From positions 4,007,963-4,071,962 of the forward strand of contig NC_087382.1 in NCBI RefSeq assembly GCF_963675165.1: DNA of 64,000 nt. The letters run 5' to 3'. This document shows positions 1-64,000 of this stretch, in pieces. A program made the translations under genes and the position numbers. The notes beneath the pieces are model-generated. The model was not told the origin of the DNA and did no database searches. It was given only the letters and a program-made list of their open reading frames with translations. The DNA comes from Halichondria panicea. Its lineage: Eukaryota > Porifera > Demospongiae > Suberitida > Halichondriidae. Numbering within the stretch: position 1 is the stretch's first letter; every line of letters begins with the position of its first letter.

Positions 1-17
1 CTCTCTCTATACTATAG

Positions 18-653
18 GCATTGCTGTACATGAGGATGATCAAGGGGGTGAAAATCAATTGTGTACTAACAACTTGCAAGACATTTTCTCTGAATTAATG
101 GGTGCCATTAATGAATGGTTTGCATTGGGCCTTGCTTTAGGGATTCAAGATCCCATGCTTCAGGAAATAGAATCTAATAAAAAAAGCAACAAAGATCGTT
201 TGCGTGAAATGCTGGCCCACTGGTTGCGAACTTCACCTTCTCGTACATGGCGTGACATTTGCAATGGCCTCAGAAGTAACACTGTCGAACACTACGTTCT
301 AGCGGATAAAATTGAGAAGAAATACAACAATGGTAAAATTAGTGTGATCGTGTAAAGTTTACTATTATAGCCAAACACCATGCAGGTCAGCTATGTTGGA
401 AGCAAAGAAAAAGTTGGTCTAATAATGCGTGACTGTGTTCGTATATTGAAACTTTCTTTTTACTCACTGACTTGCTTCCCATGCAGGTGACTCGTCCCGA
501 CCACCGGGCCGTCATCCCCCTATCACTGGTGAGAAGAGAGAGGCCACTAAACACACTGAGCAAGGTGAGACTGTCGGTTGTTGGTTGGTCTATTTTACTG
601 GTAAGTGTCTCCATGCAGTTCTCCCCAAGAAACCTCGGTCAGAGAAGCAGTGA
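18..653 (+). CDS. C-terminal exons of a death-domain protein (partial, 5' end outside window)
   Basis: Three exons are supported: 18-332 after the acceptor ending tatag, 487-564, and 619-653 ending at TGA (651-653). The first codes a death domain of about 90 residues with the typical pattern: Trp in the first helices, a repeated LGLALG, IESN, RLREMLAHWL, then TWRDICNGL and LADKIEKKY. Death domains are homotypic adaptors in apoptotic and innate immune signalling. The last two exons give a short Pro/Lys-rich tail. The 54-nt intron at 565-618 is a multiple of three with no stop in frame, so its retention would only lengthen the tail. The same three exons close the ROCO gene at 22827-23478 and are nearly identical, so this is the 3' end of a second copy of that gene. 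No in-frame upstream start exists in the window; the internal ATG-like starts are not the real start. Confidence 0.75.
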
Positions 654-793
654 GGGAGGAAAATAAACTATACGTGCACTTTCAGTTGACGTTCGCTTCC
701 TCATATAGAGAATAGAAATACGTAGTACAATTTTCTCGTAAATTTTTCCCCTAACACAATTCATTAATTGTTATAATTATTGACCGTTAATAT

Positions 794-839
794 TAACCTC
801 TTGTTATCTCAAGTGCTTGCGCGTAGTTTAAGTGGTTTG
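794..839 (+). promoter_or_regulatory. Conserved module upstream of each EGF gene, two NK2-like sites
   Basis: A short block reading TAACCTcTTGTTATCTCAAG, then TGCTTG, a short variable spacer and TTTAAGTGGTTTG lies 260-650 bp upstream of the start codon of all six EGF genes: 794-839 (A), 3724-3774 (B), 6624-6677 (C), 8735-8780 (D, degraded at its 5' end), 23607-23653 (E) and 25875-25919 (F). It holds TCAAGTG and TTAAGTG, both of which fit the known NK2 homeodomain consensus TYAAGTG. It could be a shared enhancer, or the 3'UTR end of the preceding gene duplicated with the unit. The function is inferred. Confidence 0.35.
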
Positions 840-874
840 CGGACGGTGATCATGAAGCTATATATATAATTACC

Positions 875-1070
875 TTAAGGTGACATATTTTCACAGGTAG
901 ATTTGTTTGCGTTTTTACACATTTTGCTGGTATAATTTTTTGCGAAATGTCGATCTGGATACATTAAACAATAGGGCGGCCAATTATTTGCGAGTACTAA
1001 TTTTTGCGATTTTACTCTCATTCGCAGAAATAGCAGAAATTAATACACGCGAAAATATGGGTTTCATCTA
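875..1070. mobile_element. Short inverted-repeat element (MITE), right end lost
   Basis: The left end CCTTAAGGTGACATATTTTC is intact here. In the paralogous copy at 23694-23889 the right end GAAAATATGTCACCTTAAGG is intact and forms the inverted partner. The interior contains repeated GCGAAAAT/TTTGCG words. In this copy the right terminus after CGCGAAAATATGG has been replaced by unrelated sequence. No coding potential is seen. The rest of 654-1293 is the duplicated intergenic region shared by all EGF units. Confidence 0.5.
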
Positions 1071-1293
1071 AGGAGTATGCTACAGGTCATGCATGAATAA
1101 ACATCCTGTATGATAATTACATAATTAATTTTAACCTCTTTGTGAGGCTGCAAGCACTATAGATCTGTGCATCATGTTGATAGAATGCAATCATCAATTA
1201 TCTCTCATCAAAATACATAGTTGTTAACCAGCTTAAGCTTATAGCTTATGTAGTTGCTGGACATTGAACTACTACTACTGTATACTGCTGAGA

Positions 1294-3443
1294 ATGAGTG
1301 TCCTTGTATTGTGTATGAGCTGCCTGTGTCTATGGCTGGGGAAGGTGAGTGGTATAATAGTCAGTAGCTGCAGTTGAGAGTACCAATGCTTGCAGCTCAG
1401 TGTACTGGTGTCTGTAGACTATGTGGTACAAGTGAAGATACTCTCCTACAGTAATCCATCCAACAGACGCTTTGATGGTCAATGTTGTGATCCAGACAAC
1501 GGTGAAGGATGTACCCTTGGAGAGCGCTGTGACACCTTTTTTGCCTACTGTCTTGTGCCACTTTTCAATACTACCATAGTGTGCCCCAATACTGCTCCCG
1601 GATTTTTTGCATTTAGTTCACGTACCATCACTGACGGGGCAGACATTGAGTAGCCCATTTATTTGTAAACTTACCAGAGAACTTTTAAAGCTAAGCTATA
1701 AAATTTTCAGAAGATATTACTCTAATCAAAAGTGTACCTAAAAACCAGTAAATGATGAATTATAGACACTGTGAGCATATGTAAGACCCATAAAGGGATG
1801 GTCAGGATACCTAAACCATTAATCTATTGTGTGATAAAAGTCTAAGACCTTAGCTGTTTAAGGTTAGTGTTTTATTACTCTAACCGGTTACCCACTATAA
1901 CAATTTGCTGTTGTTCTATTAATCACCACAAACCCACCACCTTATGTTTCAATGGAAACATTTTTGGATATGTTGTAGTTCAGTCATTCATCTACACACG
2001 GGTATCAACACCATTTCTTAGAAATGCTCCAATCAAAAGATATTTACATTTAAGTACAACTACTCACACATTTGTGGTAATCTACTCTCTAGACTAAATG
2101 AACTGTACTAATAACCTTGATTCCTACACCTGTGTCTGCAATGCTGGCTATACTGGTGCTGATTGTGAGGTGGATATTGATGAGTGCTTGCTAATGGAGA
2201 CAGTGTGCAGTGGCCATGGTAATTGCTCTCATGGAACAGCCACCTTCACCTGCTCATGTGATCCTGGCTACACTGGACAGAGATGTGAGACTGACATTGA
2301 TGATTGTGTGAACGTAAACTGCAGTGGACAAGGCAACTGTACTGACAGAGTTAACGGTTATGATTGTGATTGTTTCCCTGGTTACATAGATGCAATTTGC
2401 CAGACTGACATTGATGAATGTGATGGAATAAACTGCAGTGGAAATGGTGGTTGTGTTGACATGGTGAACATGTTCCTATGTGACTGTGAACCTGGCTACA
2501 CTGGTGCTGATTGTGAGACCAACATTGATGATTGTGTGAATAGGAACTGCAGTAGAAATGGTGTGTGTGTGGATGGTGTCAACTCGTTCAGTTGTGAGTG
2601 TGTGTCTGGCTTCACTGGAGAGATGTGCAACACCACTTCAGGTATAATAAATTGTTTCATGCTGTATAAATTATACCTCTTGCAGAGTTGAATGGTGGTC
2701 CAGGGGATCTGATAGGAGGAGTGGTGGGAGGTCTTCTAGTGCTGATGATGCTGATACTCCTGCTCCTGATAGTGGTTGTGGTGGTGTGTGTACGAAGAGC
2801 TCATGATCAAGGGAAGACCATTCAAGACAATCAGTTGCAAGGTAAGCTGTTTGTGTATACCTAGTAACATTGAAGTACAGTTGAGCCTCGGTTATCCGAA
2901 TCCCGGTTATCCGAATCCTCGATTATCCGAATGCTAGAGCATAGTGCAATCTGAGCATGCGCAGTAGGAAATTGCCCACGTGGCTGGCAAAAAGAAGGGT
3001 TTGATTATCCGAATATTTCACTTACCCGAATGGGCCCGGGGACAAAGGTGTTCGGATAACCGAGGCTCAACTGTAGTACACATGCGTATATGACTTTTTA
3101 CTGTTTACATTTCACTTACTTTACAACATGATTGGGTGTTTATGTTTCAGTATATGCCTGAGCTGTGTTTTGTCTCGAAATTACGCCCACTCATTAAGCT
3201 ATATACTCATGGACTGTTGTTTTCCACAGGAGACACCATTTCCTACATACTTGGAGACAATCCAGTGTATGGGATTCCTGAGAACAGAACAAACTCCATC
3301 ACTTCAGAAACAGCAGAGTTTAACAACCCATATGGCAGCCTGGAATCACTCAACGATGCAGAACTGCAATTTATGGAGATGCAGATTTCGAAGATGTACC
3401 TTATGAATTGGCCCCTGCAGTATCAGACTATGAGACACCTGTA
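1294..3443 (+). pseudogene. EGF gene A, Notch-ligand-like receptor, broken
   Basis: The signal-peptide exon (1294-1344, MSVLVLCMSCLCLWLGK) and the first half of the MNNL-like exon (from 1396) are present. The reading frame then hits TAG just after the DGADIE codons (stop 1651-1653). About 450 bp of unrelated sequence (1654-2095) replaces the second MNNL half, the partial DSL and the first two EGF repeats. From about 2098 the partial and four complete EGF repeats are open, followed by a membrane exon (about 2685-2841). The tail exon (from 3230) has a 7-nt deletion in the codons for VNPIYG, so it runs out of frame and ends at 3443. One NPVYG motif survives. With a missing ectodomain half and a frameshifted tail it is very probably a pseudogene; a spliced, truncated product cannot be excluded. 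Confidence 0.8.
2878..3073. mobile_element. 196-bp MITE with 23-bp perfect inverted ends and TA duplication
   Basis: The left end starts CAGTTGAGCCTCGGTTATCC and the right end is its exact reverse complement over 23 bp. TA flanks both sides (2876-2877 and 3074-3075). Internal words ATTATCCGAAT repeat. The CAG start and TA target duplication fit the pogo/Tigger group of Tc1-mariner transposons. It sits in the intron between the membrane and tail exons of gene A and is absent from the same intron of genes B, D and F. Confidence 0.85.
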
Positions 3444-3579
3444 GTACGCACCTGTGTATGACAATAGTATTACAGAAAATTAAGGGCAGAACAATATTAA
3501 TTTGAAATAATATTATGCTGATGCAGCACATTTTAATTTTGTACGAAGTAATTAGGGTAGTATAAGGTAGTGACATGAT

Positions 3580-3663
3580 GTTAGCTATGCAACCGTTGCC
3601 GAGTGTGAGGATGGACTGGGACAGACTGGTGACATCTATGATGACGTGTACACGAGGCAGTGA
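3580..3663 (+). pseudogene. Orphan ITIM-type tail exon end, downstream of gene A
   Basis: This stretch reads VSYATVAE...GQTGDIYDDV...Q followed by TGA. It is the last part of the tail exon used by gene C (compare 8601-8690). Gene A itself has the other (NPxY) tail, so this exon end is stranded after its stop codon. No splice acceptor is visible just before it. It marks an old recombination between the two gene types. Confidence 0.6.
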
Positions 3664-3991
3664 CTTTATTATTTGCCTCTAAAGCAATTGCTACTTCAGT
3701 TTGCTTACGATTATTTTATGTTGATAACCTCTTGTTATCTCAAGTGCCTGCTTGCATGTAGTTTAAGTGGTTTGGTGGACTGTGGTAAATCAGCAAGTAC
3801 AGGCCATGCATGAATAACATCCTGTTTGAAGATTTATCTTTGAGTGACTTTGCAAGCACTATAGCATATTTATATCATGTTGATGGAATGCAAAGAAGAT
3901 GCATGTCTAACAGAGATCAGTAACATGTAGATTAACATATCAAGCATGCAAGAATAGTTGCTGTCATTTGAATTACTGTATGCTGCTGAGA

Positions 3992-6349
3992 ATGAGTGTC
4001 CTTGTATTGTGTATGAGCTGCCTGTGTCTATGGCTGGGGAAGGTGAGTGGTATAATAGTCAGTAGCTGCAGTTGAGAGTCCCAATGCTTGCAGCTCAGTG
4101 TACTGGTGTCTGCAGACTATGTGGTGCAAGTGGAGATGGTATCTTTCAGTCATCCATCCAACAGGCGCTCAGGCGGTCAATGTTGTGATCCAGCCAACAA
4201 TGGTGTAGGATGTACCCTTGGGGAGCGCTGTGACACCTTCTTTGCCTACTGCCTGATGCCACGTAGCAGTACTGCTATAGTGTGTCCCAGTAATCCCCCC
4301 GGATTTCTTGCATATAGTTTACGTGCCACCAATATCACTGACGGGGCTGACATTGATTTCTCACAATCTACTGTACTAGGACTCTCTAATCCATTCAATC
4401 TGACTGGAAAAACGACAGCCTGGGAGGTTAAGATTCACTGTTTTTTTTTGTATTCAAATTACCATTTATTGTATTTGCAGGGAGCTCATCAGCTTTACAT
4501 ACGAGTGCTTGATCTTGATAGCATTAGACCATTTCGCTTTGATCGTATTATAACGTATCGATTTGATCTGAGTCTCTCAGTGGGATTGACAACCACAGCA
4601 TTTGCCTCATCAGATACCGCTAATATCGCTGTGAGTACTACTGTGTTGTGTGCTCCATTCTTCATTGGAAGCAGTTGTCAGTTTTTCAATTACTGTCAGT
4701 CCAATGCTGTTACATGCAGTGACAGAGGAACATGTGTGAATGAAATGGACAGTTTCACTTGCAACTGTAACCCTCCCTACTTTGGTACAAACTGTGAGCA
4801 TCAAAACTTTTGCTACAACAGATATTGCAACGAAAGAGGAATGTGTACTAATAACCTTGATTCCTACACCTGTGTCTGCAATGCTGGCTATACTGGTGCT
4901 GATTGTGAGAACTGTGAAGGGCAGAGTTGCAGTGGAAATGGTGTCTGTATGGATGAGGTCAACTCTTATACCTGTGTCTGCAATGCTGGCTATATATACT
5001 GGTGCTGATTGTGAGGTGGATATTGATGAGTGTTTGCTAATGGAGACAGTGTGCAGTGGCCATGGCAACTGCTCTCATGGAACAGCCACCTTCACCTGCT
5101 CATGTGATCCTGGCTACACTGGACAGAGATGTGAGACTGACATTGATGATTGTGTGAACGTAAACTGCAGTGGACAAGGCAACTGTACTGACAGAGTTAA
5201 CGACTTTAATTGTGATTGTTTCCCTGGTTACACTGATGCAATTTGCCAGACTGAAATTGATGACTGTGATGGAATAAACTGTAGTGGCAATGGTGGTTGT
5301 GTTGACATGGTGAACATGTTCCTATGTGACTGTGAACCTGGCTACACTGGTACTGATTGTGAGACCAACATTGATGATTGTGTGAATAGGAACTGCAGTG
5401 GAAATGGTGTGTGTGTGGATGGTGTCAACTCGTTCAGTTGTGAGTGTATGTCTGGCTTCACTGGAGAGATGTGCAACACCACTTCAGGTATAATAAATTG
5501 TTTCATGCTGTATAAATTATACCCCTTGCAGAAGAGTTGAATGGTGGTCCAGGGGATCTGATAGGAGGAGTGGTGGGAGGTCTTCTAGTGCTGATGCTGA
5601 TACTCCTGCTCCTGATAGTGATTGTGGTGGTGTGTGTACGAAGAGCTCATGATCAGGGGAAGACTATTCAAGACATTCAGTTGCAGGGTAAGCTGTTTGT
5701 GTACCTAACATTGAAGTAGCTATATACATGCATGCACACTGTTTACATTTCACTAGTGTACAATGTGATCTGAGTGTTTATGTTTCAGTATGCTCGAGCT
5801 CATGAAAGGATTTACTAAAGTTTGCATGTCTTATTTCAGCTGGAGACAACCCAGTGTATGGGATTCCTGAGAACAGAACAAATACCATGCATCACTTTAG
5901 AAACAGCAGAGTTTGACAACCTGATATATGGCAGCCTGGAATCACTCAACAATGCAGAACTAGTCAATCCAATTTATGGAGACGCAGATTTTGAAGATGC
6001 ACCGGCTTATGAATTGGCCCCTGCAGTATCAGACTATGAGACACCTGTAGCACGCAGAGCTCAGGGGAAGACCATTCAAGACACTCAGTTGCAAGGTAAT
6101 AATTAAGTTGTTTGTGTACCTAACACATTGAAGTATAGCTGTATACTCACAATCATGCACGTCACACTGCTTACATTTCACTAGTGTATATTGTTTACTT
6201 GTGATTGGAGTGTTTATGTTCAGTATTCCTGAGCTTTGCTGTTGTTTTCCACAGGATATCTAGACACCATTTCCTATATCCCTGGAGACAACGAAGACGT
6301 ACCTTATGAATTGGCCCCTGCAGTATCAGACTATGAGACACCTGTATAG
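3992..6349 (+). pseudogene. EGF gene B, Notch-ligand-like receptor with two frameshifts
   Basis: Exons: 3992-4042 (signal peptide), 4094-4426 (MNNL part 1), 4481-5487 (MNNL part 2, partial DSL, seven EGF repeats), 5532-5687 (membrane helix), 5840-6095 and 6255-6349 (tail, stop TAG). Phases agree with gene D. Two lesions break it. At 4991-4999 the sequence GGCTATATATACTGG carries four extra bases against GGCTATACTGG in the paralogs, shifting the frame after the third EGF repeat. At about 5888-5892 four extra bases (gcat) shift the tail exon. All sequence after each lesion is open in a new frame, so decay is recent, or these are assembly errors. It has one more EGF repeat (CEGQSCSGNGVC) than gene D and shares it with gene F. 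Confidence 0.75.
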
Positions 6350-6481
6350 TACGCACCTGTGCATGACAACAGTAATACACAAATAGAGCGCAGAACGATA
6401 TTTCAATGTGGTTGATGATTTTCATTTACTGAGACTCATGAAATATGCACATTTTATATGAAGTAGTAAGATAGTGAGTGA

Positions 6482-6581
6482 CATGATAAATGTAAATGTT
6501 AGCTATGCAACCGTTGCCGAGCGTGAGGATGGACTGGGACAGACTGGTGATATCTATGATGATGTCAACACGAGGCAGTAG
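6482..6581 (+). pseudogene. Orphan ITIM-type tail exon end, downstream of gene B
   Basis: The stretch reads from the equivalent of the last 28 codons of gene C, with VSYATVAE and GDIYDDVNTRQ, then TAG (6579-6581). Gene B uses the NPxY tail that ends at 6349, so this exon end appears unused. It is more intact than the matching relic after gene A. Confidence 0.6.
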
Positions 6582-6932
6582 CTTTATTATTTGCCCCAAA
6601 CGCAATTACTGTAGATCTCGATATTAACCTGTTGTTATCTCAAGTGCTTGCTCATATATATAGTTTAAGTGGTTTGCGAGCCGTGCATGGTCATGTAGCT
6701 ATAGGGGGTGATTTATCTATTGGAGAATAATTATGTACAGGTTGCAGGTTATGAATGAACATCCTGTATGAAAACATAATTTAAGTTGACTTCCCACTGG
6801 CTGCAAGCACTCTGTGCTGCATGTTGATCAATAAGGGTGCATGTGATACAGTACTAGCAGACATCTCTTTAAAATATAGCTGTATATCAAGCAAGATAGT
6901 TGCTGGCCATAAACTACTGCATACTGCTGAGA

Positions 6933-8690
6933 ATGAATGTCCTTGTATTGTGTATGAGCTGCCTGTGTCTATGGCTGGGGAAGGTGAGTGGTATAATAGT
7001 CAGTAGCTGCAGTTGAGAGTCCCAATGCTTGCAGCTCAGTGTACTGGTGTCTGCAGACTATGTGGTGCAAGTGGAAATGGTCTCTTACAGTAATCCATCC
7101 AACACACGTTTAGATGGTCAATGTTGTGATCCAGACAATGGTGGAGAATGTAACAGAAGGGAGCGCTGTGACACCTACTTCATCTACTGCCTGGTGCCAC
7201 ATTCCAGTACTACGGTGGGGTGTCTCAATACTGATACCGGATCTACTGCAGTCAGTAGCTATATCGAGGATGGGGCAGACATTGATTTCTCACAACCTAC
7301 TGTACTAGGACTCTCTAATCCGTTCAATCTGACAGGAATACTGACAACCTGGGAGGTAAGTGATACAGTGTAGCTAACAGTAGACTATTTCAATTCTGTA
7401 GGGAGCTCAGCTTTACATACAAGTGCTTGATTATGATACCTTTACATTAAATGATGCTATTGCGAGGTATCGATTTGATATGAATCTTCTCTCGGTGGGA
7501 TCAACAACCATATTATCTGCCTCATATACTGGGGCTAGTATCTCTGTGCGTGCTATTGTGTTGTGTGCTCCATTCTTTATTGGAAGCAGTTGTGAGATCT
7601 TCAATCACTGTGAGTTCAATGCTGTCACATGCAGTGACAGAGGAATGTGTGTGAATGAAATGGACAGTTTCACTTGCAACTGTAACCATCCCTACTTTGG
7701 TGCAAACTGCGAGCATCAAAACTTTTGCTACAACATAAATTGCAACGAAAGAGGAAGATGTACTAATAACCTTGAATCCTACACCTGTGTCTGCAATGTT
7801 GGCTATACTGGTGTTGATTGTGAGGTGGATATTGATGAGTGCTTGCTAATGGAGACAGTGTGCAGTGGCCATGGTAACTGCTCTCAATTAGGAATAGCCA
7901 CTTTCACCTGCTCATGTGATCTTGGCTACACTGGACAGAGATGTGAGACTGATATTGATGATTGTGTGAATAGGAACTGCAGTGGAAATGGTGTGTGTGT
8001 GGATGGTGTCAATTCGTTCAGTTGTGAGTGTATGTCTGGCTTCACTGGAGAGATGTGCAGTGTGGAGACACAAGGTAAACACTAACTTCCTTAACACACT
8101 TGACAGCTTATTTAGATGCTTGGTGAATGCTGCTGTATATTTATTCTTTTAGCATGTTTGTTTTCTATACTTTAGACGTGAGATCAGATGATGCAATAGC
8201 TATTACAGCAGGTGGAGTGGTGGGGGGACTAGTGGGCGTTGTGATGATTGCAGTCATAGTCATTCTCTTTGTGATTATTGTCAAGAGCAAGAGAGAGTTA
8301 TCTAAATACAACCGTAAGACTTTTTCAGTTGTGTGTACTGTAACTTAAACTTAAACATAACTTGTTTCTCTCCCTGCAGTAACTGTTAGTGGAGGAGGAA
8401 CTGCCAACAATGACATACCATGTCAAAACAATGTGGTGTACGGTGTGTGTGAGATGAACACAGCTCAACCTCAAACCAACACCCTCCCTACTGGCCTACC
8501 CCCGTCTTCTCTACAAGAGCAGGAGTATGGCTACCCATTGTGTTCCCTCCCACCAGTGTACGAAAGTGTGGAGGCGAGGGACGAGAAACTCATGATAAAT
8601 GTAAATGTTAGCTATGCAACCGTTGCCGAGCGTGATGATGGACTGGGACAGACTGGTGACATCTATGATGATGTCAACACGAGGAAATGA
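6933..8690 (+). CDS. EGF gene C: intact MNNL-EGF receptor with ITIM-like tail
   Basis: Five exons: 6933-6983, 7035-7355, 7402-8074, 8176-8313 and 8380-8690, joined length 1494 nt (497 residues), open throughout. Exon 1 codes the signal peptide. Exons 2-3 code a domain with the Notch-ligand N-terminal pattern (VQVEMVSYSNP, then CC, then CDTYFIYCL, later LYIQVLDYD). CAPFFIGSSCEIFNHC follows and matches the opening of a DSL domain, but the rest of the DSL is missing. Four EGF repeats come next; the third and fourth start DIDEC and DIDDC, as in calcium-binding EGFs. Exon 4 gives the single membrane helix (GGVVGGLVGVVMIAVIVILF) and a basic stop. The tail has VVYGV, PPVYESV, VSYATV (fits ITIM, VxYxxV) and DIYDDV. 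A cell-surface signalling or adhesion receptor is likely; its ligand is unknown. Confidence 0.85.
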
Positions 8691-8954
8691 CTTCAATTTA
8701 CCCCTAACGCAATTGCTATTTATAAACTATACTTTTGTTATCTCAACTCTCAAGTGCTTTCTTGTAGTTTAAGTGGTTTGGGGGGACTGTGGTCACGTAG
8801 CTGTAGGTATCCTGATAGTGGGCTCATGCAAAACTAGAAAGTTAAAAGCACTAAGAGAATGCAGTGATGTCATTGTAATGATGTCATGAGATCATTGTAA
8901 TTACTGTAATGGGTGTAATCACTGTAATGGGTGTCCTTGGAATGTGCAGGCGCA

Positions 8955-9100
8955 TGTTGCCCCACTAAACGAAACGCCATTAAAACGAAACAGCAGTCAA
9001 TAATGGGCGTGGCACCTAACTTTATCCTTAATCCTAACCTAGCCCATTATTTGTTTCCGGTTGTTTCATTTTAGTGACGTTGCGTTTTAGTGAGACTACA
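8955..9100. mobile_element. 146-bp inverted-repeat element with 10-bp flanking duplication
   Basis: TGCAGGCGCA occurs directly before (8945-8954) and directly after (9101-9110). The ends TGTTGCCCCACTAAA and, reversed, TGTAGTCTCACTAAA match imperfectly, and both sides continue with ACGAAAC-like words. A 9-10 bp target duplication is typical of Mutator-like elements. It lies between genes C and D; the rest of 8691-9386 is the shared intergenic unit. Confidence 0.55.
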
Positions 9101-9386
9101 TGCAGGCGCAGGTCATGAATTAACATCTTGTACACACATGTGACAGTTACGAAGATTTTTATCTTTGAACGACTTCCCTCTTTTAAAATTGTAACTCACA
9201 ATTTTGAAAAAGAGAAGTCGCTGAGGTTGCAAGCATCTATCCTGCATGCATGCATATGTACATGTATATCATCATTGTTTATGGAATGCAAGGAGGATGC
9301 ATGTGACCAGTATACTATTATAGTAGCTGTTAACAAGACAGTAGTAAGTTGCTGGCTATTCATTGAACTACTGTATGCTGCTGAGA

Positions 9387-11625
9387 ATGAGTGTCCTTGT
9401 CCTGTGTATGAGCTGCCTGTGTCTATGGCTGGGGAAGGTGAGTGGTATAATAGTCAGTAGCTGCAGTTGAGAGTCCCAATTGCAGCTCAGTGTACTGGTG
9501 TCTGCAAACTATGTGGTGCAAGTGAATATGCTCTCCTACAGTAATCCATCCAACACACTCCCTGGTGGTCAATGTTGTGATCCAGGCATTGGTGGAGGAT
9601 GTAACGGAAGGAAGCGCTGTGACACCTTCTTCATCTACTGCCTGATGCCACATGCCAGTACTGCTACACAGTGTCCCAATAATGAGCCCAGATTTACTGC
9701 AGTCAGTGACCATATCGAGGACGGGGCAACCATTGATTTCTCACAATCTACTGTACTAGGACTCTCTAATCCATTCTATCTGACTGGAATATCGACAGCA
9801 TGGGAGGTAAATGATACAGTAACTGCATATAGACTATTTCAGTGTTATTGCAGGGAGCTCAGCTTTACATACAAGTGCTTGATTATGATACCTTTACATC
9901 AAATGATGCTATTGTAAGCTATCGATTTGATCTGAATCTCTTAGTGGGATCGACAACCATATTATCTGTCTCAAGTACCGGGGCTAGTATCACTGCAAGT
10001 ACTATTGTGTTGTGTGCTCCTTTCTTCATTACAAGCAGTTGTCAGTTTTTTAATTACTGTCAGTTCTATGCTGTCACATGCAGTGACAGAGGAACGTGTG
10101 TGAATGAAATGGACAGTTTCACTTGCAACTGTGACCCTCCCTACTTTGGTGCAAACTGCGAGTATCAAAACTTTTGCTACAACAGAAATTGCAACGAAAG
10201 AGGAACATGTACTAATGGCTTTTATTCCTACACCTGTGTCTGCGATGCTGGCTATACTGGTGCTGATTGTGAGGATGATATTGATGAGTGCTTACTTATG
10301 GGGACAGTGTGCAGTGACCATGGCAACTGCTCTCATGGAATAGCCACCTTCACTTGCTCATGTGATCCTGGCTACACTGGACAGAGATGTGAGACCGACA
10401 TTGATGATTGTGTGAACGTAAACTGCAGTGGACACGGCAACTGTATTGACAGAGTTAACGGCTTTGATTGTGATTGTTTCCCTGGTTACACTGATTCTAT
10501 TTGTCAAACTGACATTAATAGATGTGATGGAATAAACTGTAGTGGCAATGGTGGTTGTGTTGACATGGTGAACATGTTCCTATGTGACTGTGATCCTGGC
10601 TACACTGGTGCTGATTGTGAGACCAACATTGATGATTGTGTGAATAAGAACTGCAGTGGAAATAGTGTGTGTGTGGATGGTGTCAACTCGTTCAGTTGTG
10701 AGTGTGTGTCTGGCTTCACTGGAGAGATGTGCAACACCACCACTTCAGGTATTGATAATATTGTTTCATTCTGTATAAATTATACCCCTAGCTTGCAGAG
10801 TTGAATGGTGGTCCAGGGGATCTCATAGGAGGAGTGGTGGGAGGTCTCCTAGTGCTGATGCTGATACTCCTGCTCTTGATAGTGGTCGTCGTGGTGTGTG
10901 TACAAAGAGCTCATGATCAGGGGAAGACCATTCAAGACACTCAGTTGCAAGGTAAGCTGTTTGTGTACCAAACATGGAAGTAGTATACACATGCAGATGC
11001 ACACTGTTTACATTTTACTAGACCGGTACGTATAGTTTACTTTATACAATGTGATTGGAGTGTTTATGTTTCAGTATATTATGCTCGAGCTCATGAAAGG
11101 ATTTTAAGTTTGTTTTCCACAGGAGACACCATTTCCTACATACCTGGAGACAACCCAGTGTATGGGATTCCTGAGAACAGAACAAATACCATCAACCCGA
11201 TATATGGCAGCCTGGAATCACTCAACGATGCAGAACTGGTCAATCCAATTTATGGAGATACAGATTTCGAAGACGTACCTTATGGATTGGCCTCTGCAGT
11301 ATCAGACTATGAGACACCTATTAGTATACGCAGAGCTCAGGGGAAGACCATTCAAGACACTCAGTTGCAAGGTATAATTAAGTTGTTTGTGTACCTAGAC
11401 TCTAACACATTGAAGTATAGCTGTATACTCACAATCATGCATGTCACACTGTTTACATTATATATTTTACTTGTGATTAGAGTGTTTATGTTTCAGTATA
11501 GTCATGAATAGATTTGCTGTTATCATCCACATGCAGGAGACACCATTTCCTATATCCCTGGAAACAACGAAGACGTACCTTCTGAACTGGCCCCTGCAGT
11601 ATCAGACTATGAGACACCTGTATAG
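9387..11625 (+). CDS. EGF gene D: intact MNNL-EGF receptor with NPxY tail
   Basis: Six exons: 9387-9437, 9486-9806, 9854-10748, 10799-10951, 11123-11371 and 11537-11625, joined length 1758 nt (585 residues), all in frame. Order: signal peptide MSVLVLCMSCLCLWLGK, MNNL-like domain, partial DSL opening (CAPFFITSSCQFFNYC), six EGF repeats, membrane helix with an unusually pure Leu/Ile/Val core, and tail. The second EGF has CNERGTC, which fits the O-fucose consensus C2-x4-S/T-C3 known from Notch EGFs. The tail holds NPVYG and two NPIYG, the NPxY signal read by PTB domains and clathrin adaptors, plus SDYETP twice. Exons 4 and 5 both end in GKTIQDTQLQ, showing that the tail grew by exon duplication. 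The 11626-11954 gap to the convergent dynein fragment has no gene. Confidence 0.85.
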
Positions 11626-11954
11626 TACGCACCTGTGTATGACAATAGCTAGTATAGAATAGAAGGCATGCAGAAACAATTTCGATGTTGTGAATTCTCT
11701 TGTATTAATTTTAATTGCAGTTGAGAAATCAGCCCTTCCCCCTTTTTATTTATACCCACACACACATTAACTTCGCAATTCACCATCTATTGTATAACAG
11801 TAAACACCTCACAGTGTAACGTTTGTACAATCATGTATTATTTACACCATTATAATTATTTATTTGTAGACTGGTAATCACTTCACACATTTTATAGACA
11901 TTCACAATTAAGTAATCGGGTTGCCACAAAGACTCTATAAATCAATGTTAGCGT

Positions 11955-12892
11955 TTAGCTGTCAAGCTGACACAAAAGTGCCACCCCTTGTTCAACCCAG
12001 TGTTCCTCAGGCTTGTCAGTAGGGATCTTCATAGCGATGACAAAGTTTGTAGAGTGACCAGTAGTGGACAGGGTGCCTCTTCTGTCACTGGTCTTGTACA
12101 CTGGGGCAGTGTAGGTGAGCTTGTCAGGAATCTCATCTCTCTTGAGTGGCTTTAACCAGATCTGAACAGGGAGAGTCATACATCACAATCCTGTATGCAG
12201 CTACACACATACACGTGCATACACATCGACTATAGTACAGAGTGATGCCAAATAAAAACCACAGGAATTTTAATAGACAAACATTAAGAGATTTGTGGAT
12301 TTACAATTTGAAAGTTGTAACCTTTATTTGGTGTTAGTGAGGGCATAATTATTATTATAGGTAGGCCCGTATATAGGATTTCAGAATGGTTAAATGCTAA
12401 AGTGTATAATGTAGCCAACCATAACTATTGCTTTGGTGAGGTAAGCATACGAACGCAGTATGTACATATAAGGTGATCATGATTGGCTGCACTTTCAACA
12501 CTATAACTATAGCAACACAACAAATCTGAAATCCTCTGACTGTGTATGTACCAAACGAGAGTACGTGCAAGTTGACTTACTTTAGGCATGGGGTCAGTGA
12601 GGATCTTTTGATGAGACTCGCCTATCAGCTTGGTCTTTCTGCCCCACCTGGCTTAGCACACGTACACACCTATACAGGGACAAGAGCGTACTAACCCTAC
12701 AAGCTTATACTATAATTATATAGATAGAGGGAAGGAATAATCTGTTAGTCACACTGCACAACTAATAATTTTATTACTTACCATCTTCAGGTTTGGTTAC
12801 ATGTGCATGCATGGTGATGCACTCATCACCCGGCATCCAACATCTCTTAGTCCATTCCAAACAAATCGGTGCATGGATCTTGCATAGTTTTA
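11955..12892 (-). pseudogene. Decayed copy of the last three exons of a dynein heavy chain
   Basis: The last exon (11955-12161, stop TAA at 11955-11957) encodes the same amino acids as the last exon of the dynein gene at 32447-32653 ([17 protein letters not shown] to the final ALLCQLDS). The next exon upstream (about 12581-12668) has lost 16 of 104 nt, shifting the frame. The third (from 12782) is strongly diverged. No further dynein exons follow toward 15 kb. It is the broken end of the left duplicated block. The intact last exon could reflect recent gene conversion with the functional locus. Confidence 0.8.
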
Positions 12893-14151
12893 ATACAATT
12901 TATATACTTTTGCTTTTAGTGTCAAAAGGTATAATTATATAGAGCTTGTGATGAAAAGGTTGCTTACCTTGAGCATCAGAAAAGATACTATATACCCTGT
13001 ACTTGATTTCAGTTGTTTTGGAGGGTTTATTCAGTTTTTAGCCTGCATGAACAATCATACAGTTTGAAGATTATTCTCTAGAGAGGAGAGTCGAGCAAGC
13101 TTAGAGCATGTTGATGATCTTCCAATGCTTCTCTTCAAGGTGTGTGTTAATCAGGTGTCTAATCTCAAAAGTGTATGGGGACTATACTACTCCGATGATG
13201 CTCTAAATTTGGGGGTAGATAAGTTCACGAGCTTTCACTGTAGGGTTGATTTGATGTAAGACCATTGCTGATCTAGTCCACTGAGCTGTTTTGTTAAGTT
13301 TTAATTGGGAGAGATTTGGGTTTGTCTTTTTGTAGTTAAAAAGAAAATTTTTTCTCCGCTGACTGTGGGGTGATTCCAACAAGATTCCAGAGATCTTATA
13401 TAGATTCCACAACATTCTGTACGAGATTCCTGGCCGTTGCGGATCCCTCGCATAATTTGCATGCAGGGAATATTTTTCGAATCTCTACAATACCATCGTT
13501 TTTATTTCGAGGCTTGGTGGGTTTTCACTATGCATCTTCTATGGTTCCCCCACCATGCATGCAGGAAGTGGATTTCTAGTAAGGGCTGCATATAGTTAGA
13601 AGCATCTATCATACAGTATGCCTGTGTATGATGTACCCAGCTTGCTAATTATTGTAGCAGCCTCACAATTATAGCTATGCACTACAGTTGGAGGTTGCTA
13701 GTATACAAGGACTTGGCATGAGATAATGGCTACTGGGCAGGACTCAGGGTGAGAGAACACATGCATGCACACCACATTGTGGCATGTCCATATATTACTG
13801 ATTGACTAAGAAAATTACGCCCCATCGAAAAGGTTATAATTTGACCCTTCTTGGAATTAGTTAGCTGCAAGAAATAAACCCTGGGCCCGTGTGTCACGAT
13901 CAAACACCTGAACACTAGTAGAAAATAAATGCCCCTCTGCTTAATATTTGAAATACGTATAATAGGCATAATATCTAGCTATAGGCACTTTGTTGGTGCT
14001 ACATCATTTGCCAATAATACTGCAATTTGATTGGCTAACGGAAGTGTTCTATCCAACTTAGAAAATCATGTACTTAGAAAATCATGTAGCAAAGAACATT
14101 CAAATCTGATTGGCTATAGAGAGACTCATGGTTGCTATGATCTAAAATGCT

Positions 14152-14278
14152 TAGACACTGTTTAGGAAGTTTCCACATGATTTAGAAGCCCTCGCGCAGG
14201 GCTATTAGAACCCTCACTAGGTTTGGGATACTACAACCAGCCTTTTGGGCTGTAGAAACGTCCTAAAAACAGTGTCTA
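14152..14278. mobile_element. 127-bp MITE
   Basis: The ends TAGACACTGTTTaggaagTTTC and, reversed, TAGACACTGTTTttaggacgTTTC pair with small gaps. A hairpin-like interior (agccctcgcgcagggct, ccagccttttgggctg) fills the centre. The family is not recognised. Confidence 0.5.
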
Positions 14279-14294
14279 TAAAATATAATTATTA

Positions 14295-14700
14295 TGTAGA
14301 CTCTCGCTATTCCGGCTCTCTGAAGTACGCCACCTCGATATACCGACCATTTGATTTGGCACGGATTGCTAGCTAGATATTTACTGCACAAAACTCACCC
14401 TGAAGTACGGCCACTCGCTATTCTGTATACTGGCCAGTGCTGGCTGCCCCAAAGTAGGTTTTCAATGTACGTTTATTACGGCCAGATATGAAATTTTGGG
14501 TGTGGTTTGGCAGATAAAATTGGAATAATGATTCATTCCTTCATTATCCTCGAGACAAGAACTGCAAAATTAGTAATTACATTCGAGGTAAGGTCGTTTT
14601 TAAGCCACGGCTATTTCTTAAAATACAGCCATGCATGCACCTCGCTATTCCGGCCAAGCTGCACTGTCCCAAGGGTGACCAGATTAACGAGAGTCTACTG
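14295..14700. mobile_element. About 400-bp pogo/Tigger-like MITE
   Basis: The left end GTAGACTCTCGCTATTCCGG pairs with the right end, whose reverse complement begins CAGTAGACTCTCGTTA. TA follows the right end. Repeated internal words CTCGCTATTCcGGcc and TACGgCCA are characteristic of degenerated members. The left CA has mutated. No transposase is present. Confidence 0.5.
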
Positions 14701-14841
14701 TATATAGAGTCACCATGCACTACAGAAATGTCACGATGTTCATTTCATGAAAATTGCTTTCACAGCATGTGTATACAGCTATAGACTCGATCTGACAGTG
14801 AGCGCAAGTATATAATTATAATAATTATTGTTTCAGTATAC

Positions 14842-15044
14842 CGTATAGCTGGTAAGTTTCGTGGGGTAAAAAATTCGTTCAACTCGAGAAACAGTGGTTT
14901 TTGTGAGTAAAAATTTTGTTTAGTCTCGTTTCCTGCACTGCATTCATACATTCCGGTAAGCCACGCCTACGTTAAATTTCGTGGAGGTCAGCTTGCCCAC
15001 GAAAATAACGAATATTTTACCCCACGAAAATTACCCGCTATACG
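14842..15044. mobile_element. 203-bp MITE with about 35-bp inverted ends
   Basis: The left end CGTATAGCTGGTAAGTTTCG pairs with the reverse complement of the right end (CGTATAGCGGGTAATTTTCG), and both continue TGGGGTAAAA. No coding capacity. It lies just upstream of the ankyrin-ROCO gene. Confidence 0.6.
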
Positions 15045-15249
15045 TGACAGGCTTTGGGAAAACCAGACTATTGGAGCAGAATTTAGTATTGAGCTACAGC
15101 TAAATTTATGCCTACAGGGTAACTCACGTGCTGTATATAGCCCTGGGGAGAGCAATTTCAGTCAGTTTTGGCACTTGTATTCATGGTATCATAGTGCAAG
15201 TAATTATAAGAATAATTATCACAGCTTACTGCTCCCAACTATTGTACAA

Positions 15250-18200
15250 GCCGAAGAGCAACTGGTAGTGGATTTGTGGGAGGCTGTTAGAGATGATGAT
15301 GTCATCAAAGTGAGGTCCCTGTTGGAACAGGGGGCCAACCCCAATCACCAACTGTATTGGAGAAAGGATTGGTGGAACATGTATATACTCCCTCCAGTAC
15401 ATGAAGCATGCAAGAAAGGCAATCTAGAGATCACCAAAGCACTCGTTAGTGGCGGAGCTGATATTAAGAGAGGTAATGAACTATACTGCATTTCACTGTG
15501 CTGTCAGGAAGGAAATAATTATGGAGCTTGTTGTGTTCTTGGTTAGATCTTCTTATATTATAGTATTGGCCTCAGGCTATCATAAATTAATGTGAACTCT
15601 CACTGTTAATGTATACAACATGATTATTAGTTATACTGAAACACGATTCCATGAGTTCATGTGTTTAACTTAATTAGTGTATCCCATGCAGCCTTCCCTT
15701 CCTGTTGGCCTATCCCATGCACTGACACCTTAATTCTCATGACCAGCTTTCTGATGTTAATTATGACGTACATGTTTGAACAACATTACGTAAATTATAT
15801 ACTAATTCTTGTGATGGAAAGTACAGGGCAGCATAATTGCTAGTGCAAGTATTTTGTGTATGATGCAATGACTCACATAGTGATCGAAATACACGCAGGT
15901 GAGAGGGATGGGAGCATCTTTACACCATTGCACTTTGCTTGTTGGAGTGGACGCAAAGACATTGTACAGTGGTTGGTGGAAGAATGCAAGTGTGATGTTG
16001 GTGAGTAATTCTGTAGTGGGTACACTGTTAAAAATGGGTAGTTACAATAGCACCCAAAGTGCTATGCCAACACTCACCTAATGGTGCTATCACAACACTA
16101 GGAGTGCAGTCGTAACTGCTACGTGTTACTAGAACAATAAAGGGTGCTATTATACACTTATAAGTGCTTGTGGAACACTTTAAACAGTGTTGTGCATGCA
16201 CTTACCTAGTTGTTAAAATCATATTACTCTAACTATACACCAGATGGTGTTACTCAAATAAGAATTGTGTGATTGCAGCACTATACATGGTGCAATGTAA
16301 GCACCTCTATAAATCACCTGCATGCAAATCAAGGCCAGTCTATAATGATTCATGTAGTTGCATGTGTAAATAAATAGTTGCTTATATAGTAACAAACCCG
16401 TTCCATTAAAATAGTTGAATCTGGTATAATTATTATACCTTTGTATTCAAGCATGCATGCAGGAGCAGATTATAATTATAGTCACCTTATTTATTATACT
16501 TATTATAAATTCTAATCACATGCGTAATTATGTATACAGGGGTGAAGCAGCACACTAGCTTGTACTGATGACGGAACAATCGGCCCGGCCTGTGAGGAAC
16601 TTTCCAAGAAAAAATTAGTGCACTTTTCAAGTGTACCGGCAATATTTTAGCTATTCAGTATTTATAACTTATGTGCCGGATGAATCAGTTATCATTATTA
16701 GTTACTGTAACTATGTGTTTGAAGTTGCAACATCTATTGAGGACTAGACTATGTGCATGTCATGCTAACGGACAATTAATTATTAATGCTCAACAATAAT
16801 TATTAACAATTCAATTGTCTGAAAAATCATACATCCTGTATTTAGCTAAGTAGCTGGCTTATAGTGTGTTCTTTCTACTCATACAGTTGCCCTGCAAATT
16901 TAACTCTTACTCTGCTCCCACCCCCCCTCTTCCATGCAAGGGCATACACTGATGATATGATCATAATTAATTGATGAGCACAGACTCAAATGCGTGGTGG
17001 GTAGCCAAGACTACATAAACAAAACAAAATCGTGGGTGGTAGATCTAATACGTGCAGCACTGATCTCACGTGAACCTTGAGATAGACAGCTGCCTGCATG
17101 AGAGTCTCTGCACACAGCTGTGTGCACCTTAACTGTACGAAGGCGCCGGGCCTACTCTAGCTGCTCTGGTACTACATGGACTAAGTTGCTAGATGTACTA
17201 CACTGCAAGATGGCACACTGCTTTGACTCGGAACTATAGAGTAAGTTGCTGCAAAACCATTGTTGTGCTAAAAAGCTTGACATAGACAGACTGCAAGTCT
17301 ACTACTCACTACTATAATTGTAACTATATAATAATTCTGGTTGGGCTTTGTGGGCAACTGTCCGTCAGTCTGATATGTTGGGCTTTGTGGGCAGCTGTCC
17401 GTCAGTCTGATATGTTGGGCTTTGTGGGCAGCTGTCCGTCAGTCTGATATGTTGGGCTTTGTGGGCAGCTGTCCGTCAGTCTGATATGCTGGGCTTTGTG
17501 GGCAGCTGTCCGTCAGTCTGATATGTTGGGCTTTGTGGGCAGCTGTCCGTCAGTCTGATATGCTGGGGTTTGTGGGCAGCTGTCCGTCAGTCTGATATGC
17601 TGGGCTTTGTGGGCACTTGTCTGTCAGTCTGATATGTCGGGCTTTGTGGGCAGCTGTCCGTCAGTCTGATATGTTGGGCTTTGTGGGCAGCTGTCTGTCA
17701 GTCTGATATGTTGGACTTTGTGGGCACTTGTCCGTCAGTCTGATATGTTGGGCTTTGTGGGCACTTGACCGTCAGTCTGATATGTTGGGCTTTGTGGGCA
17801 GCTGTCCGTCAGTCTGATATGTTGGGCTTTGTGGGCACTTGTCCGTCAGTCTGATATGTTGGGCTTTGTGGGCACGTGTCCGTCAGTTAGATGTATGTTG
17901 AGCGTTAGGAACACTTTCCTGTCAGACTGGTTTTTCGCACGTATCTACATTTGCATACAAATCATCATAATTATAATTTTTGTCTTCCGATTATTGTTAA
18001 ACTAATTTCCAATGACAATACAAGATATATAATGGTTGTTTCTTACAAAATTATCGCATCGTAAGAGCTATAGGTACTCTTTTCATGCAGGGTTCATGGA
18101 GTCGAGCTATTTTAAACAAGGTTAAAGAATATGCGTCGCAAATTGAGATTCAACATCTGTCCAAAGATAAACCACTGCTCTTTAAAAGGAATAGTCCAAA

Positions 18201-21200
18201 AACAAAGCGTAACAAAGGTGCTATATCAGGAGTGATAATTATGATCGACTAGCAGTTACAGATGTGCGTATATACTTACCTTCTATCCACCACTGACCGA
18301 TTATGTCTATGTAAGTCCACTATTAATCATTATTGCGTTCAAGCATATAGCTGTAAATGTTCGCAGTAGTAATAGAATTTTTTACCTATAGATTTACTTT
18401 TGAGGAAAGAATTCAAACAAAGGAGAACAATGTTAAGCTACGGGAGCTGGTCGAAGACTATGCAGTCACTGGTGCAGTCACAATCTAATGGTAAATAGAA
18501 ACCCATATCTTCAAACATACATTTTTTTTTATTCAGTTCTGAAGATGATACTGTAAGAAGAAGGATGCAGTACAAATGATATTTGTCAAGCTGCTGCTCC
18601 ACGTATGTAATGCATAAACAGCTAAATTGATATACTGTTACAAATACTTGATACTTGAGAACAGATTCTTCTGTTGCCCTTGAATTCATCCTGTGTGGGG
18701 GGGTATATGCTTATTATAACGAGAATAACCCTGTCATCATACATATATAATGATACACAGTAATGCATGCACACTGGATATTTGATAGAATAAAAGGTGA
18801 TATGTTAAAGTGTTAGGCTTTCGGCTTATTTGAATAATTGTCTCCTAATCACTTATATCACTGCCTACTGTTTTTGTGAGCCCCATCCTTATCCCATCAT
18901 AATTATATACATGCAGGTGGATGACATGCAACGTTCGTTCAAGGTAGAAAAAGTGCTATTGAATCTGGATCAATGAACTACTTCGTCATCGTAGAGAAAG
19001 AAGTGTATGAAGTAGATTCATTCTATGAAACTCTTGTACAAGTAACTATGTTTTTGACATTTTAGTACCCACGTGCATGTCAGCATGGCACCCTTTTATT
19101 TTTTATTTTTAAGGTCCCGAACTGCCTAAGTGTATTGTGGTCGTAGTTATTAAACACTTTATGAGGTTATATAGGTATACATATCTTTATACTTTTATTG
19201 TATATGCTATCGTGATGCATATCATTATACACATGCTATAATTATGTTACGTCATTTAAGTCAAGTGCATGAGCTTATCGAGAAGTGCAATAAGCATGCA
19301 TGCAATATTTTATGCTTTGCATGAAGAGTATAGCAATGACAACTGTACCTGTAGTAACATAGTAACAGCAGCACCCATCCCCAGTGCTTTAATAACACCA
19401 TTGTAGGTGTAGTTGTAAAAGTTACACACAGTTTGGAGTTGCAGTAACTCCAAGAAAGTGCAAGTACAGCACATTTTCATGCTGTTACAACTCCAAAATG
19501 AGTGTTTTAATAACACTAAAATCTGGTGCTGTAATAACTCCATATATGAGTGCCATATTTGGTACAATGGTTTTACCCCACTTTTGGGTGTTACAATAGC
19601 ACCACATTTTTAACAGTGTATATACTAACTGAATGGAAATGTAGTTGTATCATGCATCATGTATAATAATGGCAACTTTAATACAATACACCACAGTTTG
19701 ATTGTTGTGCTCCTGAAGTACATGGTAACTGCATGTAACTCTGATAATGCATGTATTGTAAGCATATTAATTGTACTCAGTATATATGTGGTTAACTGTG
19801 TGCTGAATTTGAAACCGTCAGTATAATAATACAATACGTCTGTCCCTCATCACCTGTCCAGATGTGATTGATGTTGATGGCCCCATTCCTTTTGACTGTA
19901 CAATACAGTATGGTTTTCATGAAGTTGTTGACTATCTCAAGTGTCTACAAAAACCCTTCACAGGTATGTGCATGCACACGTACTACTTACTTGTGTGTTA
20001 ATCTATCGCTGACATGGAGGAGGTGAAATGTGTCACTAGAAATCCCATACCTATATAATATCCCACCAATAGAACAAGTCACGCCAGTTGAATGTTTGTT
20101 TCTGTAAAGACAAGTGTTGATTACAAACACAAGCATTCTTGACCCCAAGATCCTCGTATACTTGGTTCATTAGAAAGTGTACTAATTACACATATCGGCA
20201 TAGTAACACTTGATATAACAATATATTTGGTCATGCGCTATAGCTGCCGCTCAGCATCAGCGTGAGAAGGAAGAAGCTTGGAAAAGCAAGCAACGCAGAG
20301 ATGGAGTGAGAGAAGAAGACTTACAGCCACTATCGAAACCCCCTCAAGATAAGAGCAGACGGAGTGGAGGTGCACCATTGTACACAGCAAAAACACTTAT
20401 GTTATATATATGAGATGCATCATCGTTATTTTAGTGTCATTTCAAAAGATGCGTTTCATATTAATGTAACGAATATGTTTTCACTGTGTAGTTAACACCC
20501 ACCTATACTTTTTCAAGGGACAAGAATCATGCAAGGTAGTCAATATAATAATTATTGTTTTTCAATCTATTTCAGAATCGAAGGATGAATCATCGAAGTC
20601 TGAGCTAGCCCTTAATGAAGCCATGAAGGCTGGATTTGTCCGTGTGAAGGCTACGAATATATTGTTCTTTGGAATGGCCGGCACTGGTAAAACCTCCACT
20701 AAGCATCTTCTTCTGGGACTGCCTCCTCCTAAAGATCATAATAGCACTCCATTAGCTAGCACGGCAGAGAGGATATGTATTCGACAAATTCGTGACACTA
20801 CAAAGCTGAAAATGGAAGCTCAAGAAGATCCCTCTAGAATATGGAGGCCAGTATCTAGTGATGATCTACAACGCATTGTTGCTGATGTTATGAAATCTTA
20901 TGTAACCAACTCAGATCCTAACTCTAAAGCATCTGCTATCCCATAAGAACTCAGCATTGCTCTGAAGCAAGTTGAATCTAGCAATGAATCGGGTACGCAA
21001 GTTGATGCAACTCCTTTGACTTCAAGAGCTAGTCTAACGAAACTATCGGTAGCTGGAGCAAAAACAAGTAAATTTCTCAACACTGTTTCGAATGTAATGG
21101 CAAGTATTCAGCGGTTTTCTGATGACGATCGTACTGCACTTCAAGAAAAGTTTGGATCTCATTGGATTTATATAATCGATAGTGGTGGCCAACCACATTT

Positions 21201-23478
21201 TCATAATCTACTTCCACTATTCATACCCAGAATTTCTGTGGCTTTGTATGTACTTCGTCTGTCTGACTGCCTAGACGATCATCCACTGGTTGAATACTAC
21301 AAGGACAACAAGCCAGTTGGTGAAGGTTTCAAGTCACATCTCTCAGTTCTGGATAACTTCAAGTATCTCGTGCAGTCAATTCAATCTCACAGTGAAAACT
21401 GCAAGTTGGTATGTATTGGTACTCACAAAGACCATCAATTTGATTGCAAGGAAAGATTATCTGACAAGAATAAAACTTTGTTGAACTTTATGGAGAAGGA
21501 TATTACTAAGAATTTGACCATGTTTTCTAATTTGGGCAAGAAAGAAATCATATTTCCTGTGGATTGCAAGCATTGCGATTCTGACAGTGAGAAAGTGGCA
21601 AAGACAATTCGTGAATGTATACAATCTCAAGAGCTGAATAATAATGAAATCCTAGTTCCTTTATGGTGGTTTGTTTTGGAAATTGTAGTCGAGAAAGTTT
21701 CAAACGATCATAACAGAAAAGTTTTAAGCAAGACCGAATGTGTAGAATTTGCAAAAGCATTTCAGAATTTTCACGAAGATGCACTTGTTGAAGCCTTAAA
21801 ATTCTTCCATGAGCATCACATATTTCACTACTATCCTGCCATTCTACCAAATGTGGTATTCTGTGATACTCAAGTGCTTCTTGATAAAGTAACAGAGCTT
21901 GTCGAGCATGCTGCATATGTGCGAGGAAGTAATGATCCAGCATCTGGATGTGGAAACTGGTTAGATTTTATTAACAAAGGGATTATTACAATTGAAATTT
22001 TATCTGACAAATTTTTTGAAAAGCATTATGTTGATGAACTCTTTGCACCCACGGATCTCATCGAAATATTCAAGCATTTACTGATAGCCGCCCCATTTAA
22101 TTTGGGGCAAGATAAGCGTTTTTATATGCCCTCACTTCTATCTTTGCTCCCAGTCAATGACAAACGGGCTGATTTGCTTAAGACCGGTTTAAACCCACTC
22201 GTTTTACAATTCAAAAGCAACTGGCAGTACTGTGGAGTGTTTTGCTGTCTCCAAGTGTACTTAATTAAAGAATGTGAATGGGATATTGAAATAGAGGATC
22301 ACCAAATAGAGGATCACCAGCAGCTGAGTAGAAACTTTGTACAATTTATTCATCGTAAAGAAGATTGTTTTATCACGCTAATTGATGAGCTTTCATTCCT
22401 CGAAATTTATTCTAGTAGTGATCGAAAAGAAATGTTGTCGTTGATAAGTGAAAATATTCGTTCAGGTCTTCAATCGGCATACAAAGCCCTCAAATACACG
22501 TATGAGGATCCTGAAGATGCATTTTTGTGTCCTCATAAATTTCCCGATTCTTCAACTAAAACAAGTCACCAAACCCCCCACCCAGCTTGTGTTCTGGCTC
22601 AAGGAACTGTTATGAGGTGTACTAAATTCAAAAAGATGACGTATAAGCTAGAAGACGGTCATAAAAATTGGCTCTCTGCTCGTTACAAACTGGAAGGTAA
22701 GACCATGTATATATAGTATAGTAAATATTCTATAAAGGCACATACAGTATATACTCTACATCGAGAGACTTACGTACGTGTGAATGTAGGTTTGTCAATA
22801 TTAATGTACGTATATAGTACATGCAGTGTTGGACGTCAAATTATCTGTTGATGTGCATGAGGATGATCAAGGGGATGAAAATCAACTCGGCACTAACAAC
22901 TTGCAAGAAATTCTCTCTGAATTAATGGATGCCATTAATGAATGGTTTAATTTGGGCCTCGCTTTAGGGATTCAAGGTCCCACACTTAAGGATATAGAAT
23001 CTAATGAAAAGTACAACAGAGATCGTTTGCGTGAAATGCTGGTCCACTGGTTGCGAACTTCACCTTCTCGTACATGGCGTGACATTTGCAATGGCCTCAG
23101 AAGTAACCTTGTCAAACACTACATTCTTGCGGATAAAATTGAGAAGAAATACAACAATGGTAAATGTGATCGTGTAAAGTTTACTATTATAGCCTAACAC
23201 CATCATGCAGGTCAGCTATGTTGGAAGCAAAGAAAAAGTTGGTCTAATAATGCGTGACTGTGTTCGTATGTTGAAACTTTCTTTTTACTCACTGACTTGC
23301 TTCCCATGCAGGTGACTCGTCCCGACCACCGGGCCGTCATCCCCCTATCACTGGTGAGAAGAGAGAGGCCACTGAACACACTGAGCAAGGTGAGACTGTC
23401 GGTTGTTGGTTGGTCTATTTTACTGGTAAGTGTCTCCATGCAGTTCTCCCCAAGAAACCTCGGTCAGAGCAGCAGTGA
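15250..23478 (+). CDS. Ankyrin-ROCO GTPase-death domain protein, interrupted by one in-frame stop
   Basis: Exons with matching phase-1 junctions: about 15250-15472 and 15899-16000 (ankyrin repeats, PPVHEACKKGNLEITKALV and TPLHFACWSGRKDIVQWLV), 19862-19963 (ankyrin-like), 20244-20369 (charged linker), 20576-22696 (GTPase and COR-like region), 22827-23159 (death domain), 23312-23389 and 23444-23478. The GTPase has the P-loop GMAGTGKTS, DSGGQ (switch II) and THKD (G4). A Trp/Phe-rich COR-like part follows (LSKTECVEFAKAF, LPNVVFCDTQVLLDK). ANK-ROC-COR-death is the order in DAPK1 without its kinase; such proteins act in death or stress signalling. Oddities: TAA at 20944-20946 sits in frame between the P-loop and switch II, and a frameshifted ankyrin repeat remnant (HCAVRKEIIMELVVFLV) lies at about 15485-15545. 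The true 5' exon and start codon were not found. It may be a recent pseudogene. Confidence 0.7.
17341..17888. repeat. 37-bp minisatellite, about 15 copies
   Basis: The unit TTGGGCTTTGTGGGCAGCTG + TCCGTCAGTCTGATATG repeats head to tail with few changes (AGCTGTCC versus ACTTGTCC or ACGTGTCC). Variant types are grouped, as expected from unequal exchange. There are no spacers, so it is not CRISPR-like. Confidence 0.9.
18091..18490 (+). pseudogene. Possible exon relics inside the intronic element
   Basis: 18091-18217 (after tcatgcag, ending AAC AAA G before gtgcta) and 18392-18490 (after acctatag, ending AAT G before gtaaat) are open, share phase 1 and are basic (ILNKVKEYASQIEI, LLLRKEFKQRRTMLSYGSW). 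A third open stretch near 18949-19064 reads SGSMNYFVIVEKEVYEVDSF but has no clean junction. These look like remains of a gene carried by or trapped in the element. I do not recognise the family. Confidence 0.25.
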
Positions 23479-23693
23479 GGGAGGAAAATAAACTATACGT
23501 GCACTTTCAGTTGACGTTCGCTTCTTCATATAGAGAAGAGAAATACGTAGTACAATTTTCTCGTAAATTTTTCCCCTAACACTAATTGTTATATAGACCG
23601 TTAATATTAACCTCTTGTTATCTCAAGTGCTTGCGCGTAGTTTAAGTGGTTTGCAGACGGTGATCATGCATGTAGCTATATATATAATTACCT

Positions 23694-23889
23694 TATTAAA
23701 GGTGACATAATTATTTTCACAGGTAGATTTGTTTGCGTTTTTACAGTTTTGCACATTTTGCTGGTATGTCGATTTGGATACATTAAACAAGAGGGCGGCC
23801 AATTATTTGCGAGTACTAATTTTTGCGATTTGACTCTCATTCGCAGAAATAGCAGAAATTAATACACGCGAAAATATGTCACCTTAAGG
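23694..23889. mobile_element. MITE between death-domain gene and EGF gene E
   Basis: Copy of the element at 875-1070 with the right end preserved: GAAAATATGTCACCTTAAGG pairs with the left TTAAAGGTGACATAATTATT TTC, in which a few bases have been inserted. The element therefore predates the duplication of the death-domain/EGF block. Confidence 0.5.
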
Positions 23890-24096
23890 TATAATCGTTT
23901 CATCTAAGGAATATGCTACAGGTCATGCAAGAATAAACATCCTGTATGATAATTACATAATTAATTTAGATCTATCTGTGCATCATGTTGATAGAATGCA
24001 AGGAGAGATCATCAACATCTCTCAAAAAAATATATAGTTGTTAACCAGGCTTATAGCTTATGTAGTTGGTGGACATTGAATTGCATACTGCTGAGA

Positions 24097-25833
24097 ATGA
24101 GTGTCTTTGTATTGTGTATGAGCTGCCTGTGTCTATGGCTGGGGAAGGTGAGTGGTATAATAGTCAGTAGCTGCAGTTGAGAGTCCCAATGCTTGCAGCT
24201 CAGTGTACTGGTGTCTGCAGACTATGTGGTACAAGTGGAGATGCTCTCCTACAGTCATCCATCCAACACACGCTCAGACGGCCGATGTTGTGATTCAATC
24301 AATCGTGAACCATGTGACGGATGGGAGCGCTGTGACACATACTTCATCCACTGCCTGAGGCCACGTGCCAGTACTACTACTGTGTGTCCCAATAATGATA
24401 CCTGATTTACTGCAGTCAGTACCAATATCGTGGACGGGGCAACCATTGATTTCTCACAACCTACTGTACTAGGACTCTCTAACCCATTCTATCTGACTGG
24501 AATATCGACAGCCTGGGAGGTAATTTAATGATATGCTGTATAGCAATTTAATATCTCTTGTGATTGCAGGGAGCTCAGCTTTACATACAAGTGCTTGATT
24601 TTGATACCTTTTCTTCAGATGATACTCTTGTAAGGTATCGATTTGATCTAAGTTTCTCAGTGGGATCGACAACCACATTATCTGCCTCAGATACCGGGGC
24701 TAGTATCGCTGTGAGTACTACTGTGTTATGTGCTCCTTTTTTCATTGGAAGCAGTTGTGACATCTTCAATCACTGTGAGTCCAATGCTGTCACATGCAGT
24801 GACAGAGGAATGTGTGTGAATAAAATGGACAGTTTCACTTGCAACTGTAACCCTCCCTACTTTGGTGCTAACTGTGAGGATCAAAACTTTTGCTACAACA
24901 GAAACTGCAACGAAAGAGGAACATGTACTAATGACTTTGATTCCTACATCTGTGTCTGCAATGCTGGCTATACTGGTGCTGATTGTGAGGTGGATATTGA
25001 TGAGTGCTTGCTAATGGAGACAGTGTGCAGTGGCCATGGTAACTGCTCTCATGGAATAGCCACCTTCACCTGCTCATGTGATCCTGGCTACACTGGACAG
25101 AGGTGTGAGACCAACATTGATGAATGTGTGAATAGGAACTGCAGCGGAAATGGTGTGTGTGTGGATGGTGTCAACTCGTTCAGTTGTGAGTGTATGTCTG
25201 GCTTCGCTGGAGAGATGTGCAGTGTGGTGACACAAGGTAAACACTAATTTCCTTAACACACTTGACAGCTTATTTAGATGCTTGGTGAATGCTGCTGTAT
25301 AATTCTTCTTCAGCATGTTTGTTTTCTATATATACTTTAGACGTGAGATCAGATGATGCAACAGCTACTATAGCAGGTGGAGTGGTGGGTGGACTAGTAG
25401 GCGTTGTGATGATTGCAGTCATAGTCATTGTCATAGTGCTTATCATTAAGAACAAGAAAGAGTCTTCAAAATACAACGGTAAGGCTATATATCTCAGTGT
25501 GTGTGTACTACACTAATGTAACTCATTTCTTTTTAGTGGAGGAGGAACTGCCAACAATGATATACCATGTCAGAACAACATGGTGTACGGTGTGTGAGAT
25601 GAACACAACTCAACCTCAAACCAACACCCTCCCTACTGGCCTACCAATCCTCTCTACAAGAGCAAGAGTATGGCTACCCATTGTGTTCCCTCCCACCAGT
25701 ATACGAAAGTGTGGAGGCGAGGGACAAGAAACTCATGATAAATGTAAATGTTAGCTATGCAACCGTTGCCGAGCATGAGGATGGACTGGGACAGACTGGT
25801 GACATCTATGATGATGTCAACACGAGGCAATAG
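24097..25833 (+). pseudogene. EGF gene E, ITIM-tail type, broken
   Basis: Exons match gene C: 24097-24147, 24199-24519, 24570-25236, 25341-25478, then a tail exon ending at TAG 25831-25833. Exon 2 has a nonsense codon TGA at 24403-24405 where gene C reads GGA in the MNNL domain. The tail exon has lost about 10 nt at its start including the original acceptor, and carries a 2-nt deletion and a further frameshift, so only short pieces such as CEMNTTQPQTNTLPTGLP stay in frame. Four EGF repeats and the membrane helix are intact. The second EGF has CNERGTC (O-fucose consensus). The lesions make a full-length product unlikely. Confidence 0.8.
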
Positions 25834-27289
25834 CTTTATTATTTGTCCCAAACGCAATTACTGTAGATCTCGATATTAACCTGTTGTTATCTCAAGTGCT
25901 TACTCGTTTAAGTGGTTTGCGAGCCGTGCATGGTCATGTTGCTAGGGGGTGATTCATCTATTGGGGAATAATTATGTACAGGATGCAGGTTATTAATGAA
26001 CATCCTGTACGAAAACATGACTTCCCACTGGCTGCAAGCACTCTGTGCATCATGTTGATTAATAAGGGTGTATGTGATACAGTACTAGCAGACATCTCTT
26101 TAAATTATAGCTGTATATCAAGCAAGATAGTTGCTGGCCATAAACTACTGCATGCATGCTGCTGAGAATGAGTGTCCTTGTATTGTGTATGAGCTGCCTG
26201 TGTCTATGGCTGGGGAAGGTGAGTGGTATAATAGTCAGTAGCTGCAGTTGAGAGTCCCAATGCTTGCAGCTCAGTGTACTGGTGTCTGCAGACTATGTGG
26301 TGCAAGTGAAGATGGTCTCCTACAGTCATCCATCCAACACACTCCCTGGTGGCCGGCGATGTTGTGATTCACCATGGGAATTCAACAGTGTAGTACCATG
26401 TAACGAAGGGGAACGCTGTGACACCTACTTCATCTACTGCCTGAGGCCACATGCCAGTACTGCTACACCTTGTCCCAGTAATGAGCCCGGATGTACTGCA
26501 GTCAGTAACTATATCGTGGATGGGGCAGACATTGATTTCACACAACCTACTGTACTAGGACTCTCCAATCCATTCAATCTGACTGGAATATCGACAGCCT
26601 GGGAGGTAAGATACTGTAGACTATTTCAATATACTATTGCTTGTGATTGCAGGGAGCTCAGCTTTACATACAAGTGCTTGATTTTGATACCTATTCATCA
26701 TATGATACTATTGTAAGGTATCGATTTAATCTGAATCCCTCCGTGTCAGTGGGATCAACAAGTACACTATATATATCTGCCTCAAGTACCGCTACTGCAA
26801 GATTTAGTGCTACTGTGTTGTGTGCTCCTTTCTACATTGGAAGCAGTTGTGATATCTTTGATTACTATCACTGTGAGTCCATATGCAGAGAACTGTGTGT
26901 GGATGAAATAGACAGTTTCACTTGCAACTGTAACCATCCTTACTTTGGTGCAAACTGCGAGCATCAAAACTTTTGCTACAACAGAATTTGCAACGAAAGA
27001 GGAACATGTACTAATAACCTTGATTCCTACACCTGTGTCTGCAATGCTGGCTATACTGGTGTTGATTGTGAAGACATTGATGAATGTGAGGGGCAGAGCT
27101 GCAGTGGAAATGGTTTGTGTATGGATGAGGTCAACTCTTACACCTGTGTCTGCAATGCTGGCTATACCTTGGTATAAAAAGTCACAATTCATGAATATAA
27201 TTAAACCTCTATAATGACGGTATAGGCATCAATATTATGGTTACATTCCATTCCAATAAGTGTACGTACGCATGGAGTGTACCATATAA

Positions 27290-28780
27290 TTATGTCACTA
27301 CTGTAACAACTGTAACACCAGTCACCACTGTAACAACTGTAACACATGTCACCACTGTAACAACTGTAACATCTGTCAACATTGTAACAACTGTAACAAT
27401 TGTAACAACTGTAACAACTGTAACACTTGTCACCACTGTAACGCTAGTCACCACTGTAACAACTGTAACGTCTGTCAGCACTGTAACAACTGTAACACAT
27501 GTCACCACTGTAACAACTGTAACACTTGTCACCACTGTAACAACTGTAACACCAGTCACAACTGTAACACTTGTCACCACTGTAACAACTGCAACACCAG
27601 TCACAACTGTAACACTTGTCACCACTGTAACAACTGTAACACCAATCACAACTGTAACAACTGTAACACCAGTCACAATTGTAACAACTGTAACACCAGT
27701 CACAACTGTAACAACTGTAACACTAGTCACAACTGTAACAACTGTAACGCTAGTCACCACTGTAACAAGTGTAACATCTGTCAACACTGTAACAACTGTA
27801 ACACATGTCACCAATGCAACACATGTCACCACTGTAACAACTGTAACACCAGTCACCACTGTAACAACTGTAACACTTGTCACCACTGTAACAACTGTAA
27901 CACTTGTCACCACTGTAACACATGTCACCACTGTAACGCTAGTCACCACTGTAACAACTGTAACACTAGTCACAACTGTAACAACTGTAACACTTGTCAC
28001 TACTGTAACAACTGTAACACATGTCACCAATGCAACACATGTCACCACTGTAACGCTAGTCACCACTGTAACAACTGTAACACATGTCACCACTGTAACA
28101 ACTGTAACATCTGTCAGCACTGTAACAATTGTAACAACTGTAACAACTGTAACACCAGTCACCACTGTAACAACTGTAACGCTAGCCACCACTGTAACAA
28201 CTGTAACACTTGTCACCACTGTAACACTAGTCACAACTGTAACAACTGTAACACCAGTCACCACTGTAACAACTGTAACACTTGTCACCACTGTAACACT
28301 AGTCACAACTGTAACAACTGTAACACTTGTCACAACTGTAACACCAGTCACCACTGTAACAACTGTAACACCAGTCACCACTGTAACAACTGTAACACTT
28401 GTCACCACTGTAACACTAGTCACAACTGTAACAACTGTAACACTTGTCACCACTGTAACAACTGTAACATGTCACCAATGCAACACATGTCACCACTGTA
28501 ACGCTAGTCACCAATGCAACACACGTCACCACTGTAACAACTGTAACACCAGCCACCACTGTAACACCAGTCACAACTGTAACAACTGTAGCACTTGTAA
28601 CACTAGTCACAAATGTAACAACTGTCAACTGTAACACATGTCACCAATGCAACACATGTCACCACTGTAACAACTGTAACACTAGTCACCACTGTAACAA
28701 CTGTAACATCTGTCACCACTGTAACAACTGTAACACATGTCACCAATGCAACACACGTCACTACTGTAACACTTTAGTCT
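27290..28780. repeat. Left satellite arm, 27-bp unit built from 9-bp words
   Basis: The unit is CACCACTGTAACAACTGTAA CACTTGT and its variants (ACTAGT, ACCAGT, ACATGT). It divides into three related 9-mers of the form NACTGTAAC. Because 27 is a multiple of three and stops are rare, both strands show long open frames reading VTTVT; these are not considered genes. Confidence 0.95.
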
Positions 28781-28811
28781 GGCACCACTATAGACTATAA
28801 GTACTATAAGA

Positions 28812-30860
28812 ACTAGTGTTACAGTTGTTGCATGTGTTACAGTGGTGACAAGTGTTACAGTTGTGACTAGCGTTACAGATGTTACAGTGGTGGCATGTTG
28901 TTACAGTTGTGACTAGTGTTACAGTTGTTACAGTGGTGACTGGTGTTACAGTTGTTACAGTTGTGACTAGTGTTACAGTTGTTACAGTTGTGACAAGTGT
29001 TACAGTTGTTACAGTGGTGACTAGCGTTACAGTTGTTACAGTTGTGACTGGTGTTACAGTTGTTACAGTGGTGACTAGTGTTACAGTTGTTACAGTGGTG
29101 ACAAGTGTTACAATTGTTACAGTGGTGACTAGTGTTACAGTGGTGACAAGTGTTACAGTTGTTACAGTGGTGACTAGCGTTACAGTTGTTACAGTTGTGA
29201 CTGGTGTTACAGTTGTTACAGTGGTGACAAGTGTTACAGTTGTTACAGTTGTGACTAGTGTTACAGTTGTTACAGTGGTGACAAGTGTTACAGTTGTTAC
29301 AGTGGTGACTAGCGTTACAGTTGTTACAGTTGTGACTGGTGTTACAGTTGTTAGAGTGGTGACTAGCGTTACAGTTGTTACAGTTGTTACAGTGGTGACT
29401 AGCGTTACAGTTGTTACAGTTGTGACAAGTGTTACAGTTATTACAGTGGTGACTAGCATTACAGTTGTTACAGTTGTGACTAGTGTTACAGTTGTTACAG
29501 TGGTGACTAGCGTTACAGTTGTTACAGTGGTGACTAGTGTTACAGTTGTTACAGTGGTGACAAGTGTTACAATTGTTACAGTGGTGACTAGTGTTACAGT
29601 GGTGACAAGTGTTACAGTTGTTACAGTGGTGACTAGCGTTACAGTTGTTACAGTTGTGACAAGTGTTACAGTCGTTACAGTGGTGACATGTGTTACAGTT
29701 GTTATAGCTGTGACTAGTGTTACAGTGGTGACAAGTGTTACAGTTGTTACAGTGGTGACAAGTGTTACAGTTGTTACAGTGGTGACTAGCGTTACAGTTG
29801 TTACAGTGGTGACTAGTGTTACAGTTGTTACAGTTGTGACAAGTGTTACAGTCGTTACAGTGGTGACATGTGTTACAGTTGTTATAGCTGTGACTAGTGT
29901 TACAGTGGTGACAAGTGTTACAATTGTTACAGTGGTGACTAGTGTTACAGTGGTGACAAGTGTTACAGTTGTTACAGTGGTGACTAGCGTTACAGTTGTT
30001 ACAGTGGTGACTAGCGTTACAGTTGTTACAGTTGTGACTAGTGTTACAGTTGTTACAGTGGTGACAAGTGTTATAATTGTTACAGTGGTGACTAGTGTTA
30101 CAGTGGTGACAAGTGTTACAGTTGTTACAGTGGTGACTGGTGTTACAGTTGTTACAGTGGTGACTAGCGTTACAGTTGTTACAGTTGTGACTAGTGTTAC
30201 AGTTGTTAGAGTGGTGACAAGTGTTACAGTTGTTACAGTGGTGACTAGCGTTACAGTTGTTACAGTTGTGACAAGTGTTACAGTTGTTACAGTAGTCAAG
30301 TACGTGTTACAGTTGTTACAGTTGTGACATGTGTTACAGTTGTTACAGCTGTGACTAGTGTTACAGTTGTTACAGTAGTCAAGTGTTACAGTTGTTACAG
30401 TTGTGACTAGTGTTACAGTGGTGACAAGTGTTACAGTTGTTACAGTGGTGACTAGCGTTACAGTTGTTACAGTTGTTATAGTGGTGACAAGTGTTACAGT
30501 TGTGACTAGTGTTACAGTTGTTACTGTGGTGACAAGTGTTACAGTTGTTACAGTTGTTACAGTGGTGACAAGTGTTACCAGTTGTTACAGTGGTGACTAG
30601 CGTTACAGTGGTGACAAGTGTTACAGTTGTTACAGTTGTTACAGTTGTTACAGTGGTGAGTTGTGACTAGTGTTACAGTGGTGACAAGTGTTACAGTTGT
30701 TACAGTTGTTACAGTGGTGAGTTGTGACTAGTGTTACAGTGGTGACAAGTGTTACAGTTGTTACAGTGGTGATACGTGTTACAGTGGTGACTGGTGTTAC
30801 AGTTGTTGCAGTTGTTACAGTGGTGATTGATGTTACATTAGTTACAGTAGTGACATAATT
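28812..30860. repeat. Right satellite arm, inverted orientation
   Basis: Same 27-bp satellite as the left arm but reverse-complemented (GTTACAGTTGTTACAGTGGT GACTAGT). It is about 560 bp longer than the left arm. Blocks of 100-200 bp recur within it (for example around 29660-29720 and 29840-29900), which points to unequal exchange after the palindrome formed. Confidence 0.95.
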
Positions 30861-32333
30861 ATATGTTACACTTAATTATGTGGAATGGAATGTAACCATA
30901 ATATTGATGTCATTATAGAGGCTTAATTATATTCATGAATTGTGACTTTTTATACCAAGGTATAGCCGCAATGCTGGCTATACTGGTGCTGATTGTGAGG
31001 TGGATATTGATGAGTGCTTGCTAATGGAGACAGTGTGCAGTGGCCATGGTAACTGCTCTCAAGGAATAGCCACTTTCACCTGCTCATGTGATCTTGGCTA
31101 CACTGGACAGAATTGTGAGACCGACATTGATGATTGTGTGAATAGGAACTGCAGTGGAAACCGTGTGTGTGTGGATGGTGTCAACTCGTTCAGTTGTGAG
31201 TGTGTGTCTGGCTTCACTGGAAAGATGTGCAACACTGCAGGTATTGTAGTTCAAACTAATTCTGTTATAATTATCTGTAGTGTTATAGGAGGTGGTCCAG
31301 AGGGTATCACTCTGATAGGAGGAGTGGTGGGAGGTCTCCTAGTGCTGATGCTGATACTCCTGCTCCTGATAGTGGTCGTGGTGGTGTGTGTACGCATAGC
31401 TCATGATCAGGGGAAGACCATTCAAGACACTCAGTTGCAGGGTAAGCTGTTTGTGCATGTGCCTAACATTGAAGTAGCTATACATGCACACATGCACATG
31501 CACTGTTTACATTTCACTAGTGTATAGTTTACTTTACAATGTGATCTGAGTGTTTATGTTTCAGTATGCTCGAGCTCATGCATGAAACGATTTACTAAGT
31601 TTGCTTGTCTTAATTCAGCTGGAGACAACCCAGTGTATGGGATTCCTGAGAACAGAACAAACACCATCACTTCGGAAACAGCAGAGTTTGACAACCCAAT
31701 ATATGGAAGCCGAGAATCATTCAACGATGTAGAACTGGTCAATCCAATTTATGGAGATGCAGATTTCGAAGATGTACCTTCTGAATTGGCCCCTGCAATA
31801 TCAGACTATGAGACACCTGTAGTACGCAGAGCTCATGATCAGGGGAAGACCAATCAAGACACTCAGTTGCAAGGTAATAATTAAGTTGTTTGTGTACCTA
31901 ACACATTGAAGTAGCTATACACACAATCATGCACGTCACACTGTTTACATTTCACTAGTGTATATTGTTTACTTGTGATTCTTGTGATTGGAGTGTTTAT
32001 ATATGCCTGAGCTCATGAATAGATTTGCTGTTGTTTTCCACAGGAGACACCATTTCCTATATTCCTGGAGACACCAAAGATGTACCTTATGAATTGGCCC
32101 CTGCAGTATCAGACTATGAGACACCTATATAGTATACATATGCACCTGTGTATGACAATAGCTAGAAGTATAGAATAGAGAAGGCATGCAGAAACAATTT
32201 CAATGTTGTGAAGTATCTTTGCAGTTGAGAAATCAGCCACTCCCCCTTTTGATTTACACACACACATTGACTATTGTCTAACAGTAAACACCTCACAGTG
32301 TAACGTTTGTACAATCATATATCATTATAATTA

Positions 32334-32339
32334 TTTATT
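32334..32339 (-). terminator. Likely polyadenylation signal of the dynein gene
   Basis: AATAAA on the minus strand, about 110 nt past the dynein stop codon (32447-32449). The same sequence lies past the copied last exon near 11857-11862. Confidence 0.5.
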
Positions 32340-32446
32340 TGTAGACTGGTAATCACTTCACACATTTTATAGACGTTCACATATAATTATAATTATAGTT
32401 AAGTAATCGGGTTGCCACAAAAGACTCTATAAATCAATGTTAGCGT

Positions 32447-35400
32447 TTAGCTGTCAAGCTGACACAAAAGTGCCACCCCTTGTTCAACCCAGTGTTCCTC
32501 AGGCTTGTCAGTAGGGATCTTCATAGCGATGACAAAGTTTGTAGAGTGACCAGTAGTGGACAGGGTGCCTCTTCTGTCACTCGTCTTGTACACTGGGGCT
32601 GTGTAGGTGAGCTTGTCAGGAATCTCATCTCTCTTGAGTGGCTTTAACCAGATCTGAACAGGGAGAGTCATACATCACAATCCTGTATGCAGCTACACAC
32701 ATACACGTGCATACACATCGACTATAGTACAGAGTGATGCCTTGCAACGCATCGAAATAAACACCATGCACAGGCATGTATAGACAAACAACAAAGTGGA
32801 TTTACAGTCTAGAAGTTGTAAGCAAAGGATTTCAGAATGGTTGACTGCTGTAAAATGTAGCTAACCACATCCACTAATTGCTTTAGTGAGGAAACATACG
32901 CACACAGTGTGTACATATGGTGGTCATGATTGGCTGCACTTTCATCTTTATAACTAGCAACATGCCCACCTGAAATCCTCTGTGAATATACCAAACAAGA
33001 GTACGCACAAGTTCACTTACTTTAGGCATGGGGTCAGTGAGGATCTTTGGATGGGACTCGCCTATTAGCTTGGTCTTTCTGTCCCACCTGGCTCCATCCA
33101 GGAACAGCCCGTACACGTACACACCTATACACAGGGACAAAAGCGAAACCATTAGGTACATGCAAGGAAAATAGCATAACAATTTAAACAAGTAAACCTA
33201 ATTTTGGTTAGGTATACAGGGAAGAGATAAAATCTTTCACACTGAATAACTAACTACTTACCATCTTCAGGTTCAGTTGTGTACTCGTTATCATCCAACA
33301 TCTCAAAGTCCATTCCAAGCAAATCGATGGGAATGTGATACTTTCTTGCATAGTTTTGCTGAGCACCTACGTATATAGGCGAATAAAAAAGGACCGTTGT
33401 TATATTGATCACTTAGTGATGCGTGCAGTACACCTACAGGTTGATCAACTTCTAAAAATCCACCAGGCTTTGAAATGAGCACAGTGGTAGAATAAACGTA
33501 AGCTACTACCTATATCAATGCAATTATGAAATAGCCAAGGCCTATCAATAAAAAATCAAAGTACACAACAAAAAGAATAAATCTTACAAACTGTACCTGT
33601 GAGGAAAGCTTGTGTGAAGAAGAATCCAGAGATCCAGAATTCAGTAGGGGGACCTTGATCAAACCAATCTTGCAAGAACTTAAGTCTGGTGAGAAGATCA
33701 TTCACATACGAACCAAGCGGCTTTAACGAAGGGTAAGATTTCTTCTTCCATAGTCCCGGGATCTTCCCCTTTAGCATAGAGTCTGACACCTCCTCCAGTT
33801 CTGAGGACATGACTACTAGACCTCTGATGGCCTTTCGAATGTTCACCAAAGAGGCACGAACGACGATTGTGAGACGATTAAACCGCACCATCTCTTGTAC
33901 CAAGACTGTGTTCATACTCTGCAAACAATAGCAAGTAATTGTCAGGACAATTATATAGAAAACTACAACCAATATATACGTATGTAGGTTAGCTTAATTA
34001 CTTTTGAGATGATATGGGTGCCTAAAAGCAATAATTGATCTGGCAAAATTATTTCTGACAGCTACATGTACGTACGTATCATTGGTCTCGACAACTATAA
34101 TAATGTACCTGACTGTAGGTTGTTGGGTATTTCCTGAGAGCTTCATCAGTGTCAAAATCAGGAGGCAATTTGTTGAGAATATCTGTGGCCACTTCTCGAA
34201 GTGTTTCGTCGTCTGATTTACCTCCACCAGAAGTGGTACGAGCCTGCACAAACAACATACATGTGTGAGCAGGATAAACACACAATAAAGTGTAGTTGTG
34301 TAGAAAATGGCCCCAGAAATTCTGTTGTCAATAATTATGGCTTTTAGAATACTAACTGGTTGGAGCTTATCACCTCTAAAGCGTAATAGCAAATAAGTAT
34401 TTAGTAATACATTAATTTGACTCTTTTGTACATGTAGGAGAGTACAAGTAAACACTTGTGTGTGATTGCTATAGTTTCAGCTACACGTAGGAGAAAGGCT
34501 TGACAATATAATACTGGTGCTGTCATGTTTACATACTGCATGTCGGTTGGTTACCTGCGTGAGAAGGATACTGTCAAAGAGGAGGTTTGTTTCCTGTTGG
34601 TCCTTGGTGATGTCAGCATTGGCATTCATTCCAAACACCTCAGGGTGGGGAATGATGGGAAGTGTACGCACATACTCCAGATAGCTCTCATACTACACAG
34701 AGGGAAGGGAGGGAGAAAATAAATGTGGAGTACAGACGTAAGTTATACAAATTCGTTTTGTGAGCTACATGTACATGTATTAGCACCATCAGATAAACTC
34801 CCAATTAAAACAATAGCGCTCTGTACCCCCAAAAAATGGTATACTATCTTGTTCTATAATAGAGAAAATGTGTACGATACGGAGTTATATTGCAACACAC
34901 CTCTCCCGGTGGAGGGCAGTGATATGTGCCACTGTTTGAGAATGAGTACTCTTTCTGTGAGATGATTTCCTTGCAATAGAACTTGTTGAGGATGGTACCC
35001 AATGTTCTCCTGTCCCAATCATCAGTCACACGACCACCATAGTTGCACTGTCCAGTCAGATACTTGAGGGCAGCAAATGGCACCTCCTACACAGTCAAGG
35101 GGAAATTCAAAGAAAATTTGTTAATATGAACAATGTATAACATGTACATGTATGTACACTCGTACACATTAATGTATGGGGAAAAATAATGATGACTTTA
35201 TAGGCAGAATGGCAGTTATATAATTAGGCTTGTAATAATTATAATTGGCAGAGGGTTTTTCTAGCTTTTTAGCAAAGCATATACATGTAGTATATATTTC
35301 CCTGTACAATCTAGTCCCTTTTACAAATACTTTTATGTATACTAAGCCGGGGTAGTTCGTATAAAACCAAGAAAGTATAATTATTTGATGTCTCACCTCG

Positions 35401-36303
35401 TACTGATTCAGAAACATCTGCAACTGTTTGACACTGATTCTGAGGTCAGTCTCGTTGAATTCGTAGGATATGTTCCAGCCGAGAGGTCCAAAGTTCCTCC
35501 TCTCCTGCACTAGGGCGTGGAAGAAGCACATCCCAAACAGCAGCGACTTCCACTCGGCCTGTGAATGGGTAAACGAAACACTTGTTAATTTGTAATGCTC
35601 CTTGGCATAAACTACATGTACCTATGATGTGTAAAAGTATTGTAAAGTGAAACAAACCTGTCTATTGTGGTTATCGTACAAGCATAGGCCCTAAAACTAA
35701 TAAAAAAAGATACACAAGTTACACAACTTACAGGTCGTTTGCATGCACTGTAAAACTCAGGATCAGAGATGGGATCGTTCATATAGGACCGAATGATATT
35801 GGCCCTCATTCCCTTTGGAGGTTCGTTGGTCATTTTAACACCATTCTGTAACACAGAGACGGGGAAATGAGAGGAGGGGTAAGAGGTTAACCACATTCTG
35901 AAGTCTGGGTGGGTGGTGTCAGGGTTAAGTTCTTCACAGACTTTCTCTAAAGTTGGCATCCATGAAACGGCTAGATGACAGTTTTGTAGTACGACCCAGG
36001 TCCCTTCTTTTTGTCCAGATTCAATCATTTTGAGAGCGATAGGACCTTGCCCTTGACCCAGGGAGAGGGTACTCAGCTTGGCACCACCAAAGCCCTACAG
36101 AGATTGGCATGGGGTCATACAGTACAATCATAGTACACAGTATACAGAACAAAATACAGTAAAACAGCTGAGAATGCACAATCTTACTTACACATGTGAC
36201 AATCACCAGTACCCTAATTAAAATGTACACTCACACACATTTCCCCTCACACATCACAGGTGACAACACACCAGTACCCTAACCAACCACCCACCCTTCT
36301 AAC

Positions 36304-36371
<68 letters not shown>

Positions 36372-39300
36372 ACACACCTGATCGTCTGCAAACTTGAGCA
36401 GTGCATTCATGGGGTCACCTCCGGGGGACAGCACAAAGATGAGGGGAGCACAGCAGTGGGAGTCAGCAAACGCTTTGGGAAGGTTGAACGGTGGGGGCTC
36501 AATGTACTTCTGACCAGCTTTGGCCACTACAAAGTCTTGAACAGCAGGAATAACCTAAAGAGGAGTCCATGTAATAGTAATACGAGAGTACTTCAATGTG
36601 AACTATTGTTGAAAGTTCATTTGCACATACATGTATAGGAAGCCAATATACATTCCATTGTGCATGTTACAGTAGAAACTGTGTACCTTGTCTGGTCTCA
36701 AGACTCTGACAGTTATGAGTTTCTGGAAGTTCCCAAAAGATTCGTTCCATTTTCCAGGCAGTTTTTCAGCTTGAGGTTGGGTGCTATCATAGTAAGCCTT
36801 CCAGGAGCCGACCCTCTTAGTGAAGGACACACGAATTCCATTGAACCTAATGAAGGTTATAGAAAGCTACGTAAAATTATATGCATGCAGTCAATCAAAT
36901 GTAGAAAGAATTGCAGATCTAAACAGTGTGACCAGGCTCTCTGTTATAACAGAATACAACTTTTATGTTTGAAATTACATCCAAACACAAGTATGGGAGG
37001 AAGCTTAGCAGATTCTTCTCTCACATACAGCAAGCTTTGTCTAGTGTACATGACACACACACTGTACCTTGACAGCTCGTCCAGTCGACAGAGCTCATCC
37101 CAGGACTTCTGAGGGAGCCAGGTGGCAGGGTTGGGGTGAGGATTGTCCAAACCAATGCCTCCAGTCAACAGGAACCTCCATTCTTCCTCAGCCACTTGCT
37201 TCTCATGCTTGAGTCGATTCACACAGAGTACAAAAGAGAATAGAAGCTGTGTGTGTGTGTGTGTGTGTGTGTGTGCATGTGTATGTAGGATGCATCAAAT
37301 ACGTACGAACCAAGTCAATGAAAGTCTTACTGATCACGGACAATTTACCCAAGTGTGTAATTACTGTAATAATACCTTGTCCTTCTCAAAGAGTGATCGG
37401 CACACATTGCAATACAGAGAGTATGTGAAGTGTGTGATGAGGTTGCCCAGTCGAGTGTCCAACACATCAGACTGCTCAGCATTGTCAATAGACATCACAA
37501 ACAAGTTCACAAACCTATACAAAGAATAATATGTATGCATTGATACGTAAGTACATACGTGAATTACAAGTGAAAAGTGTTGAAATAAAAGTTTTTGATG
37601 AATTTACATAGGTAAGAAAAAACCCCTCCCCCATATCCATACTTTCGATCTTTCCAAAGTGGCGAAATGGTATTGTATTCCAATTAAAGCTGCATACATT
37701 GCATGTACACTATACGTATGTATATGCTTACCATGTGAGGGAGTACTGGTACATGGGTTCAATATTGGCCAAGTCTGAAATAGAGAAGAAGAGGATTGAA
37801 GATTGAATGGCCACTGGTTTGTAGCCGAGACGAGCTTTGTCGATTTTAATCTCAGTCTCCTCAGCAATAGCCTGTAAATTGAGAATGCGAATAAAACATG
37901 TTTTAAAATTATCGACAAAGACACACACACACACACACACACACACATCTAATTATCTAAAAAGTCTAATGCAGTACCGCATGTATACTATGCAATGTTT
38001 TGTAAGCGTCAAAAATAATTATATATGACATTGCAAAAATAGACCTATGAGATCACGATCCTTGCCAGGTAGGAAAAGTTATAGCGCAAAATTTTAGCTC
38101 ATTTGATTTAAGATTTTTCATTTGTACAACAGTGTAGTAATACGGTATCTTGCATACCTGTTTCTCTTCAATCTCATTGGCCAGTTTCTTTGAGGAAGAG
38201 AGCACTTGAATGGCTGTCTCATCTTCAAGAATGTTACCCTCAGAGCTCGACAACACCTCGAGAATCTTGTCCTCAATCTCCTTCAGTTGTTTCTTGTTCT
38301 CGGCAGACTAGGAGGGGGGGATACAGAGGGTTAATAATTCCTCTTTATAGAGTGGCACGAGGGTTAAAAACTGCATGTGTACGAACATTTTAACGCACAG
38401 AAAGGAAATGTTCATTTCTTGGTTAATCCTATTCCTTGTGATCTACACAATCCTTGTTTCAGTCAATAACACATTATTACAAATTCATCTAAATACTTGT
38501 ATAGTAGAGTACGCTATGTTTTGACGAGCTATACTCACCTGTAGAATGAGTTGATTCTTCTCTTCCTCTAGTTCTGGTCTCTCCTTGGCCACCACTATAC
38601 CGAGCAGCTGGTCTTGAAGACCCTCAGTGGTGATCATGAAGTTGAGCAGAGTTACCTGCATGGTTCACAACAACATGGACTTACAACAGCAAGATGAATG
38701 TACTTAGAACAAACAGATCTAACTGCCTAGTTTGGTTGTATGTTGAAATCATGCAACTACAATAATAATTTACTTCTGTTTACAACTACAATAATTAAAT
38801 CTACTTTTTCTTGTGTTCCTCCTATCATTTATTCGAGCATGACTCACTATAAGCAGTGTTGTAAATAATTACATAATTACGTATTAGTATACATGTACTA
38901 CGTGTATGGTATGTGTTCTACGTACCTTGACTGAGGTTTCAGGAAGGTAGTGAGGGTTCCTCAGTTTAGTAGTTATGTAGAACCGGAAATCCTTCGAGTA
39001 CTCAATGGTACTGTCTCCCAGTTTAATGCAAATACTGCCACCTTGTTTGAATGTCTGCTTGAGCAACAGAGGCTCCAGTATAGGGTCCAGCTCCTCACCA
39101 ATGTTCTCTAGTAGAACTGGTGTACCGAATTGGATGCAGTTTTCAAGAGTTCGAACGAAATCAGAGTCAGTTAGTTTGATAACGTGGAGATTCTTGGATT
39201 TCTCCATGTTTTTGACCCACTTGTTGGCCTGGCCTTGAGGGTCAATCATTAGAGGCCAACGACGAGCATTGCTGCAGGAAAAATAATATTTTAAGCAAAA

Positions 39301-40140
39301 TTATACTCACAGAATCAGAATGAGGTACAACATGTACAGAATCTCAATCCAAAAATAATTATGTCATGTACATGTACATACAGGTGCTGACTTGACAAAT
39401 CATTATGCTGATGAAATTATACAATAGGGAATTTATTGCATGGTACGTATGCTCACTCAAGGTTACCCATTAATTTACATGTATGACCTCACCTTATGAC
39501 AATGCCATTATCGATGGAGAAGGAGTCATTAGGGAGACCAGCGATATTCCATGCTCTGATCTTGACCTGCTCTCCAAGTATGGTGCTCAAGGAGAACTCA
39601 TCAGAGCAAGGGATTCCACGACTCACACACATCTCACGCCACTCTGTCACTTGGTCCTGTATAGTGTGAAATGATGGTGCTGATTATGAAGACAATTTAA
39701 AACCTTTAATGGGACCAAACCAAAGCCAATACTGATTATAATTATATGCATTTTCAGGAACTATACGTAAATTTGAGTGCCCATATAATTTCAGTCTAGA
39801 GAGCACAAGTTCTAAACGGAAAAAGTAGCTCTTTATTCTTATCATGGTCATAGGACTGAATATATATATGCCTTGGGTGAAAAGTGAGGTATAGCAGGAG
39901 TACATAAAAAGTTCCTGGGTATTGGTATGTTTTGAATACATGCAGTGTTGTGTTCTGTGTCACATGATATAGTGTACCTGTCTGAAAGCTGATGTGAATG
40001 CTCCCAGATAAGCGACCACTCCTGCAGCACACAGCACGTCTCCTGTCAAGTTGTTGTACTGATGGCCCAGGTCCATAGCTGCCTTGCCCCAGCGATCCTT
40101 CTCTCCTCCAAGACCACCTATCAACTGCTCAGCTCTGCAC
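32447..40140 (-). other. Dynein AAA5, AAA6 and C-terminal cap exons
   Basis: AAA5 begins around 40140 ([20 protein letters not shown]) and runs through exons to about 38300. AAA6 follows ([10 protein letters not shown] near 36410-36440, [20 protein letters not shown] near 35990-36050, VLQNCHLA). The C-terminal cap exons are at about 33598-33919, 33262-33366, 33021-33124 and 32447-32653. The last three are the ones duplicated at 11955-12892. Confidence 0.85.
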
Positions 40141-41209
40141 ACAATATATAATTAGTCAATGCATGTGTGCACACTACTGGTCAATATAGTTGGGGATTGG
40201 TGACTAAAAACTACTGTGTTAGCAGGTAATTTAATTATAATGCAGTTAATGCATTATTACATGTACGTGTACATAGCCTACATGTACAGTACCCATCAAT
40301 AAAAAGTTCCCGTTCCGTTTGAGTAAAACGCACCGTTCCCGTTTAAACGCATTAAAAAAAACGCATAATGAACACATTGTATTATGCAAAACGCTACCGT
40401 TTTCACGCATGTGCAGAAAAATTGCTGAGTAAGCAGATTCGTTAACTTGTGATCGTGCGTACAGTACAGTGTAGCAGTAGCTAGCTAGCTAGCTTGTGTA
40501 CTACAGTATAGCTGATTGTCTAGCGCTTTAATCCTCTTAGTTAGCTTATAGATGCTATTTTGCAACAGGGCACCGTTTCCCCAGTTGTTCTCGGTCTCGC
40601 ATCAGCCCCAAGACTAAGTTGCCCTCCATTCAAGTTATTTGTGACCTGGAATGACCGTTTTTGAAGACCATCGTCTCTTCTCCAGTATGTCTGACTGCAT
40701 GGCTGCGTACTTTATAATAGCTAGCTAGCTAGCTAGCTCATTGTACTACAAATCATAACAGTATCATTGTGTAAGTAATTTCAATTTTTCATGATGAAGT
40801 CACCGTTTTAATTTATAATGAGAAATTGGTCGCGTTCTGCATCCAGTTTAACGCTACCGTTTATACGTGCGTTTTTAGAAACGGAACGGAAACTTTTTAT
40901 TGATGTATACTGTACATGTACTAGGGTCAGTTATTATGTGAACTGACAACCATTTAGTGTGTTGTACCTGATCAATTTCTTGGAGCACAGATCGACATCA
41001 GACTCGAGCTGCAGCTTCTTGCGGTTGTTCTCCTCAAAAGAGGCTTGCAGGTCAGCCAGCTTCTGTTGTACAGCTTTGAGATCTGCCCTCTTCCTGTTGA
41101 GATCACCCATGGCAATGGCCAGGTCAGCTTCAGCCTCTTTGAGCTTCGCCTTCTTTGGAGCTACTACCTTGGCCACACTGTGTACGTGTGTGTGTGTGTG
41201 TGTGTGTGT

Positions 41210-41262
<53 letters not shown>

Positions 41263-44200
41263 CGTGTGTGGGGGGGGGGGTGGTGTGGTAATACTGCATG
41301 CTCGGTGGTATATAGTGGGACTAGCAATGAGAATTTTTTGATAAGCAAATATGATTGATTAGGCCACTAGGGTAGGGCATTGGATGGCAATTACTATACT
41401 ATACACTTTTTTGAAACACGTACCCTTTCATTACATATACGTACATGTATATAGTTACGTAGATGAGGATGTACAATAATTATGGAGATGGCTACTGCTG
41501 ATGGAATGGACATTCAAATTTCATAACTTTGCCAAACTAGATACGCCTGAAGGATCAGTTATCATACAGTGAGAGGACGTAGATTACTAAAAGCACTTAC
41601 CGGTCATATTTCTCCATGGCCACCACCCACTTGCATAGACCCTCGGCTGCAGTCGATGCATTCTTAATCTTAGCAGGGTCAAACTCTGGGTTGTTGGTAT
41701 AGGTGCTTCGAATCTTGCCTATCACAGTCGGATTGATATTGTCCTGCACAAAACATACCAATTAAGGATCGTGTTATACTAACATCGAATCTCCGTGATG
41801 TGTCCAAGTGGTACGTGCATGGCTATTTTCAATAACATGTACTGTATGTGGTAAACTATTACAGTACTGACCACCACTAAGTACGTAGTGTGGGCGTACC
41901 CCCATGTAGCTGGAATCTTTGGAATATTACAGTCATTTAGAATGCGAGCAGGATGGTTGTCACTAATAAATTCGTTTAATCTCTCTCTATATACATACGG
42001 GCGTACCAATCTTGTATTATTTACGCACCTTATCGTATTCTCTGAGTGACTGCAAGAACTTCATATCACCGAGCAGCCTCTTTGAAGGGCCCCAGTAGTC
42101 CTCCATCTTCTTGCCTGATCCAGATGGGTCGGGAATTCTGTCTGGCTTGAAGCCCTTTAGAATACAGATAGCCTCCATGACTAGTTTGACACCAGCTGGA
42201 GGACTCTTCATGGTCTTGACCACAGTGATATCCTGTACGTGAGAGAGGTACATAATCTAATAGGTAACTTAATTGCTACTTCGAATTTAAGTGTTACGAA
42301 ACTCTTGCTAATTGACAAATAAGATACAAAACATAAATTTGTCGGCAAATAATATCAAAAGTTTGAACGCACTTGTGAAGTGAGTGTTTTCAGAGCAGCT
42401 AGAGCAGATTCCAGTATAGGGATGGCCTCGGCCAGGTCAGCATCACACTCGTCCTTTATAGCCTTCGCTTCCATGGCTTGCTTATTAGCCACTGCCTCGT
42501 CAGCTTTAACGACTGTTTCCTTTTTTGCTACCTCCTTTGACTCTTTTTCAATCACCACAATCATTTGAGCTACCTGAATACGGGAGGTCAATTATCACAC
42601 TAAAAGCAATTGAGAAAGTGAGCTGAATCAGTATATATCTTACGTAAGAAGAGAAGCAAAACTGAAGTACAGTACATATACACAACACATTACAGCCCTA
42701 AACAGACGCCATAATTATATACCCCTACTTAGAAAGTTTGTTCAGCTAAAACAACATCAACAAAAATTGTGAAAATTTTACTCTAAAACTCTATACAATG
42801 TATAACCACTGTACCTGTACACTGGACTCCTCTAGCTGAGGTTGGAGCTCCTCCAGTTGCTGTTGCATGCCTGCCACTTGAGAGGCAGCAGACTCTAGCT
42901 TATCCAGACCCATCTCATAACGACGCTTCATCTTCAACACCTCACTGTGTGTGGAAGGAAACATTAGTAGGAGATTCTGATACATACAACATAGAAACGC
43001 ACTATATACAGTGAAATAATTATAGAACTGGCATACTTACATGTACAGGAGTACTCCTGATACAATGTATTAGGAAAGTTTAAGGAGATGGCTATGGCCC
43101 AGCTTTTACTACAACTAAAGCGTAGAGACCAAAAAACGTCATACTATATACACAAACACACGTACTTGTACATTTACGTAGCTTATAGCCTAACTGTATA
43201 ACTATACCTTCTTTTCTTTGAAAGCAATGTCTTGTAGGTTGAGATGAGCTCGAGGTAGGAGGTTGGTGTCACATAGTTGTGTCTCTGTAGAGTGGCCAGG
43301 AACTTGCTTGATAGTTTTCTCGTGGTTTGATGAAACTCTTTGCACATGTCAACACAGCACTCTTTAACTGTGTCGTCCATTTCTACGTCGTCAAGGAAAC
43401 GACGAGCCACAATCTGTAGAGCATCATCGGGCCAACTCTATAGAGGGACGAAAAACAATCAGTAATCATTCAATTTCAATGTGAGGCACACATAGCAAAG
43501 ATATACATGTACTGCATTACAATGTTTGGCGACTGAAAAATTTGCGAACTCAGGCAAAGATCGGAATGTCATGTAAGTACTGTAAGTATTTGCGATCTTA
43601 TTTTTGCAAAGCCAGTAGCATTCGCAGAGTTTGATGCTTGCAAAACACTACTGTAATATAGACATGCATTCACACGTAGTATACATGCAGTATTTCCTTT
43701 CGTCACAAACAAACTACGAAGAACCAGAAATCGTTGAAACATGCATACAGTGTGTGTGCATGCATGGAGAATAAACACACTGTATAGATGTAGGTAGGTA
43801 TCTGTGTACCTGGAACCAATCGATGGTGCAGCAGTTAACTAGAGAGGGGAACATTCTGAGCCTGGTTCTGAATGCATCTCCAATGGGGCTCATAGCCAGT
43901 ACCACATGGAGCTGCTCTCTCACACGATCTATGAACATGTTGAACAGGGCCAGGGGAGTACCGTCTGTCTGCTTGGACTTCTCACGAGCTCTGTGTGTGT
44001 GTGTGGGGGGTGGGGTTGATCAAAGTACGAAAAGAATAGGCAACCAAATGGGTACTATATATATACATGTACCTTGTGATTTACCCACACACAAATATTA
44101 TTATATAGCCTATACATGTATACTTAATTTCTATACGGAGCTAGTACGTACAATTAAAAAATGTTACCAAAAACACTTGCAAAAATAGGCACATAAAGCA

Positions 44201-45234
44201 ATAACTCACTTGTCAATCTGTCTCATTTTGGAGCATATTTCGTTCTTCTCATCGATAGGAAACATGTTAGGGACCTCTCCTGTATTGAGGAGATTGCCAA
44301 TGTCCTCTAGAAAGTTCTCTTGTTTGATTTGAGTGTCTGTGAATAAGAACACAGCCGGTGAGCTACCCTCAGCACCTTTACGAAATATCTTTTTCAGATC
44401 CTCCCTCCATTCCAAAGAAGTGTAGCCTTTGCCGATCTCAACCTAAGGAGGAGGTACATGTAAAGTCAGTCAGTACTGTGTCCCCAGCACAGTAGTACAA
44501 TCAGCCGTTTTATTCAGTTTCCATGTTTTTTCTAATCAGGTATACGTACATGTACATAACAATTAAACTGATTACTAAAAAAACACTATAATTATTATAA
44601 TTATACATGTATACTTTCACACCATTCGCTTTACATTGCCTGAGTATACGTATTTAACTATTTTCCATGACAAAGTAATCATCAACTTCTTACCTGGAAG
44701 ACCTCAAAGTCGGACATGTATGCTGCCATTCGAGTGAGTGACTGTCGACCACTCCCCCCCACCCCCACCAGGAGGGCGTGAGCTCGTGGCTGTTTGATGA
44801 TACGGGAGATACGACACACGTGCTCAATAGCAAACCTACAGAAAAATAAATTATCAGCTCATACATGCAGTCCTTACCAAATACGGAATACAAAGTCCAT
44901 GCATCTATTAATGCAATAGGTCAATGTATGCAGTCTGGGCCAAATGAAGTACATTCGATCACCTATACCGTGGTAAAACTAAAACCAACGTATTTTGTCA
45001 TACAGACAGATCACAAATTATGGAGAGAAATTAGTTTGCTGTTAGCTCACCTGAACATGACCAGGTTCATGGGTTTCTTGCTGACATTGTTGTACTCATC
45101 CAGGAAGTTCTCTACCACCAGTCGAAGTTTGTTCACATCCAACACCTCCATATATGGTTTATTATCATTCTTGGGATCCACAAAATCACAAAACATGAGA
45201 CTACGAAGATCATCCTCTTCCACCACACCTGTGC

Positions 45235-45273
<39 letters not shown>

Positions 45274-48200
45274 GGTGAGTGGAAAATAGTACAACGCACA
45301 CATATACAGGCTTTCTATAGACAATTAATTACATGCATGTACAATGATTCTCAAGCCAATTCAATTTTGTATGATTAGTAATCGGCTTCTTCATTATTAT
45401 TAGGCAAGCAGTACATATTATAATAATTATACTTATAAAGTGAAACAAGTGATTGTACCATCCTTGTTGAAGTCCAGGTGTGTAAAGAGCTCATCAAAGC
45501 TGGTATCAAAATCTTTCTGCATGACTTCCTTGAGATTTTTAACCAGCCATGCTCTGTCCGAGTCATCCACGAGACGATCGTAATACACCCTCATGACCTC
45601 GTGAGCCCAGAGCCTCTTCAACACATTCACGTCATTCAGCGTAGAGGAATCACCAAGCAGGAAGCCTGCATGGAATGATTGGGAGCACATGTGAAGTATT
45701 ATAATAATACATGTATGCATAACTAAAAAATAGTAAATTTCAGCAATAATTGTGTACCTTAGGACAATAATAACTTAATTAATTATGGAATGTCCAATCT
45801 CATAATTAGAGATATCTTAAAAACTCATGAATGTCGGATAAGCCCAAAATTTGCTAACACTACAAAATAATTGCTTACGAATTTATAGACATGCACACTG
45901 ACTAGTTACACGTGTAGTCACCTTGAATAACACGAGCGAAATCTCTGAGATTGAAGAGGTAGTGAGACTTGGCTGGTGTAGGCAGCAGGTTAACCATGGC
46001 ACTCTTGTACATGGACATAGTCCCAGTCACCACTTGACTCCCCAACTCATTCACCTCAGCACTGAAGCCTTTGGACAAGTGCCAGTCCATGATACGACTG
46101 AACAACAGAAATTAGGGGAGGGGGATTGTCAAATAAATTAAGTGCCATTATAGATATTCACAAGATCAAATACTGTACATACTACAATATAAAAAAATGG
46201 TACACTTCCCAAATAGATTATTTGTACACCAGTTACGAATACTCAAAATCATCCTGACTACGCTAATTTTGCTGAATGGATAATAATAATGCTACACTGT
46301 ACACACACGTACCTGAAGATGAGCTTCATTGTGGAGTCATCGAACTCATTAATGGTGATGGTATTGAAATGCCTCAGAAAGCGAGAAGTGACCGGGTTCC
46401 TACCCCCACCAGGGGGACCCATGGCGGCTATCAGAACAATGTCTACCAGGTTCATCTACAGAAATAAACTCAAGTTATAAACAATTGATTCTTGTCAAAC
46501 ACACACGCAATGTAAGTACATGTACATTCAATGTACATGTGAGTAGCCCAAAACTCTCACCTTTGTGTTTTCCTTGAGGTCGTACCAGTTCCAGTGGTCC
46601 TGCCATTGTCTGAGTAGCTCGATGGGTGGCTGGGCCCCATACTCCTCACGGGCTGGCATGTTGAGATCATCCACAAACACAACCTTTGCGTGCGTGGTGT
46701 TAATGTGCAATGAGAGAGAAGAGACTAACGCAATGAAAACTAAGTTATTGGTATACGCACATGTCACCTTCTGCATGTGCGTAATTTATTAAAGAAATCA
46801 ATGGACAATTCACATTATAAGCTATAATTACAATGCAGTTACATCAGCGACAAAATAAGTACATACACTCTAAAACACAGAGCTACTAACTGTTTTCCAG
46901 CCCATGGGTGGGCCAAAGACTCCCTTTCTCCTCTTGTCCAGCTTTGAGAGGATAATGTTCTGAGTCTGGTTGGCGCTAGTCTGGGCAGAGAAATTGATGA
47001 GGACTGGCTTGTACACGTCCTTGGGTAGCTTGTTCAGAACAAAGTCCTATAGCAGAAATCACACAAAATGAGTCTATAAGAAAAAATACAACAAGCAAAC
47101 TCTAGTTGAAATAAATCAGTCATTAGGAAAGCTGGATGCGAATATTTTAAAAGTAGTGAGCAATTCTCTTTGAAAATATAAATATCACGACTTAATTTTG
47201 GCCTTACATATAATTGATAATAATACCTGTAATTATCATAGCGAAACTGTATTGCGCACAGATGTATTTGTCTACTGTACTGTGTACCAGGACACTTACT
47301 TGGATGTAAACAGACTTTCCTGTACCGGTTGGCCCCACAAACAGGCAGGGCTTCCCGTGCTTGACCAACATATCCATGAGGTACGTGTACCGTATAGTAT
47401 CAACCGTCGGAATAATAATAGAGTTGAAAGGAATGTCTTTAGGGATTGGAGAAACATCTTTGAGTTCGTCAGCCCAGAGCACCCATGACCCAGAATCTTC
47501 TTTGAGAAAGCGATAGTCATAGACCTCCCCATCCTCTGGAAATGGAACTGGGAAAGGTTTGGTGGGGGCACCACAGCTCTCGTAGAGATGGTATTGCTCC
47601 CTATATAGAGCATGCACTGGTCAATGACAAGTTCCAATTGTGTGTTGTATATTTCTCACTTTGTTTCCGGTAGTAGAGGTCCAGTCGTGATCTCTCTTAA
47701 TATGAAATTGAATTCTCTCCTACCCCCAGTGGCAGTGCTAGCTCCGATGGACCAGACCAGAGCAAATAAGTAGGTGCCCTATATACATGTAGATACATAA
47801 CAGAAGCATGGCAGTATAGCGATGATACGTTCAGTAACGCATACTTATATGGATAGTACTGAAGAACAATAATCATAATCAAATGCTTAGTACGTGTATA
47901 TATATGTGTGTGTGTGTATAGGTAGAGGACACACAATATACGCACCATGAGCCAGGACTCTACTTGTTTGGGCATGAGATTTAGTTTCTGAAATGTTGCC
48001 TCATCTTTGAACTCATCCAGCTGACTCTCATGAATATTCATGAGGGAATGGACCAGGTTGGCATCAGTGGTTTGACTTAGCTCCTATGCATGTGAAGGTG
48101 AAAAGAATAGTGGACACTCTATCTTTTAAAAAACGTAGCAGTATATATACGTACAGTATCTATTATTATGCACACATTTTTAATTAGAACGACAGCATAA

Positions 48201-51200
48201 ATGTACGTGTATAAGTACAGTAGCAGCAAATGTACGCATTGTAGCTAATATACAAATTCTGTACTACATGTATATACCTTGAAGCCTGATTTGCGTACAA
48301 AGTCCAACAAAGTAGGCACCATTCTCTTATAGAGTGACGCAATCAACTCTTTATGGTCGTCAGTAAGTGCTGGTGGTAGTGTATTGAGCCAGGAGAGCAG
48401 GTGAGGCTCCCATCCAAGCATGGAGGGTTCCATGTAGATCATGCCACATCGAGACACAGTGGCTGGAGAGGCCACCTCTAGATCCATGGGCTCAAATATG
48501 AGGTTAGTGGTGGAAGAGAGTTGGATAATTTCACCGCTCATCAGGCAAAGCTTTGCATGGGTAAATGGAATATTAATAAAAGACAATTTAACTTGTATAA
48601 TTTACACAGCTCTCACATACAGATTGTCCGTGATAAGTACAACGTATGTATTTAAAGTTCTGTATAAATTATACAATAATAAAAAGTACATGTATCAGCT
48701 CAGTAGCTATGTATAATGTAATTATACTAGCTGCACCTTTTTGTTGTCATCCAGTACAGTGTTCATGTTCTCAATCCAAATAGCATCCACTGGGCCATCA
48801 AAGATGAGCCACTTACGATCCGGAGTCTATTAACATGTGTACGTATAAAGACAAGAATACATCTATAAAATTAATGTTACCATACTGCAGAAAATAATAC
48901 AGCAGGTACATGTATGCACAAAGTGTTAACGTACTTGAGAAGAAGCAAAAGCTCTGTAGCTGACGGCGAGAATACCATCAGACCACTCGTGGGAGATAGG
49001 GTCAAATGATCCGTAGAGTTGGCCCATGGTGATGGACTTGGGATTGATGACTGTAATGATGACCTTCTGTTCATCTCCCAAACCCTGCATGAGTGGGTGT
49101 GTGTGTGCATGTGTGTGTGTGTGTGGGTGTATTGAGGGGCATGTAGTACAGCCAGTATAATCTCGCTAAATTTCCCGTTGAATAGAGACTATAGAAACTG
49201 TACACATTGTGTATACATGTACACATAAATTGTACATATGTAGAATAATTTTGCTAACTCATGGCCATATAGCTAATTCACCCCTAGCACTACGTGTTAA
49301 AGAGGGAGCCTATACTCAATGTGCAATAGTAGTATGTACATACATGCACGTACCTTTTCACAGATATCAGACAGAGCACCGGCCAACACTCTGTAAGCAC
49401 ATGTCTTGCCACCAAATGGTTCACCAACAATCATGAAACCATGACGGACAACCATCATTTCGTAGATCTGCAAAATCTTCCCCTCAAAAACTTCAGTTCT
49501 TTGCAAGTTCATTTTTTCACAGTTGTCTTTAATAGCCGGCAAGAGAAGCGAATAATCTGGTTCAGGTAGAGTTACACCAGGGAATAAATCAGACGTGATA
49601 CCGGCGAAAAGTGGTAAATCATGTGACAAAAACTTGGGTAAATTGACATCACGAATTGATCTCAACATTAAAATGTCCTCATTTTCCTCTGGATACTTTA
49701 ATTTAAGATTACCAGCTGCAGTTAATACAGATTTTACAGCACGCATGCCGTAATCGTAATGATGCTGAGAAGAGAGCTGCTCAGAGCAGAGTCGATAGGT
49801 GGCCACGATTTTCACGGAGAGCGGACGTGCATTGAAGAAGCCACAAGAATAGAGCACAATCTCGGCAATCATAGCGTAATCAGGCACCATCATGGCTACA
49901 GGTCTGAAGAGAGCTTTCAGATTGTCAGGTAACTCAGAGCGACCTATACAGATAATGAAAACAATAATTACTGACGCTTAAAAGATGGGAAAATTTCGTA
50001 GATTTTCAACAGCCAATTGCGAACACGGTTTACATGTACATGTATAAATTATTTACAGGAAACCAACACCTCAGTTGCTACGTACGCAGCTTACCGGCAT
50101 ATCCAGGGTTCATGGTGATGAACACAGAGCAGGTTGGGTCCAGTTTAATCTCAGTGCCCTCAAACAATAACATGGTAGCACCAGCGTTAATACCACGCTG
50201 TATGGTCATAATCTGCTGGGCTACCACAGACAACACTTCCAGATCGATTCGGTTGAACTCATCGAAACAGGACCATGCACCACAAGAGGCAAGACCTTTG
50301 AAGAACTTGCCCAGGGCAATATAGTCGAGACCATCAGAGCAGTTGAACACAACACACTACAGAGGAATGAAACAAAACCTGTAACTACAATTAGAAGTGA
50401 AATCTTGGGAGTAACGATATAACTATACATGTAACTTGGGTTATTTTCTGAAACTGGGAAATTTAGATCATTTTCGAGAATTTTCAAACCATAATTTACG
50501 AATAGCCATTTAAAAAAGATACATGCATGAAAACTACGCACTGGCATACAGAGATGATAGTCACCTGTTTAGCCACAGCCTTGGCCAGATCTTTGACTGT
50601 CTCAGTTTTTCCCGTACCAGCAGGACCTTCGGGAGCTCCACCCAAATGAAGATGAAGAGCACCAAATAAGGTACGGTAGCATCTATCCGTCAGTGGTGTG
50701 ATAACAAGACGACCGGAATTTCCGAGATATTCGTAACCGTAGGCCAAGTGAGAGTTGATCATACGAGTGATAATATTTTCCTCCTCCCAATAGTAGCGCA
50801 TTTGACTCAGCCACTCAAAATCATTCTCACTAGTCACCTCTGGCAGAGTATAAGATCACATGACACAATGTTTATCATAATTATTATACAAAAAAATAGA
50901 ACAATGAGAAGTTCAGATTTCTGTCTTTGCATAGAATAGACCAGTCAATAGTAACGTATACAGACATGTACATGTACGTGCAGAGCCTGAATAAGCAGAG
51001 TCCAGCCCCCCCCCACTTTTAAATAAGAATACGTACATACATGTATAACATTGTAATTTTGGCAAGAGTTGTTAGCAAATGTTCTGGGGTTGGCTGCCCC
51101 CCTACCTGACAGAAGCCTAAACCCCTCTAACTGGATGAAAAACATTCAAGGTTTAGATTCCGAACTAGAAAATACATTAACTCACTCTCTTTGACTAGTT

Positions 51201-53147
51201 TGACCATGACGTCTCGTGAGTGCACATCGAGCACCACTAAAGCACCGAGTGTAGTCCTGTTCTGCTTGTTCAGCTTGCCCCTCACCAACTTGACAATGGC
51301 ATCAATCTGAGAGTTGTTCTTCTCAAGATACGTCTCCAAAGCCTATAAGGGAAAGGATGGATATGTACATGATGAAATACATACGTACAAAGCGACTGTT
51401 AGGTACACATAATTATTCACCCAGTATACGTATCTCTATGGTCAATTTATACTAATGTATAGTAGTGTGCCAGCCTTGATTTTGAGGCTACTACATGTAC
51501 GTACAGTGGAACCCCTTAAAAATGCTTTATAACGAACACCTTTGAGGAACAAAGCGTTGTATAGTGGTTGGCCTTTGTTGACACGCAATGTCTATCATAA
51601 TTATGCATATCGATTTCTACAATCTGTCACTTACGTGCATGTACATGTACTGTACATGCTAAAGACAATGTTTTCAATTTTAAGAAAAATATTTACCTGT
51701 TGTCCATTTCTGATGGACTCGTGGACATAGTCAGTCCAGTATTTCTGTGATACACAGAGGACGGCTTGACCTGGCCAGTTAATGACCCAGCTGGTACGCT
51801 CTGACACTGTGTAGGCCAGCATAGACTCTTGAATCACCTATACAAGGAGATAACAACTTGAGTGAACCGGTGTTACATGTACAATGTATGTGTGTTACTG
51901 GTGAGCCTGCAAAGGCCTATGTACGTGGACATACACATATAATTATGATTTTCCTAAAGTGTTTTTTTATAATGTATATATGGATGGGATTTTTTCAAGA
52001 AAACCAGCGCTTTGATTCCTACTGCAAATATGGCATAGTTGCGCCTAGATACATCTTGAATACACTATTGTTACATAAGCACTACAGACAATAATAGCTA
52101 CCTTGTGTATAGAAGTGGACATAATGGTTTCTAGTTCGAGTAGCCATTTCTCGACTTGACCACGAGCCTTGGATGTAGAGATAACCTCACAGAGTGGGAC
52201 TATCTCCCCCTCACTGCTCTTCATGTGAGTAATGTCCAGGTCTTCTGTGAACGAGAGCTTTGCTATGCCCTCAAAACACTTCTTGAGATGCGGCTGGACT
52301 CTGTTCAGAGAGAATGAAATTGTTAGCATAGCAATTAATTCAACATAATAAAAGACTACAGTACTTATTTAAGGTGATCCTCTAATTATGCGACATTTGA
52401 ACATTTTATCGATTATAAATAGCACCATCATTTGTTTTATGTACACATGCATAGTCTTGCAAAAGTTAATATCACGTTAAATCGAATAAATACGGTAGTA
52501 CAAATACATTTATACTGTTGCCATGACAATAGTAGTTACCGTGTAGGGTCCTTTGTTTCTGAGAGGATTTCCAACATCTCATCGTTGGAGAGAAAGAAAA
52601 ATCGCGGAAAATAGAGTCTCTTTTTCTCGAGATATTCGTTGAGGCCTTTCAGAATGAGCTCCAATAGTTCGTTGGATTTTTTGAGTCTTTCAAGCATCTT
52701 GTCGATGGTTACGACCACAAGACAATGGTGGTCCTGTGTTTATGAAGAGAAAACAATCAAATTATGAGAATAACAAAACTAAATTGGCTTGCTTGCAGCA
52801 AGACAGGTGTACTAGCTACCACAAGCCAGGAACTATAAATATTTCAAGTGAAACAGCACAATACATCTAGTTCTATGGTTACTATTATAACTTAATTACG
52901 CAAGTTATAATAGTAACCATAGAACTAGATGTATTTGATTGTTATAGTGCATGTACTGACCGACTCGGAAGCCTTGATAATGTCCCTCCAGTTCTTGTCA
53001 ACCTGAGTGAAGCGACGGCCTTCCTCTGGCATCTGGGCCATGATATCAGGGGAGGAGAAGATGGGCTCCAGATAGAGCCAGGTGGCCTGCACCTTGAGCC
53101 ATTCATCGAGGATTTCTTGGACCAATAGCAACTTTCCTTCCCACTCT
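32447..53147 (-). CDS. Axonemal inner-arm dynein heavy chain, DNAH3/7/12 type (N-terminus outside window)
   Basis: About 35-40 exons on the minus strand, separated by introns that range from very short to about 1 kb, encode the linker C-terminal part, six AAA modules, stalk with microtubule-binding tip, and the C-terminal cap. Motor ATPase that bends cilia and flagella. The final residues ([17 protein letters not shown]...ALLCQLDS, stop 32447-32449) and AAA1 ([20 protein letters not shown] at about 50569-50627) match the single-headed DNAH3/DNAH7/DNAH12 group best, judged from memory of the family. The first exon seen (52961-53147) begins [20 protein letters not shown] with an acceptor before it, so roughly the first 900-1000 residues of a usual 4000 must lie beyond 64 kb or elsewhere. 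No frameshift or internal stop was noticed in the exons read. Introns carry microsatellites and small transposons. Confidence 0.85.
36308..36377. repeat. (CA)n microsatellite in a dynein intron
   Basis: About 34 CA units just before an exon donor region. Shorter CA/GT tracts occur in other dynein introns at about 37247-37275, 37920-37948, 45237-45266 and 49098-49126. Open frames across them (runs of Cys-Val or Thr-His) are artefacts. Confidence 0.95.
40294..40905. mobile_element. 612-bp inverted-repeat element in a dynein intron
   Basis: The left end CATCAATAAAAAGTTCCCGT pairs with the reverse complement of the right end (CATCAATAAAAAGTTTCCGT), and both continue TCCGTTT. Internal sub-terminal repeats AAACGC.ACCGTTT occur on both sides. 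TAC-like bases flank it, but the target duplication is unclear. No open frame resembles a transposase, so it is non-autonomous. Confidence 0.65.
40975..42960 (-). other. Dynein stalk coiled coil and microtubule-binding tip
   Basis: Heptad-rich exons at about 42825-42960 and 42373-42575 (coiled coil 1) and about 40975-41178 (coiled coil 2, [20 protein letters not shown]) flank the tip exons at about 42030-42235 and 41600-41745, which contain [18 protein letters not shown]. The tip is the part that touches the microtubule. Confidence 0.85.
41180..41280. repeat. (GT)n microsatellite followed by poly-G
   Basis: Interrupted GT repeat of about 40 units, ending in a run of ten or more G. It starts at the edge of the exon coding stalk coiled coil 2. 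Likely length-polymorphic. Confidence 0.95.
43190..50850 (-). other. Dynein AAA1-AAA4 exons
   Basis: AAA1: P-loop GPAGTGKTE at 50598-50627 and Walker B CFDEFNRI near 50270. AAA2: P-loop GEPFGGKT near 49400-49425. AAA3: P-loop GPTGTGKS near 47308-47331 and VFVDDLNMP near 46655-46680. AAA4: P-loop GVGGSGRQS near 44744-44770 and FLFTDTQI near 44330-44353. All nucleotide-binding loops are intact, so the motor part looks functional. AAA1 is the main ATPase site in this family. Confidence 0.85.
51127..53147 (-). other. Dynein linker (tail-to-motor) exons
   Basis: Exons at 52961-53147 ([20 protein letters not shown]), about 52548-52733 ([20 protein letters not shown]), about 52094-52300 ([13 protein letters not shown]), about 51690-51840 and about 51187-51340 ([20 protein letters not shown]) form the conserved linker (DHC_N2) that swings across the AAA ring. 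The order is continuous and collinear with known heavy chains. Confidence 0.85.
52860..52935. repeat. Perfect 34-bp inverted repeat, 8-nt loop
   Basis: AATACATCTAGTTCTATGGT and 14 further bases (52860-52893) are exactly inverted at 52902-52935, with loop AATTACGC. It lies in the intron just 3' of the linker exon 52961-53147 in dynein orientation. As RNA it would form a long hairpin next to the donor site. Confidence 0.9.
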
Positions 53148-53863
53148 CTGTGACGGGTGGATGGATTCAAAATGAGCAAGAATCAACAATCTATCAGTCT
53201 TACGTATATACGTGTTGCTACTAGGCAGCCAGGCACAGCTATATAACTACATGTAAGCTATACGTATGCACTGACAATAATAGCCTCTTTAAGCCGCTCG
53301 CATACATAGCATTAGTTTGTATCGTGCATATAACTTTTATCACTATAGTATACTGTGACATGATATTATACATGCATGTATGCAAATAAAACAAGAATAG
53401 TCAGTATCATGTGTAAGCATTTTATAGTCTCATGTATACGTATACATGTACGTATTGTATAGAAGTTAGTCGAGTACAATATTGTTGAATAGGGAACGTT
53501 TGATTTGATTGTGAATTATAACCATATTAGTGTGCAAGGGCACATCATGTGCGTACACAGATCTTACTAACCATTAACATAACAATAGTTCCAGGTAGTT
53601 GGAAACAATTGGATTCAAAGAAACCAAAATTACAAGCATGCTCGTCGGGAAAGAGGTAGCTAGAGGCTCACTGTCAATAACCCACAACAACCCACAACAA
53701 GGGTACATGTATAGCAAGAGTAATAGAGTATACAGACAAACATATGGATAAAGGGAACCTAAGCCCGAGGTACCATACACAGAATCTATACAGCAGCCAA
53801 CATGCTTAATTATATACACTATACGTGTATTTGTCTGTACAACATTGCGTCCTCTTGCATGTC

Positions 53864-53870
53864 TATAAAA
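53864..53870 (+). promoter_or_regulatory. TATA box of peptide gene 1
   Basis: TATAAAA exactly 85 bp before the ATG, in the conserved context TGTC-TATAAAAACACGACAC. The expected start of transcription about 30 bp downstream leaves a 5'UTR near 55 nt. Confidence 0.7.
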
Positions 53871-53948
53871 ACACGACACGACTGCCACAGAATAACCATT
53901 CCTCAAACTCATCCAACTACTTACAACCGACTCAAGAAACGCTCAAAC

Positions 53949-54323
53949 ATGAAGGTGGCTATTCTCGTCATGGCATTTGTTGCCCTCACAGCCAGTGTGG
54001 CTTACGCTGCTCCTACTGAGAATGAAGATGCTGAAATTGAGGCATTTCTGAACAAACTGATGGAGCAAGAAGAAGCCTCTGAGCAAGACGACCATGCTGC
54101 TCAAATGGAGTCCTTCCTTTCCCAACTCCAAGATGAAGATGATGACGGCGAGGAAGCAGACCTTCAGGAGTTCTTTGCTCGAGAGCAGATCCGAGCTAAG
54201 GTGCAAGGATGGAGGCGCATAGCCAGGAGTGTGGTAAGAGGAGTGAAGAAGTACGGACCAACAGCACTAAAGTACGGAGTGAAGTATGGACCAAGTGTAG
54301 TAAGGGCACTCGGTCGTCGTTAA
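53949..54323 (+). CDS. Peptide gene 1: cationic antimicrobial-like precursor, 124 aa
   Basis: Intronless. The ATG at 53949 is chosen because a signal peptide follows (MKVAILVMAFVALTASVAYA, cleavage expected after AYA) and a TATA box lies 85 bp upstream; the longer upstream frame is 5'UTR. Residues 21 to about 80 are very acidic and contain three related short repeats (EAFLNKL, ESFLSQL, QEFFARE). The last 45 residues have many Lys/Arg and no Asp/Glu: GWRRIARSVVRGVKK, a YGP hinge, two KYG motifs and a final LGRR. GRR at a precursor end is a known amidation signal. Secreted precursors with an acidic pro-part that neutralises a basic amphipathic peptide are typical of cecropin- and styelin-like antimicrobial peptides. 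I recognise no named family; a neuropeptide or other bioactive peptide is the alternative. Confidence 0.8.
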   Translation: MKVAILVMAFVALTASVAYAAPTENEDAEIEAFLNKLMEQEEASEQDDHAAQMESFLSQLQDEDDDGEEADLQEFFAREQIRAKVQGWRRIARSVVRGVKKYGPTALKYGVKYGPSVVRALGRR

Positions 54324-54569
54324 GTGCCAGTGTTTCAGTGGTAACGTACTGTCGAAAACTGAGAAACTCATGTAGAAATAGACTAGTGTAGAAGAGTAGA
54401 ACTTAGAAATTTGATGCAAATGCAAAAATTGAAATGAGAATTTGTGTTTTCACACGATGTATGTAGTAGGAGTACTATTAGCGTACACTAGGAAACTATC
54501 TAACTGCAGGGAACCTAGTCATAGGGTAGTATACGCAGAATATAGCAGCTAAAGTAATAATACGTGTAT

Positions 54570-54700
54570 GGCCTTCCTCCGGCATCTGGGCCATGATATC
54601 AGGGGAGGAGAAGATGGGCTCGAGATAAAGCCAGGTGGCCTGCACTTTGAGCCATTCATCGAGGATCTCTTGGACCAATAGCAACTTGCCCTCCCACTCT
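54570..54700 (-). pseudogene. Dynein exon fragment, copy 1
   Basis: 131 nt of the linker exon 52961-53147 ([20 protein letters not shown] to AQMPEEG), with its acceptor (gccacag) but without its 3' half or a donor. It cannot replace the real exon. The frame is open, so the duplication is recent or the sequence is homogenised. Confidence 0.9.
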
Positions 54701-54857
54701 CTGTGGCAGGTAGATGGATTCAAAATGAGTATTTTACAAAAATCCACGATCTACATGATCAGTCTCGTTTTTATAGTTACGTATACGTGTTGCTACTAGG
54801 CCAGGCACACTCAGCTATAACTACATGTAAGCTATATACGTCTGCACTGACAATAAT

Positions 54858-55030
54858 ATATATACCATGCACGTAGAAAATTTCGTGGTGTTTTTAATTT
54901 TGCGTTTTTCGTGGGTGGCTGCAGAACCTGAAAATTAGAACCCGTGGAAGGCTTTGTATGCCCTCATAATAAAGACAAAATATTGAATTGCACAAAATTT
55001 TACACCCGAGAAATATTCCAACCGTATGGT
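54858..55030. mobile_element. MITE inserted in the array intron, unit 2 copy
   Basis: Compared with unit 1 (ACAATAATAGCCTCTTTA at 53275-53292), units 2-5 have about 170 bp inserted between ACAATAAT and TAGCCTCTTTA. The ends, ACCATGCACGTAGAAAATTT and reversed ACCATACGGTTGGAATATTT, are imperfect inverts. Further copies: about 57425-57598, 60578-60739 and from 63757. The empty site in unit 1 makes the insertion call firm. Confidence 0.7.
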
Positions 55031-55104
55031 AGCCTCTTTAGCAGCTCACATAAATAGCTGTATTACAAGTGCATAACTTTCTACTAAGTGCTACAATATA
55101 TATA

Positions 55105-55827
55105 CAGGGATGAAAATAATAGCCGGCCACCGGCCAAAATCTGAGCATATAGCCTGCTTGGCCGTCTATTGTACTGCATGAACTACTGGACAACAACTGC
55201 GCATGCTCAGAAAATTAATTATCTGCCATGTGTGCAAAAAAGGCGAATCAGCAATAATTTGTAGAGCTACTAAATCTATCTACATACATGCATGTATCTA
55301 CGTAGCTAGTTCAAGAAAACTGAGTGCATCCCAGTGCCATTGATGCAAGCAGTTCAAAGCAAGAACCTATCCAAAGAGACAAGAAGTGGCAGTGCTCTTA
55401 TGAGAAGTATCATCAGTCCTGACTCCATGACTGGCTAGACCAGAAAGACATGTTTCTACTCTTTGGTGCTTTTGAGTTCAATAGACAGTCAGTGGACTTT
55501 AGACTGGTTTAGCTCGAACTTAGAGTCTGGTTTTATGAGTTGTGCTTTATACTACTATAATAATTTATTATTATTACGATTCTAAACATCAAAACAAAAA
55601 ATCAATAAGACATAATTATGATTATGACGACAGGCTATCAGGTCCATTCATTGGTGGCAGGTGAACATTGAAAATGACTTGACACAATGATAAAATACTT
55701 ATTTTCACCCCTGCGGACATGGAACGTCTGGCTGTGAGTGCCAGATCATCATTTGCTGATGGCCGGTCAACATTGAAAATGACCTGACAAAGTTCAGCCA
55801 GTGATAAAATACTTATTTTCATCCCTG
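55105..55827. mobile_element. 723-bp inverted-repeat element, short form
   Basis: Exact inverted ends CAGGGATGAAAATA and TATTTTCATCCCTG, flanked by ATATA-like sequence on both sides. Unit 1 shows the empty site (near 53360). Near the right end the words TTGAAAATGACtTGACA...AAAATACTTATTTTCA occur twice. The CAGGG start resembles hAT ends, but no clear 8-bp duplication is seen. Confidence 0.75.
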
Positions 55828-56421
55828 ATATAATTATACGTGTTATTGTACATGTATGCAGATAAAGACAAAACAGAACATAATAGTCAGTATACGTATG
55901 TCAAGTGCAGGCATTTTTATAGTCCATATGCATATAAGTATTGTATAGAAGTACAAAAGATAGTTGGATAGGAAAAGTTTGATTGTGAACTATAACCATA
56001 TTAGTGTCCAAGCTAGGGCACATCATGTGTGTACACAGATCTTACTAACCATTAACATAACAATAGTTCCAGGTAGTTTATTAACACCAGACGGTAGCAA
56101 AAAGAAACTTTGTGTACAGCCTAGCACACATGAAACATTCAGTAAACAGGTAGTTGGAAACAATTGGATTCAAAGAAACCAAAATTACAAGCATGCTTGT
56201 CGGGCAGGAGGTAGCTAGAGGCTCATTGTGTCAGGACTCACAACAACGGTGCATGTATAGCAATAGTAATAGAGTATACAGACAAACATATGGAACCTAT
56301 TGTTGATGAAGGGAACCTAAGCTTGAGGTACCATACACAGAATCTATACAGCAGCCAACATGCATAATTATATACACTATACGTGTATTTGTCTGTACAA
56401 CATTGCGTCCTCTTGCATGTC

Positions 56422-56428
56422 TATAAAA
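56422..56428 (+). promoter_or_regulatory. TATA box of peptide gene 2
   Basis: TATAAAA at the same 85-bp distance from the ATG as in gene 1; the surrounding 80 bp are unchanged. Confidence 0.7.
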
Positions 56429-56506
56429 ACACGACACGACTGCCACAGAATAACCATTCCTCAAACTCATCCAACTACTTACAACCGACTCAAGAAACGC
56501 TCAAAC

Positions 56507-56881
56507 ATGAAGGTGGCTATTCTCGTCATGGCATTTGTTGCCCTCACAGCCAGTGTGGCTTACACTGCTCCTACTGAGAATGAAGATGCTGAAATTGAGG
56601 CATTTGTAAACAAACTGATGGAGCAAGAAGAAGCCTCTGAGCAAGACGACCATGCTGCTCAAATGGAGTCCTTCCTTGCCCAACTCCAAGATGAAGATGA
56701 TGACGGCGAGGAAGCAGCCCTTCAGGAGTTCTTTGCTCGAGAGCAGATCCTAGCTAAGGTGCAAGGATGGAGGCGCATAGCCAGGAGTGTGGCAAGAGGA
56801 GTGAAGAAGTACGGACCAACAGCACTAAAGTACGGAGTGAAGTATGGACCAAGTGTAGTAAGGGCACTCGGTCGTCGTTAA
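56507..56881 (+). CDS. Peptide gene 2: cationic antimicrobial-like precursor, 124 aa
   Basis: Same architecture and length as gene 1. Differences: YTAP instead of YAAP just at the expected signal cleavage point, Val for Leu in the first acidic repeat (EAFVNKL), Ala for Asp in the pro-part (EEAAL), Leu for Arg before the basic segment (EQILAKV), and Ala for Val in ARSVARG. The long C-terminus with YGPSVVRALGRR is kept. The basic segment changes least. The downstream 56882-57132 is the copied 3' flank; no canonical AATAAA is evident. Confidence 0.8.
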   Translation: MKVAILVMAFVALTASVAYTAPTENEDAEIEAFVNKLMEQEEASEQDDHAAQMESFLAQLQDEDDDGEEAALQEFFAREQILAKVQGWRRIARSVARGVKKYGPTALKYGVKYGPSVVRALGRR

Positions 56882-57010
56882 GTGCCAGTGTTTCAGTGGA
56901 AACGTACTGTCGAGAACTGAGAAACTCATGTAGAAATAGACTAGTGTAGAAGAGTAGAACTTAGAAATTTGATGCAAATGCAAAAATTGAAATGAGAATT
57001 TGTGTTTTCA

Positions 57011-57313
<303 letters not shown>

Positions 57314-57670
57314 CTACATGATCAGTCTCATTTTTATAGTTACGTATACGTGTTGCTACTAGGCCAGGCACACTCAGCTATAACTACATGTAAGCTATAT
57401 ACGTCTGCACTGACAATAATATATATACCGTGCACGTAGAAAATTTTGTGGTGTTTTTAATTTCGCGTTTTTCGTGGGTGGCTGCAGAACCTGAAAATTA
57501 GAACCCGTGGAAGGCTTTGTATGCCCTCATAATAAAGACAAAAATTAATATTGAATTGCACAAAATTTTACACCCGAGAAATATTCCAACCGTATGGTAG
57601 CCTCTTTAGCAGCTCGCATAAATAGCTGTATTACAAGTGCATAACTTTCTATCAAGTGCTACAATATATA

Positions 57671-58855
57671 CAGGAATGAAAATAACAGCCGGCCACCGGC
57701 CAAAATCTGAGCATATAGCCTGCTTGGCCGTCTATTGTACTGCATGAACTACTGGACAACAACTGCGCATGCTCAGAAAATTAATTATCTGCCATGTGTG
57801 CAAAAAAGGCGAATCAGCAATAATTTGTAGAGCTACTAGATTTATCTACGTACATGCATGTATCTACGTAGCTAGTTCAAGAAAACTGAGTGCATCCCAG
57901 TGCCATTGATGCAAGCAGTTCAAAGCAAGAACCTATCCAAAGAGACAAGAAGTGGCAGTGCTCTTATGAGAAGTATTATCAGTCCTGACTCCATGACTGG
58001 CTACACCAGAAAGACATGTTTCTACTCTTTGGTGCTTTTGAGTTTAATAGACAGTCAGTGGACTCTAGACTGGTTTAGCTCGAACTTAGAGTCTGGTTTT
58101 ATGAGTTGTGCTTTATACTACTTTGTTGCATTTTGAGTGGGCAGATCAAAGGAAACACTGTGCCAATATCTGCCATATGGCATAGGTCAAGCCTTGAACT
58201 GTGCCACTATCTAGATACTGGCATAGTATGGCTGAAGTTACCTAAAGCCCACCGTCCACCCAGTAACCTGAAACGGTCCCTTTTATAGTAATAACACTGT
58301 TAAACAGATTCAGTGGTAGGCATGCAGAAAATGTTTTTCATGCGTCTGGTGCATTCCACAGCCACCACAAGTAGTTGAAACTAGTTGTCCTATAAAAGGA
58401 GTGATGTGTACACGGAAAGGAATGCACAAGGAATGCAACAAATCAGTTGCTACACAGCTCACTCGTGCGCACATGGAATATATTGGCTCAGTACCCTTTG
58501 CCCTCGAGGCCTGCGGCCCTCGGGCCTAAGTCACTACTGAGCCAATAATTATATCCCATGTGGCACTCGTGCATGTGTCACAACTATAACATAATATTAT
58601 TATTACGATTATAAACATCAAAACAAAAATCAATAAGACATAATTATGATTATGACGACAGGCTATCAGGTCCTTTCATTGGTGGCAGGTAAACATTGAA
58701 AATGACTTGACACAATGATAAAATACTTATTTTCACCCCTGCGGATATGTGACGTCTGGCTGTGAGTGCCAGGTCATCATTTGCTGATGGCCGGTCAACA
58801 TTGAAAATGACCTGACAAAGTTCAGCCAGTGATAAAATACTTATTTTCATCCCTG
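57671..58855. mobile_element. 1185-bp inverted-repeat element, long form, copy in unit 3
   Basis: Same ends as the 723-bp element (left end here CAGGAATGAAAATA). It has about 470 extra bp (about 58122-58590) missing from the short form. That segment contains a nested hairpin: TATTGGCTCAGTA (58481-58493) inverted at 58535-58547 around a GC-rich core. Either the short form arose by deletion or a second element jumped in. Small open frames inside lack recognisable domains. Confidence 0.7.
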
Positions 58856-59594
58856 ATATAATTATACGTGTTATTGTACATGTATGCAGATAAAGACAAA
58901 ACAGAACATTCTTGCTCATTTTGGATTCAAAATGAGCAAGAATCAACAAACTACCAGTCTTACGTATATAGGTATTGCTACTATAGGCAGCCAGGCACAG
59001 CTATATAACTACATGTAAGCTATACGTATGCACTGACAATAATAGCCTCTTTAGCCGCTCGCATAAATACCATTAGTTTGTATCGTGCATATAACTTTTA
59101 TCACTATGGTATACTGTGACATGATATATTGTATATGCATGCAAATAAAACAAGAATAGTCAGTATCATGTGTAAGCATTTTATAGTCTCATGTATACGT
59201 ATACATGTACGTATTGTATAGAAGTTAGTCGAGTACAAAAGTCTAAAATAGGGAACGTTTGATTTGATTGTGAATTATAACCATATTAGTGTGCCAAGGG
59301 CACATCATGTGCGTACACAGATCTTACTAATCATTAACATAACAATAGTTCCAGGTAGTTGGAAACAATTGGATTCAAAGAAACCAAAATTACAAGCAGG
59401 GAAAGAGGTAGCTAGAGGCTCACTGTCAATAACAAGGGTACATGTATAGCAATAGTAATAGACTATACAGACACACATATGGATGAAGGGAACCTAAGCC
59501 TGAGGTACCATACACAGAATCTATATAGCAGCCAACATGCATAATTATATACACTATACGTGTATTTGTCTGTACAACATTGCATCCTCTTGTC

Positions 59595-59601
59595 TATAAA
59601 A
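59595..59601 (+). promoter_or_regulatory. TATA box of peptide gene 3
   Basis: TATAAAA, again 85 bp before the ATG. A short deletion (gcat) just upstream of the box distinguishes this copy. Confidence 0.7.
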
Positions 59602-59679
59602 ACACGACACGACTGCCACAGAATAACCATTCCTCAAACTCATCCAACTACTTACAACCGACTCAAGAAACGCTCAAAC

Positions 59680-60036
59680 ATGAAGGTGGCTATTCTCGTC
59701 CTGGCATTTGTTGCCCTCACAGGCAGTGTGGCTTACGCTGCTCCTACTGAGAATGAAGATGCTGAAATTGAGGCATTTCTAAACAAACTGATGGAGCAAG
59801 AAGAAGCCTCTGAGCAAGACGACCATGCTGCTCAAATGGAGTCCTTCCTTGCCCAACTCCAAGATGAAGACGATGACAGCGAGGAAGCAGACCTTCAGGA
59901 GTTCTTTGCTCGAGAGCAGATTCCAGCTAAGGTGCAAGGATGGAGGCGCATAGCCAGGAAGGTGGCAAGAGGAGTGAAGAAGTATGGACCAACAGCACTA
60001 AAGTACGGAGTGAAGTATGGACTCGGTCGTCGTTAA
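59680..60036 (+). CDS. Peptide gene 3: cationic antimicrobial-like precursor, 118 aa, short C-terminus
   Basis: Signal peptide with Leu and Gly changes (MKVAILVLAFVALTGSVAYA). The acidic pro-part has Ser for Gly (DDDSEEAD). The basic segment reads GWRRIARKVARGVKK, one more Lys than genes 1-2, and Pro replaces Arg or Leu before it (EQIPAKV). Six residues (PSVVRA) are missing, so the protein ends KYGLGRR. The amidation signal stays in frame, as the 18-nt loss preserves it. The altered end would remove the last helical turn of the mature peptide. Confidence 0.8.
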   Translation: MKVAILVLAFVALTGSVAYAAPTENEDAEIEAFLNKLMEQEEASEQDDHAAQMESFLAQLQDEDDDSEEADLQEFFAREQIPAKVQGWRRIARKVARGVKKYGPTALKYGVKYGLGRR

Positions 60037-60285
60037 GTGCCAGTGTTTCAGTGGAAACGTACTGTCGAGAACTGAGAAATTCATGTAGAAATAGACTAGT
60101 GTAGAAGGGTAGAACTTAGAAATTTGATGCAATTGCAAAAATTGAAATGAGAATTTGTGTTTTCACACGATGTATGTAAGTGTAGTAGGAGTACTAGCGT
60201 ACACTAGGAAACTATCTAACTGCAGGGAACCTAGTCATAGGGTAGTATACGCAGAATATAGCAGCTAAAGTAATAATACGTGTAT

Positions 60286-60416
60286 GGCCTTCCTCCGGCA
60301 TCTGGGCCATGATATCAGGGGAGGAGAAGATGGGCTCGAGATAGAGCCAGGTGGCCTGCACTTTGAGCCATTCATCGAGGATCTCTTGGACCAATAGCAA
60401 CCTGCCCTCCCACTCT
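60286..60416 (-). pseudogene. Dynein exon fragment, copy 3
   Basis: 131 nt, open, with Arg for Lys in the EWEGRLLL word, a change shared with copy 4 but not with copies 1 and 2. Confidence 0.9.
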
Positions 60417-60811
60417 CTGTGGCAGGTAGATGGATTCAAAATGAGAATTTTACAAAAATCCACAATCTACATGATCAGTCTCGTTTTTATAGTTACGTAT
60501 ACGTGTTGCTACTAGGCCAGGCACACTCAGCTATAACTACATGTAAGCTATATACGTCTGCACTGACAATAATATATATACCGTGCACGTAGAAAATTTC
60601 GTGGTGTTTTTTATTTTTCGTGGGTGGCTGCAGAACCTGAAAATTAGAACTCGTGGAAGGCTTCGTATGCCCTCATAATAAAGACAAAATATTGAATTGC
60701 ACAAAATTTTACACCCGAGAAATATTCCAACCGTATGGTAGCCTCTTTAGCAGCTTGCATAAATAGCTGTATTACAAGTGCATAACTTTCTATTAAGTGC
60801 TACAATATATA

Positions 60812-61996
60812 CAGGGATGAAAATAACAGCCGGCCACCGGCCAAAATCTGAGCATATAGCCTGCTTGGCCGTCTATTGTACTGCATGAACTACTGGACAA
60901 CAACTGCGCATGCTCAGAAAATTAATTATCTGCCATGTGTGCAAAAAAGGCGAATCAGCAATAATTTGTAGAGCTACTAGATCTATCTACGTACATGCAT
61001 GTATCTACGTAGCTAGTTCAAGAAAATTGAGTGCATCCCAGTGCCATTGATGCAAGCAGTTCAAAGCAAGAACCTATCCAAAGAGACAAGAAGTGGCAGT
61101 GCTCTTATGAGAAGTATCATCAGTCCTGACTCCATGACTGGCTAGACCAGAAAGACATGTTTCTACTCTTTGGTGCTTTTGAGTTTAATAGACAGTCAGT
61201 GGACTCTAGACTGCTTTAGCTCGAACTTAGAGTCTGGTTTTATGAGTTGTGCTTTATACTACTTTGTTGTATTTTAAGTGGGCAGATCAAAGGAAACATT
61301 GTGCCAATATCTGCCATATGGCACAGGTCAAGCCTTGAACTGTGCCACTATCTAGATACTGGCATAGTATGGCTGAAGTTACCTAAAGCCCACCGTCCAC
61401 CCAGTAACCTGAAACGGTCCCTTTTATAGTATAACACTGTTAAACAGATTCAGTGGTAGGCATGCAGAAAACGTTTTTCATGCGTCTGGTGCATTCCACA
61501 GCCACCACAAGTAGTTGAAACTAGTTGTCCTATAAAAGGAGTGATGTGTACACGGAAAGGAATGCACAAGGAATGCAACAAATCAGTTGCTACACAGCTC
61601 ACTCGTGCGCACATGGAATATATTGGCTCAGTACCCTTTGCCCTCGAGGCCTGCGGCCCTCGGGCCTAAGTCACTACTGAGCCAATATATCCCATGTGGC
61701 ACTCGTGCATGTGTCACAACTATAACATAATATTATTATTACGATTATAAACATCAAAACAAAAATCAATAAGACATAATTATGATTATGACGACAGGCT
61801 ATCAGGTCCTTTCATTGGTGGCAGGTGAACATTGAAAATGACTTGACACAATGATAAAATACTTATTTTCACCCCTGCGGATATGTGACGTCTGGCTGTG
61901 AGTGCCAGGTCATCATTAATTTTGCTGATGGCCGGTCAACATTGAAAATGACCTGACAAAGTTCAGCCAGTGATAAAATACTTATTTTCATCCCTG
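60812..61996. mobile_element. 1185-bp inverted-repeat element, copy in unit 4
   Basis: Exact ends CAGGGATGAAAATA / TATTTTCATCCCTG and the same total length as the unit 3 copy, so it was duplicated with the unit and did not insert independently. Small indels near 61430, 61687 and 61917 separate the two. Confidence 0.75.
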
Positions 61997-62773
61997 ATAT
62001 AATTATACGTGTTATTGTACATGTATGCAGATAAAGACAAAACAGAACATTCTTGCTCATTTTGTATCCAAAATGAGCAAGAATCAACAAACTATCAGTC
62101 TTACGTATATAGGTATTGCTCTATAGGCAGCCAGGCACAGCTATAATTATAACTACATGTAAGCTATACGTATGCACTGACAATTAGCCTCTTTAGCCGT
62201 TCGCATAAATACCATTAGTTTGTATCGTGCATATAACTTTTATCACTATGGTATACTGTGACATGATATATTGTATATGCATGCAAATAAAACAAGAATA
62301 GTCAGTATCATGTGTAAGCATTTTATAGTCTCATGTATACGTATACATGTACGTATTGTATAGAAGTTAGTCGAGTACAAAAGTCTAAAATAATTATAGT
62401 TGAATAGGGAACGTTTGATTTGATTGTGAATTATAACCATATTAGTGTGCAAGGGCACATCATGTGCGTACACAGATCTTACTAATCATTAACATAACAA
62501 TAGTTCCAGGTAGTTGGAAACAATTGGATTCAAAGAAACCAAAATTACAAGCATGCTTGTCGGGCAAGAGGTAGCTAGATGCTCATTGTGTCAGGACTCA
62601 CAACAACGGTGCATGTATAGCAATAGTAATAGAGTATACAGACAAACATATGGATAAAGGGAACCTAAGCTTGAGGTACCATACACAGAATCTATACAGC
62701 AGCCAACATGCATAATTATATACACTATACGTGCATGTACTTGTCTGTACAACATTGCGTCCTCTTGCATGTC

Positions 62774-62780
62774 TATAAAA
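62774..62780 (+). promoter_or_regulatory. TATA box of peptide gene 4
   Basis: TATAAAA 85 bp before the ATG, with the upstream tgcat retained as in genes 1 and 2. Confidence 0.7.
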
Positions 62781-62858
62781 ACACGACACGACTGCCACAG
62801 AATAACCATTCCTCAAACTCATCCAACTACTTACAACCGACTCAAGAAACGCTCAAAC

Positions 62859-63215
62859 ATGAAGGTGGCTATTCTCGTCATGGCATTTGTTGCCCTCACA
62901 GCCAGTGTGGCTTACGCTGCTCCTACTGAGAATGAAGATGCTGAAATTGAGGCATTTCTGAACAAACTGATGGAGCAAGAAGAAGCCTCTGAGCAAGACG
63001 ACCATGCTGCTCAAATGGAGTCCTTCCTTGCCCAACTCCAAGATGAAGACGATGACGGCGAGGAAGCAGACCTTCAGGAGTTCTTTGCTCGAGAGCAGAT
63101 TCCAGCTAAGGTGCAAGGATGGAGGCGCATAGCCAGGAAGGTGGCAAGAGGAGTGAAGAAGTACGGACCAACAGCACTAAAGTACGGAGTGAAGTATGGA
63201 CTCGGTCGTCGTTAA
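62859..63215 (+). CDS. Peptide gene 4: cationic antimicrobial-like precursor, 118 aa, short C-terminus
   Basis: The signal peptide is identical to gene 1 and the mature basic segment is identical to gene 3 (GWRRIARKVARGVKK ... KYGLGRR). The pro-part matches gene 1 apart from one residue in the second acidic repeat (ESFLAQL). This mixed pattern suggests exchange between copies. The basic segment has about a dozen Lys/Arg and no acidic residue, while the pro-part has about 22 Asp/Glu. Confidence 0.8.
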   Translation: MKVAILVMAFVALTASVAYAAPTENEDAEIEAFLNKLMEQEEASEQDDHAAQMESFLAQLQDEDDDGEEADLQEFFAREQIPAKVQGWRRIARKVARGVKKYGPTALKYGVKYGLGRR

Positions 63216-63464
63216 GTGCCAGTGTTTCAGTGGAAACGTACTGTCGAGAACTGAGAAACTCATGTAGAAATAGACTAGTGTAGAAGAGTAGAACTTAGAA
63301 ATTTGATGCAATTGCAAAAATTGAAATGAGAATTTGTGTTTTCACACGATGTATGTAAGTGTAGTAGGAGTACTAGCGTACACTAAGAAACTATCTAACT
63401 GCAGGGAACCTAGTCACAGGGTAGTATACGCAGAATATAGCAGCTAAAGTAATAATACGTGTAT

Positions 63465-63595
63465 GGCCTTCCTCCGGCATCTGGGCCATGATATCAGGGG
63501 AGGAGAAGATGGGCTCGAGATAGAGCCAGGTGGCCTGCACTTTGAGCCATTCATCGAGGATTTCTTGGACCAATAGCAACCTGCCCTCCCACTCT
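63465..63595 (-). pseudogene. Dynein exon fragment, copy 4
   Basis: 131 nt, open, EWEGRLLL variant. It begins a fifth unit that runs off the window, so at least one more peptide gene copy may follow beyond 64000. Confidence 0.9.
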
Positions 63596-64000
63596 CTGTG
63601 GCAGGTAGATGGATTCAAAATGAGAATTTTACAAAAATCCACAATCTACATGATCAGTCTCGTTTTTATAGTTACGTATACGTGTTGCTACTAGGCCAGG
63701 CACACTCAGCTATAACTACATGCATGTAAGCTATATACGTCTGCACTGACAATAATTATATATACCGTGCACGCAGAAAATTTCGTGGTGTTTTTAATTT
63801 TGCGTTTTTCGTGGGTGGCTGCAGAACCTGAAAATTAGAACCCGTGGAAGGCTTTGTATGCCCTCACAATAAAGACAAAATATTGAATTGCACGAAATTT
63901 TACACCCGAGAAATATTCCACCCGTACGGCCTCTTTAGCAGCTCGGATAAATAGCTGTATTACAAGTGCATAACTTTCTACTAAGTGCTACAATATATAT

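Follow-up and report, generated by a model that had tools for sequence, protein, structure and literature searches.

The 64,000 nucleotides of the Halichondria panicea genome analysed here (the window) contain four members of an expanded sponge gene family, and these genes most probably encode secreted precursors of linear, cationic, amidated host-defence peptides (probability about 0.7). The initial annotation had proposed cationic, amidation-ready, antimicrobial-like precursors. This proposal is supported as the best reading of the sequences, with expression and activity as its predictions, and the family proved to be larger and more varied than first claimed: In the 131-Mb genome, there are at least 36 related genes with a single peptide each, as well as two polyproteins.

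The array consists of four intact, complete open reading frames on the plus strand, each counted from MKVAIL: gene 1 (53949..54323, 124 codons), gene 2 (56507..56881, 124 codons), gene 3 (59680..60036, 118 codons) and gene 4 (62859..63215, 118 codons). As had been noticed initially, a TATAAAA starts 85 bp upstream of the ATG in 4/4 genes (TATA boxes at 53864..53870, 56422..56428, 59595..59601 and 62774..62780, plus strand). Since the tandem units share many 300-base blocks at 97-100% identity, this constant spacing within the array can be attributed to recent shared ancestry. Each unit also carries a copied fragment of a dynein heavy-chain exon on the minus strand (54571..54702, 57134..57262, 60287..60418 and 63466..63597). 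The claim that the genes lack introns holds for the coding frame, which is unbroken in all four, whereas an intron in the UTR is possible. The limitation to four genes applies to the window but not beyond it: A fifth gene begins 2.2 kb past gene 4, outside the window (C6:4073392), family members are grouped in clusters, and the array is the edge of a larger set.

By inspection of sequence and alignment, the window precursors begin with a hydrophobic, signal-like stretch (ending in ALTASVAYA, followed by AP; 53949..54008 in gene 1), and to this extent the proposed signal peptide is plausible. A low-confidence AlphaFold model (mean pLDDT 56.5), which we weighed for its helix pattern alone, places a low-confidence helix at residues 3-18. 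The acidic pro-part follows (54009..54206, net charge -18 and last residues AKVQ in gene 1; 56567..56764, 59740..59937 and 62919..63116 in genes 2 to 4), and the three repeats claimed for it were all located (EIEAFLNKLMEQ, QMESFLAQLQDE and DLQEFFAREQ), each being a helix in the model. The predicted cationic peptide forms the C-terminus (54207..54320, 56765..56878, 59938..60033 and 63117..63212), with identical mature sequences in genes 3 and 4. As initially described, this part has no Asp or Glu, one Trp, the Gly-Pro hinge KYGPT and a GRR end in 4/4 genes (ALGRR in gene 1), with a charge of +9; cysteine is absent from the four mature peptides. The suggested check for helical amphipathicity gave hydrophobic moments of 0.80-0.82, which lie above 99% of 400 shuffles in all four genes (about 0.3% or fewer reach them), and the model has one long helix at residues 84-114. 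A Foldseek search with this low-confidence model yielded no match.

Across the family, the signal and the pro-part are conserved and the peptide part is variable. The stretches examined contained 48 signal-like open reading frames, 40 of which passed a charge filter that selects acidic-then-basic frames by design; a 496-residue relative at C6:3.903 Mb (L027:7948-9438) was missed by it. For 36 of the 40 a junction between pro-part and mature part was set, its residue being placed by eye (C11:136745, C11:5083002, C4:908044 and a C5 polyprotein were left out), and since relatedness inflates family-wide counts, 12 subfamily representatives were used in addition. A Gly(K/R)0-2 amidation signal is present in 33/36 family genes, in 4/4 window genes and in 11/12 representatives; two of the three exceptions end in QC and one in WEN. 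When the last 40 residues were shuffled 2000 times, such a C-terminus arose in 5.7 frames on average and in 14 at most, as compared to 33 of the 40 filtered frames observed. The mature parts are 19-130 residues long, carry charges up to +62 and are free of Asp and Glu in 30/36 genes, and the charges of pro-part and mature part rise together (Spearman 0.78, n=36; 0.62, p 0.03 for the 12 representatives). Their hydrophobic moment is within the top 5% of shuffles in 25/36 cases and below that level in 11/36. Gln precedes the mature part in 33/36 genes, a count biased by the chosen junction, and a TATA-like match 50-107 bp upstream of 35/40 frames is a raw count without a chance baseline. Some relatives are unlike helical antimicrobial peptides and contain Tyr-rich YYSRYY arrays, Arg/Ser runs or RRYRRPRRIIRRVT repeats; the C5 polyproteins are multi-copy precursors with repeated units that end in DAQ, without Gly. 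The short-contig database relatives P0002 and P0004 look genomic and do not count as evidence of expression, since their translation takes in sequence upstream of the TATA box.

The initial annotation had based the likeness to antimicrobial peptides on architecture and not on family homology. Curated families agree with this view: The four window proteins had no Pfam match above the curated cut-off in searches with E up to 10, and all NCBIfam matches were far below the cut-off. With 21 family members, six Pfam families reached 0.01 or better, each matching one member, the best being DUF4142 (2.4e-6) and GET2 (2.6e-6); in the protein database, P0036 carries a DUF4142 tag, and the two polyproteins from C5 have 16 and 2 Pfam accessions, respectively. 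Because none of them recurs across members, the isolated matches are probably due to chance in acidic or repetitive helices. The idea that the precursors belong to a Pfam or NCBIfam family was rejected on these grounds, and judged by these two collections the precursors are described by no curated family. A homologous family of structural or non-secreted proteins had been named as a finding that would speak against the proposal; searches for one gave only the isolated matches of single relatives. The cathelin domain is absent from the Pfam matches of the four window proteins (E up to 10), and cecropins, piscidins/pleurocidins, dermaseptins and clavanins/styelins are found neither there nor among the matches of the 21 members at 0.01, assuming that Pfam covers each of these names. 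On the other hand, the mature peptide does match a known antimicrobial peptide in sequence: The peptide of gene 4 has a 22-residue ungapped match including GVKKYGPT (E 1.3e-4) to PDB entry 1fry, named a myeloid antimicrobial peptide in the database, which we take to be the sheep cathelicidin SMAP-29. The alignment score of 84 compares to a maximum of 51 in 20,000 shuffles. The match is strong for the window-type peptides only (68-84), the other members listed scoring 36-48, and no antimicrobial peptide was found in the PDB with four other relatives as queries. We take the likeness to SMAP-29 as convergence.

The amidation signal has a counterpart among the enzymes of the sponge. Pieces of PAM monooxygenase exons on C7 match PAM structures with E 1e-22 as compared to 1.9e-4 for dopamine beta-hydroxylase, and an NHL/PAL-like exon lies about 0.8 kb past the last of them. 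As judged from these exons, the amidating enzyme PAM is encoded in the genome. C1 and C12 have matches to a PAM-like domain as well, but these were set aside since this domain is also present in dopamine beta-hydroxylase-like proteins, and the C7 gene was the one compared. The P-domain of subtilisin-like convertases has 20 matches.

We suggest the following route to the peptide. The signal peptide would direct the precursor to the secretory path, and the short acidic helices of the pro-part, often ending near Gln, may pair with the basic C-terminal helix and neutralise it. A protease would then recognise the recurring stretch in front of the basic part, for example EQ(V/I)PAxLQ with GW following the cut, and free the peptide, either after the last Gln or before this residue, which would then become pyroglutamate. 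Upon trimming of the terminal Arg or Lys, PAM would turn the exposed Gly into an amide. The predicted product of genes 3 and 4, GWRRIARKVARGVKKYGPTALKYGVKYGL-amide, would be a 29-residue amphipathic helix of charge +9 with the KYGPT hinge; its counterparts from genes 1 and 2 would be 35-mers. By analogy to SMAP-29, arminins and dermaseptins, the peptide may bind and permeabilise microbial membranes.

The different evolution of the two parts of the precursor favours host-defence peptides and bears on the alternative roles. When the window genes are paired with the three genes located at 4.37 Mb, which gives 12 pairs, the most rapid change is seen in the mature part, with a dN of 0.36-0.57 versus 0.06-0.12 for the pro-part. 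The mature dN/dS of 0.40-1.28 is not clearly above 1, and since the mature dS also exceeds the pro dS in the 12 pairs, the divergence may in part reflect errors in the alignment or gene conversion in the pre-pro region. An amidated neuropeptide-like messenger, which an animal lacking neurons would produce by means of PAM and convertases, would account for the terminal Gly with its basic residues, the PAM exons, the recurring Gln as a source of pyroglutamate and the multi-copy precursors on C5. Receptor ligands should be conserved, yet conservation is lowest in the mature part; the conserved short mature peptide of neuropeptide precursors was not found, the mature parts being as long and as highly charged as they are, and the C5 units lack Gly. 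We therefore consider signalling very unlikely. The non-functional repeat, with frames kept only through recent duplication, is suggested by the near-identical units and their copied dynein exon pieces. This is hardly credible for a family that keeps the reading frame and the terminal Gly in far less similar relatives from other clusters and from databases, and whose more distant pairs mostly have a dN/dS under 0.7 in the pro-part.

The atypical relatives raise the question of a role in the matrix: Tyr-rich and Arg/Ser-rich members from the 3.9-Mb and 4.08-Mb regions could be silaffin-like or adhesive polycations, with secreted basic parts that precipitate silica or glue the matrix. The window genes, however, give amphipathic helices rather than low-complexity sequence, such polycations need neither an amidation signal nor an acidic neutralising pro-part, and a structural Pfam domain was not found, which makes this role highly improbable. 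Cationic amphipathic helices, an expanded family and a variable mature part suit chemical defence equally well, and the same precursors might thus yield cytolysins aimed at the cells of predators, settling larvae or competing sponges instead of microbes. Nothing separates this role from an antimicrobial one, but the only peptide matched in sequence is an antimicrobial one, and we regard cytolysins as rather unlikely.

The reading as host-defence peptide precursors can be placed among known systems. The 22-residue match including GVKKYGPT is common to the window peptides and SMAP-29, whereas the Pfam search matched no cathelin domain in the sponge precursors. Precursors of the frog preprodermaseptin type combine a conserved signal and acidic pro-part with a variable cationic, amidated C-terminus, and are processed at a Lys-Arg site. 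The sponge junction differs from this in having Gln and no dibasic pair, and a Pfam match is lacking. The closest architecture found is that of the Hydra arminins and the arminin-like placozoan AMP1-4, with a signal peptide, a strongly acidic N-terminal part, a basic C-terminal part and a terminal Gly thought to be amidated; the arminins are described as alpha-helical, as clustered paralogues and as restricted to one genus (PMC10945409, PMC11452194, PMC12013895, PMC11767717). Acidic pro-part, basic C-terminus, terminal Gly and gene cluster are thus common to both, whereas the Gln-marked junction, the three repeated acidic helices, the Tyr- and Arg/Ser-rich variants and the polyproteins are found on the sponge side. 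The arminins were compared by description; in a search with profile A1, which needs shared 5-residue words, no Hydra or placozoan protein was among the named hits, but only 3/58 were named. A mode of action like that of Hydra arminins or frog dermaseptins is the best reading by analogy, with no homology to either detected.

Genes of the amidated linear cationic type are hardly known from sponges. The Suberites domuncula peptide ASABF has a cysteine-stabilised alpha-beta fold (PMC3210614, PMC11767717), unlike the cysteine-free window peptides. One 2025 review counts a single antimicrobial peptide extracted from sponges, of the CS-alpha-beta type; sponges have also been ranked among the most abundant sources of antimicrobial peptides (PMC10608444), and mostly cyclic peptides are listed for them in another review (PMC12466427). 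The term "antimicrobial peptide" is absent from the main text of the H. panicea LPS-transcriptome paper (PMC8242945). Our literature search found no paper describing this precursor family, which the initial annotation had called apparently undescribed; its absence from the literature is not proven by this.

It is tempting to speculate, although we think it doubtful, that sponges possess a linear antimicrobial arsenal that uses the amidation pathway, with a Gln-directed cleavage of its own, a large set of PAM substrates and a descent common with the Hydra arminins and the placozoan arminin-like peptides. If so, the gene for an acidic pro-part and a basic amidated peptide would go back to a defence of ancestral animals from which immunity as well as peptide signalling later drew. 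The family supplies dozens of concrete sponge sequences that are open to testing by synthesis, and its precursors are explicit candidates for amidated peptides made via PAM.

Four intact open reading frames on the plus strand make up the peptide array of the window (gene 1, 53949-54323; gene 2, 56507-56881; gene 3, 59680-60036; gene 4, 62859-63215), in agreement with the initial annotation of cationic, amidated antimicrobial-like precursors, and the fixed promoter distance that it had claimed is indeed 85 bp from the start of TATAAAA to the ATG in all four genes. The window corresponds to C6:4007963-4071962, and the coding blocks follow each other at 2558, 3173 and 3179 bp. The units share many 300-base blocks at 97-100% identity, so the array arose by recent tandem duplication. 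Each unit also carries, on the minus strand, a fragment of an axonemal dynein heavy-chain exon (54571-54702, 57134-57262, 60287-60418 and 63466-63597; DNAH7, E 1.2e-22). The first five peptide genes are flanked on both sides by DHC_N2 segments, all on the strand of the dynein: positions 206-399 of the domain are matched at 52099-53155 of the window (C6:4060061-4061117, minus strand) and positions 66-220 beyond it at C6:4074159-4075135 (minus strand), where one match contains an internal stop. With such segments on both sides and on the same strand, the array appears to lie within an intron of a DNAH7-like axonemal dynein gene on the opposite strand, and its duplications copied one exon of this gene.

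A six-frame search of the genome (131 Mb, 39 contigs) with the gene 4 protein at E up to 10 matched 52 genomic pieces, 20 of them with E <1e-8. Among the open reading frames in the fetched neighbourhoods of the matches, 40 of the 48 with a signal-like start have the acidic-then-basic layout, and the junction between pro-part and mature peptide could be set in 36 of these 40. The 36 genes are located on C6 at 3.89-3.93, 4.06-4.10, 4.37 and 4.52 Mb, and on C4 at 0.91 Mb. Signal and pro-part are conserved in the family: the pro-part consists of repeated acidic helices, often terminated by Gln and then an acidic residue. One group has the junction motif EQ(V/I)PAxLQ↓GW (arrow, junction), others have QDPxVKAQ↓W or TAHAQ↓W; with the junction placed by eye, Gln directly precedes the mature part in 33 of 36 cases. 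Acidic residues are absent from 30 of the 36 mature parts. Two proteins encoded on C5 (486 and 717 aa; LOC135335836 and LOC135335816), each in one open frame (L032 3278-4738, i. e. C5:3244777, and C5:3164-3166 kb), are polyproteins of acidic spacers and basic helices in tandem, with Gln on either side of the basic units. Gln precedes the polyprotein units as well (FQ↓SW) and closes them ahead of an acidic stretch (DAQ↓NDDD), and from this pattern we infer Gln-directed processing of the precursors.

The amidation signal is far more frequent than chance would provide. Of the 40 open reading frames, which were selected regardless of their end, 33 terminate in G(K/R)0-2; 2000 shuffles of the last 40 residues yielded 5.7 such ends on average and never more than 14. 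The observed count overstates the evidence as the frames are related paralogues, and with one representative per group (60% pre-pro identity) the proportion is 11 of 12. The charges of pro-part and mature peptide are positively correlated (Spearman 0.78, n=36; representatives 0.62, p=0.03, n=12), which is what a pro-part that neutralises its peptide would lead one to expect; C6:4519324 (-19 versus +62) stands out as the outlier. The hydrophobic moment lies within the top 5% of the peptide's own shuffles in 25 of 36 cases; of the 11 peptides that miss this level, six are Tyr-rich. In 12 pairs of window genes with the three genes at 4.37 Mb, dN is 0.06-0.12 for the pro-part and 0.36-0.57 for the mature part, and dN/dS is 0.32-0.68 and 0.40-1.28, respectively. 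Such values are consistent with a conserved carrier and a peptide that changes fast, either under weak constraint or through diversification; the rates do not prove positive selection, as dS of the mature part is also raised and its alignments are gapped.

Several relatives are less typical. Tyr-rich members (L028 4649-5524, L029 4942-5769, L030 2413-3276 and L026 5083-5796) carry a long YYSRYYARYY array in the basic part and keep the signal and pro-part style and the terminal Gly. Arg/Ser-rich members (L022 4125-4919 and L026 8717-9424) have protamine- or silaffin-like C-termini ending in NQC, without amidation signal. The secreted-type precursor at C6:4519324 (L034 3325-3984) contains five tandem RRYRRPRRIIRRVT-type repeats, its mature part having a net charge of +62. 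A protein of 372 residues at C6:4079741 (L021 7842-8960) combines the family signal peptide with acidic repeats only and lacks a basic peptide; it is possibly a stand-alone acidic partner or a decayed precursor.

In the protein database, the gene 4 protein found 34 proteins, two of them named (LOC135337524 and LOC135337523, both Halichondria panicea 'uncharacterized protein'). A 21-member profile matched 58 proteins (three named, all H. panicea), and a polyprotein query matched ten (two named, both H. panicea). Near-identical copies of the two relatives that were checked are absent from the genome, where P0010 finds 64-70% identity over most of its length (pro-part up to 79%) and P0065 only pieces at 34-57%, so the family is also present in another organism or strain. 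P0009 and P0010 retain the window-type pro-part with quite different peptides. Among solved structures, the gene 4 protein matched 1fry, the 'myeloid antimicrobial peptide' SMAP-29 (E 1.3e-4). The alignment spans 22 residues without gaps and shares GVKKYGPT; its score is 84, whereas 20,000 shuffled versions of the sponge peptide reached 51 at most. Four other relatives gave no antimicrobial match in the same structure library. As a cathelin domain was missing among the Pfam matches of the sponge precursors, we read the likeness as convergence.

Is the amidating enzyme PAM encoded in this genome? Pieces on C7 at ~569.4-571.4 kb, joined with X as a query, match PAM monooxygenase structures (E 1e-22) and dopamine beta-hydroxylase (1.9e-4); the PAM score comes mostly from the first two pieces, and the other two align weakly and retain the expected HSH and DEMCN stretches with the copper ligands. 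For an exon at ~C7:572.2 kb, the best match is the NHL-repeat protein TRIM71 (1.1e-10, summed over several repeats), followed by the PAM lyase structure 3fvz (9.1e-10, in a single stretch); that the exon adjoins the monooxygenase exons favours PAM. Proprotein-convertase P-domains gave 20 matches. Further matches to the copper type II monooxygenase domain, of the PAM, DBH or MOXD class, are clustered at C1:14.86-14.92 Mb, C1:17.67 Mb and C12:176-183 kb.

According to one review, ASABF of Suberites domuncula is the only antimicrobial peptide extracted from sponges, and short linear ones may be less needed in these animals (PMC11767717). Two other reviews (PMC10608444, PMC12466427) give ASABF as the example of what we call a gene-encoded sponge peptide, one placing it beside cyclic peptides. 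The closest architecture found is that of the Hydra arminins and arminin-like placozoan peptides, described as having an acidic N-terminal part, a basic C-terminal part and a terminal Gly thought to be amidated, with arminin genes clustered and restricted to Hydra (PMC11452194, PMC12013895, PMC10945409). The sponge precursors share this architecture, and their peptides would work like those of Hydra and placozoans, a likeness of design that does not establish family membership. PAM substrates from sponges have been called for (PMC7935135). Since phoenixin precursors that carry an amidation site have already been reported from sponges (PMC9004410), the family would not provide the first candidates but the largest set found. 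It is a real, sizeable and apparently unnamed sponge set of amidation-ready cationic peptide precursors, for which sequence features predict host defence as the most likely role, with a probability of about 0.7.
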